64,000 nucleotides of DNA from Winogradskyella sp. J14-2 (lineage in GTDB: Bacteria; Bacteroidota; Bacteroidia; Flavobacteriales; Flavobacteriaceae). The notes beneath the pieces are model-generated. The model was not told where the DNA came from, did no database searches, and saw nothing but the letters and a program-made list of their open reading frames with translations. Both the position numbers and the translations under genes were made by a program. Below are positions 1-64,000 of this stretch, piece after piece; within the stretch, counting starts at the first letter, position 1; the number at the start of each line of letters is the position of its first letter. The DNA lies in contig NZ_CP019388.1 in NCBI RefSeq assembly GCF_001971725.1, positions 744,001 to 808,000 on the forward strand, in the 5' to 3' direction.

Positions 1-1
1 A

Positions 2-1222
2 GATCGCGAAAAAAACAAATTTAAACTTGGTGATGTTTTAGGTTACACTTATAATAACTCTTATAAAAAGTATAGTTTAGGTTTTGATATTCCTGTTGGA
101 GGAGTTCAGTTTAATACTGTACAAGGATTTACCACGCAACTCAATTTGTTTTACAATAAACAGTTAGACGAATTTAGACGCTATTTTAGTGCCAATGCAA
201 GCGTACAATATGGTTTTTCGGACGAACGCTTACGTGCAACTGCGTCATTAAGATATAAGTTTAATAATACTAACAGGCGTTTCTTAACGCTTTCTGGTGG
301 AACCAAGGTAGAACAGTTTAATTCTTCGGAACCAATAACACCTTTTGGAAACTCTATTGCAACATTATTTTTTGAAGAAAACTACATGAAGTTGTACGAA
401 CGTCGTTTTATTCAACTTAATTACTCAGAGGAGTTATTCAACGGCTTTTATCTGTATTCTAACATTTCTTACGAAAACAGATCAGCACTTTTCAACACAA
501 CAGATCAGGCATTCTACCCAAGGGCAGACCAAGTTTACTTAACAAACAACCCTATAGATCCTACAAGCACAGATGCACCTTTTGAAAACCATAATATTGT
601 AAAATTTAATGTGACTGGTCAGATTAACTTTGGTCAAAAATATTTGAGTTATCCAGATAGTAAATTCAATATTAGATCAGAGAAGTATCCAACTTTGGTA
701 TTGAGTTACGAAAAAGGTCTGGGAGCTACAAATAGCGATTATAATTTTGACCAGATAAAAGCAAGACTCTATCAAAGCTTTACAATAGCAGACAAAGGTC
801 GCTTTAGCTACAACCTAAGAGGAGGTAAATTTTTTAATGCAGACGATATTGCGTTTATGGACTACCAACATTTTAATGGCAACCAAATTAACGTAAGCAG
901 ACGCGGTAATTATACAAACGTATTTAACAACTTAGGCTATTACGACTTAAGCACCAATGACAGTTATCTAGAAATGCATGCCGAACATGATTTTAATGGC
1001 TTTATTTTGGGAAAAATTCCAGGTTTAAACAAGTTAAATTTCAACCTTATAGTAGGTGCGCACAACTTAACAACACCAGACAACAAACCGTATCAAGAAT
1101 TTACAATTGGTATTGATAATATTGGCTGGGGAAAATGGCGTTTCTTAAGGTTTGATTATATTCGCTCTTACCAAGGAGGATTTCAAGGAGATGCTATTTT
1201 ATTTGGCTTGAAATTCTTTTAA
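2..1222 (+). CDS. DUF5686-type outer-membrane protein (3' part)
   Basis: The frame is already open at base 2, so the start lies before the window; 406 residues are visible. The visible part is rich in short alternating aromatic strands (SYENRS, LVLSYEKG) and ends in an aromatic residue pair, as outer-membrane beta-barrels do. The last 100 residues carry a GAHNL motif and then FDYIRSYQGG and a LFGLKFF end, which I associate with the DUF5686 family, usually a carboxypeptidase-like regulatory domain followed by a barrel. The N-terminal part cannot be checked here. Function is unknown; an outer-membrane location is inferred. The next gene follows after 86 bases with a repeat between them. Confidence 0.75.
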   Translation, partial: DREKNKFKLGDVLGYTYNNSYKKYSLGFDIPVGGVQFNTVQGFTTQLNLFYNKQLDEFRRYFSANASVQYGFSDERLRATASLRYKFNNTNRRFLTLSGGTKVEQFNSSEPITPFGNSIATLFFEENYMKLYERRFIQLNYSEELFNGFYLYSNISYENRSALFNTTDQAFYPRADQVYLTNNPIDPTSTDAPFENHNIVKFNVTGQINFGQKYLSYPDSKFNIRSEKYPTLVLSYEKGLGATNSDYNFDQIKARLYQSFTIADKGRFSYNLRGGKFFNADDIAFMDYQHFNGNQINVSRRGNYTNVFNNLGYYDLSTNDSYLEMHAEHDFNGFILGKIPGLNKLNFNLIVGAHNLTTPDNKPYQEFTIGIDNIGWGKWRFLRFDYIRSYQGGFQGDAILFGLKFF

Positions 1223-1233
1223 TTTTAAATAAT

Positions 1234-1261
1234 TGTCATTTCTGCGAAGGCAGGAATCTAT
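1234..1261. repeat. Short REP-like hairpin repeat
   Basis: The intergenic sequence contains a small hairpin, CTGC-GAAG-GCAG, inside GTCATTTCTGCGAAGGCAGG. Motifs of this form (GTCATTCCTGCGAAGGCAGGA) are widely repeated between genes in flavobacterial genomes as I know them. Only one copy is in this window, so repetition here is background knowledge, not observation. Confidence 0.55.
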
Positions 1262-1308
1262 TAAACCGTTGTAAAATATTTAATATAAGAAACTAAATTA
1301 GAATTCGA

Positions 1309-1740
1309 TTGACAAAAATACCTGATTATATTTTTTACAGATTATACAAAAATTCTAATTTGACAAATAAATCTATTCCCGAATGGTCTAGCATTTTTGT
1401 TATTTCAATAATTCTGACTTTTAATATATTCTCAATATTAGTTTTACTAGATTATGATCTTAAATCAATTGGAGAAAAAGGAATAAAAATTATTCCTCTT
1501 ATTCTCATTGGGCTTAGTTATTTTTTATTTATATACAGAAAGAGATATATTAACATTATTAAATATTTTGACCAAACTGAAAACAAACTGATTTATGACT
1601 TTTTGGTTTTAATTTATATCATTGGTTCAATTCTATTTTTCTTTTATCTAGCTGATGTTGGAATAAAATATTGGATTTATATAATTGTATTTGTTTTAAT
1701 AATGTCTCAAATTCCTAAAATCATTGAATTCATAAAATGA
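1309..1740 (+). CDS. Small hypothetical four-helix membrane protein
   Basis: This 143-residue frame begins at TTG; no ATG exists before its last residues, so the start is uncertain. About four hydrophobic segments are visible (around residues 27-47, 56-76, 92-115, 118-135), so an inner-membrane protein is likely. Base composition is even more AT-rich than that of neighbouring genes, and it sits alone between a REP-like hairpin and an unrelated secreted protein, which fits a recently acquired or fast-evolving gene. I recognise no family. The continuous hydrophobic pattern suggests it is a real gene rather than chance. Confidence 0.5.
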   Translation: MTKIPDYIFYRLYKNSNLTNKSIPEWSSIFVISIILTFNIFSILVLLDYDLKSIGEKGIKIIPLILIGLSYFLFIYRKRYINIIKYFDQTENKLIYDFLVLIYIIGSILFFFYLADVGIKYWIYIIVFVLIMSQIPKIIEFIK

Positions 1741-1816
1741 TAAAAAGGTGTCAGGACATTCTATATAAAAATATTATTTTGTACCTAAGCAAAGTAAGTT
1801 ACCAATAACACTAATC

Positions 1817-2338
1817 ATGAAGAAATTACTTTTACTTATTACGCTTTTTTCTTTTTGCATAAATGCCCAAGAAGAAACAAAAGATTACAGCAAAAATGTG
1901 GCTACATTAGATAGCACCATTGAAACTCTATATACCGTCATTTCTGGCGACAAAGGTTTTGAACGCGATTGGGCTTTGTTTAAACATTTGTTTCACAAAA
2001 ATGCAAAGCTAATACCAACAGGAAAAGATAAAGAAGGCAAACAAATTGCACGCTATATGACGCCTGATGATTACATTAACAGTTCAGGAAAATGGTTAGT
2101 GGAAAACGGATTTCATGAAGTTGAAATCAACAGAGAGGTACAAACATATGGAAACATCACGCAAGTGTTTAGTACTTATGAGTCCTTTAAAAATAAAGAT
2201 GATGATAAACCATTTATGCGAGGCATTAATAGTATTCAATTACTAAATGATGGCGAACGTTGGTGGATTATCAATATTTACTGGATGCAAGAAACTAAAG
2301 ACAACCCTATTCCTGATGACTATTTACCAAAGAATTAA
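1817..2338 (+). CDS. Secreted NTF2-like (SnoaL-type) protein
   Basis: The 173-residue product starts with a clear signal peptide (MKKLLLLITLFSFCINAQ) and is likely periplasmic or secreted. The rest has the layout of a small cone-shaped NTF2-like fold: a helix around residues 30-60 (IETLYTVISGDKGFERDWALFKHLF), then strands ending in the NGERWWIINIYW-like final strands typical of the superfamily (here GERWWIINIYW). Such proteins often are orphan domains that bind small molecules; no substrate can be named. It lies 32 bases before a secreted peptidase gene on the same strand and may be co-transcribed with it. Confidence 0.65.
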   Translation: MKKLLLLITLFSFCINAQEETKDYSKNVATLDSTIETLYTVISGDKGFERDWALFKHLFHKNAKLIPTGKDKEGKQIARYMTPDDYINSSGKWLVENGFHEVEINREVQTYGNITQVFSTYESFKNKDDDKPFMRGINSIQLLNDGERWWIINIYWMQETKDNPIPDDYLPKN

Positions 2339-2370
2339 TCTTATTTTTATCAAAAAGTAAAAACAACACC

Positions 2371-4215
2371 ATGCTAAAAACACGCAAAATCAATTTCATT
2401 CTAGCGCTTGCAATTACTCTTTCTTTCCAAAGCTTTGCACAAGACACAACAGAAAAAGTAACACCTATTTTCAAAGATGGTGAAGCTCAAATTGTTGAAG
2501 CCTTTAACAATCCAGACAAATGGATACATCACGATCTTTGGGTAGAAACGGAGTTTGATACAGATGGTGATGGTGATTTAGACAGAATGCATGTTTCTGT
2601 TACCAGACCAGAACAAACTGATACAGAAGACTTAAAATTACCTATTATCTATGTTACGAGTCCATATTTTGCAGGTGTTGCTGGTGATACACCAGGTATT
2701 ATGTGGAATGTAGAAAGAGAACTCGGAGGCAAATCTGAAGAGCGCACACATCCCGAAGTAAAACGACGTGCTGCACCGAGACCAATGATTTCATATTCTC
2801 ACATCAAAAAATGGGTTCCTCGTGGTTATGTTGTTGTTCACTCATCTTCGCCTGGAACTGGTTACTCTGACGGTGCACCAACTTGTGGTGGTAAAAATGA
2901 ATCTTTAGCACCAAAAGCTGTTATCGATTGGTTGTGTGGCAGAGCAAAAGGTTACACAGAACGCGATGGCAAAAAAGAAGTAAAAGCCTATTGGTCTACC
3001 GGAAAAGTAGGTATGACAGGTACATCGTATAATGGTACTTTACCTTTAGCAGCAGCAACAACTGGTGTTGATGGTTTAGAAGTTATTATCCCAATTGCTC
3101 CAAACACATCGTATTATCATTATTACCGTTCCAACGGCTTAGTACGTTCTCCTGGAGGTTATTTAGGTGAAGACATCGATGTGCTTTATGATTTTATTCA
3201 CAGTGGTGATGAAGAAAACAGAGCCCACAACAACAAAGTGGTTAGAGATACTGATATGATGAACAATATGGATCGTCAGACTGGCGATTATAGCGATTGG
3301 TGGGCAGCCAGAGATTACCTTAACCAAATGGATAATATGAAAGCTGCACTACTAATGTCTCATGGCTTTAACGACTGGAATGTAATGCCAGAGCATAGTT
3401 ACAGAATATATAAGGCTGCAAAAGAGAAAGGACTTCCTGCTCAGATTTATTATCATCAGAATGGTCATGGTGGACCACCTCCAATTTCAATAATGAACAA
3501 ATGGTTTACTAAATATCTTCATGGTGTAGACAATGGAGTTGATAAAGAAGAAAACAAGGCTTATATCGTAAGAGAATATGATGACCCTTCAAATCCAACG
3601 GCTTACAAAGATTATCCTAACCCAAATACGCAGGATGTTGTTTTACACCTTACAGAAGGAGGAAATACAGCAGGTGGATTAACACTAAATAAAAATGTTA
3701 TAGAAACTGGAGAAATACTTATAGATGATGTTTCATTCTCTGGTGCTGATCTCGCAAAAGCGGAGCGCTCAGAACATAGATTACTATATGTAACACCTAA
3801 GTTAAATGGAGATATCCATATTTCTGGAGTACCAAAAGTGAGTATTACACTATCTACTAACAAGCCAGCGGCAAACCTGAGTGTATGGCTAGTATCCTTA
3901 CCTTGGGATGATAGCGCATCAAAAATTACCGACAATATTATTACTCGTGGTTGGGCAGATCCTAAAAATTATAAATCATTAACTAACGAAGAAGACCTAA
4001 TACCTGGTCGTTCATACACGGTGAATTTTGATCTACAACCAGATGACCAAGTTATAAAAGCAGGACAGCAAATTGGATTAATGATTTTTTCTAGTGATAA
4101 AGAATATACTATCCATCCCAAACCCGGAACCGAATTAACCATCGAACTAGACAAAACAACCTTAACACTACCAATTGTTAATGGTAAAGAATCCTATAAA
4201 AAATACGTTAATTAA
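2371..4215 (+). CDS. Secreted X-Pro dipeptidyl-peptidase / CocE-family hydrolase (S15)
   Basis: This 614-residue alpha/beta hydrolase cleaves X-Pro dipeptides or acyl esters (S15, CocE/NonD family). A signal peptide ends near residue 23 (SFA-QD). The nucleophile elbow GTSYNG puts the catalytic serine at Ser219; Asp335 in SHGFNDWN and His366 in QNGHGG complete the expected triad. From about residue 415 the sequence becomes the C-terminal jelly-roll domain of the family (LYVTPKLNGDIHISG, SKITDNIITRGW). It probably works in the periplasm or outside the cell in peptide use. It is convergent with the next gene and overlaps it by four bases. Confidence 0.9.
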   Translation: MLKTRKINFILALAITLSFQSFAQDTTEKVTPIFKDGEAQIVEAFNNPDKWIHHDLWVETEFDTDGDGDLDRMHVSVTRPEQTDTEDLKLPIIYVTSPYFAGVAGDTPGIMWNVERELGGKSEERTHPEVKRRAAPRPMISYSHIKKWVPRGYVVVHSSSPGTGYSDGAPTCGGKNESLAPKAVIDWLCGRAKGYTERDGKKEVKAYWSTGKVGMTGTSYNGTLPLAAATTGVDGLEVIIPIAPNTSYYHYYRSNGLVRSPGGYLGEDIDVLYDFIHSGDEENRAHNNKVVRDTDMMNNMDRQTGDYSDWWAARDYLNQMDNMKAALLMSHGFNDWNVMPEHSYRIYKAAKEKGLPAQIYYHQNGHGGPPPISIMNKWFTKYLHGVDNGVDKEENKAYIVREYDDPSNPTAYKDYPNPNTQDVVLHLTEGGNTAGGLTLNKNVIETGEILIDDVSFSGADLAKAERSEHRLLYVTPKLNGDIHISGVPKVSITLSTNKPAANLSVWLVSLPWDDSASKITDNIITRGWADPKNYKSLTNEEDLIPGRSYTVNFDLQPDDQVIKAGQQIGLMIFSSDKEYTIHPKPGTELTIELDKTTLTLPIVNGKESYKKYVN

Positions 4216-5495
4216 CGCTTAATAAGTTTAAACGTTTGTTTATAATCTTCATTTTCTATGATTATAAAATAGATACCATTGGCTAATGCTTTGGTATCTA
4301 TTTTGTTTTCATACAACTCTACTCCAACTTGTTTCCCAGAAACATCAAACATTTTAATATTTAAGTTTTCGATTTCTGTTTTAATTGATACATAATCTGA
4401 AAATGGATTTGGCAGTACTTTCAGATCCGTATTGGCAATATCCTCTATACTCAAGGCATCGTTACAATTTGGGTTTATTGATGATGATGTTGCAAACGTA
4501 CCGTTGTTAACATACCAATTTTGCCACTCACCACCACTCCCACTTTGCCAGTCGGAAAGATCAAAATAATTTTGTCCGTTTAGTGTACCTGGTACTTTAT
4601 AAACTTTTAAAGCTTCATCATTTCTTACCCAATGTAATGGATTTCCATTAGTACAAGTTTCTGGTAAAAATTCATCCGTACAATTAGATTGCAAGAAGAA
4701 GGCATACTCAGGATATGTTGGGTATTCGCCATAAACATTAGCCATTCCATTTTCATCAACACAAACAGCAGTATATTCATTACATGCTATACCAAAGGCT
4801 CTTGAAGTGTTATCATTTGCATAACGTGCCAGAAAAACACTGTGTCTTCCTCTTCGGTCTGGATCATCGTAATGCGTATCTGTAATCACTTGGTCTAAAT
4901 AAGGGATCTCTAAAAAATCATTATATCCTAAAGTCATTCTGTTATGGTAAGGATCGCCAAGTGCTTGTGCATTTGTTACTGTTCCGTTTTCTGCGGAAAA
5001 ATAACCACCACCTAAGATGGCCATTCCTGCACTTGTTCCTCCTATGGCACCACCTTTTATATTCACAAAATCGTTAATCGCATCTTCCATGGCATTATTC
5101 TTAAAGAAGCTTACATAATCGTACTGATCGCCACCTGCAAACCAAATCGCCTCTGCTTTTTCTATTTTGTCTAAAACATAGCTATTGGTGGCTCCTTCCG
5201 CATTTGAAATAACAAAAGTTCTTACCGAATTTATGGTTACGCCTAGTTGAGAATAGAAGTAGTTGTTATAACCATCACTACCCGAAGCTCTAAGTACAAC
5301 CACATCGCCTCCGTTGGCTCTATTTAAAAACCAAATCATCGCCTCATCATTCTCGCTTGCACCACCCATCATACAAATTCCAAAATCTGGTGAAACAATA
5401 AAATCGTTAGGGTTACCGGTTAAGAATTCTGTGTAGCCCTGACAAATAGCCAGCTTAAAAAATATGCTTAACATAAATGCTAGATAATATCTCAT
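4212..5495 (-). CDS. Secreted cyanophycinase-like S51 peptidase with T9SS sorting domain
   Basis: The 427-residue protein has a signal peptide (about residues 1-19) and a class I glutamine-amidotransferase-like fold of peptidase family S51. The elbow IGGTSAGMA places the nucleophile at Ser155; FAGGDQ at 119-124 is also typical of cyanophycinases. The last 70 residues (LPNPFSDYVSI ... YFIIIENEDYKQTFKLIKR) form a T9SS type A sorting domain, so the enzyme is probably exported across the outer membrane. Substrate is inferred: a beta-aspartyl or similar peptide. It begins three bases after pcm and is probably in one operon with it. Confidence 0.85.
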   Translation of the reverse strand: MRYYLAFMLSIFFKLAICQGYTEFLTGNPNDFIVSPDFGICMMGGASENDEAMIWFLNRANGGDVVVLRASGSDGYNNYFYSQLGVTINSVRTFVISNAEGATNSYVLDKIEKAEAIWFAGGDQYDYVSFFKNNAMEDAINDFVNIKGGAIGGTSAGMAILGGGYFSAENGTVTNAQALGDPYHNRMTLGYNDFLEIPYLDQVITDTHYDDPDRRGRHSVFLARYANDNTSRAFGIACNEYTAVCVDENGMANVYGEYPTYPEYAFFLQSNCTDEFLPETCTNGNPLHWVRNDEALKVYKVPGTLNGQNYFDLSDWQSGSGGEWQNWYVNNGTFATSSSINPNCNDALSIEDIANTDLKVLPNPFSDYVSIKTEIENLNIKMFDVSGKQVGVELYENKIDTKALANGIYFIIIENEDYKQTFKLIKR

Positions 5496-5498
5496 AAC

Positions 5499-6140
5499 TT
5501 AATTTTTATCCTCTAATAAAGGTACAAATCTAAATTCGCCAAACTCTTGTTTTTCAAACTCTTTTTGCCCTTGTCTTATAAAAAGTGTCATTATCTGTAC
5601 ATCCTCACCAACCGGTATTACTAATCTGCCTCCAATTTCTAACTGACTCAATAAAGGTTTGGGTACAAAGGGTGCTCCCGCAGTTACAATAATACTATTA
5701 AAAGGTGCTTCTTCCTTTAGGCCTTTGTAACCGTCTCCAAAAATTAACTTTTTAGCGCGATAGCCTATTTTTGGCAAAAACTTAGACGTCTTTTTAAATA
5801 ATTCTTGTTGGCGCTCTATGCTGTAAACCTTAGCGCCAAGTTCTATTAATACGGCACATTGGTAACCGCTACCTGTACCAATCTCAAGCACTTTGTCACC
5901 AGGTTTTATTTGTAATAATTCAGATTGAAATGCTACAGTGTAAGGTTGAGAAATCGTCTGATCTGCCGCAATCGGAAAAGCCTTATCTACATAGGCATGA
6001 TCTATAAAGCCAGAGTCCATAAATAAATGTCTCGGTATTTTACCAATGGCATTCAGTACCGCTTTATCTTTAATTCCCTTTTCAATAAGGGTATCAACAA
6101 GTTGTTGACGCATCCCTTTGTGCTTAAATGTATCTTTCAA
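5499..6140 (-). CDS. pcm: Protein-L-isoaspartate O-methyltransferase
   Basis: The 213-residue enzyme uses S-adenosylmethionine to methylate L-isoaspartyl residues in damaged proteins so that they revert to aspartate. The family signature PIAADQTISQPYTVA lies at residues 56-70, and SAM motif I, VLEIGTGSGYQ, at 84-94. Length fits the family. The start is a TTG at 6140; the first ATG lies nine codons inside and would remove conserved residues (KDTFKHKG), so TTG is preferred. It is the first gene of a probable two-gene operon with the secreted cyanophycinase-like peptidase and diverges from the oxidoreductase at 6284. Confidence 0.93.
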   Translation of the reverse strand: MKDTFKHKGMRQQLVDTLIEKGIKDKAVLNAIGKIPRHLFMDSGFIDHAYVDKAFPIAADQTISQPYTVAFQSELLQIKPGDKVLEIGTGSGYQCAVLIELGAKVYSIERQQELFKKTSKFLPKIGYRAKKLIFGDGYKGLKEEAPFNSIIVTAGAPFVPKPLLSQLEIGGRLVIPVGEDVQIMTLFIRQGQKEFEKQEFGEFRFVPLLEDKN

Positions 6141-6259
6141 ATCTTAGTTTAGTTTCAGGCTAAATTACTTCAAACAAAAGCAAAATGCAATTTCAATTTT
6201 CAATTATTAAATTCTCATTATTTTAGATTTTCTTTCTTAAATATCTCGTTCAAATCAAT

Positions 6260-6267
6260 TATTTTTG
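6260..6267 (+). promoter_or_regulatory. -7 promoter element (TAnnTTTG) of the oxidoreductase gene
   Basis: TATTTTTG matches the Bacteroidota housekeeping -7 consensus TAnnTTTG, 17 bases before the ATG at 6284. No clear TTG -33 element is visible at the usual spacing. Confidence 0.5.
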
Positions 6268-6283
6268 AAAAAAACAGAAAAAC

Positions 6284-7243
6284 ATGCTAAAAGCTGGTGT
6301 TTTGGGTGCTGGTCACCTAGGAAAAATACATTTGAGACTACTCAATCAATCCAAAAAATATGAGCTTGTTGGGTTTTATGATGCAGATGCTGAAAATGCA
6401 AAACGTGTTGTAGAAGAGTTTGGTTACACATATTTCGATTCTATTGAGGCTTTAATTGACGCTGTAGATGCTGTAGACATTGTAACTCCTACGCTTTCTC
6501 ACTACGACTGTGCCAAGCAAGCCATTAAAAAAGGTAAACATATTTTTATAGAAAAGCCAATTACCAATACTGTTGAAGAAGCTGAGGCCATAAGAACTTT
6601 AGTTGCAGAACATGGTGTAAAAGGACAAGTTGGTCATGTGGAGCGTTTTAACCCTGCATTTATAGCAGTGAAGGATAAAATAGAAAATCCTATGTTTATA
6701 GAAACGCACCGTTTGGCAGAGTTTAATCCTCGTGGTACAGATGTTCCTGTGGTATTAGATTTAATGATTCACGATATCGACATTATTCTTAGCGTGGTGC
6801 AATCGCCTGTAAAACATGTTTCTGCAAGTGGAGTTTCTGTCGTTAGTGACACTCCAGATATTGCAAATGCGCGTATTGAATTTAAAAACGGATGTGTAGC
6901 CAACCTTACTGCAAGTCGTATTTCATTAAAGAATATGCGAAAAACACGTTTCTTTCAAAAGGATGCTTACATCTCTGTAGATTTTCTAGAAAAGAAATGT
7001 GAGGTCGTAAAAATGAAAGACGCACCAGAAAACCCTGGTGACTTTGATATGATTCTTCAAAATGCTGAAGGTGTAAAAAAGCAAATCTATTTTGACAACC
7101 CTGAAGTTTCTGGTAACAACGCCATTTTAGACGAACTCGAAACATTTGCAGATGCCATTAACAACAACACAAAGCCAGTTGTAACATTGCATGATGGTAC
7201 AGAAGCGCTAAGTGTTGCAACAATGATAATTAATCAGTTTTAA
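6284..7243 (+). CDS. Gfo/Idh/MocA-family NAD(P)-dependent oxidoreductase
   Basis: The 319-residue protein starts with a Rossmann dinucleotide-binding motif, GVLGAGHLGKIH (residues 5-16), followed by the family motif EKPITNT near residue 95, where the lysine is catalytic in relatives. The C-terminal half is the Gfo/Idh/MocA alpha/beta domain (HDIDIIL near 170). Substrate is not evident; relatives act on sugars, inositol or amino sugars. The frequent position next to pcm and hbd in flavobacteria is from memory. The gene stands before a MITE-like repeat and has its own -7 element. Confidence 0.85.
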   Translation: MLKAGVLGAGHLGKIHLRLLNQSKKYELVGFYDADAENAKRVVEEFGYTYFDSIEALIDAVDAVDIVTPTLSHYDCAKQAIKKGKHIFIEKPITNTVEEAEAIRTLVAEHGVKGQVGHVERFNPAFIAVKDKIENPMFIETHRLAEFNPRGTDVPVVLDLMIHDIDIILSVVQSPVKHVSASGVSVVSDTPDIANARIEFKNGCVANLTASRISLKNMRKTRFFQKDAYISVDFLEKKCEVVKMKDAPENPGDFDMILQNAEGVKKQIYFDNPEVSGNNAILDELETFADAINNNTKPVVTLHDGTEALSVATMIINQF

Positions 7244-7246
7244 AAA

Positions 7247-7390
7247 AGCCTTCCCTAACCCTTCCAAAGGAAGGGAATTCGAAGCGCTCTTTAAATACAT
7301 ATTACTAACAAAATTCTTACCAGCCCGAGTAAGAATTCCTTCCTAAAGCCTGTGCTGAGCGCAGTCGAAGTAGGAAGGCTAGGATGGGCT
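7247..7390. repeat. MITE-like nested inverted repeat (about 144 bp)
   Basis: The ends are imperfect inverted repeats: AGCCTTCCCTAACCCTTCC at 7247-7265 against the complement of 7373-7390 (AGCCCATCCTAGCCTTCC). Inside are CCCTTCC-AAA-GGAAGGG (7259-7275) and a perfect 9-bp stem AATTCTTAC/GTAAGAATT (7312-7337). It also carries GCTGAGCGCAGTCGAAG (7354-7370), a word I know as dispersed in Bacteroidota intergenic repeats. No coding capacity. It looks like a REP or miniature mobile element inserted between two genes. Confidence 0.6.
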
Positions 7391-7401
7391 CTTTATTAAT
7401 T

Positions 7402-8289
7402 ATGAAAAATATAGCAGTTATAGGAGCAGGAACAATGGGAAACGGAATTGCCCACACCTTTGCTCAATCAGGATTTAAAGTAAACCTTATAGATATTAGT
7501 GAAGCGTCTCTAGAACGCGGCTTGGCTACAATTTCTAAGAATTTAGACAGAATGGTAGCTAAAGAAAAAATCACTGAAAATGATAAAGTAGAAACCTTAG
7601 GAAACATTACGACCTATACAAACACGGTTGATGGTGTTAAAAACACTGATCTTGTCGTTGAAGCAGCTACAGAAAATGTAGATTTAAAACTAAAGATTTT
7701 TAATCAGCTAGACGACGCTTGTGATGACGCTACAATTTTGGCTACAAACACATCTTCAATCTCAATAACACAAATTGCAGCTGCAACATCGCGCCCTGAA
7801 AAAGTGATTGGTATGCATTTTATGAATCCTGTGCCAATCATGAAATTGGTAGAGATTATTCGTGGATACAATACTAGCGACGATGTTACTAATACCATTA
7901 TGGAGTTATCTAAAACGCTCGGTAAAGTACCAACTGAGGTTAATGATTATCCTGGTTTTGTAGCCAATCGTATTTTAATGCCAATGATTAACGAGTCTAT
8001 CGAGACTTTATATAACGGTGTTGCTGGTGTTCAAGAAATTGATACCGTAATGAAACTAGGTATGGCACATCCAATGGGACCATTACAATTAGCAGATTTT
8101 ATTGGTTTGGATGTATGCCTTTCTATCTTAAATGTAATGTATGACGGCTTTAAAAACCCTAAGTATGCACCTTGCCCTTTGCTTGTTAACATGGTACAAG
8201 CTGGTAAATTGGGAGTGAAATCTGGAGAAGGTTTCTACGATTATTCAGAAAGCAGAAAAGCAGAAAACGTATCTAAGCAGTTTTTATAG
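7402..8289 (+). CDS. 3-hydroxyacyl-CoA (3-hydroxybutyryl-CoA) dehydrogenase
   Basis: The 295-residue enzyme oxidises L-3-hydroxyacyl-CoA to 3-oxoacyl-CoA with NAD(P), in beta-oxidation or butanoate metabolism. IAVIGAGTMGNGIAH at the N terminus is the dinucleotide-binding loop; MHFMNPVPIMKLVEII (about 136-151) and VNDYPGFVANRILMP (about 179-193) are family signatures, and the histidine in HFMNP is the catalytic base in homologs. Length is that of the short, single-function form. An ATG at 7384 would add six residues but lies inside the terminal repeat of the MITE-like element, so 7402 is preferred. The stop codon touches the first heptad of the following repeat array. Confidence 0.92.
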   Translation: MKNIAVIGAGTMGNGIAHTFAQSGFKVNLIDISEASLERGLATISKNLDRMVAKEKITENDKVETLGNITTYTNTVDGVKNTDLVVEAATENVDLKLKIFNQLDDACDDATILATNTSSISITQIAAATSRPEKVIGMHFMNPVPIMKLVEIIRGYNTSDDVTNTIMELSKTLGKVPTEVNDYPGFVANRILMPMINESIETLYNGVAGVQEIDTVMKLGMAHPMGPLQLADFIGLDVCLSILNVMYDGFKNPKYAPCPLLVNMVQAGKLGVKSGEGFYDYSESRKAENVSKQFL

Positions 8290-8316
8290 TATGAAGTACA
8301 AAGTGTAAAGTATGAA
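8289..8316 (+). repeat. Heptad array, left of S23/IVP gene (4 x GTNNNAA)
   Basis: Four contiguous 7-base units, GTATGAA GTACAAA GTGTAAA GTATGAA, begin at the last base of the preceding stop codon. The ATG start of the four-helix-bundle gene (8312) lies inside the fourth unit. Confidence 0.8.
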
Positions 8317-8686
8317 AGTTCAGGATTTAATAGCTTATCGAAAGGGTTTTAAACTAGCGATGGATATTTATGAAATTTCAAAATCTTTTCCTAAAGAAGA
8401 AACTTATTCACTTACAGATCAAATAAGGCGTTCTTCAAGAAGTATTTGTGCCAATTTATCTGAAGCTTATCGCAAAAGACGATACCCTAAACACTTTATC
8501 AGCAAGCTTACCGACTGTGATGCCGAAAATGGAGAAACTCAAACTTGGTTAGAGTTTGCAGCTGCTTGCAAATACATTTCTTTAGAACAATTCGAGTTAT
8601 TAAACGAAGAATCTTTAGAAGTTGCTAAACTGTTAAATTATATGATACTTAACCCTGAAAAATTTGGTTCAAAAAAAGGATACTAA
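8312..8686 (+). CDS. Four-helix-bundle protein, S23/23S rRNA-IVP family
   Basis: This 124-residue protein matches the small four-helix-bundle family first noticed in intervening sequences of 23S rRNA (also related in fold to the Avd protein of diversity-generating retroelements). Family marks are the N-terminal YRKGFKLAMDIYEISKSFP, then TYSLTDQIRRSSRSICANLSEAY, then KLTDCDAENGETQTWLEFA. It is basic and likely cytoplasmic; a nucleic-acid role is inferred only. It sits as a self-contained unit between a metabolic gene and DUF1015, framed by inverted heptad arrays, and its start codon lies in a repeat unit, so it looks inserted rather than native to the operon. Confidence 0.88.
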   Translation: MKVQDLIAYRKGFKLAMDIYEISKSFPKEETYSLTDQIRRSSRSICANLSEAYRKRRYPKHFISKLTDCDAENGETQTWLEFAAACKYISLEQFELLNEESLEVAKLLNYMILNPEKFGSKKGY

Positions 8687-8693
8687 AAATATA

Positions 8694-8707
8694 GTAATAA
8701 GTATCTT
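8694..8707 (+). repeat. Two forward heptads after the S23/IVP stop
   Basis: GTAATAA GTATCTT follow the stop codon in the same orientation as the left array. GTAATAAGTA (8694-8703) is perfectly complementary to TACTTATTAC (8730-8739) in the right array, giving a possible 10-bp stem. Confidence 0.6.
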
Positions 8708-8711
8708 AAAT

Positions 8712-8753
8712 TTGTTACTTCATACTAATTACTTATTACTTTACACTTTAAAC
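8712..8753 (-). repeat. Heptad array, right of S23/IVP gene (6 x TTNNNAC or TANNNAC)
   Basis: Six contiguous units TTGTTAC TTCATAC TAATTAC TTATTAC TTTACAC TTTAAAC are the complement of GTNNNAA-type units, so this array is inverted with respect to the one at 8289. The words AAAGTGTAAAGTA and GTATGAAGTA occur in both arrays as exact complements. Confidence 0.8.
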
Positions 8754-8759
8754 TAAAGC

Positions 8760-9998
8760 ATGGCTAAAATAATTCCATTTAAGGCGGTTAAACCAACCAG
8801 AGCCATTGTTGGTCTTGTAGCAGCACGCCCTTATCAAAGTTATACTTTAGATGAACGTGAATCTAGAATGGGATACAATCCGTACAGCTTTCTCCATATT
8901 GTTAATCCAGGATACAAATACGACCAAGAAGTCACTGGAGAAGAGCGTTACCGACTGGTAAAAAGCCGTTACGAAGAATTTAAGGAAGATGGCATTTTTG
9001 TTACCGAAAACAAACCGTCATTATATGTCTATAAAATTGTAAACAGACATGGACAGGAATTTAACGGTATCATTGCCGCAACAAGCGCTGAAGATTACGA
9101 AAAAGATGTTATAAAAAAACACGAGGATACTATTGCAAAACGCGAACAAACGTTTAAAACCTATCTGCAAACGGTAGGTTTTAATGCAGAGCCTGTGCTA
9201 CTCACCTATCCTGATAATGCCATTGTATCAGACATTATAAAAGAAACTCAAAAAGGCTATGCTGAATTTGAGTTTACTATGACCTATAGAGACACACACT
9301 ATTTGTGGAAAATAGATAATGATGAGACCATTAATAAAATTCAAAATGAATTTAAAAAAATGGAAACCATTTACATAGCAGATGGTCACCACAGATCGGC
9401 TTCATCATATCTGTTGTATAAAGATGAAAAAGAGAAAAACCCAAACCACAACGGTTCTGAATCTTACAACTTTTTTATGTCGTATTTAATCCCAGAATCT
9501 GATTTAGTGATTCAAGAATTTAACCGATTGGTAAAAGATTTAAACGGATTAACAAAAGAAGAATTTTTAATAAAACTAGATGCACTTTATAGAATTGAAA
9601 ATAGAGGTTTAACACCATACAGTCCTTCTAAACCACATCATTTTAGCATGTATTTAGATGGAGAATTCTATTCACTTTATTTAAGAAAGACGAATTATAA
9701 TTTTGAAACTGCGCTCGATAAACTTGATGCTCAACTCTTGTACAGCACAATTTTAGACCCTATACTTAGTATTAAAGATTTGAGAAACGATAATAGGATT
9801 GAATACGTACACGGCAAACACGAAATGATAACCATTAAAAGTAGTGTGGATAGTGGAAAGTTTAAAGTTGGTTTTGGCATGTGCCCTGCAACTGTGAAAC
9901 AAATGAAAGAAATTGCAGACGAAGGCCTTACAATGCCTCCAAAAAGCACTTATATTTTACCAAAATTAAGAAGCGGAATTACGATTTATGAGTATTAA
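8760..9998 (+). CDS. DUF1015-family protein
   Basis: The 412-residue protein belongs to DUF1015 (SpoIIIAH-unrelated, widely conserved in anaerobes and Bacteroidota). Recognisable parts are the N-terminal PFKAVKPTRAIVGLVAARPY, the conserved IADGHHRSASSYLLYK (about residues 205-220) with a histidine pair, and a late GMCPATVKQMKEIADEGLTMPPKSTY. The histidine motif suggests an enzyme but no reaction is established; a link to serine or amino-acid metabolism has been proposed for relatives. The ATG overlaps the edge of the right heptad array. Its end overlaps the next gene by 11 bases, so the two are surely co-transcribed. Confidence 0.85.
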   Translation: MAKIIPFKAVKPTRAIVGLVAARPYQSYTLDERESRMGYNPYSFLHIVNPGYKYDQEVTGEERYRLVKSRYEEFKEDGIFVTENKPSLYVYKIVNRHGQEFNGIIAATSAEDYEKDVIKKHEDTIAKREQTFKTYLQTVGFNAEPVLLTYPDNAIVSDIIKETQKGYAEFEFTMTYRDTHYLWKIDNDETINKIQNEFKKMETIYIADGHHRSASSYLLYKDEKEKNPNHNGSESYNFFMSYLIPESDLVIQEFNRLVKDLNGLTKEEFLIKLDALYRIENRGLTPYSPSKPHHFSMYLDGEFYSLYLRKTNYNFETALDKLDAQLLYSTILDPILSIKDLRNDNRIEYVHGKHEMITIKSSVDSGKFKVGFGMCPATVKQMKEIADEGLTMPPKSTYILPKLRSGITIYEY

Positions 9999-10647
9999 AG
10001 ACAACCTTCAAAACATAAAATCTAGCATACCAGAACATGTTACTCTAGTTGCGGTTTCTAAAACCAAACCTGTTAGTGATTTAATGGAAGCTTATGATGC
10101 TGGTCAACGAATTTTTGGCGAAAACAAAATTCAGGAAATGGCTGAAAAGTATGAACAAATGCCAAAAGATGTACAATGGCATATGATTGGCCATGTACAA
10201 CGTAACAAAGTGAAATACATGGCTGAGTTTGTCAGCTTAATTCACGGTATTGACAGCTTTAAACTTCTAAAAGAAATTAATAAACAGGCTAAAAAGTACG
10301 ATAGAGTCATCGACTGTTTGCTTCAAATAAAAATTGCTGATGAGGATAGTAAATTCGGCATGTCTGCAAATGATGCTACTACCCTTTTATATTCAGATGA
10401 ATTTTCAGAATTAAAAAACATTAAAATTGTTGGTCTCATGGGAATGGCAACATTTACAGATAATATGACACAAGTAGAAAACGAATTTAGATTTCTAAAA
10501 ACTACTTTTGACCAGCTTAAAACTCAGAACTCAAAACTCAAAATTTTAAGTATGGGCATGAGTGGCGATTATAAACTGGCAATAGAATGTGGCAGTACTA
10601 TGATACGCGTAGGAAGTAGTATCTTTGGCGCAAGAAATTATCAGTAA
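9988..10647 (+). CDS. YggS/PLPBP-family pyridoxal phosphate homeostasis protein
   Basis: The 219-residue protein is a single-domain alanine-racemase-fold protein that binds pyridoxal 5'-phosphate and keeps free PLP in balance. LVAVSKTKP near residue 21-29 holds the PLP lysine; GENKIQEM (near 45) and WHMIGHVQRNKVKY (near 63) are family signatures, as is the terminal STMIRVGSSIFGARNY. The start overlaps the end of the DUF1015 gene. The stop codon lies within the first unit of a heptad array, so the repeats begin exactly at the end of the coding region. Confidence 0.92.
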   Translation: MSIKDNLQNIKSSIPEHVTLVAVSKTKPVSDLMEAYDAGQRIFGENKIQEMAEKYEQMPKDVQWHMIGHVQRNKVKYMAEFVSLIHGIDSFKLLKEINKQAKKYDRVIDCLLQIKIADEDSKFGMSANDATTLLYSDEFSELKNIKIVGLMGMATFTDNMTQVENEFRFLKTTFDQLKTQNSKLKILSMGMSGDYKLAIECGSTMIRVGSSIFGARNYQ

Positions 10648-10669
10648 ACAGTAAACAGTAGACAGTAGA
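10642..10669 (+). repeat. Heptad array (4 x CAGTARA)
   Basis: Four 7-base units, CAGTAAA CAGTAAA CAGTAGA CAGTAGA, start inside the last codons of the YggS gene (its TAA is 10645-10647). In register they read GTARACA, the same GT-phase as the other heptads in the window. Confidence 0.75.
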
Positions 10670-10674
10670 CAAAG

Positions 10675-10744
10675 CTTACACTTTTAACTTTTAACTTTTA
10701 ACTTTTAACTTTTAACTTTTAACTTTTAACTTTTAACTTTTAAC
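10675..10744 (-). repeat. Perfect heptad array (CTTACAC plus 9 x TTTTAAC)
   Basis: Nine identical TTTTAAC units (10682-10744) follow one variant unit (10675-10681). On the minus strand these read GTTAAAA, inverted relative to the array at 10642 just upstream. The array ends two bases before the apparent first codon of the exonuclease gene (10747), so it occupies the place where promoter and ribosome-binding site would be expected. Every unit has a TAA, so no frame can be translated through it. Confidence 0.9.
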
Positions 10745-10746
10745 AA

Positions 10747-12108
10747 ATTTACGCAATACTAGACATAGAAACTACTGGCGGAAAGTATAATGAAGAAGGC
10801 ATTACTGAGATTGCTATTTACCGTTATGATGGTCATAAAGTAACCGATCAGTTCATTTCTCTTGTAAACCCTGAGCGCGAAATTCAACCTTTTGTGGTTA
10901 ATCTTACTGGTATTAATTCTAACATGCTCAAAAATGCGCCTAAATTCTATGAGGTAGCAAAACGTATTGTTGAAATTACAGAAGATTGTATTATTGTAGC
11001 ACATAATTCAGATTTTGATTATCGCATCTTAAAAACTGAATTTAGGCGTTTAGGCTTTCCCTTTAAGCGTAAAACATTATGTACAGTAGAATTGTCTCAA
11101 CAGCTTATTCCAAATATGGAATCTTATAGCTTGGGTAAATTAACCAGAGCTTTAGGAATTCCTGTAAGTGACAGACATAGAGCTAATGGTGATGCTTTAG
11201 CAACTGTAAAATTGTTTAAAATGTTGCTTAGTAAAGACTCTGATAAAAAGATTATTAAGCAAGCTGTAAAAGTTGAACAAAAATCTAAGTTAGCACCAAA
11301 CCTAAAAGAGATTATCGAAGCGTTACCGAGTGAGACAGGTGTTTACTACATTCATGATGCCAATGGTGATATTATTTATATTGGCAAGAGTAATAACATA
11401 AGAAAACGTATAACACAACATTTTACTAATAAAAATTCAAAATCAAAAAAAATTCAGGTTAATGTCGTTGCCGTTAGCTATGAAAGAACAGGAAGTGAAC
11501 TTGTAGCACTCCTCAAGGAAAGTGAGGAAATAAAAGCTAATAAACCTATGTTAAACAGAGCACTAAAGCGCAATCAATTTACGCAAGGACTTTATAGCTT
11601 TACAGATGATAACGGTTATGTAAACCTTCGCATTTTTCCCATTAGGAAAAACGAAAAGCCTATAACCACCTTTGCGAATAGAAAAAGTGGTATTTCGTTT
11701 ATAAACAAAATGGTTGAAACTTACCAGCTATGCACTAAACTTTGTGGTTTAGAAAAAACTAAATCTAGTTGCTTTAATTATGGTATAGAAGAATGCGAAG
11801 GTGCGTGCATACAAAAAGAATCACCAGAAGATTATAATAAAAGAGTTAATGTTGTAATTGCAAAAAACACCTACGACAATAAAGACATGGCTATTATCGA
11901 TAGAGGAAGGTACATTGATGAAAAAAGTGTCATCTTAATAGAAAATGGTGTGTTTAAAGGTCTTGGGTTTTTTGATTTGAATCATCAAATTAATAATAGA
12001 GAAATATTAAAATCGATAATAACACCAATGCAGAATAACAGAGATACGCAGCATATAATTCAAAGTTACATGCGCAAAAATAAGCGCCTTAAAGTTATAG
12101 AATTATAA
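10747..12108 (+). CDS. DEDDh exonuclease fused to UvrC-like GIY-YIG domain
   Basis: The fusion joins a DnaQ-type 3'-5' exonuclease (residues 1-165) to a GIY-YIG endonuclease domain (about 200-280), an architecture common in Bacteroidota and thought to act in repair. Exonuclease motifs are LDIETTG (near 5-11), HNSDFDY and HRANGDA; the nuclease motif is GVYYIHDANGDIIYIGKSNN. A cysteine-bearing C-terminal part resembles the region after the UvrC nuclease. An in-frame TAA at 10741 and no ATG before 10894 leave ATT at 10747 as the likeliest start, because starting at 10894 would delete the catalytic DIE motif. Starts such as IYAILDIETTG align with MYAILDIETTG in relatives from memory. Confidence 0.8.
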   Translation: MYAILDIETTGGKYNEEGITEIAIYRYDGHKVTDQFISLVNPEREIQPFVVNLTGINSNMLKNAPKFYEVAKRIVEITEDCIIVAHNSDFDYRILKTEFRRLGFPFKRKTLCTVELSQQLIPNMESYSLGKLTRALGIPVSDRHRANGDALATVKLFKMLLSKDSDKKIIKQAVKVEQKSKLAPNLKEIIEALPSETGVYYIHDANGDIIYIGKSNNIRKRITQHFTNKNSKSKKIQVNVVAVSYERTGSELVALLKESEEIKANKPMLNRALKRNQFTQGLYSFTDDNGYVNLRIFPIRKNEKPITTFANRKSGISFINKMVETYQLCTKLCGLEKTKSSCFNYGIEECEGACIQKESPEDYNKRVNVVIAKNTYDNKDMAIIDRGRYIDEKSVILIENGVFKGLGFFDLNHQINNREILKSIITPMQNNRDTQHIIQSYMRKNKRLKVIEL

Positions 12109-12138
12109 GAGTGTATTTACTTTTTGTATTTTTAAATT

Positions 12139-13023
12139 GTGGAACATAAGAACAAACATACCTGGAAAACCAGACTTCACGAAATAATTTATGAAGCAGA
12201 CACACCTGCCGGAAAATTATTTGATGTTATACTACTCATAGCAATACTTGCCAGTATTATATTCGTTATGCTAGAGAGTGTAAGTAGTATTGATGCTAAA
12301 TACCATACTATCTTAAATGTTGGCGAGTGGATAATTACTATTCTATTTACTGTAGAATATATTGTAAGAATTATCACCGTAAATAAACCCCTTAAATATA
12401 TAACCAGTTTTTATGGTATTATAGATTTACTCTCAACCATACCAAAATATTTATCATTTTTCTTTGTTGGTTCTCAAGCCTTAATAACCTTACGTGCATT
12501 ACGTCTATTAAGAGTGTTTAGGATCTTAAAATTGGCGCGCTACCTAGGAGCTTCAAATCAGCTTAAAGATTCTATTATTGCAAGTCGTGTAAAAATATTG
12601 GTTTTTCTTTTTGCGGTGTTAGTCTCCTCAGTAATATTTGGTACAATTATGTATTTGGTAGAGGGTGAAGAAAACGGTTTCAGTAATATCCCTAAGAGTG
12701 TATATTGGTGTATTGTAACACTAACTACAGTTGGTTTTGGTGATATTGCTCCGCAGACCGCTTTGGGACAATTTATTACAACCATAATAATGATTTTAGG
12801 TTATGGCATTATCGCTGTACCAACAGGTATTGTATCTGCAGAATATGCAAGAAGCGTCAACAAATCTGCCAAGAATGAAGAAGAAAAAGAACTCAATAGT
12901 CCTTACAAAGCCCAACAAGCTGTGCATACAAACTCACAATGCTGCATTAATTGCTTAGCCCAAAAGCATCAGGATGATGCTGTTTTTTGCCATAAATGTG
13001 GATGCAAACTTCATCATGACTAA
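12139..13023 (+). CDS. Voltage-gated-type potassium channel with C-terminal zinc ribbon
   Basis: The 294-residue membrane protein starts at GTG. It has six hydrophobic segments (S1-S6), an arginine-rich S4 near residues 115-140 (LRALRLLRVFRILKLARYL), and a pore loop with selectivity filter TTVGFGD near residue 200, so it should pass potassium ions. After S6 a soluble tail ends in CCINCLAQ-(8)-FCHKCGC, two Cys pairs like a zinc ribbon. The tail is unusual for a simple Kv channel and may sense metal or redox state (inference). It overlaps miaA by eight bases. Confidence 0.88.
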   Translation: MEHKNKHTWKTRLHEIIYEADTPAGKLFDVILLIAILASIIFVMLESVSSIDAKYHTILNVGEWIITILFTVEYIVRIITVNKPLKYITSFYGIIDLLSTIPKYLSFFFVGSQALITLRALRLLRVFRILKLARYLGASNQLKDSIIASRVKILVFLFAVLVSSVIFGTIMYLVEGEENGFSNIPKSVYWCIVTLTTVGFGDIAPQTALGQFITTIIMILGYGIIAVPTGIVSAEYARSVNKSAKNEEEKELNSPYKAQQAVHTNSQCCINCLAQKHQDDAVFCHKCGCKLHHD

Positions 13024-13918
13024 AATCCTTATTTCTATAGTTGGCCCTACTGCCATTGGTAAAACAGCACTTAGTATAAAGCTAGCACAGCATTTTAATA
13101 CAGAAATTATATCAGCTGATTCTCGTCAGTTTTTTAAAGAAATGACTGTTGGAACTGCTGTACCTTCTACTGAGGAGTTAAATACGACAAAACATCATTT
13201 TATTCAACATATATCAATAAAAGACAATTACAGTGTTGGGGATTTTGAACGTGATGCAATCTCAAAAATTGAATCCATTCATAAAAATAATGATATAGCG
13301 ATAATGGTTGGTGGCTCTGGTCTTTACGTAAAAGCTGTAACCAAAGGACTAGATCACTTTCCTGATGTAGACAAACATATTCGTACTGAGTTAAACAAAC
13401 GATTGATAAATGAGGGTATTGAAACACTTCAAAAGCAATTAAAGTCATTAGATTTTAAGGCTTATCAATCAATTGCTATAGATAATCCACAACGCATAAT
13501 TCGTGCTTTAGAAGTTTGTATAGGTTCTGGTCAGCCCTATTCTTCGTTTTTAACAAAAACTGAAAAAACGAGACCTTTTAAGGTTGTTACTATTGGGTTA
13601 AGCGCTGTCCGATCTATTATCTATGATAGAATTAACCAGCGTGTAGATATAATGGTAAATGAAGGATTAATTGAAGAAGCAAAAGAACTTTTACCAAATA
13701 AGCACCTAAATGCTCTTAATACGGTTGGTTACAAAGAACTTTTTAATTATTTTGAAGGAGAATGGACGCTAGATTTTGCAATTTCAGAAATAAAGAAAAA
13801 CACCAGACGATTTGCAAAGCGCCAGCTCACTTGGTTTAAAAAAGATGAGACAATACAATGGTTTGATTACACTACAGATATAAATAATATCATCAACTAT
13901 TTAGAAAAACAATCATAA
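13016..13918 (+). CDS. miaA: tRNA dimethylallyltransferase
   Basis: The 300-residue enzyme transfers a dimethylallyl group to N6 of A37 in tRNAs that read UNN codons. The P-loop GPTAIGKTAL is at residues 9-18, then ISADSRQFFKEM and VGGSGLYVKAV, all MiaA signatures; NTVGYKELFNYFEGE and RRFAKRQLTWFKK complete the core. An earlier in-frame ATG at 12974 would add 14 residues lacking similarity and lie deep inside the channel gene; ATG 13016 gives the canonical start MTKILISIVGPTA. A strong hairpin terminator follows. Confidence 0.95.
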   Translation: MTKILISIVGPTAIGKTALSIKLAQHFNTEIISADSRQFFKEMTVGTAVPSTEELNTTKHHFIQHISIKDNYSVGDFERDAISKIESIHKNNDIAIMVGGSGLYVKAVTKGLDHFPDVDKHIRTELNKRLINEGIETLQKQLKSLDFKAYQSIAIDNPQRIIRALEVCIGSGQPYSSFLTKTEKTRPFKVVTIGLSAVRSIIYDRINQRVDIMVNEGLIEEAKELLPNKHLNALNTVGYKELFNYFEGEWTLDFAISEIKKNTRRFAKRQLTWFKKDETIQWFDYTTDINNIINYLEKQS

Positions 13919-13921
13919 AAA

Positions 13922-13950
13922 AAATCCGATGTGTTTACATCGGATTTTTT
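13922..13950. terminator. Bidirectional terminator between miaA and rprY-like gene
   Basis: Perfect 11-bp stem AAATCCGATGT / ACATCGGATTT with loop GTTT, followed by T residues on the plus strand and preceded by A residues that act as a T tract on the minus strand. It serves both convergent genes. Confidence 0.9.
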
Positions 13951-13960
13951 GAAATTATAA

Positions 13961-14674
13961 TTAACTCTCTTTGTCATTAACTACGAGTCTAAAGCCTTCA
14001 CCATGAATGTTAAGAATTTCAACTTTAGGATCTGGTTTTAAGTATTTACGTAACTTCGCAATGTATACATCCATACTGCGAGAGGTAAAGTAATTATCAT
14101 CTCTCCATATTTTGGTTAATGCCAGTTCTCTTGGCATTAAATCATTTTCATGCAATGCCAATAAGCGCAATAATTCGTTTTCTTTTGGCGATAATTTTGT
14201 TGGTTCGCCTCCATCAAACTTTAAGAAACGAAGTTTAGAATTGAGATCAAAACGTCCAATCTTAAACTCAAACTGCTTGCTATCTGCAACAGAGTCTGTT
14301 GCTTTGCGTTGCATTATGGCTTTAATTTTCATTAAAAGCACCTCGCTATCAAAAGGTTTATTGAGATAGTCGTCTGCGCCTACCTTGTAACCCTTAAGCA
14401 CATCTTCTTTCATTGCTTTAGCCGTTAAAAATATTATTGGCACATCTGTATTTTTTTCTCTAATTTCTTTTGCTAGTGTAAAGCCGTCCTTGTATGGCAT
14501 CATTACATCTAAGATGCAAAGATCGAAATCGTCTTTTTTGAACTTTTCAAAACCTTCCATTCCATTTTTGGCATGGACAACGTCGTAATCGTTCATCATT
14601 AAATAATCTTTTAAAACAGTTCCAAAGTTTGGATCGTCTTCTACCAAAAGAATTTTTTTGTTTTGTTCTTCCAT
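13961..14674 (-). CDS. OmpR-family response regulator (RprY-like)
   Basis: The 237-residue regulator has a receiver domain (1-120) with phosphoacceptor Asp56 in LCILDVMMP, acidic pocket VEDD (11-14), Lys in FLTAKAMKED, and a winged-helix OmpR/PhoB DNA-binding domain (about 135-232) with RSMDVYIAKLRKYL. Length and sequence resemble RprY of Bacteroides (from memory). It starts nine bases after the kinase gene and forms one operon with it. OmpR-family proteins bind direct repeats about 11 bp apart; such repeats lie upstream of this operon and of the htrA-like gene. Confidence 0.9.
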   Translation of the reverse strand: MEEQNKKILLVEDDPNFGTVLKDYLMMNDYDVVHAKNGMEGFEKFKKDDFDLCILDVMMPYKDGFTLAKEIREKNTDVPIIFLTAKAMKEDVLKGYKVGADDYLNKPFDSEVLLMKIKAIMQRKATDSVADSKQFEFKIGRFDLNSKLRFLKFDGGEPTKLSPKENELLRLLALHENDLMPRELALTKIWRDDNYFTSRSMDVYIAKLRKYLKPDPKVEILNIHGEGFRLVVNDKES

Positions 14675-14683
14675 GATTCGTTT

Positions 14684-16252
14684 TTATGATATTAACGGCA
14701 GCTTTATTATAAAAGTACTGCCTTTTCCTTTTTCACTTTCTACTGATATATGACCTTGATGATCATCTACTATTCGTTTTACGTAGGCTAAACCTAACCC
14801 ATGTCCTTTTACATTATGTACATTTCCTGTATGCTCTCTGTAAAATTTTTCAAACACACGCTTGGCCACTTGCTTAGACATCCCATTACCTTGATCGGCA
14901 ATTTTTAGAATAACGTTATTACCAGCATTTTCTGTGTAGACGTCTATTTTTGGCTCATCATCTGAATACTTAACAGCATTATCTAGAATATTAACTATAA
15001 CATTTGTAAAGTGCGACTCGTTTGCTAAAACCGAAGTTTTATCTGCATTAAGGTGGGTTTTTACGTAGCCTTGCCTATCTTCTACAATTAACTCAATGTG
15101 TGTAATTGCATCTTCAACTAAGTCGTGTAACTCTAATCGTTCCTTACTTATGTTAAGTTCGTTCTTTTCTAATTTAGATATACGCAATACATTTTCTACT
15201 TGCGCATGCATACGTTTATTTTCGTCCTTTATCATTCCTAAATAACGCTTCACTTTATCTTGATCAGCAATTATTTTTGGATTTTTAATAGCATCTAAAG
15301 CTAAATTTATTGTAGCTATTGGTGTTTTAAACTCGTGCGTCATGTTATTGATAAAATCTGTTTTTATCTGCGATATCTGACGTTGTCTTATTAATTGATA
15401 GATGGCACTAGAATAGGCAAGAATTATAACACCTGTAAATATTATTGATAATACAATCATCTTTAATATTGAAGATAATAAAAACCGCTTTCTTTCTGGG
15501 AAATCTACATAGAGCCTGTAACTACTTTCATTGTTAGTGTCTAAAAAAATGGGCACTCCTAAAAAGGCATTATTTTTTTCAAAGTTTCTGGTTTGCACTT
15601 TTGTTGCTAAATCGTCATCATATATGGCAAATTCAAAATCTATATCTATGCCTTCATCCTTAAGGTGTCTTTTTAGCAACGTTTCAACTTGTAAGGCTGT
15701 TACTCTTTTATAAATTGGCACCTCTCTTAGAAACGTTTTAAAAGTGTCTTCATAGGCCTTTTTATCAATATCTGGAAGGTGAGAAAACTCTACCAGAGTT
15801 TTAGTAGGTTTTATACCAAGATTGCCGTCTAATATGGTCCTATCAAAATATTCGGTTGTACGTTCGCTAGTAAAGTTACTTATATCTATACTGTCTGTAT
15901 CAATTTCAAAGAACAAAGAAGGCACTTTAAAGCGTTCTTCTAAAATGGTATTACGGTGAATTATAGTTTGGTCATTTACTATATCCTCGGTCGTAATATA
16001 GAGTTGTCTTATGGCGGTAGAATCTGGCGCTCTATTATTTGCAATATAAGGCTGAATTAGACCATAAAACTTTCTAATTTCGTAATCTTGAATGTCTCTA
16101 GACACAAAACTTAGTGCTCTTGTTACACTTCGCGAAAAGTTATCTTTTTCGTTTTCTAAACTATTGTTTATGAAAAAAGATTGAACAAAAATTATACCTA
16201 TGAGCGATAGGCTCATTAAAACCACCAATAAGATGAATAGTTTTTTACTCAT
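14684..16252 (-). CDS. Sensor histidine kinase (RprX-like)
   Basis: The 522-residue membrane kinase has two transmembrane segments (about 5-27 and 262-284) enclosing a periplasmic sensor of roughly 230 residues. The H box NNMTHEFKTPIATI holds the phosphorylated His306; the ATPase domain shows the N box IVNILDNAVKYS, G1 IADQGNGMS and G2 KGHGLGLAYVKRIV. It should phosphorylate the response regulator encoded next. What it senses cannot be read from sequence; envelope stress is suggested only by the shared repeat motif with the htrA-like gene. Confidence 0.9.
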   Translation of the reverse strand: MSKKLFILLVVLMSLSLIGIIFVQSFFINNSLENEKDNFSRSVTRALSFVSRDIQDYEIRKFYGLIQPYIANNRAPDSTAIRQLYITTEDIVNDQTIIHRNTILEERFKVPSLFFEIDTDSIDISNFTSERTTEYFDRTILDGNLGIKPTKTLVEFSHLPDIDKKAYEDTFKTFLREVPIYKRVTALQVETLLKRHLKDEGIDIDFEFAIYDDDLATKVQTRNFEKNNAFLGVPIFLDTNNESSYRLYVDFPERKRFLLSSILKMIVLSIIFTGVIILAYSSAIYQLIRQRQISQIKTDFINNMTHEFKTPIATINLALDAIKNPKIIADQDKVKRYLGMIKDENKRMHAQVENVLRISKLEKNELNISKERLELHDLVEDAITHIELIVEDRQGYVKTHLNADKTSVLANESHFTNVIVNILDNAVKYSDDEPKIDVYTENAGNNVILKIADQGNGMSKQVAKRVFEKFYREHTGNVHNVKGHGLGLAYVKRIVDDHQGHISVESEKGKGSTFIIKLPLIS

Positions 16253-16256
16253 CAGC

Positions 16257-16286
16257 CAAATTTAACATTTTAACATTTAGCACAAA
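16257..16286 (-). promoter_or_regulatory. Promoter of the rprXY-like operon (-33 TTTG, -7 TAAATTTG)
   Basis: Read on the minus strand: TTTG (16286-16283), 18 bases, then TAAATTTG (16264-16257), a perfect TAnnTTTG. The ATG at 16252 starts five bases after the -7 element, so the transcript would have almost no leader. Confidence 0.65.
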
Positions 16287-16291
16287 TTATG

Positions 16292-16308
16292 TTTAACCTT
16301 ACATTAAC
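16292..16308 (-). promoter_or_regulatory. Possible response-regulator box (GTTAAT-N5-GTTAAA)
   Basis: On the minus strand, GTTAAT (16308-16303), five bases, GTTAAA (16297-16292). The half-sites are 11 bp apart and end five bases upstream of the -33 TTTG, the usual place for an OmpR-family activator. The same half-site recurs before the htrA-like gene. Confidence 0.4.
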
Positions 16309-16318
16309 AATCATAAGA

Positions 16319-16912
16319 TCATTGCTGCTTAGTTTTTTGAAGTAATGTTTGGTGTATATCCTGTGCTTGTTTCTGGGCCTCCTCCAAATTATTATTTTTA
16401 ATGACAAAATGAGATTTTTTAATCTTGTCTTCATCAGAGAGTTGATTACGAATAATAGATTCCACCTTCTCTTTTGAAGTGTTATCGCGTTGCATAACGC
16501 GTTCTATTCTCAAATTTTTATCTGCAATTACGGTAATAATATAATCGTATTGGTGTTCTAAGCTATTTTCAAAAATTATTGCAGCTTCTTTAATTACGTA
16601 TGGTGTATCTTGTTTTTTTAACCAACGTTTAAAATGTGAAGCTACCTTTGGGTGAACAACAGCATTCATTTGAGACAGCAAGGTTTTATCACTAAAAATC
16701 TTTGACGCTAAATATTCTCTATTTAAAATCCCATTTTCATATGCATTTTCACCAAAAAGTGCTGTAAGCTTTCGTTTTATAACTTTAGACCTGTTCATTA
16801 AAGCTTTAGCTTCTTTATCTGCAATATACACAGGTACTCCTTGAGATTGAAACCATTTAGCTATGGTTGTTTTACCACTTCCTACACCACCTGTTATACC
16901 AACTATAATCAT
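16319..16912 (-). CDS. coaE: Dephospho-CoA kinase
   Basis: The 197-residue kinase catalyses the last step of coenzyme A synthesis, phosphorylation of the 3'-hydroxyl of dephospho-CoA. The P-loop GITGGVGSGKTT is at residues 5-16; ADKEAKAL, HPKV and the lid-region QRDN follow in the family order. Length is typical. It overlaps no neighbour but follows the YbbR-like gene by one base, so the glycosyltransferase, YbbR-like and coaE genes form one transcript, a grouping common in flavobacteria. Confidence 0.95.
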   Translation of the reverse strand: MIIVGITGGVGSGKTTIAKWFQSQGVPVYIADKEAKALMNRSKVIKRKLTALFGENAYENGILNREYLASKIFSDKTLLSQMNAVVHPKVASHFKRWLKKQDTPYVIKEAAIIFENSLEHQYDYIITVIADKNLRIERVMQRDNTSKEKVESIIRNQLSDEDKIKKSHFVIKNNNLEEAQKQAQDIHQTLLQKTKQQ

Positions 16913-16913
16913 A

Positions 16914-17870
16914 TTATAACCTTATAAAATCTATACGCTTCTGCTTAATATTAATACGCTTTACAAATTCTGGCAGTTTTGTAACTCTAGGTATAAAATA
17001 AGTTTGCCCCTCGTTTATTTCATTATAATCACATTCAACAACAAAATCGGAAGCTTTAATTTCATTATAACTTTCTAAATCTACATAATAGGAAAGTGTA
17101 ACCGTTTTAGGAAAGTAATTAATAAGAATGTCTTTAGGCTTATTTATTATTGTCAATGGTACTTCAATCTTACCTTCAGTGAAACGTTTCACTTCCGCTT
17201 TTACAGTAATCCTTTTAGGAAAAATTTCAACACTATTTATTTCAGATACTGCAACACTAGTACTAATATCATCGTTAACATTGCTTAATTTCAAATCGTT
17301 TGTCAAAACCGAACTTATATTTGATATAATTTCATTAGGACCTATAATTTTAGCGCTATCTACACTAAGGGTAAAATATCCTTTTATGTCAAATCCTGTG
17401 GCGTAATCAATCTTGGTTTTTAAAACAATAGGAACAGTCTTAGATGCTCTTTTAGAATAAGGTATGTGCAATATATCTGGTTTTAAGGAGCGTATTTTGT
17501 AGGATGCGCCTAATTGTTTTTCTAAAAGAAAACTATTCTCTTGGACTTTAAAAACGAACTCATTCTTTTTAATCTCTATATCTTCATCAGCATCTAAGAT
17601 TATCGTTTTGGTATTATTAAAAGCATAGGGTATTAGCGCAAAACCTTTTGCCTCTACCATTGCTAAAATAATGCTAGATGTATCATCTTTAATTATTATC
17701 TCTTCTTGTAATTTAGAAAGTTTAATCTTTAGTTTAATGGGCTGAATGTAATCACTTGAGAATTTAGAAAAAACTAAAAACACAAATGCTATGCCTAAAA
17801 AGATTCCAAAACGATTAATGTTTGGTTTTTTAAGCCAATCTAATATGTTAGACTTTTTATTAGCAGACAT
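16914..17870 (-). CDS. YbbR/CdaR-like domain protein
   Basis: The 318-residue protein has one membrane anchor near residues 20-37 and a long beta-rich outer part. I assign it to the YbbR-like family from the repeat-like segments (VPIVLKTKIDYATGFDIKGY ... VEVPLTIINKP-type strands) and from its usual place beside coaE. YbbR/CdaR in Firmicutes regulates the diadenylate cyclase CdaA; no such cyclase gene is in this window, so that role is only a possibility. Spacing of one base on each side shows tight coupling with its neighbours. Confidence 0.75.
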   Translation of the reverse strand: MSANKKSNILDWLKKPNINRFGIFLGIAFVFLVFSKFSSDYIQPIKLKIKLSKLQEEIIIKDDTSSIILAMVEAKGFALIPYAFNNTKTIILDADEDIEIKKNEFVFKVQENSFLLEKQLGASYKIRSLKPDILHIPYSKRASKTVPIVLKTKIDYATGFDIKGYFTLSVDSAKIIGPNEIISNISSVLTNDLKLSNVNDDISTSVAVSEINSVEIFPKRITVKAEVKRFTEGKIEVPLTIINKPKDILINYFPKTVTLSYYVDLESYNEIKASDFVVECDYNEINEGQTYFIPRVTKLPEFVKRINIKQKRIDFIRL

Positions 17871-17871
17871 A

Positions 17872-18876
17872 TTAATTAAAGAATAAATCAGGAAAAGCTT
17901 TCTCTGGCTTCCGTCTTAGTATTACAATATTGAAAGTAGACTTTATAAAGCCGTAACCATAACCAAAAAATTGAACTAGAATGGCCACTAAGGACAATGC
18001 GGCAACACTTAAACTTTTACTATTTGCAAAAGCTAATATAAAAACTAGAGCAAAATAAATCCCATAAGCATATATAGGTAATATAAAGTTAAATAAACCA
18101 GAGCAGATAGCTAATACTAAGCCAATTGAAAATAAGGTTGGCAGCCAGTATGCTAAACTTTTAGACTCTGGATGCCATTGATTAAGTATTGGCCGTACCA
18201 ATCCAAATTTATTAACCTGCTTGTAAAATTTAGACCATGATATTCGACGTTTATGATAAACGTAAGCTGTATTAATTAAAGCTGTTTTATATCCTAATTT
18301 CAATAATCTTAAAGACAGATCTGGATCCTCGCCAGGATGTATTTTACCAAATCCACCTGTTTCTAAAAATGCTCTTTTAGACAAGCCCATATTAAAGCTA
18401 CGCGGTTGAAAGTCTTCAATCTGCCGTTTTCCTCCTCTAATACCGCCTGTTGTAATAAAAGAGGTCATGGTGAAATTAATTGCTTTTTGAAGGTTTGAAA
18501 ACGATATGTGTGCCGCATCTGGCCCACCAAAACAATCATAAAAGGTGTTTGACAGAAAACTATTTACTTCTATCAAATAATTTGAAGGAAGTATTACATC
18601 AGAATCTAGAATAATATAGTAGTTCCCCTCAGCATTATGCATACCAAAGTTTCTAGAATCTCCCGGCCCTGAGTTCTCTTTGTAGAAATAGGATATTTTC
18701 AACTGACTACCAAAACTCTGAACAACGTCTTCAGACTTTAAAGAAGAGCCGTCTTCAACAATCACAATTTCATAGTCAATGTTACCTTCTAAACGTGTAA
18801 AACTTTCTAAAAGTTCTTTAGTTTCGTCAGGTCTATTATACACAGGCACTATAAAAGAAAAATACAATCTCTTCAT
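17872..18876 (-). CDS. Family 2 glycosyltransferase, membrane-associated
   Basis: The 334-residue protein has a GT-A nucleotide-sugar-binding domain: FSFIVPVYNRPDETKELL at the start, VIVEDGSS, ENSGPGDSRNFG, and the metal-binding ILDSDV. HPGEDPDLSLRLLKLGY supplies the ED catalytic region. Three hydrophobic segments near the C terminus (about residues 245-315) suggest membrane attachment. Acceptor unknown; cell-surface polysaccharide is plausible. An ATG at 18912 would add 12 residues but lies inside the terminator hairpin of the gene upstream; ATG 18876 gives MKRLYFSFIVPVYN and is preferred. Confidence 0.88.
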   Translation of the reverse strand: MKRLYFSFIVPVYNRPDETKELLESFTRLEGNIDYEIVIVEDGSSLKSEDVVQSFGSQLKISYFYKENSGPGDSRNFGMHNAEGNYYIILDSDVILPSNYLIEVNSFLSNTFYDCFGGPDAAHISFSNLQKAINFTMTSFITTGGIRGGKRQIEDFQPRSFNMGLSKRAFLETGGFGKIHPGEDPDLSLRLLKLGYKTALINTAYVYHKRRISWSKFYKQVNKFGLVRPILNQWHPESKSLAYWLPTLFSIGLVLAICSGLFNFILPIYAYGIYFALVFILAFANSKSLSVAALSLVAILVQFFGYGYGFIKSTFNIVILRRKPEKAFPDLFFN

Positions 18877-18881
18877 AGCTA

Positions 18882-18889
18882 CAAAAGTA
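18882..18889 (-). promoter_or_regulatory. -7 element of the glycosyltransferase-YbbR-coaE operon
   Basis: On the minus strand the sequence reads TACTTTTG, matching TAnnTTTG, with its last base six positions before the ATG at 18876. The transcript would be nearly leaderless. No good -33 element is seen. Confidence 0.4.
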
Positions 18890-18903
18890 ACTAAAGAAAA
18901 TAC

Positions 18904-18929
18904 AAAAGCCACCTTAAACGGTGGCTTTT
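18904..18929 (-). terminator. Terminator of the large T9SS protein gene
   Basis: Perfect 10-bp stem AAAAGCCACC / GGTGGCTTTT with a six-base loop; the T run is on the minus strand. It lies 23 bases past the stop codon at 18953. Confidence 0.85.
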
Positions 18930-18952
18930 GATTATAAATAAAGACTATTGAG

Positions 18953-21907
18953 TTAGTTCTTAACTACTCTTACAGTTTTAGTGGTGTTAGCAATTGTTAC
19001 TTTTACAAAGTAAGTACCATCTTGTAAGTTAGACATGTCTAATTCACTATTAACAGCGTTTGGCGTAGCTCTTAATACTTCTTGTCCTAGCATATTATAC
19101 ATTGTAACATTCTCAATGGCGTTTTGAGCGTTTAATGTTAATGTATTTTGTACTGGGTTTGGATAGTAAGTAAATGCCGCTTCGTTTTCAAAACTGCCTG
19201 TAGAAAGTGTTTGCTCTACACTTATATCTAACTGAAAATCACCTGTATTAGCTGCATGACCATCAACATAGATAAAGTAATCTACTGTTCCGCCACCAGT
19301 TGCTGAACTTTCCCAACAGAATGTAGATAGTGCAGCGTTAGCTCCACCGTCATCATCACCACCAACACAAACAAGAGCACCACAAGATCCTTCAAAAACT
19401 TGTATTTCAGTATCAAATGGTGATGGACTGTTGTCCGTAGTTGCAGTTACAACCTCACCTTCGGAAGTTGTAATAACATACCATATACCAGCACCAAAGT
19501 TCATTGTACCTGTACCACCTGCGCAACCTGTTTCAGCACTTCCGCCTCCACCGTTGCAAGCCGTTAAAGCTTCAACATTGGTAGCAGCAACAGTTGAACC
19601 AGTAACTGAACTCCCATCAGAAACCGCTATGGCTCCAGCACAATCATTGTTTACAGGAGGACAAGCAGCTTGTGTCAAAGCGGAACTTGATTGTGTACAA
19701 CTTGCATCATTATCATCTACAACAGTAATGATAACATCAGTTGCATTTACATAAGGTCCAAATGTTAAAGTCGTAACACCAGTAGCTGCTTGCGTAGGGC
19801 TACCTTGGTCATCACTTACAGTTAAATCTGTTGCAGAACCCATATCTGTAATATCAACCTCGATATTAAAACCACCTGAAACATCACAATCGTTAACCAC
19901 TGCATAAGCAACTGTAGCATTTGTACAAGTATTTTCAGTAATATCTAAAGTGTAAGCTGTAGTTTGTGGTGCTGGCCAAGTAGAAATTACAAAATAATAT
20001 GTTGTGCCATTGGTAACCGCAATATCATCTAATGCAATATCGCCACCAGCAAATCCATTCACACCACCATCCGCACAAGCTGTACCAATATCAGCACAAT
20101 CTGTGTACATAAAAATACCCGTATATGTGCCTACACCAGATAATAAAACATTTATTGAACCATCAAAAGTAGCAGTATAAGAATAAACTACATCATTACC
20201 ACCTAAGTAGCCAGAAGTACTTCCACATCCTGAAGCTCCAGGTGAACCAGTATAAACATCACTAAAATTAGCTGTATCATTTGTATCACTGTACGGTAAT
20301 GCACCTACTATAAATGGATTAGCACAATCGTCTCCCGGCGGTGGATTACCCGTTGTAAAACTCCATTCAAAACATGGCCCTGCAGCAGGTGTAATTCCAT
20401 TGTAAGGTAAAACAGACCAATAATATGTAGTGTTAAATCCTACACCTGTAACATCAACATTTGTATCTGTTGACCCTAACAGCCCTAAAGATGTTAAGGA
20501 TCCTGAAGTTTCACCAAAGAAAACTTCATAATCGGTAGGCGCTGGACCAGTAGAAGGAGCTGTCCAACTTAGATTTACAGTACCACCTGCAACATCTGTT
20601 GCCATGTCTACTGGAGAAATTGGTGCTTCTGCACAGTTTGGTGCCGCTGGAGGTGTAAATTCTTGAATACAAAAATCATCTGTAGTTAATGTTTGAAAGC
20701 TATCTTTCCAAATTGCCATTCTGTAGTTAGTAGAAGGCATTAAAACTAAATCAACACTAGCTGGCATTGCCGCACAAACAATCTCAGTTCCTCCACATGA
20801 GTCTAAGATGACATACTCATTATTAGAACCAGAATTTGAAATAGTTATACCACCAGATGCTGTAGTTGTAAATTCATACCAAAAACCTCTATTATCACCT
20901 GTTGGATCACAAGAACCAGTACCACCAATATTTGGTGCTGAAGAAAAATCAATAGTAAATGGAGTGGCAGTACTACAATCAGCCTCAACTGTAGCCGAAA
21001 TTGGAGAGATACATGATTCCCCAAGATTCGGTTGAGTCCATTGTACAGTTACATAACCACTATCTCCTGCTCCACCACCACAATTGGATTGAACATATAT
21101 ATCATATGTTTCACCTGGAGTTAATCCCATTAGTGTTAAAGAAGGAGTTGTCATTACTGTACCAGAAGTACCACCGCCACCTTGAGCATAAGGCGAAACA
21201 CCATACTCATAAGTCCATTCTGATTCAGAACCACCAACCATCCAAGTAATATCTACATCTGTAGTACTGGTAGTTGTGGCCATAAGAGAAGCTGGTTCAG
21301 GGCATGAAGGTGGAGTTGCAGAAGTTATTGTCGGTGATTGAAAACAAAAGCCATAATTCCAATCATCACCAGCTGGATCATCATCATAAGATATACGATA
21401 TCTAAAGCCAGAAAGTTGAGTTGCAGTAAATGATGCGATATTCAATATATCCGAAGTGTAAGTTACAGGTGTGCCAGAACAAAAATCATTAGTGACTGCT
21501 GTTGTTGTTCCTAGTGCATCAAAATTACTTCCCCAATTAACCCAAGCAGATCCATCAGCATCCCAATATTGAAAAACAAGTTCGTCATTAGCTAAATAAT
21601 AGTAAACATAATCAGCAGTAACAGTCAACCAAGTTTCACCTGCTGCAAATGCAGCCGATAAATCAATTATTGGTGATTCCGCCGCAATGTCATCATCATT
21701 ACCATTACCTGCATCATCATCATCAAAGGCAAAGTTTGAAGTTACTGTTGGATCCGCTTCAAAGGCCAAAGGATCCGCGTTGTATGTTCCCGTAACAGTC
21801 CAAGCTGCATTAGGCCAACCAGCATTTTGGTTAAGAGTTTGTGCAAAACCCACAAACGCGCCAAGCATTAACATTATTACAAGAACATTAATTGTAATTT
21901 TTTTCAT
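18953..21907 (-). CDS. Large secreted T9SS protein with fibronectin type III domains
   Basis: The 984-residue protein has a signal peptide (about 1-22), an N-terminal beta-sandwich-like region to about 195, a fibronectin type III-like domain at about 200-295 (ITWMVGGSESEWTYEYG ... GETYDIYVQSNC), a second at about 422-520 (VNLSWTAPSTG ... TYYWSVLPYNG), and cysteine-paired modules up to 900. The end (FTYYPNPVQNTLTL ... KTVRVVKN) is a T9SS type A sorting domain, so it is exported and probably surface-held. It has only six lysines and six arginines and is very acidic. Adhesion or calcium-dependent binding is inferred; no catalytic motif is seen. Confidence 0.85.
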   Translation of the reverse strand: MKKITINVLVIMLMLGAFVGFAQTLNQNAGWPNAAWTVTGTYNADPLAFEADPTVTSNFAFDDDDAGNGNDDDIAAESPIIDLSAAFAAGETWLTVTADYVYYYLANDELVFQYWDADGSAWVNWGSNFDALGTTTAVTNDFCSGTPVTYTSDILNIASFTATQLSGFRYRISYDDDPAGDDWNYGFCFQSPTITSATPPSCPEPASLMATTTSTTDVDITWMVGGSESEWTYEYGVSPYAQGGGGTSGTVMTTPSLTLMGLTPGETYDIYVQSNCGGGAGDSGYVTVQWTQPNLGESCISPISATVEADCSTATPFTIDFSSAPNIGGTGSCDPTGDNRGFWYEFTTTASGGITISNSGSNNEYVILDSCGGTEIVCAAMPASVDLVLMPSTNYRMAIWKDSFQTLTTDDFCIQEFTPPAAPNCAEAPISPVDMATDVAGGTVNLSWTAPSTGPAPTDYEVFFGETSGSLTSLGLLGSTDTNVDVTGVGFNTTYYWSVLPYNGITPAAGPCFEWSFTTGNPPPGDDCANPFIVGALPYSDTNDTANFSDVYTGSPGASGCGSTSGYLGGNDVVYSYTATFDGSINVLLSGVGTYTGIFMYTDCADIGTACADGGVNGFAGGDIALDDIAVTNGTTYYFVISTWPAPQTTAYTLDITENTCTNATVAYAVVNDCDVSGGFNIEVDITDMGSATDLTVSDDQGSPTQAATGVTTLTFGPYVNATDVIITVVDDNDASCTQSSSALTQAACPPVNNDCAGAIAVSDGSSVTGSTVAATNVEALTACNGGGGSAETGCAGGTGTMNFGAGIWYVITTSEGEVVTATTDNSPSPFDTEIQVFEGSCGALVCVGGDDDGGANAALSTFCWESSATGGGTVDYFIYVDGHAANTGDFQLDISVEQTLSTGSFENEAAFTYYPNPVQNTLTLNAQNAIENVTMYNMLGQEVLRATPNAVNSELDMSNLQDGTYFVKVTIANTTKTVRVVKN

Positions 21908-21997
21908 ATAAACATAAATTTTAAGTTAGTATTATGTTAAAAATATGTCAATATTTTACATTAAACATGATCATTACTTACAAATCGATAAAACGCG

Positions 21998-22029
21998 AAA
22001 AACATCGCTGAAGAACAAGCGATGTTTTT
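21998..22029 (-). terminator. Terminator-like hairpin upstream of the FG-GAP gene end
   Basis: Perfect 12-bp stem AAAAACATCGCT / AGCGATGTTTTT with an eight-base loop. It lies 22 bases beyond the stop codon of the FG-GAP protein gene (22051, minus strand) and before the start region side of the next minus-strand gene. Confidence 0.85.
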
Positions 22030-22050
22030 AACAATTCCTATAAAAAAGAT

Positions 22051-23754
22051 TTAGTTTTTGACGAATCTTTTTATTAAGCTCTTATTTGAATTTTTTAGTT
22101 TAATAACATATTGTCCCACCGACAAATCCTTAATATCTAAATATTCTGAATTACGCATAGTACCTAGCATAATTAGCCTACCAGAAATATCTAAAATTTC
22201 GTAAGTAACGTTAATCCAATGAGAACAATCTACATATAAGAAGTCTTTTGTTGGATTGGGGTAAATATTTATATCAAACCTATCAAAATCTTCTATATTT
22301 AAGGGGCTTGATCCTTCAACAAGGTTTAAGGTTTGATTTACCTCGATGTTATATAAGATGTCCACTACACCACTAAGCCAAGTTACTTTAACATAATCAA
22401 TCACAGTATGATGCTGTGTACCAAAAAACTCAGTTCCAGAATTTTGAGATAAGTAACCCTCACCACAATGCGTATATCTGTATTGTTTTTCACCATTAAT
22501 AGAAATCTCTATCCTAGAACCGATACCTTGTCTGTTACTTTCGGTACCTTCTAACTTTACTTTTAACCAATTGTTTGTATTTGGAGTATTATTTTTCCAT
22601 AGAAAAATATTGCTATGATTAATATTATTGACTATTATTTCTGGATATCCATCATTATCAGTATCGCCAATAGCATTACCATAGCTGTATGCAAAATCAT
22701 TGGGTACCGCTGCATTATTTAAATTATAAGTGCCGTCATTGTTGTTTTCGTAAAATGCAGAAGATAACTGACTGGTTATGTTGCCGTTGTTTTCACTACT
22801 TACGTATAGGTCTAAATCTTTGTCATTGTCGGCATCTAAAAAAACAGCGCCCCAACCAGTACTATTAAAAGTTACACCATACAACTGTGCTGCGTCTGTA
22901 AAAGTACCATTTCCATTATTAATAAAAAGCACGCTATCACTAGGGTCGTTGGTTATGTACATATCTAACCAACCGTCATTATTAACATCTCCTACGGTAA
23001 CAGTCATTGCATCAATACTGATGTCTGTTCCTGTTTCTTCAGCAACTTCTGTAAAGGTACCGTCTCCATTATTTTTGTACATTAAATTTTGGTTGGTGTA
23101 TTTATCGTTAGATACATAAATATCCTGATCACCATCGTTATCATAATCTAAAAAAGCAGAGCAGAACGACATAAAGCCCGTGGAGAGTAAATCAGCCTCC
23201 GAGTTTGCGAGTGTAAAAGTGTTGTCGCCATTATTTTTGTAAAGAATATTCGGAATTGCAACATCTCTTATACTAACAAAAACATCTAAATATCCATCAT
23301 TATTATAATCTCCCCAAGAAGCGCCATAGTAAGGAAATTGGTCTTGTAGCATCCCTGAGGATTCCGAAATATCTTGCATTATCATGTTTCCCAAATTCTC
23401 ATAAAGCTTAACACCAGAATTGGTACTAGTCACAAACAAATCATTATCACCATCATTATCGATATCTACCCAATTAATTTGTTTTGCACTCAGGTTACTT
23501 GTTACTATATTAAGATTTTGAAGTACAAAATTTCCGTTAATATTTTTGAAAAAGTATAAAGGATCACCGTTAGACGAAGCTATTGAAATATCATCCCAGC
23601 CATCATTGTCGTAATCATAAAAACTTATACCATTACCTAAAAATGTAAGTCCACAGTTTGCAAAAACACCTAGTTGCTGCGAACTTTCTGTGAAAGAAAT
23701 TTGTGCAGAAGTAAAATTACACAGTATTAAAGCCGTAATGCAATATTTTCTCAT
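22051..23754 (-). CDS. Secreted FG-GAP/VCBS repeat protein with ASPIC/UnbV and T9SS domains
   Basis: The 567-residue protein has a signal peptide (about 1-17), then at least six repeats with the calcium-binding form DxDNDGxxD (for example DYDNDGWDD, DIDNDGDND, DYNNDGYLD, DVNNDGWLD), which fold as blades of a beta-propeller. Around residues 385-460 GSRIEISINGEKQYRY and VTWLSGVVDI mark an ASPIC/UnbV domain. The last 75 residues are a T9SS type A sorting domain (INIYPNPTKDFLYV ... IKRFVKN). It is probably exposed on the cell surface or released; ligand unknown. Confidence 0.9.
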   Translation of the reverse strand: MRKYCITALILCNFTSAQISFTESSQQLGVFANCGLTFLGNGISFYDYDNDGWDDISIASSNGDPLYFFKNINGNFVLQNLNIVTSNLSAKQINWVDIDNDGDNDLFVTSTNSGVKLYENLGNMIMQDISESSGMLQDQFPYYGASWGDYNNDGYLDVFVSIRDVAIPNILYKNNGDNTFTLANSEADLLSTGFMSFCSAFLDYDNDGDQDIYVSNDKYTNQNLMYKNNGDGTFTEVAEETGTDISIDAMTVTVGDVNNDGWLDMYITNDPSDSVLFINNGNGTFTDAAQLYGVTFNSTGWGAVFLDADNDKDLDLYVSSENNGNITSQLSSAFYENNNDGTYNLNNAAVPNDFAYSYGNAIGDTDNDGYPEIIVNNINHSNIFLWKNNTPNTNNWLKVKLEGTESNRQGIGSRIEISINGEKQYRYTHCGEGYLSQNSGTEFFGTQHHTVIDYVKVTWLSGVVDILYNIEVNQTLNLVEGSSPLNIEDFDRFDINIYPNPTKDFLYVDCSHWINVTYEILDISGRLIMLGTMRNSEYLDIKDLSVGQYVIKLKNSNKSLIKRFVKN

Positions 23755-23886
23755 AATCTGCTAAACGTATTTTAAAAAATAAAATACCTACAAGCAAAAT
23801 ATAAGATTCATATATATTTAACAAAAAAAGTGCAACTTTTTTGAAGTCACACTTTAATTATTACATTTTATTTATAAAAAAGGGTT

Positions 23887-24696
23887 TTATTCTGTGAATT
23901 TATCCATAACAGCATCACTAACTCCCATGTTACTAAACCCTCCATCGTTATAAAGATTTTGAAGTGTAACACGACGTGTTAAATCGCTAAAAAGGGTTAC
24001 AGTATAGTTTGCACAATCCATGGCAGTGGCATTACCTAATGGTGACATTTTTTCTGCATAAGATATAAAACCGTCAAACCCTTTTACACCACTGCCAGCG
24101 GTTGTTGGAGTTGGTGACTGCGAGATTGTATTAACTCTAACTTTTTTGTCTCTTCCAAAGAAGTAACCAAAGCTACGCGCAATACTTTCTAAATATGCTT
24201 TATTATCTGCCATATCATTATAATCTGGAAAGACACGTTGTGCAGCCATGTAAGTTAACGCAACAATACTTCCCCATTCGTTCATGGCATCTGCTTTATA
24301 AAGTGTTTGCATCACCTTATGAAATGACATTGCAGAAACATCCGTTCCCTTTTGGGTCCAATCGTATTTTTGGTCTGTATAATGCCTTCCTTTTCTAACG
24401 TTAATAGACATGCCTATAGAGTGCAAAACAAAATCAATTTTTCCTCCTAAAATCTCCATGGACTTTTCTACAAGGTTTTGTAAATCTTCTTCTGATGTAG
24501 CATCTGCAGGAATAATTTGTGAGCCTGTTTTTTCTGCCAGGGCATTAATTTGGCCCATACGCATGGCCACTGGTGCATTTGTTAGCACAAATTCACCACC
24601 CTCTTCATGTACACGTTCTGCTGTTTTCCATGCGATTGAATTTTCGTCAAGAGCTCCAAAAATGATTCCTTTTTTTCCTTTTAGTAAGTTATACAT
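23887..24696 (-). CDS. fabI: Enoyl-[acyl-carrier-protein] reductase (NADH)
   Basis: The 269-residue short-chain dehydrogenase reduces trans-2-enoyl-ACP in the last step of each round of fatty acid elongation. The cofactor region GKKGIIFGALDENSIAWKTA shows the FabI-type loop (not GxxxGxG), and the active site keeps the Tyr-x6-Lys spacing (YNDMADNK) with a preceding tyrosine in ALTYMAAQRV. SQSPTPTTAGSGVKGF is the substrate-loop region. It follows recN by 41 bases on the same strand. Confidence 0.94.
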   Translation of the reverse strand: MYNLLKGKKGIIFGALDENSIAWKTAERVHEEGGEFVLTNAPVAMRMGQINALAEKTGSQIIPADATSEEDLQNLVEKSMEILGGKIDFVLHSIGMSINVRKGRHYTDQKYDWTQKGTDVSAMSFHKVMQTLYKADAMNEWGSIVALTYMAAQRVFPDYNDMADNKAYLESIARSFGYFFGRDKKVRVNTISQSPTPTTAGSGVKGFDGFISYAEKMSPLGNATAMDCANYTVTLFSDLTRRVTLQNLYNDGGFSNMGVSDAVMDKFTE

Positions 24697-24737
24697 AGTG
24701 TATTATTTTAGTCAGTTTTAATGCTGTAAATATAGTA

Positions 24738-26390
24738 TTAATTCAACAATTGCTTGGCATGAGCCATAGCAGATTCTGTTATATTCATTCCTCCTAACAT
24801 TTGTGCTATTTCTACGACGCGTTCGTCTTCGCCTAATCTTTTTAATTGTGTTTCTGTAGTCGTATTGTTATCTATTTTAAAGACCTTAAAATGCGAATTT
24901 CCTTTTGCCGCAATTTGAGGCAAATGCGTTATTGCAAATACTTGCATTCTAGTACTCATCTGCTTCATAATGTCTCCCATCTTATTTGAAATTTCGCCTG
25001 AAACACCTGTATCAATCTCATCAAACATTATTGATGGAAGTTGTATATACTCTGATAGTATTGATTTTATTGCCAACATTATTCTAGACAACTCGCCACC
25101 AGATGCAGACTTCTTTAACTCATTAAAACTAGAGCCTTTATTTGCCATAAATAAAAACTGTAGATTATCTTTTCCGTTTAGTAAAAATCGCTCTCCTTCG
25201 GTTAATTCTATTTTAAACTTCGCGTTTGGCATTCCTAAATCTGAGAGTAAACCTTCGAGCTTTTGAGTTAATATTGGCAGTATAGTTTTTCGCTTTTTTG
25301 AAATTTGACCTGCTATGTTATTGAGCTCTTTCTTTAGGTTGGTTATTTCTTCTTCCTTTTTTTTAATAGCATCATCTAATCCTTCTGTATCAGAAACCTT
25401 AGATTCTAATTCATTTTTTATCGAAATTAAATCTTCAATTTGAGATACGGAATGCTTTTGAAATAGGTTATTGAGAATTTGAAGTTGAGAATTTATACGC
25501 TCTAGCTCTTGAGGATCTGTTGATAATGCATCTTCTAAATCGTCTAATTCTACCAGTAAATCATTGAGCTCTATATGAACACTAGCTACGCGCTCTGCAA
25601 TAGCTCCGTAAACTTTACCAAAACCAGAAATTTTATTGAGCTCTTGTTTTATGGCATTAAGTTGATCAATAACTCCTTGGTCTTCCATATTTAGAATACC
25701 CTTTGCACTAGCAAGCTTCTCTCCTATTACTTCAACATTATTGAGCTGCTCGTACTGCGCTTCTAAATCTTCAAGATTGATAGATTCTAGCTTAATTTCG
25801 CTCAACTCATTCATCAAAAAGAGATTGTAATCATACTCTTTTATTAATTCTGCTTTAGAATCGATTAATGCCTTCAAAGATTTTTGTAGCATTTTGTACT
25901 CAGCGCGTTTTTGAGCGTATACTTCTAAATTTTCTTTGTTATCAGCAAGCGCATCTATTACCCTAAACTGATAATCGTTCTCGGTTAACTGCTGGGTTTG
26001 GTGCTGAGAATGAATATCTATAAGATGCAAACTTAACATCGACAAACTATCTAAAGTGGCTGGTGTATCATTGATAAATGCGCGCGACTTGCCCGAAGGC
26101 AAAATTTCTCGTCTAATAATAGTTTGCACATCGTAGTCTATATCTAAGTTTGAAAATAATGGTTTTAGGTTGTAATTAGCAATATCAAAACTTGCTTCTA
26201 TGATGCATTTCTTATCCTTGGTCTTTACCTGGCTTAGGTCTGCACGTTTTCCTAACACCAAAGATAAACCTCCCAGTAAAATAGATTTACCTGCGCCTGT
26301 TTCGCCAGTAATAATGGTTAGCCCATTATTAAACTGAACGTTAAGTTCGTCAATGAGCGCATAATTTTTTATGTAAAGTGATGTTAACAA
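24738..26390 (-). CDS. recN: DNA repair protein RecN
   Basis: The 550-residue SMC-like ATPase acts in double-strand break repair. The Walker A motif ITGETGAGKSILLGGLSL is at residues 27-44, a coiled-coil region spans about 155-360 (long runs such as DLISIKNELESKVSDTEGLD), and the ABC signature SGGELSRIMLAIKS with Walker B IMFDEIDTGVSGEIS follows near 430-475. ATHLPQIAAKGNSHFKV is a typical RecN switch region. Length fits. It ends the bamD-rpoZ-coaBC-porD-like series but has its own -7 element upstream. Confidence 0.95.
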   Translation of the reverse strand: MLTSLYIKNYALIDELNVQFNNGLTIITGETGAGKSILLGGLSLVLGKRADLSQVKTKDKKCIIEASFDIANYNLKPLFSNLDIDYDVQTIIRREILPSGKSRAFINDTPATLDSLSMLSLHLIDIHSQHQTQQLTENDYQFRVIDALADNKENLEVYAQKRAEYKMLQKSLKALIDSKAELIKEYDYNLFLMNELSEIKLESINLEDLEAQYEQLNNVEVIGEKLASAKGILNMEDQGVIDQLNAIKQELNKISGFGKVYGAIAERVASVHIELNDLLVELDDLEDALSTDPQELERINSQLQILNNLFQKHSVSQIEDLISIKNELESKVSDTEGLDDAIKKKEEEITNLKKELNNIAGQISKKRKTILPILTQKLEGLLSDLGMPNAKFKIELTEGERFLLNGKDNLQFLFMANKGSSFNELKKSASGGELSRIMLAIKSILSEYIQLPSIMFDEIDTGVSGEISNKMGDIMKQMSTRMQVFAITHLPQIAAKGNSHFKVFKIDNNTTTETQLKRLGEDERVVEIAQMLGGMNITESAMAHAKQLLN

Positions 26391-26410
26391 AAATCTATAG
26401 TTTGTTTTTA

Positions 26411-26418
26411 CAAAAATA
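26411..26418 (-). promoter_or_regulatory. -7 element of recN
   Basis: Minus-strand TATTTTTG matches TAnnTTTG, 21 bases before the recN ATG at 26390. No clear -33 element. Confidence 0.45.
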
Positions 26419-26467
26419 TAGAATCTGAGTGAAGTTGAGAATGGCTAATGAAAAAATAAGCAGAAAA

Positions 26468-27355
26468 TTAAAACTTAATTTTTCGCCATTTTTGAGAGTG
26501 CATTGGAGCTATTTTATTGAGTATATCTACAGCTTCTGCAATATTAACACTGGGACCACCTGAGAGTATATCCATAATTTCGTCTGATTTTGCATCAAAA
26601 AAGACACGCAGTAGATAAGAATTTGGTCGTCTTTTATGGATCTTCTGTAACTCTGACAAAACTGAAATAATTTTGGACTTTCCTGCTTTTGTATCTTCCG
26701 CCATTATGTCCATGCCCTCTATATGGTAATTATACATTGTAGATCTTATCTCCTTAAATGTTGGCGATAATAAATTATCAATTAATGCAAAGCGTGATTG
26801 TAAGCCGTCCTCAAGTTTCCAGCCTTGTCCATTTAATTGCTGTGAGTAATTGGCTATGGTTTGTGCCTGGGCAAAATATTCATCTCCGCCGTTTAGCGTA
26901 AACGAATCGGCATCCATACCTAATATCATAAAAACATGGAAGGATAATACAGAAACCAAATTAGATTCAAACTGCAGTGGATTAAACACCATGTTTTGAA
27001 ATTCTATATATTGAAAATTGAAATCTTTATCGTTATAATTATATACTGGCGAGCTATAGGTAGAATTAAAAACTGGTCTTGAGGAAGATACCTGCAATGT
27101 TGCGCTAAAACTATCGTTTTCGTATGCAGTTACGTTTATAACCATACTACAATTGATGCGCTCTTCTGCACCAAAATTTTTTTCTGTCCATTTGGTATTG
27201 TTTATAAACTCATTAAGTTGCTTTTCTAATGTCTTAAATACAACATTATTATCATTTCCTGTTTGCTGGGCAATAACATTAACAGTGCAGTTTAACTCTT
27301 GCGATAACACAACGGCTGAAGACAAAAAGGCCAATAAAACTAATAATTTACGCAT
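26468..27355 (-). CDS. porD: DUF4835 protein, PorD-type T9SS component
   Basis: The 295-residue protein has a signal peptide (about 1-18, ending VVLSQ) followed by ELNCTVNVIAQQ and later SSSRPVFNSTYSSPVYNYNDKD and FNPLQFESNLVSVLSFHVFMILGMDADSF, all typical of DUF4835. I recall this family being named PorD, a periplasmic protein needed for type IX secretion; that name rests on memory of current annotation. The five T9SS cargo proteins in the window make the role relevant. Its ATG overlaps the end of coaBC by eight bases. Confidence 0.78.
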   Translation of the reverse strand: MRKLLVLLAFLSSAVVLSQELNCTVNVIAQQTGNDNNVVFKTLEKQLNEFINNTKWTEKNFGAEERINCSMVINVTAYENDSFSATLQVSSSRPVFNSTYSSPVYNYNDKDFNFQYIEFQNMVFNPLQFESNLVSVLSFHVFMILGMDADSFTLNGGDEYFAQAQTIANYSQQLNGQGWKLEDGLQSRFALIDNLLSPTFKEIRSTMYNYHIEGMDIMAEDTKAGKSKIISVLSELQKIHKRRPNSYLLRVFFDAKSDEIMDILSGGPSVNIAEAVDILNKIAPMHSQKWRKIKF

Positions 27356-28559
27356 TTAGCTGTTTTAAGATCTGTTGCATTAAATCTTTAGCAACTTCGG
27401 CTTTAGATTTAAGCGGGTTTTCAATACTATTGTTAGATGATGTTATAAATGTAACTTTATTTGTTGATACCCCAAAGCCTGCACCTTTATCTTGTAAAGA
27501 ATTAAGCACAATTAAATCTAAATTTTTAGATTTTAATTTTGCTTTAGCATGCTCTAGTTCGTTATTGGTTTCTAATGCAAAACCAACCAAAAATTGGTTT
27601 TCTTTTATCTCACCTAAAGATTTTAGAATATCTTTTGTTTTTTCTAACTCTATACTAAACGTGGCATCTTTCTTTTTTATTTTTTGATCTGCTACATTTT
27701 TTGGTCTATAATCAGCCACTGCTGCAGAAAGAATTGCGATATCTGTACTATGAAAATGTTTATGTACTTCATTGTACATATCGTCTGCACTAACCACTGG
27801 CTTTACAGAAATCAAATTGTGGGTTATGGTTTGATGTGTAGGTCCAGTCACTAGTATTACCTCGGCTCCAAGATTAGCAGCTGCCTTGGCAATTTCAAAA
27901 CCCATTTTTCCGCTAGAGTGATTTCCAATAAACCGAACAGGATCTATAGCTTCATAAGTTGGTCCTGCTGTAATTAAGATTTTTTTTCCATGAAAAGACA
28001 ACTGACCTAAGACATCTTTTTCGATAAAACTTACAATCTCTTCTGGTTCTGCCATACGGCCTTCTCCTACCAAACCACTAGCCAATTCTCCAGTTGCGGC
28101 AGGAATCATCTTATTACCATAAGATGTTAATTTTTCGAAAGATGTTTTTGTAGACTCGTGTTTATACATGTCCAAGTCCATTGCCGGAGCAAAATATACA
28201 GGACACTTGGCAGATAGATAGGTTGCTAAAAGTATGTTATCACAAACTCCATTTGTCATTTTTGCCAGAGTATTGGCAGTTGCTGGTGCAATTATAAAAA
28301 GATCTGCCCATAATGCTAGGTCTACATGATTGTTCCAAACGGCATTATCATCATCTTCATCTACAAATGAAGAGAATACGGGATTTTTTGATAAGGTTGA
28401 AAGTGTTAGTGGAGTAACAAACTCTTTTGAAGCAGGCGTCATAACAACTTTTACGTTAGCGCCTGCTTTGATAAGTAATCTTACTAAAAAAGTAGATTTA
28501 TATGCGGCAATACCTGCAGTTATGCCTAATAAAATATTTTTGTCTCTTAGAATAGACAT
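27348..28559 (-). CDS. coaBC: Bifunctional phosphopantothenoylcysteine decarboxylase / phosphopantothenate-cysteine ligase
   Basis: The 403-residue enzyme carries out two steps of coenzyme A synthesis. The N-terminal flavoprotein half (1-185) shows LGITAGIAAYKS, the catalytic histidine in WNNHVDLALWAD, APATANTLAKM and FAPAMD; the C-terminal ligase half shows ITAGPTYEAIDPVRFIGNHSSGKMG (about 195-219) and the lysine-rich KIKKK site. Full length is as expected. It follows rpoZ by seven bases and overlaps the porD-like gene, showing a single transcript. Confidence 0.95.
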   Translation of the reverse strand: MSILRDKNILLGITAGIAAYKSTFLVRLLIKAGANVKVVMTPASKEFVTPLTLSTLSKNPVFSSFVDEDDDNAVWNNHVDLALWADLFIIAPATANTLAKMTNGVCDNILLATYLSAKCPVYFAPAMDLDMYKHESTKTSFEKLTSYGNKMIPAATGELASGLVGEGRMAEPEEIVSFIEKDVLGQLSFHGKKILITAGPTYEAIDPVRFIGNHSSGKMGFEIAKAAANLGAEVILVTGPTHQTITHNLISVKPVVSADDMYNEVHKHFHSTDIAILSAAVADYRPKNVADQKIKKKDATFSIELEKTKDILKSLGEIKENQFLVGFALETNNELEHAKAKLKSKNLDLIVLNSLQDKGAGFGVSTNKVTFITSSNNSIENPLKSKAEVAKDLMQQILKQLNA

Positions 28560-28566
28560 CTAAGGG

Positions 28567-28896
28567 TTATTGTTGAGTATCCTCAGTATTTCTGTGATAA
28601 ATTTTACCATCTAACCACTCTTTTACTGCTAACGCATGAGGCTTGGGCAATTTTTCGTAAAACTTAGAAACTTCTATTTGTTCTTTGTTTTCAAAAATTT
28701 CTTCGAGACTATCGTTATATGTCGCAAACTCTTCAAGTTTGTCTATTAATTCGCGTCTAATGTCTGTGTTGATTTGTTCAGCACGTTTTGAGATAACAGA
28801 TATTGCTTCGTAAATATTATCTGTTGCTGCATCGACTTCGTTTCTATTATATGTTACTGTAGAAACTGGCGCATCGGTCTTTTTTAAATCCATCAT
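28567..28896 (-). CDS. rpoZ: RNA polymerase omega subunit (Bacteroidota type)
   Basis: The 109-residue protein fits the divergent omega subunit of Bacteroidota, encoded between bamD and coaBC. The segment TDNIYEAISVISKRAEQINTD (about 25-45) matches the omega core that contacts the beta' subunit; the tail KFYEKLPKPHALAVKEWLDG is specific to the phylum from memory. Two ATGs lie next to each other at the start, so the N terminus may be one residue shorter. It starts nine bases after bamD. Confidence 0.85.
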   Translation of the reverse strand: MMDLKKTDAPVSTVTYNRNEVDAATDNIYEAISVISKRAEQINTDIRRELIDKLEEFATYNDSLEEIFENKEQIEVSKFYEKLPKPHALAVKEWLDGKIYHRNTEDTQQ

Positions 28897-28905
28897 TATA
28901 ATTGA

Positions 28906-29703
28906 TTAACTTTTAGTAAATGTACTTAATTCTTGTTCTAATTCTTGCTTCATTGTATTTGCATCTTCCATAAATTCAGAATCTGGATATGCTTTTTTAA
29001 AAACGTCATAGTAGCCTATGGCATCTTTTAATCGTTCTTCTTTTAACTGGTCAATACTTAAAATCGCTAAGTTGTATGCGGCATCAAATCTATAAAACAT
29101 AGCCTCTTTTCTTAATGAGGTACCAGGGAATTCTAGTAGAAAATTGTTGAATGATTTTATGGATGCTTTATAATCTGTGATTAGATCGTACTGCTTTGCA
29201 ATTTCAAATGCTTTTTTTTCTAGTTTATAGTCTAATTCTTTAACCAATGTATTGGCTTCTGCTAAGTATTGAGAATTAGGGTATTGATTAACAAATAACT
29301 GAAGTTTTTCAATAGCCTCAAAAGTTTCTTTTTGATGCTTTGAGTAAACAGGCGAGTTAAAGTAATATCCTTTTGCAGACTTAAAAGCTGCTTCTTCAGC
29401 TTTTTCACTTTGTGGATAAATATCAGTAAACTTATCAAAATGATAGCTTGCAATGTAATAGTCTCCCATCTGGTAAGAGCAGTTGGCATGCATATATGTA
29501 AGCTTTTCTGCCTGAGGTTTCCCTCTATACTTTGGTAAGATTTGATCTAAAAGTCTCTTAGACTTACTCCACTTTTCAGCCTCATACAATTCATCAGCCA
29601 TAGAAAATTTCTCTGCAACGTCTTCAGATTTTAATGCTTTCTGAAAATCGCTACACGATACCAATAAAATGGTTGCTAAAAGTATGTAAAATGCTTGCTT
29701 CAT
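28906..29703 (-). CDS. bamD: Outer-membrane assembly lipoprotein BamD
   Basis: The 265-residue lipoprotein belongs to the BAM machine that inserts beta-barrels. The signal ILLATILLVSCSD has a lipobox with Cys18 after cleavage. The rest is tetratricopeptide-like: AEKWSKSKRLLDQILPKYRG, MGDYYIASYHFDKFTDIYPQS, AIEKLQLFVNQYPNSQYL, with the YP(N/Q)S pattern of BamD. A start at 29733 would add ten residues before the signal; ATG 29703 is preferred because it gives a normal lipoprotein signal and fits the -7 element at 29721. Confidence 0.9.
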   Translation of the reverse strand: MKQAFYILLATILLVSCSDFQKALKSEDVAEKFSMADELYEAEKWSKSKRLLDQILPKYRGKPQAEKLTYMHANCSYQMGDYYIASYHFDKFTDIYPQSEKAEEAAFKSAKGYYFNSPVYSKHQKETFEAIEKLQLFVNQYPNSQYLAEANTLVKELDYKLEKKAFEIAKQYDLITDYKASIKSFNNFLLEFPGTSLRKEAMFYRFDAAYNLAILSIDQLKEERLKDAIGYYDVFKKAYPDSEFMEDANTMKQELEQELSTFTKS

Positions 29704-29720
29704 AAATTTTAAACAAGTTG

Positions 29721-29728
29721 CAAAAATA
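29721..29728 (-). promoter_or_regulatory. -7 element of the bamD operon
   Basis: Minus-strand TATTTTTG matches TAnnTTTG, with a TTTG about 24 bases further upstream (29756-29753) that may be the -33 element. The ATG at 29703 lies 18 bases downstream. Confidence 0.5.
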
Positions 29729-29811
29729 CGCATTATTAACGGATTTTAAAAACAAAAATTATACGCTAAAGTAATGGTTGTTTTAAATGTGCTCCGTAAT
29801 TTAAACTAAGT

Positions 29812-30696
29812 TTAACTTTTACCTAAATCTTTTAAGGCACTTTTAATATCATTTTTTAGCTTATCTGTTGCCTCTACAAGTGGTAAACGCACATGGGATT
29901 TAGAAATTTCTAGTGCTTCTAAAACTGCTTTTATACCAGCTGGATTATTTTCAGAAAAAATTAAACGTGTAATTGGCATTAAATCGAAATGTATTTTGTA
30001 GGCCTCCTTGGCCTTACCGTCAATACCCAAACGGATCATTTCAGAAAACTTTTTTGGTAATGCCTGACCAATAACAGAAATTACGCCTGAGCCACCAGCC
30101 AACGCTATACTCAACGCCAAATCATCATCACCAGAAATGATCAAAAAATCTTTAGGTTTGTTTCTTAATAGTTCTAAATACTGATGAATGTTGTTACCAG
30201 CTTCTTTAACCGCAATGATGTTCTCGAAATCGTTTGCCAGTCGTATTGTTGTTTCTGGCAACATATTAGAGGAGGTTCTACCTGGAACATTATATAAAAT
30301 TATTGGTTTTGGTGACACCTCAGCAATGGCTTTAAAATGTTGGTAAATGCCTTCTTGTGTTGGCTTACTGTAATAAGGAGATACTGATAAAATAGCATCT
30401 ATCTTTGATAAATCTGTTGTGTTTAATTCGTTTATAACCGATGTTGTATTATTCCCACCAACTCCAAGTACCAGTGGAAGCTTTTTATTGTTCACTTTGG
30501 CAATAAATGAAATTAACTCTTGCTTTTCTTGAGCAGTGACCGTGACACTCTCGCCTGTGGTACCACTAATTACCAAATAGTCTGTACCATTGTTTATATT
30601 GTACTCTACCAATCGCTCTAGCGCTTCAAAATGTATACTTAAATCTGCTTTAAATGGTGTAATAAGCGCTACTCCCGTTCCTATAAATTTGGTCAT
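29812..30696 (-). CDS. dapA: 4-hydroxy-tetrahydrodipicolinate synthase
   Basis: The 294-residue aldolase-type enzyme condenses pyruvate and aspartate semialdehyde in lysine and diaminopimelate synthesis. TGVALITPF at the start, YLVISGTTGESVTVT (substrate threonines), ILYNVPGRTSSN with the catalytic tyrosine, and IIAVKEAGN with the Schiff-base lysine are all present. It shares one base with the stop of the DUF6913 gene, so both are co-transcribed. dapF for the same pathway is also in this window at 51962. Confidence 0.95.
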   Translation of the reverse strand: MTKFIGTGVALITPFKADLSIHFEALERLVEYNINNGTDYLVISGTTGESVTVTAQEKQELISFIAKVNNKKLPLVLGVGGNNTTSVINELNTTDLSKIDAILSVSPYYSKPTQEGIYQHFKAIAEVSPKPIILYNVPGRTSSNMLPETTIRLANDFENIIAVKEAGNNIHQYLELLRNKPKDFLIISGDDDLALSIALAGGSGVISVIGQALPKKFSEMIRLGIDGKAKEAYKIHFDLMPITRLIFSENNPAGIKAVLEALEISKSHVRLPLVEATDKLKNDIKSALKDLGKS

Positions 30697-31214
30697 TATA
30701 ATTTGTTTAAAATGTTTAAATATTTTTTTAATTCGTTTTTAAAGGTTTTTACGTCTTTAGGATCTACATCTATGATTAAATCATACAGCCGTTCATCTTT
30801 TCGGCTTAATCCAACTTTTAAATTTGCCTTTGATGCAGCTGTTATTAAATCTAACTCTGGTGTATCATTCTTGTAATAACTTACCAACACATCAAAAGGT
30901 TCTTCTATAAACGCTTGTAAGTCGATATTATTTATTTTTCCTTTCCACCCAAAATGTTTTGGAGAAAAATACGTTTCCCACTGGCTGCCTTCATACTTAT
31001 CATCTTTTGTAAAAGCAACGACTTTATGCTTAGGAGATGTTAAGTTTAGCGCTTTAAAATAATTCCTAAAGACCTCAAAATCTTTGAATTCGCTAGCATT
31101 AAACAAAACCGCAATAACTTTAACCTTATCGTTGTTTACAGCAGCTTTACGCGCAGACAACAATTTGTTTACATATTTTTGATTTGATTTTTCCTTAAAT
31201 GCTTTTAAAATCAT
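30696..31214 (-). CDS. DUF6913-type hypothetical protein
   Basis: This 172-residue cytoplasmic protein has a basic N terminus (ILKAFKEKSNQKYVNKLL) and then an alternating alpha/beta pattern with VKVIAVLFNASEF and FDVLVSYYKNDTPELDLITAASKANLKVG. I associate the sequence and the position before dapA with a flavobacterial family of unknown function, DUF6913. It shows no signal peptide or membrane segment. A role in wall-precursor synthesis can be guessed only from its coupling to dapA. Confidence 0.6.
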   Translation of the reverse strand: MILKAFKEKSNQKYVNKLLSARKAAVNNDKVKVIAVLFNASEFKDFEVFRNYFKALNLTSPKHKVVAFTKDDKYEGSQWETYFSPKHFGWKGKINNIDLQAFIEEPFDVLVSYYKNDTPELDLITAASKANLKVGLSRKDERLYDLIIDVDPKDVKTFKNELKKYLNILNKL

Positions 31215-31233
31215 TTACCTTTAGCCTTTGATG

Positions 31234-31241
31234 CAAATTTA
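31234..31241 (-). promoter_or_regulatory. -7 element of the DUF6913-dapA operon
   Basis: Minus-strand TAAATTTG matches TAnnTTTG, 20 bases before the ATG at 31214. Confidence 0.45.
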
Positions 31242-31277
31242 ACAAAAGCATAGCCATTTTTTACTACTACTAAAACA

Positions 31278-32036
31278 ATGATTAAAAAATCACTTTTTAT
31301 TGTTCTTTTTCTGAGCCTTGTACTTTCTTGTAAAAAACTGCCCAATAGAATTGAAGGTAATCGTCTAGAAATTAACGAAAATATTACACCAAATAAGGAG
31401 ATAGAAGATTTTATAAGCCCTTACAGAGACAATGTAAATAAGAATTTAGACAGTATCATCTCATTTGCACCTGAAACCTATTCTAAAACCGATGGAGAAT
31501 TAAATACTGCCATTGGCAACTTAATGGCTGATGCTGTGTTTAGTGAAAGTAACCCTATATTTAATAAGCGTACAGGCAAGACTATAGATTTTGTTTTACT
31601 AAATCATGGTGGTATTAGAGCTATAATTTCGCAAGGAAATATTACAACAAGAACAGCTTACGAAGTAATGCCTTTTGAAAATTCTGTTGTAGTTGTTGCA
31701 TTAAAAGGAAAACAAATCATGGCACTATTTGACTATCTTTCTAAAGCCAAACGTGCTCATCCTGTCTCTAAACACGTTGAATTATTATTAGATAGGGATT
31801 ACAACATTAAAAAAGTACTTGTTAACGGCAAGCCTGTTTCGGAAGACGAAACATATTACGTAGCTACCAATGACTATTTATACAACGGAGGAGATCGTAT
31901 GACGTTTTTTCATCCAAACGATAGTTTATACACACTAGATTATAAAATTAGAAATGTGTTAATCGATTATTTTAAAAAAGAAGATACCATCAACCCTAAA
32001 ATTGACAATCGCTTCACAAGGTTAACTGCAGAATAA
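31278..32036 (+). CDS. Lipoprotein with 5'-nucleotidase C-terminal domain
   Basis: The 252-residue lipoprotein (signal VLFLSLVLSCKK, lipobox cysteine near residue 17) consists of the nucleotide-recognition domain that normally forms the C-terminal half of UshA-type 5'-nucleotidases: GELNTAIGNLMADAV, FVLLNHGGIRAIISQGNIT, YEVMPFENSVVVVALKG, and NDYLYNGGDRM. It lacks the metal-binding phosphatase half, which is encoded by the next gene, overlapping by one base. The two probably pair in the periplasm to release nucleosides from nucleotides. Confidence 0.88.
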   Translation: MIKKSLFIVLFLSLVLSCKKLPNRIEGNRLEINENITPNKEIEDFISPYRDNVNKNLDSIISFAPETYSKTDGELNTAIGNLMADAVFSESNPIFNKRTGKTIDFVLLNHGGIRAIISQGNITTRTAYEVMPFENSVVVVALKGKQIMALFDYLSKAKRAHPVSKHVELLLDRDYNIKKVLVNGKPVSEDETYYVATNDYLYNGGDRMTFFHPNDSLYTLDYKIRNVLIDYFKKEDTINPKIDNRFTRLTAE

Positions 32037-32947
32037 TGAAAAGAAGACAATTTATACAACAAACAACGGCAGCGACAGCTATGGTTAGTTTAGGTGCTTT
32101 AAGCCTGCGGTCTTGCGTTCAGAAGAGAAAGCATATTACAATTCTGCACACTAACGATGTCCATAGCCATATAGATCCTTTTGGACCTAACGACAAAAGA
32201 AATGCAAACAAAGGTGGTGTTGCAAGACGTGCTACTCTGGTTGAAAATATTAGAAAAGAAAACCCTAATACATTATTATTAGATGCTGGTGATATTTTTC
32301 AAGGCACTCCATATTTCAATTATTATGGAGGTGAACTAGAGTTTAAACTAATGAGTATGCTTAATTACGATTTAGCAACTATTGGAAACCACGATTTTGA
32401 CAATGGTATAGACGGACTTTATGCACAGCTACCACATGCAAAGTTTGAGTTTGTTTCTGCAAACTATGACTTTTCGAACACAGTAATGGATACGCATGTA
32501 AAGCCATACAAAGTTCTTGTAAAAGATGGCGTTAGAATTGGCGTATTTGGTGTGGGCATTCAACTTGAAGGTTTGGTCGATAAAAAAATGTATAAAGAAA
32601 CTGTTTATCATAATCCTATTGAAGTTGCGCAAGATATGTCGCGTATTCTTAAAGAAGAAGAATCTTGTGATTTAGTGATTTGCCTTTCTCATATTGGCTA
32701 TTATTACGAGAAGCACCCTAATCGCGTTTGTGATTTAAATTTGGCTAAAGCCACAAAAGATATCGATTTAATTATTGGTGGACACACACATACGTTTTTA
32801 CCAAAACCAACGATAACTCAAAATAGCGAAGGCAAGAATGTATTGGTTAATCAGGTTGGTGCATACGGATTATACTTAGGTAGAATTGACTTTTATTTTG
32901 AACAAGGCAAGCCACTTTATTCAGATAGCACCACAATAATCGTTTAA
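32036..32947 (+). CDS. Metallophosphatase, UshA N-terminal half, Tat-exported
   Basis: The 303-residue protein starts with a twin-arginine signal (MKRRQFIQQTTAATA) and has the two-metal phosphoesterase motifs LHTNDVHSHI, LLDAGDIFQGTP, TIGNHDFDNG, LSHIGYYYEK and IGGHTHTF in order. It stops where a full-length UshA would continue into its nucleotide-binding domain; that domain is the product of the preceding gene. Tat export suggests that metal is loaded in the cytoplasm, while the partner is a lipoprotein. This looks like a 5'-nucleotidase split in two, with the gene order reversed relative to the fused protein. Confidence 0.9.
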   Translation: MKRRQFIQQTTAATAMVSLGALSLRSCVQKRKHITILHTNDVHSHIDPFGPNDKRNANKGGVARRATLVENIRKENPNTLLLDAGDIFQGTPYFNYYGGELEFKLMSMLNYDLATIGNHDFDNGIDGLYAQLPHAKFEFVSANYDFSNTVMDTHVKPYKVLVKDGVRIGVFGVGIQLEGLVDKKMYKETVYHNPIEVAQDMSRILKEEESCDLVICLSHIGYYYEKHPNRVCDLNLAKATKDIDLIIGGHTHTFLPKPTITQNSEGKNVLVNQVGAYGLYLGRIDFYFEQGKPLYSDSTTIIV

Positions 32948-33005
32948 TAAATTTTGTAAGTTTCTAAAATTGAAGCGTCTAAGATTTCAACTAAACCCAG
33001 ACAAT

Positions 33006-33398
33006 ATGAAATCTGACAAAATCATTTTAGTACTTAGAATTGCTGTAGCTGTTATATTAATTCAAACGCTTCGTTTTAAGTTTACAGCGCATCCAGATAG
33101 TGTCTATATTTTTGAAACTGTAGGCCTTGAGCCTTATGGACGAATAGGAGTTGGACTATTAGAGCTAGTCGCTGGAATTTTACTGTTAATACCAAAAACT
33201 GTTTGGGCAGGTGCACTTTTAACTTTAGGTCTTATAGGTGGTGCAATAGTAATGCATTTAACACAACTAGGTATTGAGGTAAACGGAGATGGCGGAGTCC
33301 TATTTTACACAGCAATAATAACATTTATACTTAGTGCTATAATTCTTTATTATTTTAGAAAATATATACCAATTTTAGGCAAGAAATTAAGCTTCTAA
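33006..33398 (+). CDS. DoxX-like small membrane protein
   Basis: The 131-codon frame encodes four transmembrane segments with RFKFTAHPDSVYIFETVGLEPYG, then LLELVAGILLLIPKTVWAGALLTLGLIGGAIVMHL, the DoxX-family layout. Function is not well defined; relatives are linked to redox or detoxification. A TTG at 32970 would lengthen the N terminus, but ATG 33006 gives a normal start to the first helix. The end overlaps the convergent membrane-protein gene by 12 bases. Confidence 0.75.
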   Translation: MKSDKIILVLRIAVAVILIQTLRFKFTAHPDSVYIFETVGLEPYGRIGVGLLELVAGILLLIPKTVWAGALLTLGLIGGAIVMHLTQLGIEVNGDGGVLFYTAIITFILSAIILYYFRKYIPILGKKLSF

Positions 33399-34133
33399 TT
33401 GCTCGTCCATATCTAAATATGTGGGCTGCGGACCAGTATGGCTAATTTGTGATTGTAGATAGAAAAAAACAAACGCTACAACTAAGAAAAACGAATAAAT
33501 AAATCCTAAATTTTTGTCGTCTATAATATAGTAGTAGGCTAATTGTATTATTTCTGAGAAAACAACACAGATAGACCCTATTAAAAATAACATCGCTTTA
33601 TTGTCATTTCTATACATGTAATCGATTAATGCAACTGATAATAATGCCATAGTAACACCGTTGTAGACAAACTCTAAAATATATTCGTATGTACTAAGTA
33701 TACCACCAGTGGCATCAGTAACAATTACAACACAAAAAACGTCAAGCACTATAAGAATAATAATAGGAATTGATAATTCTCTAAAAGCTTTACCAATATT
33801 AATAGAAGATAATACTTTAATAATTAAACATAAATATGCAACGATAAATAGTATATTAGAACAGTAATAGTAGTAATCTATTTCACCTTCCTCTATTAGT
33901 GGTACATACCAAGAAGCATAGCTCAAAAGATGACCTATTGTGAATATAACCAAAAACCAAAAGAAATATTTAGACTTGTCTTTGGTCCAACGACAATAGA
34001 GAATAGTTAAAAGTACAAACATTACAGCACTTACTGCGGCACCTTGAGCTTCATAAGCAAAGCCTTGTAATACAACAAAAACACCACCTAATAGTAGTAA
34101 TAATATTTTTAAAATCTTATTTACTAACATCAA
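33387..34133 (-). CDS. Hypothetical eight-helix membrane protein
   Basis: The 248-residue protein is almost entirely hydrophobic with about eight predicted transmembrane segments and a short acidic tail (QPTYLDMDEQLEA). The layout and the tyrosine-rich loop (EIDYYYYCSN) resemble lysoplasmalogenase-like (YhhN) membrane proteins, but I cannot confirm motifs and leave it unassigned. It lies downstream of ligA on the same strand, with a weak AT-rich hairpin between them, and overlaps the DoxX-like gene end to end. Confidence 0.65.
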   Translation of the reverse strand: MMLVNKILKILLLLLGGVFVVLQGFAYEAQGAAVSAVMFVLLTILYCRWTKDKSKYFFWFLVIFTIGHLLSYASWYVPLIEEGEIDYYYYCSNILFIVAYLCLIIKVLSSINIGKAFRELSIPIIILIVLDVFCVVIVTDATGGILSTYEYILEFVYNGVTMALLSVALIDYMYRNDNKAMLFLIGSICVVFSEIIQLAYYYIIDDKNLGFIYSFFLVVAFVFFYLQSQISHTGPQPTYLDMDEQLEA

Positions 34134-34180
34134 TTAACCCCTTATTAATGAAACGAATATACGAAAAATTAACAATTAAA

Positions 34181-34202
34181 CGATAAAAAATACTTTTTAT
34201 CG
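34181..34202 (-). terminator. Weak AT-rich hairpin after ligA
   Basis: Perfect 9-bp stem CGATAAAAA / TTTTTATCG with loop ATAC, 28 bases past the ligA stop. It has few GC pairs and may be a weak terminator. Confidence 0.3.
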
Positions 34203-34229
34203 ATAAAATGCACTGATTTGTGTAAGAAT

Positions 34230-36224
<1,995 letters not shown>

Positions 36225-36231
36225 TTAACTA

Positions 36232-36636
36232 TTAATTTCTCCTATGATAATTAGCTAATAATGATAAACCGCCAAGAAGAATACTCACAGCAATTCCTAT
36301 AAAAAAAATATGATTTATTTCTCCCGATTTAATTGTACGATTAACAAACATATAGACCGCAGATATTGATATCACCATTGACATAAATCCAAAAATAAAC
36401 TTGAAAAGTCCACCAAAAAAAGGCCAAGCTAAATTCCCTTTGCCTTTATAATTTTCAATTATCTTAAAGAAAAAGTAAAACATAATAAAGCAAATATTAA
36501 TACTAATAAAACCAAAAATCTTTTCTGCCAACCCAGCGTCTCCTAGAAACAAAAAGAAAACACTCAATATAAAGTTTAAAACACCAAATATTTTATATAA
36601 TCTATTAATGTAATCTTTGGATACTTCTCTAAACAT
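36232..36636 (-). CDS. Hypothetical small membrane protein
   Basis: The 134-residue product has four hydrophobic stretches (about 13-32, 38-58, 72-98, 106-126) with short basic loops and no signal peptide. I do not recognise a family. It is eight bases before ligA on the same strand, so it is probably co-transcribed with it; this need not imply shared function. Confidence 0.6.
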   Translation of the reverse strand: MFREVSKDYINRLYKIFGVLNFILSVFFLFLGDAGLAEKIFGFISINICFIMFYFFFKIIENYKGKGNLAWPFFGGLFKFIFGFMSMVISISAVYMFVNRTIKSGEINHIFFIGIAVSILLGGLSLLANYHRRN

Positions 36637-36678
36637 AAAACGCTGTGTATATAGTAAGATTTCTAGTTAAATGCCTTC

Positions 36679-37260
36679 CTATAATCCTTCTTTATTCAAC
36701 CACTTTGGAGCTGGCAATGGTTTGTAATTATTCATTTTATCTAAAAGTCCTTCAATGGTTGTATCTATAACAACAGCATCTAAATTTTCTTGTTTTAAAA
36801 ACCCACGTTCCACCATCACTTTGCATTGTTCTATCAAAGCATCATAATAACCATTGATATTTAAAATACCAATAGGTTTGGTGTGTAAGCCTAATTGTCC
36901 CCAAGTTGTGATTTCAAAAAACTCGTCCATTGTACCAAACCCACCAGGAATAATAATGAAGCCATCACTTTTTTCATACATAATAACTTTTCTATCATGC
37001 ATGTTGTCTGTGGTAATCAATTCCGTTAATTCTGTATGAACAATTTCTTTGGTTTTAAGAAATGATGGGATAATACCAACTGTTTTACCTCCGTTTTTTA
37101 TAACGCCTTCTGCCACCTTTCCCATAATACCAATCTTTGCTGCACCATAAACAAGTGTTATATTTTTTTGAGCAAATTCGTTACCCAAAGCATAGGCTGT
37201 TGTAATAATTTCGTTGTCATTTCCGTCGCTACTTCCGCAAAAAACTGATATACTTTTCAT
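36679..37260 (-). CDS. LOG-family (TIGR00730) Rossmann-fold protein
   Basis: The 193-residue protein carries the family motif PGGFGTMDEFFE (about 104-115) and an N-terminal SVFCGSSDGND. Family members hydrolyse cytokinin or purine nucleotide monophosphates to the free base plus ribose phosphate; in bacteria the physiological substrate is often unclear. The full length and intact PGGxGTxxE motif suggest activity. It starts one base after prmC and belongs to a prmC-LOG pair. Confidence 0.88.
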   Translation of the reverse strand: MKSISVFCGSSDGNDNEIITTAYALGNEFAQKNITLVYGAAKIGIMGKVAEGVIKNGGKTVGIIPSFLKTKEIVHTELTELITTDNMHDRKVIMYEKSDGFIIIPGGFGTMDEFFEITTWGQLGLHTKPIGILNINGYYDALIEQCKVMVERGFLKQENLDAVVIDTTIEGLLDKMNNYKPLPAPKWLNKEGL

Positions 37261-37261
37261 G

Positions 37262-38143
37262 TTACTGTTTTATTCCTTTTAGCATTCTGTCATTACCGTT
37301 TAAATCCTTTCTCAATTCAACCGCTTTAAATTCGGCATCCACTAAAAGTTGCTTAGTTTCTTGTCCAAGATACTGGTTAATTTCAAAATAAAGTGAGCCA
37401 TTAGACTTCAACTTATCAACAGCAAAATCAGTTATCGCTTTATAAAAAAGTAGTGGATTTTCGTTTTCTACGAAAAGCGCCAAATGAGGCTCGTTATCGA
37501 GAACATTTGGCTTTATTTCTTGCTTTTCGAGTTCACGAACGTAAGGCGGATTTGAAACGATGATATCGAAAAAGCCCTTCTGCCGTAAAGCGACATCTTC
37601 CCAAAGGGAAAATTCTAAAATATTAGTTTTAATAAACTTAACTTCAACACCATTTCTATCCGCATTCTCTTTAGCTATCTCTAAAGCAGACTCTGATATA
37701 TCAACTGCAAAAACCTGAGCTTCTGGCAAGTGCTTTGCCAACGAAATTGCAATACAACCAGAACCTGTTCCTATATCTAAAATCTTTATTGTTTCAGAAT
37801 TTTGAATTTTAGATTTTGCATCATTTATAATCCAATCTACAAGCTCTTCGGTTTCTGGTCTTGGAATGAGTACATTTTCATTCACTTTAAATTGTAATCC
37901 ATAAAACTCAATTTCACCCAACAAATATTGAATGGGTTTTTGCTGTTTTAAGCCTTCTAAAAGTTCAAAAAAGACATCAGTTTCAGATTTAGACAAAGTA
38001 AACTCAGGCTCTAATTGCAACTTTATTCTAGCCACATTAAGATGATGCTCTAAGCCTAGATGAAAAAAGCTCGCCACTTCATCCTTACCATAAACTTGAT
38101 CTAATTCTTTATGAAATATGTCTTTTAAATCCTTTGCTTTCAA
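37262..38143 (-). CDS. prmC: Release factor glutamine methyltransferase
   Basis: The 293-residue enzyme methylates the GGQ glutamine of peptide chain release factors. The N-terminal helical domain is followed by VLIPRPETEELVDWII, the SAM loop ILDIGTGSGCIAISLAK (about 122-138), and the catalytic IVSNPPYVRE motif (about 187-196), which binds the target glutamine. The order and length match PrmC (HemK). A GNAT gene precedes it by two bases, so GNAT-prmC-LOG form one transcript. Confidence 0.93.
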   Translation of the reverse strand: MKAKDLKDIFHKELDQVYGKDEVASFFHLGLEHHLNVARIKLQLEPEFTLSKSETDVFFELLEGLKQQKPIQYLLGEIEFYGLQFKVNENVLIPRPETEELVDWIINDAKSKIQNSETIKILDIGTGSGCIAISLAKHLPEAQVFAVDISESALEIAKENADRNGVEVKFIKTNILEFSLWEDVALRQKGFFDIIVSNPPYVRELEKQEIKPNVLDNEPHLALFVENENPLLFYKAITDFAVDKLKSNGSLYFEINQYLGQETKQLLVDAEFKAVELRKDLNGNDRMLKGIKQ

Positions 38144-38145
38144 AA

Positions 38146-38637
38146 TTAAAATGTTTTAAGCATCCATACGGTACACGAATAATGGCCTGTATTGCCAAGT
38201 GGTTTTTCTAAAAATTCGAAACCAACTTTTTTGTACAATTTTCTGGCATCATCCATATAAGGCATGGTTTCTAAATAACAACTTTCAAAACCAGCGTTTT
38301 TAGCAAATTCTAAACATGTATTCATCATTTTAGTCCCTAACCCTTTTCCTCTGGCTTCTGGCATAAAATACATTTTTTGCAACTCGCAAACATTGCCTTC
38401 GAAGTTATCTAATGGTGCAATGCCAGCACCTCCGAGAATCGCTTCATTCTGAGCTAAAACAAAATATCGGGTTTTAGGATAACTATACGTTTCTGTCATA
38501 CAATCTAACGACGCATCTTCGTATGCAGTACCAACCTTTGGCACACCCATTTCTATCAGAACACTTCGTATAGCCTTGGCAATTTTAGGATTATCCTTTT
38601 GTTCTATTTCTCGAATAACTATGGTATCTTTACTCAC
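38146..38637 (-). CDS. GNAT-family N-acetyltransferase
   Basis: The 163-residue acetyltransferase has the acetyl-CoA motif A (MYFMPEARGKGLGTKMMNTC, with the R/Q-x-x-G-x-G/A loop as RGKGLG) and motif B in FESCYLETMPYMDDARKLYKKVGFE. The acceptor substrate cannot be predicted. It starts a probable three-gene transcript with prmC and the LOG-family gene and diverges from the LEA-like lipoprotein gene, 60 bases away. Confidence 0.87.
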   Translation of the reverse strand: MSKDTIVIREIEQKDNPKIAKAIRSVLIEMGVPKVGTAYEDASLDCMTETYSYPKTRYFVLAQNEAILGGAGIAPLDNFEGNVCELQKMYFMPEARGKGLGTKMMNTCLEFAKNAGFESCYLETMPYMDDARKLYKKVGFEFLEKPLGNTGHYSCTVWMLKTF

Positions 38638-38697
38638 TTAATTAAAACCTTTAACACCGATTTTTTACGGCATGAAGATAATTATAAATACCTTTTT

Positions 38698-39156
38698 ATG
38701 ATTAAAAGAATATTATTCATTTTGATGATTTGTTCACTTCTTTTCAACTGCACCGTTAGAGAAAAACCTCAATTTATTGGCATTGATAATATCAAGGTTT
38801 TAGATTCTAATATTGAGACTATTACCATTAGTGCAGATGCAGAGTTTAGCAACCCAAATGATGTTGGTGGCACACTTCAAACAGACGCATTAAAAGTGCT
38901 TGTTAACGATAGAGAAATAGCCACGTTTACATCAAAAGAATTTAAAGTACCTTCTAAAGACAAGTTCAAAATTCCGCTTACGGTTTCTATTGCTACAGAT
39001 AGCATTATAAATAAAGGTAATCTTGGTGATTTGTTGGGTAGTTTGCTATCTAAAAAACTAAAAGTGCAATACAAAGGCGATATTAAGTATAAGGTTTTAG
39101 GCTATTCCTCTACCTATAATATTGATAAAACTGAAGACGTAAAAATTAAGTTATAG
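38698..39156 (+). CDS. LEA14/WHy-like lipoprotein
   Basis: The 152-residue protein has a lipoprotein signal (ILFILMICSLLFNC) and a single beta-sandwich resembling the LEA type 2 (WHy) domain: TITISADAEFSNPNDVGGTLQTDALKV-like strands with the NPN turn typical of the family, then KFKIPLTVSI. It is likely held in a membrane facing the periplasm. Function is unknown. Upstream in-frame codons overlap the GNAT gene start, so ATG 38698 is preferred. Its stop is immediately followed by ribD. Confidence 0.75.
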   Translation: MIKRILFILMICSLLFNCTVREKPQFIGIDNIKVLDSNIETITISADAEFSNPNDVGGTLQTDALKVLVNDREIATFTSKEFKVPSKDKFKIPLTVSIATDSIINKGNLGDLLGSLLSKKLKVQYKGDIKYKVLGYSSTYNIDKTEDVKIKL

Positions 39157-40161
39157 GTGCAAAAACACGAGCATTACATAAAACGCTGCTTACAAATTGC
39201 CAAAAACGGATTAGGAACCACAAGACCAAATCCCATGGTAGGAGCTGTTATTGTGCATAACGACAGTATTATTGGAGAAGGTTTTACCAGCGCTTATGGA
39301 GGGCCACATGCTGAAGTTAATGCAGTAAATTCTGTTAAAAACAAATCCATGCTAAAAGACAGCACAATGTATGTGCTTTTAGAGCCCTGCAGCCATTTCG
39401 GAAAAACACCTCCTTGTAGCGACCTCATTATACATCACAACATCCCAAATGTGGTAATTGGTTGCATAGATGATAATCTTGAAGTTGCAGGCAAAGGCAT
39501 TGCCAAATTAAAGGCTCATGGTTGCAATGTTATTGTTGGTGTTTTAGAAGCAGAGTGCAAAGCGCATTTAAAGCGTTTTTTTGCCTATCACAATAAAAAA
39601 CGACCATATATAATTTTGAAATGGGCCGAAACCGAAGATGGTTTTATGGCACCAGAAACTAAGGATGAACAAAAACCAGTTTGGATTACAAACACTTATT
39701 CAAGACAATTGGTACACAAATGGCGCGCTGAAGAACAAGCCATTTTAGTAGGAACAAATACAGTTATGGAAGACAACCCAAGTCTTACCGTTAGAGATTA
39801 TGCTGGTGAAAATCCTATTAGAATCGTTATAGACAAGACTAATAAACTTGATGAGAGTTATAAAATTTTTGACTCCTCAGCTAAAACCATCAGACTCACT
39901 AAAACTGAGCTTAATTTTGATAAACCTTTGGCTTTACAGATTTGCAATTACCTACACCAACATAATATAAACTCTGTGATTATTGAAGGTGGTGCTAAAA
40001 CACTTCAAACCTTTATTGATGAAAATTTATGGGACGAAGCTCGGATTTTTATTGGTAAAACGGAATTTAAATCAGGTACCAAAGCACCACAACTAAACGG
40101 TAAGTTGATTTCAGAGAAAAAATTAAAAGAAGATCAATTTAAATTCTACATTAATGATTGA
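39157..40161 (+). CDS. ribD: Riboflavin biosynthesis deaminase/reductase
   Basis: The 334-residue bifunctional enzyme converts the pyrimidine formed by GTP cyclohydrolase II in riboflavin synthesis. The deaminase half shows the zinc motif HAEVNAV and LLEPCSHFGKTPPCSDLI; the reductase half shows ILKWAETEDGFMAP and SVIIEGGAKTLQTFID. The start is GTG at 39157, directly after the stop of the previous gene. The reductase segment appears complete. It overlaps the HAD gene by eight bases. Confidence 0.94.
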   Translation: MQKHEHYIKRCLQIAKNGLGTTRPNPMVGAVIVHNDSIIGEGFTSAYGGPHAEVNAVNSVKNKSMLKDSTMYVLLEPCSHFGKTPPCSDLIIHHNIPNVVIGCIDDNLEVAGKGIAKLKAHGCNVIVGVLEAECKAHLKRFFAYHNKKRPYIILKWAETEDGFMAPETKDEQKPVWITNTYSRQLVHKWRAEEQAILVGTNTVMEDNPSLTVRDYAGENPIRIVIDKTNKLDESYKIFDSSAKTIRLTKTELNFDKPLALQICNYLHQHNINSVIIEGGAKTLQTFIDENLWDEARIFIGKTEFKSGTKAPQLNGKLISEKKLKEDQFKFYIND

Positions 40162-40765
40162 TACCCTTATTTTCGATTTTGGTGATGTTTTTATCAACCT
40201 AGACAAGCAAGGTGCTATGAAAAACGCGCTTCATTTGTTTAAGATAGATACGTTTGAAGACGACATGATTAAAACAAATATCCTATATGAAATTGGTAAA
40301 ATTTCAACTGAAGAATTTATAGACTTTTATATATCTAAATTTTCACATTTAAATGAAAACCAAGTCATCGATGCCTGGAATTACATCTTAAAAGATTTTC
40401 CTAAATATCGCTTAGAATTTCTTCAACAACTTGTAAAAGAACAACGGTATAGTCTCATATTATTGAGCAATACTAATGACATGCACATCGACTTTATAAA
40501 AACTAACGTTAGTTTTTATGAGAACTTTAAAAGTTGTTTTGACCAATTTTACCTTTCACAAGAGATTCATTTAAGAAAACCAAATAGAGATATATTTGAT
40601 TTTGTTATAGAAAGCAATAATCTTAAAGCTGAAAACTGCTTTTTTGTAGACGACACCAAAGAAAACACCGATATGGCAAGCTCATTGGGCATAAAGACTT
40701 GGAATATTGACGAAGCGAGCGAAGATGTGATAAATTTATTTAAACTTAATAATACGTTGTTTTGA
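40154..40765 (+). CDS. HAD-superfamily hydrolase
   Basis: The 203-residue protein is a HAD subfamily IA-like phosphatase: motif I is DFGDVFINLD (nucleophile Asp8 or so), motif II LILLSNTNDMH, a conserved lysine in LRKPNRDIF, and motif IV FFVDDTKENTDMAS. Motif I has glycine between the aspartates (DFGD), common in this flavobacterial subgroup. Placement between ribD and a transporter suggests it could be the missing phosphatase for a riboflavin intermediate, but this is inference. Confidence 0.85.
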   Translation: MIDTLIFDFGDVFINLDKQGAMKNALHLFKIDTFEDDMIKTNILYEIGKISTEEFIDFYISKFSHLNENQVIDAWNYILKDFPKYRLEFLQQLVKEQRYSLILLSNTNDMHIDFIKTNVSFYENFKSCFDQFYLSQEIHLRKPNRDIFDFVIESNNLKAENCFFVDDTKENTDMASSLGIKTWNIDEASEDVINLFKLNNTLF

Positions 40766-41610
40766 TTTTTCTTTTACTAAGTATTCTGTCCTCAACGGCT
40801 ATTTTTGTATTGTTTAAACTCTTCAAAAATTATAATATTAATACACTGCAGGCCATCGTATTTAATTACATTACGGCAAGCTCTTGTGGAATTCTATTTT
40901 ATAATAAAAATATTGAAATTTTAGACTTTATTTATGAACTCTGGTTTTATGTGGCACTTGCATTAGGCTTTTTATTTATAAGTATTTTTAATGTTATGGC
41001 TCTAACAGCGCAGAAAAATGGATTATCTGTAGCGTCTGTTGCTAGTAAAATGAGCGTTATAATTCCTGTTCTATTCGGTATAATGGTTTATAAAGAAAGT
41101 GCTGGCTTTTATAAAGTTTTAGGGATATTTTTAGCTTTAGTGGCTGTTCTGTTAGCCTCTATAAAACCAAAAAGCAACATTAAATTAACTAAAACTATAT
41201 ACCTTCCTATCATTTTATTCTTTGGATCTGGTATTATTGAGACCAGTGTTAATCATTTTGCACCAGACGGAGATATGCCCTTATTCTTGGCCATTATTTT
41301 TGCTAGCGCAGGTATAATTGGTTTAGTGTCTGTATGGATTAAAAGTATGAAAGCTAAACAGCCTTTTAAAACAAAAACTATTCCCTTTGGTTTTGCTTTA
41401 GGAGTTGTAAACTATTGCTCTATGTATTTTTTATTAAAAGCTCTACGAGTAGAGGGTTTTGAAAGCTCTGCTGTTTTTACAATAAATAATGTTGCTATTG
41501 TGGCTTTATCTTGCTTAATAGGATTAATAATTTTTAAAGAGGCTATTTCATATAAAAACTGGATTGGTATTGGTTTAGCAATGGTTTCTATAATCTTAGT
41601 AACACTTTAA
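40762..41610 (+). CDS. EamA/DMT-family transporter
   Basis: The 282-residue membrane protein has about ten transmembrane helices in two EamA-like repeats (first near 1-135, second from about 145). It starts at TTG, overlapping the HAD stop by four bases (TTGA), so translational coupling is likely. The conserved APDGDMP-containing loop and LGVVNYCSMYFLLKAL are family-like. Substrate is not known; proximity to ribD may suggest flavin or precursor export. A strong terminator follows. Confidence 0.85.
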   Translation: MIFLLLSILSSTAIFVLFKLFKNYNINTLQAIVFNYITASSCGILFYNKNIEILDFIYELWFYVALALGFLFISIFNVMALTAQKNGLSVASVASKMSVIIPVLFGIMVYKESAGFYKVLGIFLALVAVLLASIKPKSNIKLTKTIYLPIILFFGSGIIETSVNHFAPDGDMPLFLAIIFASAGIIGLVSVWIKSMKAKQPFKTKTIPFGFALGVVNYCSMYFLLKALRVEGFESSAVFTINNVAIVALSCLIGLIIFKEAISYKNWIGIGLAMVSIILVTL

Positions 41611-41646
41611 AAAAAACCACCACTAGTCATAGGTGGTGGCTTTTTT
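41611..41646. terminator. Bidirectional terminator after the ribD operon
   Basis: Stem CCACCAC / GTGGTGG flanked by six As and six Ts serves the plus-strand EamA gene and the convergent minus-strand arylsulfotransferase gene that ends at 41666. Confidence 0.85.
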
Positions 41647-41665
41647 ATCTAATTTGTTGACACTG

Positions 41666-43261
41666 CTAGTTTTCTTTGAGCACTTTTGTATACTTTATAG
41701 AATTGCCTGAAGAAGTCTTTACCATGTACATGCCATTTGAAAACGGACTCAAGTCAATTGTACTGGTATTTGTGGTTGTGAGTACTTTTTGACCAGCAAA
41801 ATTATACACTTCAATTACATCTATAGTTTGACTAAACTCAATATTAAGAATTCCGTTTGTTGGATTAGGGTAAACCTTAAACGCTGATGATTCTAGATCA
41901 TCAATTGATAACCTATTTACACAATCGTCAGTTAAAGCGTTTACATCCTCTATTTTACCTGTATTGTTAAAAGTAACACCATTAAATCCTGGATAATCCG
42001 TCGGATATTTATGAGCCCTAAAAGATCCATTACCTACTGGTTCTGAAAATTGAGCGAACTCTGAACCTGCACCAACAGGAATTCTATAAACCCAAATAAC
42101 ATCACCAGCACTATTAATTTCCGTGATTCTACCTATATCAGACTCGCAAATTAAACCATTTCCATTTGGCAATACCTGAAAACCACTTTGCGCGCCAGCG
42201 TGCATAACAGTAGACATTATTGTACCATCCCACGACCAATCGTAAGTTGTTGGTAGAAATTTACCCGAATCTAATGCGTAAACGCCGTTAATATCATTTG
42301 GATCTAAGATGTGTACCGAAGACGCAGTAAAGTTACTACCATAGCCATCATTACTAAAAACGGATAGTTTGCCTTGATCCGGACCATCAGTAATCCACTT
42401 AATATCGTGTTGTCTACCAAGTGTTCTATCTGCTGCGGTACCCCTATCGTATGCCTCTGGATTTCCCCATCTCCATAAAAAATCGCCACCTTTACCATAC
42501 ATACCGCCAGAACTTGTTGCGGCTTCTGCAGTAGTAGTACTATGATCTATGATAAAAACTTCGCTGAGGTGTCTTGAAGAAACAGCAATTTGATCTAAGT
42601 TTTCATTGTAATCTATGGCATTGGCATGTATAGGATTAGAACCGTTACCGTTATCATAGTTAATGTTGTAACGCCCTTGGTTATCTGCAATGACTCCAAA
42701 ATTTGGTTTAGAACTATCAAAGTCTTGAATAAGGTGATCGATAAGTTTCCATTCCCAAACGATATTAGCAGAGTCTGTACCAACAGGTTCAATTTCTAGG
42801 ATACGCTCTAGCACTACTACAGCATTGGCATAAGCTGAAGCCATGCCTAGGGCAAAAATATCAACATCATTAACAATATCTCTTACCATTACTAGGAAAT
42901 TACCATTGGGTAATGGCTCAATGTCATGATGAATTCTCCATCCAAAAACATCTTCAAACGATATGCTCCAAAGGATATTATTGTCCCAATCCCTAATCTC
43001 TGCTAGTTGGTCATTAGTTTGCAATAAATTTCCGTTTTCCAATAAATAAACATTTCTGGCGTTGCTACCAGTAAAAGTCCATTGGTTAAGAACCTCTCCA
43101 CAATTGTTAATTAAAAAAACACGTTGATCTGAAGTTGGTTTAAAAAGTGTGTAACCGTCTGCTTTTTCTTCATTGATATCATCAAAAATGAGACCAATGG
43201 TTTCTTGCCCAAATGTTATATTAATTAGGAGCAAAAAAACTAGATAAGTAATTTTTTTCAT
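41666..43261 (-). CDS. Secreted arylsulfotransferase-like protein with T9SS domain
   Basis: The 531-residue protein has a signal peptide (about 1-18) and a beta-propeller of the arylsulfotransferase (ASST) family: VYLLENGNLLQTND, WRIHHDIEPLPNGNFLVMVRD, NPIHANAIDYNENLDQIAVSS, and GRQHDIKWI. In the family a histidine takes the sulfate from a phenolic sulfate donor; HHDIEPLPNG resembles that region. The end (FKVYPNPTNGILNIEF ... KYTKVLKEN) is a T9SS type A sorting domain. Whether it transfers sulfate or only binds ligands is unclear. Confidence 0.85.
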   Translation of the reverse strand: MKKITYLVFLLLINITFGQETIGLIFDDINEEKADGYTLFKPTSDQRVFLINNCGEVLNQWTFTGSNARNVYLLENGNLLQTNDQLAEIRDWDNNILWSISFEDVFGWRIHHDIEPLPNGNFLVMVRDIVNDVDIFALGMASAYANAVVVLERILEIEPVGTDSANIVWEWKLIDHLIQDFDSSKPNFGVIADNQGRYNINYDNGNGSNPIHANAIDYNENLDQIAVSSRHLSEVFIIDHSTTTAEAATSSGGMYGKGGDFLWRWGNPEAYDRGTAADRTLGRQHDIKWITDGPDQGKLSVFSNDGYGSNFTASSVHILDPNDINGVYALDSGKFLPTTYDWSWDGTIMSTVMHAGAQSGFQVLPNGNGLICESDIGRITEINSAGDVIWVYRIPVGAGSEFAQFSEPVGNGSFRAHKYPTDYPGFNGVTFNNTGKIEDVNALTDDCVNRLSIDDLESSAFKVYPNPTNGILNIEFSQTIDVIEVYNFAGQKVLTTTNTSTIDLSPFSNGMYMVKTSSGNSIKYTKVLKEN

Positions 43262-43430
43262 TGCTTTTATTTTTCTTGCTAATATAAATAATGAATCTCA
43301 AAAAAATAAATAAATCAATATGTATATAGGCTTAATACTATTAAAAGGCCCATTTTCTCATGGTATTTTTTTACCACTAATCAAATTTAGGCAGATACAA
43401 TAATATAATATATTAGTTTCGTTATTTATT

Positions 43431-44039
43431 ATGGACTCAAAAGATATATATAAAACCATTTCTAAGCCCGCAGTTGGGGAAGTATTTAAAGATAAAAACA
43501 GTAAGTTTATGGGCTACGCCTTTCCTGTTGAAAACGAAGACCAAATAAAAATCCATTTAGATAGTTTAAAAAAAGAGCATCATTCTGCAAGACATTGGTG
43601 CTACGCATATCAGTTGGGTGCAGAGACACCAACCTTTAGAACCAACGATGATGGCGAACCCAACAATAGTGCTGGTATGCCAATATATGGACAAATACAA
43701 TCATTTGAGCTCACAAATATTTTAATTGTTGTAATACGATATTATGGTGGAGTAAAGCTTGGTGTAGGAGGATTAATTAATGCTTACAAAACTAGTGCTC
43801 AATTAACTCTTGAGGCTTCTGAAATAAGAGAAAAGACAATTAACAAAAATTATTTACTCAATTTTGAATACAAAAATATGAGTAAAGTGATGCGACTTCT
43901 AAAAGAAAATAAGGCAGAGATTACAAAACAAACTTTAAATCTCAATTGTTTGTTGGAAATATCTGTCAGAAAAGGTAACGCTTCAAAAATATTTGAGCTT
44001 TTTAATCAATTTTATGGAGTAGAAATTGATGAATTATAA
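43431..44039 (+). CDS. YigZ/IMPACT-family (UPF0029) protein
   Basis: The 202-residue protein has the conserved IMPACT-type domain: KHHSARHWCYAYQLG-like stretch (EHHSARHWCYAYQLG), TNDDGEPNNSAGMPI, and VVIRYYGGVKLGVGGL, followed by a C-terminal ferredoxin-like domain. It binds RNA or regulates translation in distant relatives; role in bacteria is unclear. A possible -7 element TAGTTTCG lies just before the ATG. The convergent thioesterase gene overlaps its last six bases. Confidence 0.87.
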   Translation: MDSKDIYKTISKPAVGEVFKDKNSKFMGYAFPVENEDQIKIHLDSLKKEHHSARHWCYAYQLGAETPTFRTNDDGEPNNSAGMPIYGQIQSFELTNILIVVIRYYGGVKLGVGGLINAYKTSAQLTLEASEIREKTINKNYLLNFEYKNMSKVMRLLKENKAEITKQTLNLNCLLEISVRKGNASKIFELFNQFYGVEIDEL

Positions 44040-44441
44040 CGAATAATTTTGCAGTTTATCTAAAAGATATTTCGGACACCTTGTAGGTCTGTTACGTTTT
44101 GCATCTATAAATGCTAAAACTGTGTTACCAGTGGCAAGTAATTCACCGTTCTCCTTTATTAATTCGTAATCAAACTCTATAGATGCTGTCGGTATTTTTT
44201 TCAACTTAGTTTTTACTTTAAGCACATCATCATAACGTGCTGAATTTTTGTAGTTTATCTGCAATGAAATTACTGGAAGCATAACGCCCTCCGACTCCAT
44301 AGCACTGTAGCTAAGGCCAAACTCACGTAACCACTCTGTTCTGCCGACTTCAAAATATACAGCATAGTTAGCATGGTACACCACACCCATCTGATCTGTT
44401 TCGCCATAGCGAACTCGTATTTTTGTTTCGTTATAATTCAA
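44034..44441 (-). CDS. Acyl-CoA thioesterase, 4-hydroxybenzoyl-CoA thioesterase fold
   Basis: The 135-residue hot-dog-fold protein has the motif YGETDQMGVVYHANYAVYFEVGRTEWLRE, with the catalytic aspartate of the family in ETDQMG. Such enzymes release free acids from acyl-CoA. The start is a TTG at 44441; the first internal ATG would delete the catalytic region. The gene converges on YigZ and lies upstream of the dnaA intergenic region. Confidence 0.88.
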   Translation of the reverse strand: MNYNETKIRVRYGETDQMGVVYHANYAVYFEVGRTEWLREFGLSYSAMESEGVMLPVISLQINYKNSARYDDVLKVKTKLKKIPTASIEFDYELIKENGELLATGNTVLAFIDAKRNRPTRCPKYLLDKLQNYSL

Positions 44442-44640
44442 AATTTAAGGACGTTTTTAAATAAAAATTTGTAGTTTTAAAGGATTTTAAACATGAGAAA
44501 AAAAATATTAAAATTCAACCTGAAACGATTTTTTTTTTAAATATTTTGTTCACATATTTGTCATGTTCAAAACGCTAAGAGAATTCTATTTCTCTTTTTT
44601 TTTGCTAAGCTAACTAACAATTAAAAATCTAATTTAACTA

Positions 44641-46068
44641 ATGGAGATCACAGCGGAATCTGTATGGAATAATTGTCTCGATTTTATTAAAGATAACATA
44701 CAACCTCAAGCCTATAAAACATGGTTTGAACCCATACAAGCCGTTAAACTTGCTGCCAACGCACTAAGCATTCAGGTACCCAGTAAATTTTTTTATGAAT
44801 GGTTAGAGGAGCATTACGTAAAGATCCTTAAGGTTGCCCTCACAAAAGAGTTGGGTAATGATGCCAAATTGGTTTACGTTATTAAAATGGAAAATACCTA
44901 TGGCAACAAGCAACCTTTTACAGAAAAGATTCCTAGTGCTAACAGAACACCAGTAAAGTCGCAAGATGTTGATGTTCCATTTAATAATAAAAGTCCTGAG
45001 TTAAAAAATCCATTCATAATTCCTGGCATAAGAAATGTAAAAATTGAGTCTCAACTCAATCCAAGCTACACGTTTGAAAACTTTTTAGAGGGTGACTCTA
45101 ATCGTTTGGCAAGAAATGCAGGAATTGCTGTTGCCAATAAACCAGGTGGAACGTCTTTTAATCCACTTTTAATTTTTGGTGGAGTTGGTTTAGGAAAAAC
45201 ACACCTAGCTCACGCTATTGGTGTAGATATAAAAGATAAATATCCAGAAAAAACAGTCCTTTATATTTCGGCTGAAAAATTTACGCAGCAGTATATAGAT
45301 TCTGTTAAGAAAAACAATAGAAACGACTTTATTCATTTTTATCAAATTATTGATGTTCTAATAATTGACGACGTACAATTCTTATCTGGTAAAACAGGTA
45401 CACAAGATGTATTCTTCCATATCTTTAACCACTTACACCAAAATGGTAAACAAGTCGTTTTAACAAGTGATAAAGCACCTGTAGATATGCAAGATATTGA
45501 GCAGCGTTTATTATCTCGTTTTAAATGGGGACTTTCTGCTGAGTTACAAACTCCAGATTTTGAAACCAGAGTCTCTATTCTTAAAAACAAACTCTACAGA
45601 GATGGTGTAGAAATGCCAGATGAAATTGTAGAGTATGTTGCTAAGCACATAAAAACAAATGTTAGAGAACTTGAAGGTGCCATAATCTCTTTAATAGCAC
45701 AATCATCTTTCAATAAAAAAGAAATTACAATAAACCTTGCGAAGGATATTGTAGACAAATTTGTTAAAAACACAAAACGCGAAGTATCTATAGACTATAT
45801 CCAAAAAGTCGTTTCAGATTATTTTCAGATGGATGTAAGTACACTTCAATCTAAAACGCGTAAACGACATATTGTACAAGCGCGTCAGTTGGCTATGTTT
45901 TTTGCAAAAAAATACACTAAAGCGTCTTTGGCAAGTATTGGCTCTCAAATTGGGCAGCGCGATCATGCTACGGTATTACATGCTTGTAAAACTGTTGATA
46001 ACTTATCGTCTACTGACAAACAGTTTAGAAAATACGTTGAGGATTTAGCCAAAAAATTATCGCTTTAA
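44641..46068 (+). CDS. dnaA: Chromosomal replication initiator protein
   Basis: The 475-residue protein initiates replication. Domain I (1-85) begins VWNNCLDFIKDNI; a short linker of about 60 residues follows; the AAA+ core has Walker A FGGVGLGKTHLAHA (about 178-191), Walker B VLIIDDVQFLSG, and LLSRFKWGL box; the C-terminal DNA-binding domain ends with the DnaA signature QRDHATVLHACKTV. The 200-base leader holds T tracts but no cluster of TTATCCACA boxes. Confidence 0.96.
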   Translation: MEITAESVWNNCLDFIKDNIQPQAYKTWFEPIQAVKLAANALSIQVPSKFFYEWLEEHYVKILKVALTKELGNDAKLVYVIKMENTYGNKQPFTEKIPSANRTPVKSQDVDVPFNNKSPELKNPFIIPGIRNVKIESQLNPSYTFENFLEGDSNRLARNAGIAVANKPGGTSFNPLLIFGGVGLGKTHLAHAIGVDIKDKYPEKTVLYISAEKFTQQYIDSVKKNNRNDFIHFYQIIDVLIIDDVQFLSGKTGTQDVFFHIFNHLHQNGKQVVLTSDKAPVDMQDIEQRLLSRFKWGLSAELQTPDFETRVSILKNKLYRDGVEMPDEIVEYVAKHIKTNVRELEGAIISLIAQSSFNKKEITINLAKDIVDKFVKNTKREVSIDYIQKVVSDYFQMDVSTLQSKTRKRHIVQARQLAMFFAKKYTKASLASIGSQIGQRDHATVLHACKTVDNLSSTDKQFRKYVEDLAKKLSL

Positions 46069-46080
46069 ACATTTAACGCC

Positions 46081-46542
46081 ATGACTAAAATTCTAATGGT
46101 GTGTCTTGGCAACATTTGTCGTTCGCCATTAGCTCATGGTATCTTAGAATCCAAACTTAACACTTCTAAATTTTATGTTGACTCTGCTGGTACAGCAGCA
46201 TATCATGTAGGTCTTCAACCAGATCAGAGGTCCATTAAAGTAGCCAAAAACAATGGTGTAGATATAAGTCACCAAACAGCCAGGCAATTTAAAGCTTCAG
46301 ATTTTGATAAATTTGATTACATCTATGCTATGGATGCTTCAAACTACACCAACATTATTAGCTTGGCAAGAAATAATTCGGATATAGGAAAGGTGAAACT
46401 ATTTCTTGAAGAAAATCCAAATGTTTCAAATAAAAATGTACCTGATCCTTATTACGGAGATATGAGTGATTTTGAATATGTTTTTGATTTGATTGAAACC
46501 ACTTCTGCGATAATAGCAAAAAAGTTGCTTGAAGATTTATAG
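46081..46542 (+). CDS. Low-molecular-weight protein-tyrosine phosphatase
   Basis: The 153-residue phosphatase has the P-loop VCLGNICRSP with nucleophile Cys8 and Arg14 (CX5R), and the general acid in VPDPYYG near residue 121. It may act on tyrosine-phosphorylated proteins or on small phosphates; the substrate is not known. The gene starts 12 bases after dnaA and is probably on the same transcript. An AT-rich hairpin follows its stop. Confidence 0.93.
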   Translation: MTKILMVCLGNICRSPLAHGILESKLNTSKFYVDSAGTAAYHVGLQPDQRSIKVAKNNGVDISHQTARQFKASDFDKFDYIYAMDASNYTNIISLARNNSDIGKVKLFLEENPNVSNKNVPDPYYGDMSDFEYVFDLIETTSAIIAKKLLEDL

Positions 46543-46547
46543 AACAT

Positions 46548-46567
46548 AAAATCAATTATTTGATTTT
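46548..46567 (+). terminator. Weak AT-rich hairpin after the phosphatase gene
   Basis: Perfect 8-bp stem AAAATCAA / TTGATTTT with loop TTAT, running into more Ts. The low GC content makes its strength uncertain. Confidence 0.4.
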
Positions 46568-46608
46568 TCGTAACTTAGAAACGTTTAAATTTTCTAAAAA
46601 CACACGCT

Positions 46609-48000
46609 ATGAGAATACTATTTTCAATTATTGGTATCATTTATCTAAATATTACCTTTGCCCAAGATATAGAACTAGAGTCTTTTGCCTCAGGTTTTAA
46701 CCGTCCTGTAAACATAAAACACGCTGGTGATGATAGGTTGTTTGTAGTTGAACAAGATGGTATAATTAAAATTGTTAATTCTGATGGAACAATTGAAACT
46801 ACAAATTTTTTAGACATAGATGATCGTGTTAGGAGCATTGGGAATGAACAAGGCTTATTAGGTTTGGCATTTCACCCAGATTTTTCTACTAACGGTTACT
46901 TTTTTGTTTATTACACCAATAACTCAGGAGACACCGTAATCTCACGATTCTCAAGGATTGGAACTAATCCTACAATTGCAGATCCTAATTCAGAATTAGA
47001 AATACTTACTTACCCGCAACCCTTTAGCAATCATAATGGTGGTGAATTACAGTTTGGACCAGATGGATATTTATACATTTCGAGCGGAGATGGTGGCTCT
47101 GGTGGAGACCCTCAAAATAACGGTCAAAATATGAACAGCTTACTTGGCAAGCTTTTACGAATTGATGTAAACAACTCAACAGTCTCAAATCCTTACGCTA
47201 TTCCTTCAGATAACCCTTTTGTAGGTAATCCGAGCGCCAGGGACGAAATATGGGCATATGGGTTGCGAAATGCTTGGAAATTTTCTTTTGACAGTATGAA
47301 TAACGATTTATGGATTGCAGATGTTGGGCAAAATGCTAGAGAGGAAATTAATCAGGCGGCTTCTACTGATGCTGGACTCAATTATGGGTGGAGATGCTAT
47401 GAAGGTAATAATAGCTTCAACCTAACTGGCTGCCCAAGCAGTAGCACACTAACTTTTCCTGTAGCGGAATACTCACATTCTGGCGGAAGATGCTCTATCA
47501 CTGGCGGATATGTCTACAGAGGCTCAACTTACCCAAATTTAGTTGGTACTTATTTATTTGGAGATGTATGTACGCAAGAAATTGGGTATTTAAAATTTGA
47601 AAACGGTAGTTGGAATTCAACTTTTGAAAGTTTCTCTGGTAATTGGGTAGCTTTTGGTGAAGATATAAACGGAGAGCTTTATGTTTCTAGTCTTGGAGGT
47701 AGTATTTTTAAAGTTACGGATTCCCTTCTTAGTATCGATGAGAATACTCAAAATTCAATATCTATATATCCTAACCCAGCTAACACTACTTTGAATATAG
47801 ACTTTCCGAATGGCACATCTGGTGATTCAACAAATATTGATATTTATGACATACAAGGAAAGTTAATAAAGTCTATTTTAAAAGATAATAATGATACTTT
47901 TACAAGCATAAATATTTCAGAACTAAAAAGTGGTTTTTATATCATAAAACTTAAATCTGAAAACGGTAAAAAACTCACTAAAAAATTTGTTATAAATTAA
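46609..48000 (+). CDS. Secreted PQQ-type sugar dehydrogenase with T9SS domain
   Basis: The 463-residue protein has a signal peptide (about 1-18) and a six-bladed propeller of the glucose/sorbosone dehydrogenase family: LFVVEQDGIIKIV, NEQGLLGLAFHPDF, GGELQFGPDGYLYISSGDGGSGGDP, YGLRNAWKFSFD and NYGWRCYEGN. The family oxidises aldoses with PQQ. The last 75 residues (SIYPNPANTTLNIDF ... LTKKFVIN) are a T9SS type A sorting domain, so it is exported. It starts 66 bases after the phosphatase gene. Confidence 0.9.
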   Translation: MRILFSIIGIIYLNITFAQDIELESFASGFNRPVNIKHAGDDRLFVVEQDGIIKIVNSDGTIETTNFLDIDDRVRSIGNEQGLLGLAFHPDFSTNGYFFVYYTNNSGDTVISRFSRIGTNPTIADPNSELEILTYPQPFSNHNGGELQFGPDGYLYISSGDGGSGGDPQNNGQNMNSLLGKLLRIDVNNSTVSNPYAIPSDNPFVGNPSARDEIWAYGLRNAWKFSFDSMNNDLWIADVGQNAREEINQAASTDAGLNYGWRCYEGNNSFNLTGCPSSSTLTFPVAEYSHSGGRCSITGGYVYRGSTYPNLVGTYLFGDVCTQEIGYLKFENGSWNSTFESFSGNWVAFGEDINGELYVSSLGGSIFKVTDSLLSIDENTQNSISIYPNPANTTLNIDFPNGTSGDSTNIDIYDIQGKLIKSILKDNNDTFTSINISELKSGFYIIKLKSENGKKLTKKFVIN

Positions 48001-48717
48001 ATGACAAGCTCAAAAGGCCAGCTATATCTTATCCCAACACGATTAGGAGATAATCCACCTTTGGAGGTTCTACCAATCTCTATTAAAAAAGTAATTGAAG
48101 ACATTGATTATTATATTGTTGAAAATGAAAAAACAGCACGTCGTTTTATCAAACGTATTTCGCCTAACAAATCTCAGCCTTCACTTAAGCTAAGTGTACT
48201 TAATAAATATACAACAGAAGAAGAGCGTAATACTTTTTTAAATCCTTGCTTAGAAGGTCGTACTATTGGGTTACTTTCTGAGGCAGGTTGTCCTGCTATC
48301 GCAGATCCAGGTTCTGATATTGTTAGCTTAGCACATAATATGAATATAAAAGTTGTACCTTTAGTTGGACCTTCTTCAATACTATTGGCTTTAATGGCTT
48401 CTGGTATGAATGGGCAGAGTTTTTGTTTTAACGGTTATTTACCAATAGAAAAAGCTGAAAGAAAATCTAAATTAAAAAGCTTAGAGCGTCTATCATCGGA
48501 GCACAATCAAGCTCAAATTTTTATTGAAACTCCTTACAGAAACATGAAAATGCTTGATGACCTGGCGAATGTATTACATCCTGAAACCAGAGTTTGTGTA
48601 GCTTGCGATCTTACATTACCTAGTGAATTTATAAAAACACAACCCGCCAAAGACTGGAAACTCAATAAAGAGGACCTACATAAAAGGCCTGCTATATTTA
48701 TTATTCAAAAAAGTTAA
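48001..48717 (+). CDS. RsmI-like SAM-dependent methyltransferase
   Basis: The 238-residue protein is related to RsmI, which methylates C1402 of 16S rRNA on the 2'-hydroxyl: GQLYLIPTRLGDN at the start, then ENEKTARRFIKRI, LLSEAGCPAIADPGSDIV and LVGPSSILLALMASG. It is shorter and more divergent than canonical RsmI (about 280 residues). Bacteroidota often carry both a canonical RsmI and a short paralogue of this type (from memory). It begins directly after the preceding stop codon and ends with a four-base overlap with the convergent gene. Confidence 0.82.
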   Translation: MTSSKGQLYLIPTRLGDNPPLEVLPISIKKVIEDIDYYIVENEKTARRFIKRISPNKSQPSLKLSVLNKYTTEEERNTFLNPCLEGRTIGLLSEAGCPAIADPGSDIVSLAHNMNIKVVPLVGPSSILLALMASGMNGQSFCFNGYLPIEKAERKSKLKSLERLSSEHNQAQIFIETPYRNMKMLDDLANVLHPETRVCVACDLTLPSEFIKTQPAKDWKLNKEDLHKRPAIFIIQKS

Positions 48718-49370
48718 ATTCTTGCTTTGGCCTTTTTGTTTGGCTTAATGATAGTTGTATCGTAACCAGAAAACTTTTTCATGTAGTATTTTACAGTAGA
48801 GCCATACGCATCAGAAAGGTTGTAGTCTCCATAGCTGCGTAAAAACTTTTTAACCGTTCCAGGACCAGCGAGATGTGCCGCAGCTAAAATACCAGATTCG
48901 GTTACCTTAACACCACCGATAAACTTACCATCAAAACGCTTAATATCCTTTCTTAAAATCCATTTGTTTCGTGATGCATTTGCCATAAATGCTTTTTCCT
49001 GAAGTTCTGGATTGTAAAGAAACTGATTAGGATTATAAATGCCAATTAACTTTAAAGTTTCAGCACCAAACTGATATTTCCCCAAATAACCTAATGTATT
49101 TACAGTAAAATAATCTCCTCTAGATTCTTTAAATGCAAGTGCTTCTTTAAAACCTTCGAAGGACTTACCTAGATGCGGTGTAAAAATATCTGATTTAGCA
49201 ACATCATTACCTTGGGACATGGCTAAATCTGACTTGATATTGTAGTTTAAATCCAAACCTTCTGTTGAATACATCTCTGTATTTAAGGAGGAATTTGGAT
49301 AAAGTGCCAACGCAATTACTAAGCAAATTGAAAATGGCATCAAATAATTCTTAACGCTATTTTTTATCAT
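48714..49370 (-). CDS. Secreted lysozyme-fold protein
   Basis: The 218-residue protein has an N-terminal membrane anchor or signal (about 8-28). The core (FKEALAFKESRGDYFTVNTLGYLGKYQFG and GILAAAHLAGPGTVKKFLRSYG) has the layout of a lysozyme-like or transglycosylase domain, with a glutamate in KESRGDY placed like the catalytic Glu and a following YLGKYQF strand. Cleavage of peptidoglycan is inferred. The start is ATG 49370; a TTG nine bases before it adds only three residues. Confidence 0.7.
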   Translation of the reverse strand: MIKNSVKNYLMPFSICLVIALALYPNSSLNTEMYSTEGLDLNYNIKSDLAMSQGNDVAKSDIFTPHLGKSFEGFKEALAFKESRGDYFTVNTLGYLGKYQFGAETLKLIGIYNPNQFLYNPELQEKAFMANASRNKWILRKDIKRFDGKFIGGVKVTESGILAAAHLAGPGTVKKFLRSYGDYNLSDAYGSTVKYYMKKFSGYDTTIIKPNKKAKARI

Positions 49371-49487
49371 AACAGCCAATTTTTAACTGATAAAACTTTC
49401 CCCATAAGCATTTATCAAAATCGCGTGCAAATATACGAATTATATTTAAATATTGAAAATCAACATGTTAAGGTTTGTTAAAAGTTA

Positions 49488-50393
49488 TTAATAGTAGATA
49501 TAATGCATCTTTAAACGTCCTTTACTATTTAATTCCAATGCTGGGAAAGGCACCTTAATTACGTTTAAAACATCAAAAATGGATTTTAGAAAATGAGATT
49601 TTGTTTTAATTCTGCTTAAATCTATATCTAGGCTTAGGTAATATTGCCGTGTTCTATTTTGATTTATAAACAAAGGGTCATTAGGTTCGCCTGTTAGCAT
49701 ACCATCTGCACCATAGCCAAAGGCAATATTTAGCCAATTTGGTAGATAATCCGTTTTTAAAAACGAATTAAGATTTGCACTCAACCAATAGGTCTGACCA
49801 TTATAATCTTTTAAAAACTCTTCAGTTAATCCATTTCCTAGCTTATCTGGTCGTTGCTTTGCAAATCTGGTTTGATGGAACGAATACTTTAAAAGTATGC
49901 GTTGTTCTTGCCACAATAACTCCTGACCAACAAAAAGTCCTGTACCAAGCGTATTAGCAGCCATATCGCTCCATGAAAAACCCCATTCTTCTGAAAAGCC
50001 ATCCATGACCTCAACAGTAGTTAAAAACCCAAGACCTAATGCTGAACCATAGATGATTTGATTTTTTTTACTCACACCTGCCCAATTAAGTGTATTTGCT
50101 CCCAATCTACCAATCTGATAGGAAGAAAATACATGTCCTAACTTATCCATCTGCAACCACTCACCACTATCATCTAGTGTCTTAAATTTTGATCTTGGAT
50201 AATCGGCATACCATAATTGATTTAGACCTATCAACGTAGTCGTAGCTAAAGAAATTTCGGAAATAAGAACAGTATTTCTTCGTGACTTGTTTAGAGAATC
50301 ACTTGGTTTTAAAAACTGATTAAGTCTGGATTGTGCAAAAATAGAGCCACTAACACAAAGCAGAAACATTGTATGTGTTATAACAAACCTCAA
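49488..50393 (-). CDS. DUF2279 protein (YfiM-like)
   Basis: The 301-residue protein has a signal peptide (about 1-20) and the DUF2279 pattern, with WYADYPRSKFKTLDDSGEWLQMDKLGHVFSSYQIGRLG and GFSEEWGFSWSDMAANTLGTGLF. Location is likely periplasmic or outer-membrane. Function is unknown. It lies three bases after mltG, so the two are probably co-transcribed with the preceding dapF and GNAT genes. Confidence 0.8.
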   Translation of the reverse strand: MRFVITHTMFLLCVSGSIFAQSRLNQFLKPSDSLNKSRRNTVLISEISLATTTLIGLNQLWYADYPRSKFKTLDDSGEWLQMDKLGHVFSSYQIGRLGANTLNWAGVSKKNQIIYGSALGLGFLTTVEVMDGFSEEWGFSWSDMAANTLGTGLFVGQELLWQEQRILLKYSFHQTRFAKQRPDKLGNGLTEEFLKDYNGQTYWLSANLNSFLKTDYLPNWLNIAFGYGADGMLTGEPNDPLFINQNRTRQYYLSLDIDLSRIKTKSHFLKSIFDVLNVIKVPFPALELNSKGRLKMHYIYY

Positions 50394-50396
50394 GCC

Positions 50397-51440
50397 TTAC
50401 CTATTGATCCCTTGCGAAGACAAATATCTCTGATATTCTCTGGCATTATTATTATGCTGCGCCAAAGTTTTGGCAAACTTATGATAACCTAGGCGTTTCG
50501 CATCAGCTGCAAAATAGAGATAGTTATGCTTTTCAGGATTCAATACAGCTTTTATAGCAGATAAGTCTGGCATTGCTATAAGTCCTGGTGGTAAACCTAA
50601 ATTCTTATAAGTGTTGTAAGGCGAATCTATTTCTTTATGAATATTTAAAACGCGACGTATCACTGTATTCTTATATTTTGGCAACTGATAAGCCGCAAAC
50701 TTTAAGGTTGGGTCTGCTTGCAATGGCATACCTATTCGTAATCTATTGAGGTAAACTCCTGCAACTCTTGGCTGCTCATCGGCTTGTTTAGATTCTTCGT
50801 GAACTATAGAAGCCAAGGTCATTACCTCATCTGGAGATAAGTTTAATTCCTTAGCTTTTGCTAGCCTAGATTCATTCCAAAAACGATTGTATCTAGCTAA
50901 CATTTTATCTCTAAAACCCTCAGCAGACGTATTCCAAAAAAACTCATAGGTATCTGGCAAATACATACCTAATGCTGTTGCTTTGGTAAATCTATTCTTA
51001 TTCAAAAAATCCTTATCAGTCATAGCTTTAAGCAGCGACAAACTATCCGCTTCAATCTGTCTACTAATTCTTCCTGCTAAATCCTCTAAGGTGTGTTGAT
51101 TATTGAATGCTATTTTTAAAGGTATGTTTTTACTTCGTATAGTATTAATAATCTCATTATTATTCATTCCTTTTGAAATGGCAAATCGACCAGCTTTTAT
51201 GTTAGATGTGTACTTTTTCTGTTTAGCCAAGGCGTCAAAAGAACCTATATCTTTTAACAACGGTTCTAACTGCTGTCTTACTTGCATATAATTAGCATCA
51301 GTAGGCACAAAAATATATTCTTTTTCTGTTTCAAAATTTGTATTAGGTTGAAACATAGCGCTGTAAATGTAGTAAGCAATAGCACCGAAAATTACTAAAC
51401 CAATTACGGCAACTGCCCAAAGTATCTTCTTTATATACAT
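50397..51440 (-). CDS. mltG: Endolytic peptidoglycan transglycosylase
   Basis: The 347-residue inner-membrane protein cuts nascent glycan strands and sets their length. One N-terminal membrane helix (about 4-28) is followed by a LysM-like module and the YceG-type catalytic domain, with TLASIVHEESKQADEQPRVAGVYLNRL (catalytic glutamate) and LQADPTLKFA plus SPYNTYKNLGLPPGLIAMP near the end. All core motifs are intact. It begins three bases after the GNAT gene on the same strand. Confidence 0.93.
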   Translation of the reverse strand: MYIKKILWAVAVIGLVIFGAIAYYIYSAMFQPNTNFETEKEYIFVPTDANYMQVRQQLEPLLKDIGSFDALAKQKKYTSNIKAGRFAISKGMNNNEIINTIRSKNIPLKIAFNNQHTLEDLAGRISRQIEADSLSLLKAMTDKDFLNKNRFTKATALGMYLPDTYEFFWNTSAEGFRDKMLARYNRFWNESRLAKAKELNLSPDEVMTLASIVHEESKQADEQPRVAGVYLNRLRIGMPLQADPTLKFAAYQLPKYKNTVIRRVLNIHKEIDSPYNTYKNLGLPPGLIAMPDLSAIKAVLNPEKHNYLYFAADAKRLGYHKFAKTLAQHNNNAREYQRYLSSQGINR

Positions 51441-51443
51441 AGA

Positions 51444-51968
51444 TTATCTGTTAATACGCTGTAATAAAAATTCATTACAATAGTGTTTCCCATCAAAACT
51501 CCAATCTTCTTTTAATCCTATTTTTTTAAATCCACGATGTTCAAATAACTTTAAACTATTAACATTAGATTCTAAAATATTGGCATACACTTGATGCAAG
51601 TGAAGGGTTTTAAAGCAATAATTTACCAATAGGTCCAAGGCCTCACTACCATAACCTTTATAACGATGGGCTTCATCTTTAATTAAAATACCTATACCAG
51701 CACGTTTGTTTTTTATATCAAAATCAAAAACATCAATTAACCCAATGGTAGCTCCACTATTGATACAAATAGCTAATCGCAATTGTTTAGCTTCAAAAAT
51801 ATCTTGCTGCGCATTTTCTAAATATTGTTTTAACGTAAATCTTGAATATGGTGTCAGTGTATCACTTAAGGACCACAGCGCTGTATCATTCTCAATCTCG
51901 TAGACAAAATCTAAGTCTTCTGGCTCTAGGGCGCGTAAGAAAACATGTTCACCTTTTAAACTTACCAT
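51444..51968 (-). CDS. GNAT-family N-acetyltransferase
   Basis: The 174-residue protein resembles the RimJ/RimL-like GNATs: LRALEPEDLDFVYEIENDTALW at the start and acetyl-CoA motif A in IGILIKDEAHRYKGYGSEALDLLVNYCF, then LYANILESNVNSLKLFEHRGFKKIG-like motif B. The acceptor is unknown. It overlaps dapF by seven bases and starts immediately upstream of mltG, so dapF-GNAT-mltG-DUF2279 read as one transcript. Confidence 0.87.
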   Translation of the reverse strand: MVSLKGEHVFLRALEPEDLDFVYEIENDTALWSLSDTLTPYSRFTLKQYLENAQQDIFEAKQLRLAICINSGATIGLIDVFDFDIKNKRAGIGILIKDEAHRYKGYGSEALDLLVNYCFKTLHLHQVYANILESNVNSLKLFEHRGFKKIGLKEDWSFDGKHYCNEFLLQRINR

Positions 51969-52741
51969 TCTATTTCACCTTTAAATACTTGCTCCGCAGG
52001 ACCAACCAGCCAAATATCTTTATAACCTTCCGGGCTTTTAGAAAAGTGTACCTTAAGTTCGCCACCTTCAACTTTAAGCTCAACTTCATTTCTTGTGGTC
52101 TTATTATTATGATGCATGGCTAGTGCAACAGCTGTAACACCAGTACCGCAAGACAAGGTTTCATCCTCTACTCCGCGCTCATAAGTTCTAACAGCAAATC
52201 GGTTATCTGCCAATTGTTCAACAAAATTAACGTTGCTTCCTATCTTATTATACGGAGCGCCATATCTGATTTTAGATCCTTTTGATTTTACATCTAATGT
52301 TTCGATATTAGATACCATTTCTACATGATGCGGAGATCCTGTATCTAGAAATAAATGATTGTCATAAACTTCAATAGTTTCTACATCTTGCATATGCAAA
52401 TGCACAATATCATTCTTAATTTTAGCTTTATGTAAACCATCAATAGCTAAAAATTCAGTGTCGTTTTCAATAATACCAAGAAACTTTGCGAAAGCGACGA
52501 TACAACGTCCACCATTGCCACACATAGTGCTTTGGTTACCATCAGAATTATAATACACCATCTTAAAATCTGAAGATGTGTCATTTTCTAACAGTATAAA
52601 ACCATCTGCACCAATGCCAAAACGTCTGTCGCACAATTCTGCTATGCGTTTGGTATTGTTTTTGTCTATACGTAGTAGACGATTATCAACAACTATAAAG
52701 TCGTTTCCTGTACCTTGATATTTATAAAATGTTATTGTCAT
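51962..52741 (-). CDS. dapF: Diaminopimelate epimerase
   Basis: The 259-residue enzyme interconverts LL- and meso-diaminopimelate for peptidoglycan and lysine. Two catalytic cysteines are in STMCGNGGRCIV (about residue 75) and TLSCGTGVTAVAL; the N terminus FYKYQGTGNDFIVVDN is typical. An ATG at 52753 would add four residues, but 52741 (MTITFYKYQ) fits homologs and the -7 element. It leads the dapF-GNAT-mltG-DUF2279 transcript. dapA at 29812 serves the same pathway. Confidence 0.95.
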   Translation of the reverse strand: MTITFYKYQGTGNDFIVVDNRLLRIDKNNTKRIAELCDRRFGIGADGFILLENDTSSDFKMVYYNSDGNQSTMCGNGGRCIVAFAKFLGIIENDTEFLAIDGLHKAKIKNDIVHLHMQDVETIEVYDNHLFLDTGSPHHVEMVSNIETLDVKSKGSKIRYGAPYNKIGSNVNFVEQLADNRFAVRTYERGVEDETLSCGTGVTAVALAMHHNNKTTRNEVELKVEGGELKVHFSKSPEGYKDIWLVGPAEQVFKGEIEW

Positions 52742-52750
52742 AATTCTGAG

Positions 52751-52758
52751 CAAATATA
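52751..52758 (-). promoter_or_regulatory. -7 element of dapF
   Basis: Minus-strand TATATTTG matches TAnnTTTG, ten bases before the ATG at 52741, so the leader would be very short. Just beyond it, toward htrA, lie the phased GTTAAA repeats. Confidence 0.45.
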
Positions 52759-52783
52759 AGAATTAAAGACCGTATTTAGCGAT

Positions 52784-52835
52784 GTTAAAGGGCAGTTAAA
52801 GTTGACGTTAAATAGTCGTTAAAATGAATATTAAA
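52784..52835 (+). promoter_or_regulatory. Phased GTTAAA direct repeats upstream of the HtrA-like gene
   Basis: GTTAAA occurs at 52784, 52795, 52807 and 52818, and ATTAAA at 52830, that is at steps of 11, 12, 11 and 12 bases, one helical turn each. The spacing GTTAAA-N5-GTTAAA is the form of an OmpR-family operator (compare the CpxR box GTAAA-N5-GTAAA). The block lies in the divergent dapF-htrA intergenic region, 57 to 108 bases before the htrA-like ATG. Confidence 0.55.
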
Positions 52836-52891
52836 ATTCAATATATATCTAAATTTAAACGTTAAAAAGAAAAACTTAAATCCTGAAAATT

Positions 52892-54298
52892 ATGAAGAAG
52901 ATTTTAACTTTAGTTGGTGTTTCGGTATTAGGTGGTTTACTAACCTTAGGCGGTTACAAGCTTTTTATTGAAAAACAACATTCAGAGCAATTAGCTACAG
53001 AACAAGTTTCTGATCTACCAATATTTGTCCCAACAAACAACACAATTAATAACGTTGCTGCAATAACACCAAACTTTGTTGAAGCCGCAGAAAAATCTTT
53101 AGACGCAGTAGTGCACGTTAAAAATACTGCAATTGTTTCTGCACCTGTCACAATGAGTGATTACTTTTTCGGTCGATCGCAACCTCGCGCACAAGTTGGT
53201 ACAGGTAGTGGTGTAATTATTTCACCAACAGGTTACATTGTAACCAATAACCACGTGATACAAAATGCAAATGAAATTAGCATCACATTAAACAATAATA
53301 AAACCTACATGGCAGAATTAGTTGGTACTGATGAAGCCACAGACATTGCACTCATAAAAATTGAAGCAGATGAAGATTTACCATTTTTGGCCTTTGGTGA
53401 CTCGGATAACGCTAAAATTGGAGAATGGGTTTTGGCTGTTGGAAATCCGTTTAACCTCAACTCTACTGTAACAGCTGGTATTATAAGTGCAAAATCGAGA
53501 GATTTAAGCGGTAGAAATACGCAGTCTTTTATTCAAACCGATGCTGCTGTCAATCCAGGAAATTCTGGTGGTGCCTTAGTAAATACTAATGGAGATTTAA
53601 TTGGTATAAATACGGCCATTTCATCTCGAGATGGTTCTTATATAGGCTATTCCTTTGCGGTACCTAGTAATATTGCTCGCAAAATTGTAAACGATATTAT
53701 GGAGTACGGAAATGTGCAAAATGGTATTCTTGGCGTTATCGGAAGCGCTCTAAACAGTCAAACGGCAGAACAAATAGGTATTGACATGACGGAAGGTTTT
53801 TACGTGAGTAATGTTACAGAAGACACTGGTGCAGAAAAAGCAGGAATTAAAACAGGCGACATTATTAAAAAACTAGATAATGTTGAAATTAATAAGTTTT
53901 CAGATTTAGCTGGTTACTTAAAAACTAAAAGTCCAAACGATGTTGTAAATGTAACACTAATAAGAGATGGAGATGAAGAAGTGGTCCCTGTGACCTTATT
54001 AAAAAATCCAATTTTTGAACTTCAAACTATCGGTATTATAAGAAATGCTTCAAAGAATGACTTGAAGAAATTCAAAACTGATTATGGCGTGAAGATTTCG
54101 CGCTTTGATGAGCGCTACCAAGCCTATTGGAACAGAGAAGGCATAGAGGAAGGTAGCATCGTTACACGCATTAACGGCAAAAAATTATACACCATAGATG
54201 ATGCGCAAAACGCAATGAAAACGAGAAGCATGAATGACCCTCTTCAGATTGAGGTGATAAATAAACAAGGTGAAAAAGTAGTCTATAACTTTAGATAA
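52892..54298 (+). CDS. Periplasmic serine protease/chaperone, DegP/HtrA family
   Basis: The 468-residue protease has an N-terminal signal or anchor (about 5-22, VGVSVLGGLLTLGGY) and an intact trypsin-like triad: His121 in TNNHVI, Asp151 in TDIALIK and Ser225 in NPGNSGGAL. Two PDZ-like regions follow (about 285-375 and 390-468, the second divergent). It should degrade or refold misfolded envelope proteins. The divergent promoter region contains phased GTTAAA repeats, suggesting control by a response regulator, as DegP is by CpxR in E. coli. A terminator hairpin follows the stop. Confidence 0.92.
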   Translation: MKKILTLVGVSVLGGLLTLGGYKLFIEKQHSEQLATEQVSDLPIFVPTNNTINNVAAITPNFVEAAEKSLDAVVHVKNTAIVSAPVTMSDYFFGRSQPRAQVGTGSGVIISPTGYIVTNNHVIQNANEISITLNNNKTYMAELVGTDEATDIALIKIEADEDLPFLAFGDSDNAKIGEWVLAVGNPFNLNSTVTAGIISAKSRDLSGRNTQSFIQTDAAVNPGNSGGALVNTNGDLIGINTAISSRDGSYIGYSFAVPSNIARKIVNDIMEYGNVQNGILGVIGSALNSQTAEQIGIDMTEGFYVSNVTEDTGAEKAGIKTGDIIKKLDNVEINKFSDLAGYLKTKSPNDVVNVTLIRDGDEEVVPVTLLKNPIFELQTIGIIRNASKNDLKKFKTDYGVKISRFDERYQAYWNREGIEEGSIVTRINGKKLYTIDDAQNAMKTRSMNDPLQIEVINKQGEKVVYNFR

Positions 54299-54323
54299 AA
54301 TACCTTAAAAACAGATTAATATT

Positions 54324-54358
54324 ACCCTTCAAGGTACAATTCTTTGAAGGGTTTTTAT
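54324..54358 (+). terminator. Terminator after the HtrA-like gene
   Basis: Stem ACCCTTCAA / TTGAAGGGT with an 11-base loop, followed by TTTTTA. Confidence 0.8.
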
Positions 54359-54395
54359 TTTCGGTAAAAAGTGTTACGAAAACGTTTGAAATATG

Positions 54396-54403
54396 TATTT
54401 TTG
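54396..54403 (+). promoter_or_regulatory. -7 element of the GAPDH gene
   Basis: TATTTTTG matches TAnnTTTG, 32 bases before the ATG at 54435. No clear -33 element. Confidence 0.5.
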
Positions 54404-54434
54404 CGCCAAATTAAAAATACTAAACCAATAAAAA

Positions 54435-55883
54435 ATGGGTTTTAACGACACTTACGAAAAAGAGTTAGCGTTTCAGGCAGACCGTCGCAGAGCAACGGTT
54501 GAATTTATTAAAACAGTAAGCGACCTTTGGTACGACAATTCCATTGAGCTTGTGTTATTCAGAAATCAATTAATTGATAGAAAAGTAAGCGAAATTTTAA
54601 ACTTGCATGAGTATGCAGGTGAATTTGTTCAAAAACCTATTTCTATTTTTGATTCGGTAGAAATTGCACAGGCCATCAAAAAATTGAATCTACCGCCTGC
54701 TAAATTAGATATTGGCAAATTAACCTACGAATACCACCTAGAAGACCAAAAGTATAACAATGCTACTGCGTTTGTTGCAGCTAAATTAAAAGATGCCAAC
54801 AAATCTAGAGATTTAGAGCCTAAAGATGTTGTTCTTTATGGTTTTGGCCGAATTGGCAGACTAGTGGCTCGTGAGCTTATGACGCGCACTGGTAAAGGCA
54901 ACCAACTACGACTAAGAGCCATTGTAACTCGTGGTGAAGTAAACCAAACTGTTTTAGAAAAACGTGCATCACTACTAAGAAACGACTCAGTACACGGAGA
55001 TTTCTCTGGTATGGTAAGTGTTGATGTTAAAAATAGCGCCTTAATTATTAATGGTACCACAGTAAATATTATTTCTGCAAACGCGCCAGAAGATATAGAT
55101 TATACCAAATACGGAATCCATAAGGCTTTAGTAATAGATAATACAGGTGCATTTAGAGATGATAAAGCGCTTTCTCGCCATCTAAAATCTAAAGGTGTAG
55201 AAAAAGTATTACTTACTGCACCAGGAAAAGGTGTACCAAATATTGTACATGGTGTTAATCATTTAGAGCACAATCCGGATGAGGTTAAAATTTTCTCTGC
55301 TGCTTCTTGCACAACCAATGCTATAACGCCAGTTTTAAAAGCTGTTGAAGATTCCTTTGGTGTAAAATCTGGCCACTTAGAAACCATTCATGCTTACACA
55401 AACGACCAAAACTTGGTAGATAACTTCCACAAAAAATACAGACGCGGTAGAGCTGCCGGTCTTAATATGGTAATTACAGAAACTGGTGCCGGACAAGCAG
55501 TAAGCAAGGCACTACCTTCTTTAGATGGTAAATTAACCTCTAACGCCATCAGAGTTCCTGTACCAAATGGTTCATTAGCCATATTAAACTTAGAGCTAAG
55601 TAAAAAAACTACTGTTGACAGCATAAATGCTATTATGAAGAAATACGCTCTAGAAGGTGACTTAGTAGAGCAAATTAAATACGAAATGAGTGACGAGCTC
55701 GTATCTAGCGATATTGTTGGTAGCTCTGCGCCTTCAATCTATGATAGTAAAGCTACCATTGTTAGAGCAGACGGTAAAAATGTTATCTTATATATCTGGT
55801 ACGATAATGAATACGGCTACAGCCATCAAGTTATTAGACTTGCAAAATATATTTCTAAGGTAAGACGCTATACTTATTATTAG
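54435..55883 (+). CDS. gap: Glyceraldehyde-3-phosphate dehydrogenase, long form
   Basis: The 482-residue enzyme oxidises glyceraldehyde 3-phosphate in glycolysis or the reverse in gluconeogenesis. The NAD-binding motif VVLYGFGRIGRLVAREL starts near residue 135; the catalytic Cys292 is in AASCTTNAITP and the histidine in TIHAYTNDQ. It has about 130 extra N-terminal residues (helical, starting MGFNDTYEKELAFQADRRR) not found in the usual 335-residue GAPDH. This long class is known in Bacteroidota and other bacteria; the cofactor preference and the role of the extension are unclear. Confidence 0.93.
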   Translation: MGFNDTYEKELAFQADRRRATVEFIKTVSDLWYDNSIELVLFRNQLIDRKVSEILNLHEYAGEFVQKPISIFDSVEIAQAIKKLNLPPAKLDIGKLTYEYHLEDQKYNNATAFVAAKLKDANKSRDLEPKDVVLYGFGRIGRLVARELMTRTGKGNQLRLRAIVTRGEVNQTVLEKRASLLRNDSVHGDFSGMVSVDVKNSALIINGTTVNIISANAPEDIDYTKYGIHKALVIDNTGAFRDDKALSRHLKSKGVEKVLLTAPGKGVPNIVHGVNHLEHNPDEVKIFSAASCTTNAITPVLKAVEDSFGVKSGHLETIHAYTNDQNLVDNFHKKYRRGRAAGLNMVITETGAGQAVSKALPSLDGKLTSNAIRVPVPNGSLAILNLELSKKTTVDSINAIMKKYALEGDLVEQIKYEMSDELVSSDIVGSSAPSIYDSKATIVRADGKNVILYIWYDNEYGYSHQVIRLAKYISKVRRYTYY

Positions 55884-55905
55884 AATCTTCTGAAAAGGGA
55901 AAAAG

Positions 55906-55937
55906 AAAAAATCTTGTCGTTTGGCAAGATTTTTTTG
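55906..55937 (+). terminator. Terminator after gap
   Basis: Stem AAAATCTTG / CAAGATTTT with an eight-base loop and seven Ts. Confidence 0.85.
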
Positions 55938-56027
55938 TTTTAAATGTTGTTTGTTGAAAACTTCCTCAATTTACAACGCAACTCTTATTTCTTTTTTTCA
56001 TCTACAAAGCAACTAAATTAATCAATC

Positions 56028-56549
56028 ATGAAAAATTATTTTTTGCTATTTGTAATAATAGCACCCTTATGTCTTCAATCCTGTATTGGATGGGGAAATC
56101 AGGATGATGATATTCCCAATGATTTTCCAGCGGACTTACCCTACGAACCCATAATCATGGAGCGGAGTGAATTTGAAAACTCAACCACTTTGGTCGATAC
56201 AGCACATCCAATCGAAAACTCTGGAAAGATCTATGTTAAAGGAAACTTTATTTATGTTAATGAAGTAAATCAAGGGTTTCACATTATTGACAATTCAGAT
56301 CCAGCAAATCCAATAAACATTGGTTTTATTAAAGTTTTAGGATCATCGGATTTGAGCTTAAAGAATGATATCTTTTATGTAAATAACGCAAGGGACCTTA
56401 TAGCTTTTAAAATCGACGAAGTGTCAAGAAATTTGATTATCACTAAACGTTTAGAAAATGTTTTTCCACAGATATGGTCACCTTTGGGCCCAATTTATTA
56501 TCCTGTGGAGGAAAATGAAATTGTAGTCGATTGGCAACTAATAAATTAA
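56028..56549 (+). CDS. LVIVD-repeat lipoprotein
   Basis: The 173-residue protein has a lipoprotein signal with lipobox (LCLQSCIGW, cysteine near residue 19) and a short beta-propeller-like repeat region: GKIYVKGNFIYVNEVNQGFHIIDNSDPANPINIGFIKV, typical of LVIVD repeats. It is likely a surface or periplasmic lipoprotein of unknown role. It ends five bases before a second lipoprotein gene with the same repeat type, so the two form a tandem pair. Confidence 0.7.
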   Translation: MKNYFLLFVIIAPLCLQSCIGWGNQDDDIPNDFPADLPYEPIIMERSEFENSTTLVDTAHPIENSGKIYVKGNFIYVNEVNQGFHIIDNSDPANPINIGFIKVLGSSDLSLKNDIFYVNNARDLIAFKIDEVSRNLIITKRLENVFPQIWSPLGPIYYPVEENEIVVDWQLIN

Positions 56550-56554
56550 TAATT

Positions 56555-57298
56555 ATGAAAAAAGCTCACTTTTATATAATCTTCGTATTTATGCTACTAA
56601 GTTGCAGTTCAGATAACGCAACCAATGACACTTCATCTTCCTTTACAGATACAGGACAAGGCGGCTCCTTAGCAAGATTTTCTCTTTATCTCAATTATTT
56701 ATACGTTGTTGATGATAGCAATCTTAATGTATTTAGTATAATAGACAACGAACAACCAGTTTTAGTAAATACAATTCCAATCGGTTTTAATATTGAGACC
56801 CTTTTTAATTACAAAAACTATCTCTACATTGGCTCTAGAAACGGCATGTTCATATACAGTATATCAAACCCAGAAACACCCACTTACCTTTCTGATGTGC
56901 AACATTTTACGGCATGCGACCCTGTTGTAGCAAATGATACACATGCCTTTGTAACCTTACATACAAATATTGGATGTGGCATTGACCTAAACGTTCTGGA
57001 AATCTATGATGTTACTGAAGTTACAAATCCAATACTGATTTCCTCAAGAAATCTTACACAACCTATTGGATTAGGGCTTTATGGCAACTACTTGTTTGTT
57101 TGTGATGATGAAGTTAAAGTTTTTGATGTCTCTAATCCTGAAAATTCAACATTAGTAACCTCAATAGATGTTAATGCCTTTGACGTAATTATTAACAACG
57201 ACATCATTGTACTTATAGGCGACAACGGGCTATACCAATACAGTTTAGACTATAATGATATTAATAATATTAGTCATTTAAGTACAATAAACATCTAA
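56555..57298 (+). CDS. LVIVD-repeat lipoprotein
   Basis: The 247-residue lipoprotein (signal YIIFVFMLLSCSS, cysteine near residue 16) contains repeated units such as LYVVDDSNLNVFSIIDNEQPVLVNTIPI and LYIGSRNGMFIYSISNPETPTYLSDV, which suggest a small beta-propeller of LVIVD type. Its start at ATG 56555 is preferred over an earlier frame extension that overlaps the previous gene. It appears to be a diverged longer copy of the previous lipoprotein. A terminator follows. Confidence 0.75.
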   Translation: MKKAHFYIIFVFMLLSCSSDNATNDTSSSFTDTGQGGSLARFSLYLNYLYVVDDSNLNVFSIIDNEQPVLVNTIPIGFNIETLFNYKNYLYIGSRNGMFIYSISNPETPTYLSDVQHFTACDPVVANDTHAFVTLHTNIGCGIDLNVLEIYDVTEVTNPILISSRNLTQPIGLGLYGNYLFVCDDEVKVFDVSNPENSTLVTSIDVNAFDVIINNDIIVLIGDNGLYQYSLDYNDINNISHLSTINI

Positions 57299-57322
57299 AT
57301 CAACTTCTTATATCGTATATAA

Positions 57323-57353
57323 AAATAGCCTCTCTTTATAGAGGCTATTTGCT
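57323..57353 (+). terminator. Terminator after the LVIVD lipoprotein pair
   Basis: Stem AAATAGCCTCT / AGAGGCTATTT with a six-base loop; the T run is short on the plus strand and longer on the minus strand. Confidence 0.7.
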
Positions 57354-57434
57354 TTGTCAATTTTATTTATTAAATGCTCATAAAATCATTATCTTGGCAC
57401 CTAATTAATCGAACACAACCAAAATCATTATAAT

Positions 57435-58061
57435 ATGAAGTTTTTAGCTAAAGTCGCTGTAATTCTTATAGTTACCTTTAACCTACAAACCTTAACCGCA
57501 CAAACTCAGCAAGACGATGCTGAAGAACAGTACTCATTAAACAGTGGTACTATTGATAGCCAATTTGAGTACGTTTTTAGAAAATCTGGAAACTTTAAAG
57601 GCACCAATGGTCAACCTTACGAAGCTGTAAAACAAGCTTGGTTATTAAAATTAAAGGCCAACGTTTTAGATTCGCTCAAAACAACATATAAAGATTTAGC
57701 CAATTCTGAAGCAACTGTTGCCAACCAAGTTAAAGAAATCGATGATCTAAAAGCAAAACTTGGAAACACACAAACCACTTTAGACCAAACCAACGAAGAA
57801 AAAAACAACATGGCATTATTGGGTATGCAAACCAGCAAAACCAATTATAATGTTATTATGTGGAGTATCATCGCTGCACTTACAGCATTGTTATTGTTCT
57901 TTATTTATAAGTTTAAAAACAGTAACTCGTTAACCAAAGAAGCAAAACATAAACTTGAAGAAGTAGAAACTGAGTTTGAAGAACACAGACGCAACGCTTT
58001 AGAGCGCGAGCAAAAAGTAAGACGTCAGCTTCAAGATGAGATTAATAAGAATAAGGCTTAG
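57435..58061 (+). CDS. Coiled-coil membrane protein upstream of trmD
   Basis: The 208-residue protein has a signal peptide (about 1-22, ending LTAQ), a coiled-coil-prone middle (about 85-135, KANVLDSLKTTYKDLANSE, QVKEIDDLKAKLGN), one membrane helix (about 143-161, IMWSIIAALTALLLFFIY), and a basic/acidic helical tail of EEHRRNALEREQKVRRQLQ type. Flavobacterial copies are often labelled as trmD-related only because of their position; no methyltransferase motif exists here. Its topology suggests an inner-membrane protein with a cytoplasmic tail. Confidence 0.75.
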   Translation: MKFLAKVAVILIVTFNLQTLTAQTQQDDAEEQYSLNSGTIDSQFEYVFRKSGNFKGTNGQPYEAVKQAWLLKLKANVLDSLKTTYKDLANSEATVANQVKEIDDLKAKLGNTQTTLDQTNEEKNNMALLGMQTSKTNYNVIMWSIIAALTALLLFFIYKFKNSNSLTKEAKHKLEEVETEFEEHRRNALEREQKVRRQLQDEINKNKA

Positions 58062-58083
58062 CAATTACCTTTTATAAATATTG

Positions 58084-58115
58084 AAAAATCCGCAATTAGT
58101 ATTGCGGATTTTTTT
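58084..58115 (+). terminator. Terminator before trmD
   Basis: Stem AAAAATCCGCAAT / ATTGCGGATTTTT with loop TAGT and a T run, 22 bases past the stop of the coiled-coil gene. Confidence 0.85.
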
Positions 58116-58155
58116 GCTTTACTCGCTCTTTAATGAAAGTAATACTATTTTAAAT

Positions 58156-58163
58156 TACCTTTG
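58156..58163 (+). promoter_or_regulatory. -7 element of trmD
   Basis: TACCTTTG is an exact TAnnTTTG, 20 bases before the ATG at 58183 and after the terminator at 58084. Confidence 0.55.
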
Positions 58164-58182
58164 CATTCCATTTAGAAAGACC

Positions 58183-58863
58183 ATGCGCATAGACATCATA
58201 ACCGTTTTACCAGAACTTTTAAAAAGTCCGTTTGAAGCATCTATTCTTAAACGTGCCATAGAAGCAGATTTGGTAGAAGTACATTTTCATAACCTTAGAG
58301 ATTATACTACAGATAATTATAAATCTGTGGACGACTACCAATTTGGTGGTGGAGCAGGTATGGTTATGATGATAGAGCCTATAGATAAATGTATATCTGG
58401 TTTGCAAGCAGAGCGTAACTACGACGAGATTATATACATGACACCAGATGGCGAGCGTCTTAACCAAAGTATAGCCAACCAAGTATCGTTAAAAGAAAAC
58501 ATCATTATACTTTGCGGTCATTATAAAGGTGTAGACCAACGTGTGCGCGATAAGTTTATTACCAGAGAAATATCAATTGGAGATTATGTGTTGTCCGGTG
58601 GAGAATTGGGTGCAGCTGTGCTCTGCGATGCCGTTATTAGATTAATACCAGGTGTTTTGGGCAATGAGACTTCTGCCCTAACTGATTCGTTTCAAGATAA
58701 TCTGTTGGCACCACCAATTTACACAAGACCGAGAGACTATAAAGGCATGAAAGTCCCTGAAGTATTGTTTAGTGGTAATTTTGGTGAAATAGAAAAATGG
58801 CGCGAAGAGCAAGCCTACCAACGTACCAAAGAAAGACGACCAGATCTTTTGAATGAAGAATGA
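58183..58863 (+). CDS. trmD: tRNA (guanine-N1)-methyltransferase
   Basis: The 226-residue enzyme methylates G37 of certain tRNAs to prevent frameshifting. The trefoil-knot signatures are [45 protein letters not shown] and [16 protein letters not shown], with [17 protein letters not shown] in the C-terminal part. Earlier in-frame codons lie within the terminator; ATG 58183 has an exact -7 element upstream and gives [10 protein letters not shown]. trmD with rplS downstream is a common bacterial arrangement. Confidence 0.96.
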
Positions 58864-58928
58864 TTATCGCCTAACGGCCTACAAATAAACAACTACACGA
58901 TTAAACGATTAAATATCGAGCAAAAAAC

Positions 58929-58963
58929 TTTTCACTTTCTACTTTCTACTTTTAACTTTTTAA
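58929..58963 (-). repeat. Heptad tract upstream of rplS (TTTNNAC units)
   Basis: TTTTCAC TTTCTAC TTTCTAC TTTTAAC plus a degraded fifth unit TTTTTAA. On the minus strand these read GTTAAAA, GTAGAAA, GTAGAAA, GTGAAAA, the same heptad type as at 8289 and 10675. The tract ends two bases before the rplS -7 element. Confidence 0.7.
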
Positions 58964-58964
58964 T

Positions 58965-58972
58965 TATCTTTG
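58965..58972 (+). promoter_or_regulatory. -7 element of rplS
   Basis: TATCTTTG is an exact TAnnTTTG, 74 bases before the rplS ATG at 59046. Heptad repeats fill the place where a -33 element would be. Confidence 0.55.
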
Positions 58973-59045
58973 CAGCCACTTTTGGATTAACCTCTGGCGA
59001 AAATCGTGAATGTTGATTTGAAACAACCATTATAAAAGAGAAAAC

Positions 59046-59396
59046 ATGGATTCTTTAGTAAAATTTGTACAAGACGAATTTGTAACCAAAAAAGACTTAC
59101 CAGAGTTTAGTGCTGGTGATACGATCACAGTATACTACGAAATTAAAGAAGGCAGCAAAACGCGTACACAGTTCTTTAAAGGTGTTGTATTACAACGTAA
59201 AGGTAGCGGAGCTTCAGAAACGTTTACAATCCGTAAAATGTCTGGTACTATTGGTGTAGAGCGTATCTTCCCAATTAACTTACCAGCTTTACAAAAAATT
59301 GAAGTGAACAAACGTGGTAAAGTACGTAGAGCACGTATATTCTACTTTAGAGGTCTTACTGGTAAAAAAGCAAGAATTAAAGAAGTTAGAAGATAA
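59046..59396 (+). CDS. rplS: 50S ribosomal protein L19
   Basis: The 116-residue protein contacts 16S rRNA at the 30S-50S interface. DLPEFSAGDTITVYYEIKEG and RTQFFKGVVLQRKGSG, then GVERIFPINLPALQKIEVNKRGKVRRARIFYFRG, are strongly conserved. Leader is about 70 bases. A clear terminator follows the stop. It lies after trmD, the usual order, though here it has its own promoter. Confidence 0.97.
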   Translation: MDSLVKFVQDEFVTKKDLPEFSAGDTITVYYEIKEGSKTRTQFFKGVVLQRKGSGASETFTIRKMSGTIGVERIFPINLPALQKIEVNKRGKVRRARIFYFRGLTGKKARIKEVRR

Positions 59397-59416
59397 TCTA
59401 ACACACATAACATTAG

Positions 59417-59445
59417 AAAAGCCTTCTTTACTGAAGGCTTTTTTA
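59417..59445 (+). terminator. Terminator after rplS
   Basis: Perfect 10-bp stem AAAAGCCTTC / GAAGGCTTTT with a six-base loop and further Ts. Confidence 0.9.
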
Positions 59446-59660
59446 TTGCCAATTATTTGTTGGATTCTTTATGAAAGAAAATGAAGATTTTTTCTTTTAG
59501 ACGAAAAAGAAAATTAAAGCCTAGCCATAGTTAAGCTTTAATTTTATTCTGAAGTATAAATGGAAAAAGAACATTTTATTTCAATTAATTTAATAAATAG
59601 TTGGCAACTTTATTAACTTTTGTTGATAAGTACGGTTTATAAATTGTGTATATCTAAATC
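59446..59660. other. Gene-free spacer, nothing recognised
   Basis: AT-rich sequence after the rplS terminator. I see no coding frame, hairpin of note or repeat until the promoter-like element at 59666. Confidence 0.6.
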
Positions 59661-59673
59661 GTTAAAAAATTTG
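59644..59673 (+). promoter_or_regulatory. Possible promoter of the structured RNA (TTG ... AAAATTTG)
   Basis: TTG at 59644-59646, 19 bases, then AAAATTTG at 59666-59673, one mismatch from TAnnTTTG with a normal spacing. Start of transcription would be near 59680. Confidence 0.4.
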
Positions 59674-59679
59674 CATATT

Positions 59680-60206
59680 CGGAATATAAATCTACTTTAG
59701 CTAAACAATTAATAACAAACAGTGTTTGGTTTTAAAAGAAATTTTAAATTTATGTTAATTGTTTAAAGTAACGTTCTTTAAAATAATAAGATTGTTTTTT
59801 GAGGTTGACGAACCGCTTGTGTAGGCAAGTGTTGGATAGCCAACCATGAAGTTTAAATTTTATAGTATGCTTGCAGATTATAAAACGTAAACGGAAAGCT
59901 TTGAAAAAGTAACGGAAACGAAAGTGAACGTGAAAAGGATGAGCAATGTTTTTGGACGTGTAGGACACGCAAGTGAAGAACAAAGAAGAAATCATCAAGA
60001 AAAACAAATCTTATGAAACTTAGTAGTATCAGGTCAATACATTTTGAAAGATATGAAACGTTTCACTTGAAGTAGGAACACTTGAACCGAAAAGGATGAT
60101 GATGAAAATCATACAGCTGAGTTAGTGGAAGCTAAATAGGTCACGTTAGTACTGTTTCAAAAAAAAGCCATGTCAGAACAGTTTCACTGTAGTGATATGG
60201 CTTTTT
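59680..60206 (+). ncRNA. Candidate long structured non-coding RNA
   Basis: About 525 bases with stops in all plus frames but with many compact hairpins: GGTT-GACG-AACC (59803-59814), CTTG-TGTAGG-CAAG (59816-59829), GTTGG-ATAG-CCAAC (59831-59844), CGTGT-AGG-ACACG (59957-59969), the palindrome TGAAACGTTTCA (60054-60065) and ATGAT-GAAA-ATCAT with a GNRA tetraloop (60099-60112). It is purine-rich and more GC-rich in the middle than the spacer around it, is preceded by a promoter-like site and ends in a strong terminator. It is not recognisably RNase P RNA, tmRNA, SRP RNA or a known riboswitch. The ends are estimates. Confidence 0.5.
60162..60206 (+). terminator. Strong terminator of the candidate RNA
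   Basis: Outer 14-bp stem AAAAAGCCATGTCA / TGATATGGCTTTTT (one G-U pair) around an inner hairpin ACAGT-TTC-ACTGT, ending in Ts. No protein gene precedes it for 760 bases, so it must end some other transcript. Confidence 0.85.
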
Positions 60207-60225
60207 ACTTTTATATACCTAAAGA

Positions 60226-60355
60226 TTAACGCTCGTCACTTCGAGTGAAATTCTTATGGAATTTTGTATTGAGAAATAAACTAGTATCATGAATTTCCTT
60301 GTTTTCGATACAAATTTTACGCTCTGTAAGCGTAAGACTTAGTCTAACTTACGAA
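60226..60355. repeat. Palindromic REP-like repeat
   Basis: Imperfect inverted repeat: the arm around AATTTTGTATTGAGAA (60272-60287) faces TTTTCGATACAAATTT (60302-60317). It includes small hairpins CACT-TCG-AGTG (60238-60248) and TACGCT-CTGTA-AGCGTA (60318-60334). Sequences of this form (CACTTCGAGTG ... CGATACAAATTTT) are dispersed in flavobacterial genomes as I know them. Confidence 0.6.
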
Positions 60356-60388
60356 AATCCATATTCTACTTTCTTCTATATTTATTTT

Positions 60389-60961
60389 ATGAATTTACAA
60401 AGCATATCTGACCAAAACTACAGTAATAAAAACTACACCACTAATCTACTTCCAAAAGCAGAATACAGCTATTGCACCTTTACCAACTGCAATTTTGAAA
60501 ATTCAGATATTTCTAATAACGTCTTTTTAGAATGTGAATTTGTAGATTGCAACTTTAGCAATGTCAACGTAAAACATACAACATTTAATGATGTAAGTTT
60601 TAATTCCTGTAAGCTCGTTGGTATTAATTTTAAAGATTGTAGTGAGTTTCTACTCGACTTCAACTTTCGAAATTGCAACCTCAATCTTAGTTCGTTTTCT
60701 AGTATGAACGTCAACAAAACATGCTTCAGTAATTGTAAAATGCATCAAGTTGATTTTACATTTACTGAAGCAGAAGAATCAAAATTTTCTCGGTGCGACT
60801 TAATGAATTCTATATTTAATAACACCAATCTTGAAAAAGCAGATTTTTCAACAGCTTTTAATTTCAATATTAATCCTGCTGAAAACAATCTTAAAGACGC
60901 GCAATTTTCAAAAAATAATATTGAAGGGCTATTAAATATCTTCAAAATAAAGATTAAATAA
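60389..60961 (+). CDS. Pentapeptide-repeat protein
   Basis: The 190-residue protein is built of A(D/N)LXX-type pentapeptide repeats through most of its length: CTFTNCNFENSDISNNVFLECEFVDCNF and later DFNFRNCNLNLSSFSSMNV, with F or L at the central position every five residues. This folds as a right-handed quadrilateral helix that can mimic DNA; Qnr proteins that protect DNA gyrase are built in this way and have similar length. Cysteine and asparagine are common at the outward positions. Resistance is only a possibility. ATG 60389 is preferred over an earlier start within the upstream repeat. Confidence 0.8.
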   Translation: MNLQSISDQNYSNKNYTTNLLPKAEYSYCTFTNCNFENSDISNNVFLECEFVDCNFSNVNVKHTTFNDVSFNSCKLVGINFKDCSEFLLDFNFRNCNLNLSSFSSMNVNKTCFSNCKMHQVDFTFTEAEESKFSRCDLMNSIFNNTNLEKADFSTAFNFNINPAENNLKDAQFSKNNIEGLLNIFKIKIK

Positions 60962-61055
60962 AAAATCCATTTAATTAAGTATTTCACTCAAGAAATTCTT
61001 AAAATTTACCATCAATTACTAGCAATCTCGCAATCGCTAAACCCTATCTATTTTG

Positions 61056-61063
61056 TATATTTG
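61056..61063 (+). promoter_or_regulatory. -7 element of icd
   Basis: TATATTTG matches TAnnTTTG, 50 bases before the ATG at 61113. Confidence 0.5.
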
Positions 61064-61106
61064 CACAGCTTAAAAATAAGCTTAAGCATATTCACATTAT
61101 ATTTAA

Positions 61107-63332
<2,226 letters not shown>

Positions 63333-63344
63333 ACTTTTGTTAAA

Positions 63345-63377
63345 AAGAGCTTCATTAAAAAATGAAGCTTTTTTTAT
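63345..63377 (+). terminator. Terminator after icd
   Basis: Stem AGCTTCATT / AATGAAGCT with loop AAAA, then seven Ts. Confidence 0.85.
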
Positions 63378-63382
63378 ATCCG

Positions 63383-63390
63383 TAAATTTG
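63383..63390 (+). promoter_or_regulatory. -7 element of the TonB receptor gene
   Basis: TAAATTTG matches TAnnTTTG, 54 bases before the ATG at 63444. Confidence 0.45.
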
Positions 63391-63443
63391 TGTTACAAAT
63401 GCGCTATACAATCGTTTTATAATCAACACCAATCTTACAACCT

Positions 63444-64000
63444 ATGGCCTTAACCTATAGAGTTATACTACTCTTATTATTTTTTTGCCCAAGTGTACTA
63501 CCAGCACAAGAAAAATTTACATTAAGCGGAACGATTACAGATAGTGAAAGTAACGAAACCTTGATTGGTGTGAATGTTCTTATTCCAGAAATTCAATCTG
63601 GTACCATGACCAATGAATACGGCTTCTACTCTATTACACTTCCAAAGGGAACTTACAACATTCAAATAAGCTATTTAGGGTTCAAAACCATAAGCCAGAC
63701 TATTGAGTTAACTAATGACCTATCTAAAAATTTTCAACTTACTGAAGCTGCTGAGAGTTTAGACGAAGTGGTTATTACTGAAAACGTAGAACAACTTAAC
63801 ATCAGAAAACCACAAATGAGTGTTAACGCCTTATCTATAAATACCATAAAGCAAATGCCAGTAGTTTTAGGCGAAGTTGATGTTATTAAATCCATCACAC
63901 TTTTGCCAGGTGTTACTAATGCAGGTGAAGGCTCGTCTGGATTCAATGTGCGCGGTGGTGCTGCAGATCAAAATCTTATATTATTAGATGAAGCTACTAT
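63444..64000 (+). CDS. TonB-dependent receptor with carboxypeptidase-like domain (5' part)
   Basis: The first 185 codons of a gene that runs out of the window. A signal peptide (MALTYRVILLLLFFCPSVLPAQ) is followed by a carboxypeptidase-like regulatory domain (about 25-105, FTLSGTITDSESNETLIGVNVLI, NEYGFYSITLPKGTYNIQISYLGF) and the plug region (LDEVVITENVEQL, GEVDVIKSITLLPGVTNAGEGSSGFNVRGGAADQNLILLDEA). This is the layout of SusC/CirA-type outer-membrane receptors; the substrate cannot be read from the N terminus. TAnnTTTG upstream supports the start. Confidence 0.9.
   Translation, partial: MALTYRVILLLLFFCPSVLPAQEKFTLSGTITDSESNETLIGVNVLIPEIQSGTMTNEYGFYSITLPKGTYNIQISYLGFKTISQTIELTNDLSKNFQLTEAAESLDEVVITENVEQLNIRKPQMSVNALSINTIKQMPVVLGEVDVIKSITLLPGVTNAGEGSSGFNVRGGAADQNLILLDEAT

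What the first reader, a model, noticed from the sequence alone, without database searches (positions are those of the whole stretch)
8289..8760. Four-helix-bundle gene framed by inverted heptad arrays
The S23/IVP-like gene lies between four forward units (GTATGAA GTACAAA GTGTAAA GTATGAA, 8289-8316) and six reverse-complement units (TTGTTAC to TTTAAAC, 8712-8753), with two more forward units after its stop. All follow the pattern GTNNNAA in uninterrupted seven-base register. The stop codon of hbd touches the first unit, the ATG of the four-helix-bundle gene lies inside the fourth, and the DUF1015 start abuts the last, so the unit fills the gap exactly. The words AAAGTGTAAAGTA and GTATGAAGTA recur as exact complements. 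This looks like a compact insertion with its own ends, unlike any insertion sequence I know. I infer that the small basic protein may act on or be carried by the repeats.
Basis: partly seen in the sequence, partly recalled or inferred. Interest (0 to 1): 0.78.

Follow-up and report, generated by a model that had tools for sequence, protein, structure and literature searches.

The report
Passenger gene wrapped in repeat hairpin
Between two genes read in the same direction sits a small gene bracketed by matching inverted seven-base repeats, an arrangement that recurs around many of its relatives in several bacterial phyla and once inside a ribosomal RNA gene, and that likely folds the passenger gene out of the message so that its neighbours keep working.

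Summary
The gene 8312-8686 (PF05635, S23/IVP) lies between four GTNNNAA units and six reverse-complement units (nine of ten fit). Among 137 S23 genes of the window's phylum, left flank and reverse-complemented right flank match (16.96 against 10.63 swapped); 337 control genes hardly differ (11.46 against 11.29). Where both arrays are clear, periods agree at 7, 8 or 9 in 53 of 61 loci. Units are locus-private, yet both sides change together in diverged same-site pairs. S23 genes lie in sense between co-directional genes at 128 of 136 loci (control 126 of 233); empty sites can be 1-12 bp. The architecture recurs in Bacillota and Cyanobacteriota, and around an S23 gene inside a 23S rRNA gene, where the heptad stem replaces a hairpin tip. 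I read it as a messenger version of the rRNA intervening sequence: the arms would pair and loop the cistron out. Against: no G-U wobble excess, weak fold for this window, about half of the loci without a clear match. RNase III cutting and action of the protein on the repeats are untested.

The parts
7402..8289 (+). upstream neighbour, 3-hydroxyacyl-CoA dehydrogenase (hbd); its stop codon TAG (8287-8289) abuts the left array
   Evidence: PF02737 and PF00725; sequence
8289..8316 (+). left array: four forward units GTATGAA GTACAAA GTGTAAA GTATGAA
   Evidence: sequence; lag-7 score of the left spacer reached by 18 of 5000 shuffles
8312..8686 (+). S23/IVP four-helix-bundle gene, 124 aa
   Evidence: PF05635 E 1.1e-31, TIGR02436; dN/dS 0.07-0.11 against five of six same-site relatives, the sixth saturated
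8694..8707 (+). one further forward unit GTAATAA and a degenerate one (GTATCTT) after the S23 stop
   Evidence: sequence; the second does not fit GTNNNAA
8712..8753 (-). right array: six units in inverted orientation (read on the minus strand GTTTAAA GTGTAAA GTAATAA GTAATTA GTATGAA GTAACAA)
   Evidence: sequence; lag-7 score of the right spacer reached by 0 of 5000 shuffles, inverted match with the left spacer by 37 of 5000
8760..9998 (+). downstream neighbour, DUF1015 gene; its ATG lies six bases after the right array
   Evidence: PF06245 E 4.6e-92

Best explanation
This is a four-helix-bundle (S23/IVP) gene enclosed by inverted, locus-specific heptad arrays, and it most likely works as a messenger-RNA version of the 23S rRNA intervening sequence: the two arrays would pair in the transcript and loop the passenger cistron out between its neighbours. 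Shown by sequence: the two arrays match each other in inverted orientation, share their period where both are clear, flank S23 genes lying in sense inside co-directional gene runs, and, in the loci that could be scored, begin and end close to the neighbours' stop and start codons. Shown at one rRNA site: the same kind of inverted heptads replaces the hairpin tip of a 23S rRNA helix and encloses an S23 gene. Inferred: pairing in the cell, the benefit (upstream stop and downstream start brought within about 14 nt, close to the uninterrupted spacing), cutting of the stem by RNase III as published for rRNA intervening sequences, movement of gene plus arrays as one unit, and growth and matching of the arrays by slippage and arm-to-arm copying. 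The S23 protein probably serves the element, for instance by binding the seven-base register as a pentamer, but nothing here shows this.
For: Inverted left-right match: 137 S23 genes, 16.96 own, 10.63 swapped, 11.28 in direct orientation; maximum of 2000 permutation means 11.49. 50 independent site groups: 12.72 against 7.27, maximum of 5000 permutation means 8.70; own pair beats at least 95% of swaps in 26 of 50. Control genes: 337, 11.46 against 11.29 (sd 0.11); 189 co-directional, 11.34 against 11.12 (sd 0.16). Periods: of 61 loci strong on both sides, 40 are 7/7, 12 are 8/8, one 9/9, one 6/6, seven disagree. Sense orientation: 128 of 136 against 126 of 233 control triplets; 26 of 31 in the set. 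The matched stem leaves a median of 4 nt after the upstream stop and 7 nt before the next start in the 84 of 137 loci that could be scored. Arms change together at one site: own above cross in 69 of 71 pairs at protein identity 0.3-0.5, 36 of 42 at 0.5-0.7, 73 of 101 at 0.7-0.8. Empty junctions of 1-12 bp. Other phyla. rRNA case: S23 gene inside RF02541, heptads GACNGAN on both sides, a 16-nt hairpin tip of the same strain's empty copy replaced, fold z -10. RNA duplex of left and right spacers, 50 sites: mean -21.6 against -11.8 kcal/mol swapped. S23 under purifying selection.
Against: No sign of selection at RNA level: left-right differences compatible with G-U pairs number 231 against 253 of the A-C type in the 107 of 146 loci that reached the cut-off (160 against 183 and 99 against 93 at stricter cut-offs; swap ratio 0.93; first set 193 against 192 in 93 of 137), and the antisense transcript would pair as well (-22.4 against -21.6). 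By duplex energy only 13 of 50 sites beat 95% of swaps. About half of the loci show no clear match (65 of 137 and 23 of 50 representatives do not pass the cut-off). Same-site pairs of 0.8-0.9 protein identity show no own-over-cross excess (35 against 35 of 81). The window's own fold is not better than shuffles (z -0.9, 17 of 100), although its minimum-energy structure closes with the two arrays. One cyanobacterial locus (L293) has G-rich repeats on both sides in the same, not inverted, orientation. Heptad arrays also occur without S23 genes (13 intergenic lag-7/8 arrays in 464 kb, one of them the window's own). For a rRNA intervening sequence the S23 protein is reported as probably not made (PMC4990558).
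Confidence: 0.62

Rival explanations
1. DNA-level mobile element: the inverted arrays are the ends at which a recombination or ssDNA intermediate of the S23 element is cut and joined, and the arms match because they are copied from one another at DNA level; an RNA stem is incidental.
For: No strand-specific wobble signature; sense and antisense duplexes equally stable; presence and absence at the same sites; S23 genes of 0.6-0.7 identity at different sites have more similar arrays (15.46, 97 pairs; 13.85 for 13 pairs at 0.7-0.8) than the baseline of 10.4-10.7 below 0.5, as if gene and arrays moved together; relics L055 and L307.
Against: No transposase or recombinase in the unit; unit sequence is private to the locus, unlike transposon ends; insertions in sense almost only (128 of 136); no target duplication in the rRNA case, a 16-nt hairpin is replaced. 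Similarity at 0.6-0.7 identity could also be older shared ancestry.
Confidence: 0.2
2. Protein-RNA autoregulation: the S23 pentamer wraps the AG-bearing arm of its own transcript, one seven-base unit per subunit, somewhat as TRAP binds spaced triplets, and so controls its own or the operon's translation.
For: Both PDB relatives found were solved with five chains (2gsc, 2rld) and the Xanthomonas protein is a homopentamer (stated in PMC4990558); AG is a conserved core on the inward strand of 104 of 200 arrays against CT in 13; S23 conserved by selection.
Against: Explains one arm only, not why the other matches it in inverted orientation; units differ widely between loci and between same-site relatives. 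The TRAP comparison is recalled, not tested.
Confidence: 0.1
3. Plain microsatellite slippage: seven-base repeats are common in these genomes, and S23 genes merely sit in spacers that collect them.
For: Heptads are the commonest class of longer simple repeats in most genomes (Mrazek 2007, as cited in PMC4679880) and occur without S23 here.
Against: Left and right arrays match each other in inverted orientation (direct orientation 11.28 is near the swapped level), share the period and change together; control genes in the same genus show next to no such match.
Confidence: 0.05
4. Reverse-transcriptase (Avd-like) or telomerase-like addition of heptads to both ends of a linear intermediate.
For: S23 is related to the retroelement protein Avd (bAvd PF22296 just over its cut-off; NF033474 below its cut-off); the same unit on both 3' ends would give inverted arrays.
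Against: The own genome has 10 S23 genes and no PF00078 hit; 9 of 31 genus genomes have one, and G014, G017 and G018 with 16, 15 and 11 S23 hits have none.
Confidence: 0.02

Closest known systems
23S rRNA intervening sequence (IVS) with an S23p ORF, e.g. Coxiella burnetii helix 45 (Warrier 2016, PMC4990558; abstract, sections 3, 16, 19 and passages read)
   Same: S23 ORF in sense, enclosed by terminal inverted repeats (28-bp stem there); heptameric repeats (GACAGAT) just upstream of the ORF, copy number varying between strains; sporadic presence. The Azospirillum case found here (L299) has GACNGAN heptads on both sides.
   Different: Sits between protein genes of a messenger, not in rRNA; arrays on both sides, locus-private and matched to each other. 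What I read of the paper reports the heptads as a strain variation upstream of the ORF; RNase III cutting is shown there, not here. Its S23 ORF looks decaying; the window's is under purifying selection.
GGGAATC heptamers of Xanthomonas and Nostoc (Rehm 2015, PMC4692102; abstract and passages seen)
   Same: Heptads between aligned ORFs; 70 convergent inverted pairs in X. campestris; G-rich strand sense after stops, antisense before starts: the same polarity as here.
   Different: One G-quadruplex unit type per genome; no link to S23 genes made ('four helix', '23S', 'XCC0516' have no hit in the main text); the window units lack G-tracts.
TAACTGA heptamers in Beggiatoaceae, Cyanobacteria and five Bacteroidetes (MacGregor 2015, PMC4679880; abstract, sections 3, 9, 12 and passages seen)
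   Same: Intergenic heptads, in one genome mostly ending close to start codons; in Bacteroidetes other heptamers mixed in and shorter junctions without repeats in relatives.
   Different: Treated as direct repeats, with one inverted repeat noted; no S23 gene noted ('S23', 'four helix', 'IVP' no hit).
IVP genes inside cas operons (PMC3936711, passages seen)
   Same: An S23 gene between cmr3 and cmr2; Anabaena sp. 90 here has one between cas6 and cas4 with inverted heptads (L298).
   Different: The paper lists it among functions associated with CRISPR-Cas; the operon-insertion habit offers another reading.
Diversity-generating retroelement protein Avd
   Same: Related protein family (bAvd PF22296; NCBI Avd model below its cut-off).
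   Different: No PF00078 reverse transcriptase in the genome.

Membership tests
23S rRNA intervening sequence with S23 ORF | encodes an S23/IVP protein | tested here: met
   PF05635, E 1.1e-31
23S rRNA intervening sequence with S23 ORF | ORF in sense, enclosed by terminal inverted repeats able to pair | tested here: met
   Sequence; shuffles 37 of 5000; family-wide; the window's fold as a whole is not better than shuffles
23S rRNA intervening sequence with S23 ORF | lies inside an rRNA gene | tested here: not met
   Between hbd and DUF1015. Met by the relative L299
23S rRNA intervening sequence with S23 ORF | excised from the transcript by RNase III without religation | not testable with these tools
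   Published for rRNA cases (PMC4990558)
23S rRNA intervening sequence with S23 ORF | sporadic: empty and occupied copies of one site | tested here: met
   rRNA copies of one strain
Insertion sequence or other DNA transposon | encodes a transposase | tested here: not met
   Only ORF of 50 aa or more in the unit is S23
Insertion sequence or other DNA transposon | target-site duplication | tested here: inconclusive
   rRNA case: none, 16 nt replaced; protein-gene sites compared only between species
Diversity-generating retroelement (Avd) | reverse transcriptase with template and variable repeats | tested here: not met
   0 PF00078 hits in the own genome; template and variable repeats not sought
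G-quadruplex heptamer repeats (GGGNATC) | G-tract in every unit | tested here: not met
   Units GTNNNAA

The most novel reading that the evidence does not exclude
S23/IVP genes mark a pan-bacterial class of 'cistron-in-a-stem' elements that colonise operons as well as rRNA; the textbook 23S rRNA intervening sequence is only its rRNA branch. Each element carries its own private seven- or eight-base alphabet, written in mirror image on both arms and re-matched as it drifts, the S23 pentamer reads the seven-base register rather than a sequence, and solo heptamer arrays (GGGAATC, TAACTGA and the like) are its footprints.
Probability: 0.3. Interest if true: 0.9.

Novelty: new variant of a known kind. 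Interest (0 to 1): 0.8.

Why it matters
PF05635 is a widespread family whose function is reported as unknown (PMC4990558): 116 of 148 genomes sampled from the window's phylum have it. If its genes are looped-out passengers of operons, this would explain their odd gene neighbourhoods (fatty-acid, tryptophan and cas operons among those seen), give the rRNA intervening sequences, described in 1990 as cited in PMC4990558, a general context, offer a source for unexplained heptamer repeats, and set a clear test of how an operon tolerates a foreign cistron. Inverted arms that change sequence together also give a natural system for asking how two distant repeats are kept alike.

Tried and rejected
RNA-level wobble signature: sought twice, not found. 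Sense against antisense duplex stability: no difference in favour of sense (sense better in 21 of 50, antisense in 29). Reverse-transcriptase dependence: no PF00078 in the own genome. rRNA among the other S23 loci: blastn with three 23S stretches of L299 against the other loci then held gave nothing. Link between protein similarity and array similarity at different sites: weak over all pairs (Spearman 0.09 and 0.05), raised above 0.6 identity. No structure prediction, protein database search (search for homologous proteins) or viral scan was run.

Rows dropped and limits: 144 HMM hits in 138 of 157 loci became 137 distinct genes after removing short domain hits, identical genes and flanks under 100 bases; 136 of 137 had both neighbours; 84 of 137 were scorable for stem position; one search used 79 gene records from the 80 loci (one locus twice); one search used 31 genes from 30 loci (one locus twice), several the same as and at least one (L264, also L147) the same as in the 137; one search used 146 after removing identical genes and ambiguous bases, of which 107 reached the score cut-off. 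The 60 extra genus loci were picked by hand from the list, largely from the top down and leaving out some short or broken ones, and searches give the best matches first, so none of these sets is a random sample. Control genes and control triplets come from the window and 20 stretches of five genus genomes only. Taxon labels follow the record titles; Ignavibacteriae, Fodinibius and Balneolaceae may belong to the window's phylum in GTDB (the Balneolaceae genome gives the same hits as G104, 'same phylum'), and a few MAG contigs may be misplaced. Twelve of 39 plasmid records with a hit were read.
Full report
What is in the window. The 124-aa gene at 8312-8686 is PF05635 (23S_rRNA_IVP) and TIGR02436. 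It fills the spacer between hbd (PF02737/PF00725) and a DUF1015 gene (PF06245). Four forward heptads (8289-8316) follow the hbd stop and six inverted heptads (8712-8753) precede the DUF1015 start. Nine of the ten fit GTNNNAA. Against dinucleotide shuffles the inverted match is reached by 37 of 5000, lag-7 periodicity by 18 (left) and 0 (right) of 5000.

The genus. The own genome has ten PF05635 hits; 27 of 31 genus genomes have at least one. By eye several of the ten show arrays of period 7 or 8 on both sides, each locus with its own unit. At the hbd-DUF1015 junction of 30 genomes I count 11 with S23 and arrays, 8 with another gene of about 0.6 kb, 6 short junctions (3, 3, 9, 12, 21, 37 bp) and 5 others (63-240 bp). 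Of these five, L045 has inverted heptads without a gene and L055 keeps only an S23 tail. The units differ between species (AAAGTGT, CAGTGGT, GTGTCTA, AGTGTGG) but left and right are related. In two close relatives (L040, L041) the left spacer is seven bases longer and the right one seven shorter than in the window.

Statistics. For 137 distinct S23 genes of the window's phylum (31 genus and 148 phylum genomes searched, the own genome in both; loci of the best hits, the hbd loci and 60 hand-picked ones; Bacteroidota by the names of the nearest named relatives) I compared the left flank with the reverse complement of the right flank. Own pairs score 16.96, swapped pairs 10.63, direct orientation 11.28. 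Reduced to 50 site groups: 12.72 against 7.27, 26 of 50 beating at least 95% of swaps where 2.5 are expected. Control genes: 337, 11.46 against 11.29 (sd 0.11), 14 over their own 95th percentile of swaps; 189 co-directional ones, 11.34 against 11.12 (sd 0.16), 4 over; S23, 72 of 137 over (the cut-off is 16 in each set). Lag-7 score of at least 12: 21 left and 26 right of 137, against 1 and 2 of 57 window control ORFs; lags 8, 9 and 14 are also raised, the other lags tried not. Where both sides are strong (61 loci) the period is 7/7 in 40, 8/8 in 12, 9/9 and 6/6 in one each, and differs in seven. The conserved core on the strand running into the gene holds AG in 104 of 200 arrays and CT in 13, so both arms share one polarity.

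Turnover in step. For same-site pairs, own left-right match exceeds the cross match in 69 of 71 at 0.3-0.5 protein identity, 36 of 42 at 0.5-0.7, 73 of 101 at 0.7-0.8 (27 the other way), 35 against 35 of 81 at 0.8-0.9 and 12 against 4 of 27 at 0.9-0.98. The pairs are not independent, and at low identity the genes may be separate insertions into one site. S23 itself is conserved: dN/dS 0.07-0.11 against five same-site relatives, three of them with dS above 1, a sixth saturated.

Position. S23 genes lie in sense between co-directional genes in 128 of 136 loci; control triplets 126 of 233. In 84 of 137 scorable loci the matched stem starts a median of 4 nt after the upstream stop and ends 7 nt before the next start, close to the short empty junctions. 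A second site, between a GATase class-I gene and a glycosyl-transferase-3 gene (trpG and trpD by inference), is seen occupied in 2 of 30 listed genomes, empty with 1-7 bp in 7, and holds a relic (left array plus 13 codons) in one; most of the rest have longer spacers with other repeats or another insertion.

Other phyla. A genome-contig scan gave 80 loci; 79 gene records score 18.34 against 11.30. By record title 11 of 16 outside Bacteroidetes beat 95% of swaps, and 27 of 63 inside; leaving out the Ignavibacteriae, Fodinibius, Balneolaceae and unnamed records, 8 of 12 do (counted from the rows). Thirty loci from the genomes of twelve such loci: 21.42 against 10.60, 22 of 31 genes; among the 20 genes of Bacillota, Gracilibacteria and a Lambdaproteobacterium 14 do (counted from its rows). 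Twelve plasmid records, ten of them cyanobacterial: 24.4 against 14.8 with 250-nt flanks, clearly above their swaps in nine; not in L292 (units shared with its neighbours in the set), L293 (G-rich repeats on both sides but not inverted) or L299, whose left array my choice of start codon had cut off. In Anabaena sp. 90 the gene lies between cas6 and cas4.

The rRNA link. L299 (Azospirillum lipoferum 4B, plasmid AZO_p2) has its S23 gene inside a 23S rRNA gene (RF02541). Left units GACGGAT GACAGAG GACGGAG GACAGAA and right units, inverted, GACGGAT GACAGAA GACAGAG GACGGAT enclose it. Another rRNA copy of the same strain (L300) and one of a second strain (L301) are empty; there the place holds a 16- or 15-nt hairpin that the insert replaces, with identical flanks. 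The stretch folds with z -10 and closes with the heptads. Its helix number (45 by position) was not checked against E. coli numbering. Warrier 2016 (PMC4990558; abstract, sections 3, 16, 19 and passages read) reports heptameric GACAGAT repeats upstream of the S23 ORF of one rRNA intervening sequence, a 28-bp terminal stem and RNase III cleavage in it. So the architecture is part-known for one rRNA case.

Reading. The simplest single account is that these elements are intervening sequences of messengers as well as of rRNA: inverted arms let the transcript loop the passenger out. Tandem repeats would make the stem tolerant of unit gains and losses. Mean RNA duplex energies fit (own -21.6, swapped -11.8 kcal/mol, sd 0.77), though only 13 of 50 sites beat 95% of swaps by this measure. 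The contrary results must be stated plainly: differences between arms show no G-U bias (231 against 253), and antisense pairing is as good. The matching of the arms may therefore be kept by DNA copying, with or without an RNA role. The window's own RNA does not fold better than shuffles (z -0.9); one hand-picked same-site relative, L058, does (z -6.7).

Print. Searches listed no paper that, by title, abstract start or the passages I opened, links S23 genes of protein operons with inverted heptads; only the held open-access library was searched, and most listed papers were not opened. Mrazek's survey was seen only as cited in PMC4679880; Lin 2006 only as cited in PMC4990558 and PMC3936711.

Noticed in passing
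window 10642-10744: S23-less facing heptad arrays between a YggS-like gene and an exonuclease-like gene (names by recall): CAGTAAA/CAGTAGA x4, then ACTTTTA x9.
   Followed up: partly
window 58881-58965: Degenerate period-8 and period-7 arrays (ACTTTCT-like) between a trmD-like and a ribosomal-protein-L19-like gene (names by recall), without an S23 gene.
   Followed up: partly
L310, L312, L313, L316, L318-L320, L322, L328: At the trpG-trpD junction of other species lies a spacer of 273-514 bp, in those looked at with a shared stretch near TTCGTTT-GCA-CAAGGCAAA-TGAAC and no listed PF05635 gene; some have long GAAGTGA or TTAGCAG heptad arrays in front. Unknown element.
   Followed up: partly
L042, L043, L048, L049, L060, L062, L064, L066: The hbd-DUF1015 junction of eight other genus genomes holds what looks like one gene of about 0.6 kb with an HLHLEIR or HLHFEIR stretch (M23-peptidase-like by recall); in L060 it follows six AAAGTGT units.
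   Followed up: no
L002, L003 (own genome): Two S23 genes about 1.3 kb apart, near a long 3-hydroxyacyl-CoA dehydrogenase-like frame, each with its own unit; same-site copies of L002 exist in other genera.
   Followed up: partly
L270, L277, L278 (Bacillota): The inverted match continues beyond the heptads into other stretches (such as GGGCGGGACACCCGCACCCG in L270), perhaps another repeat family nested at the ends.
   Followed up: no
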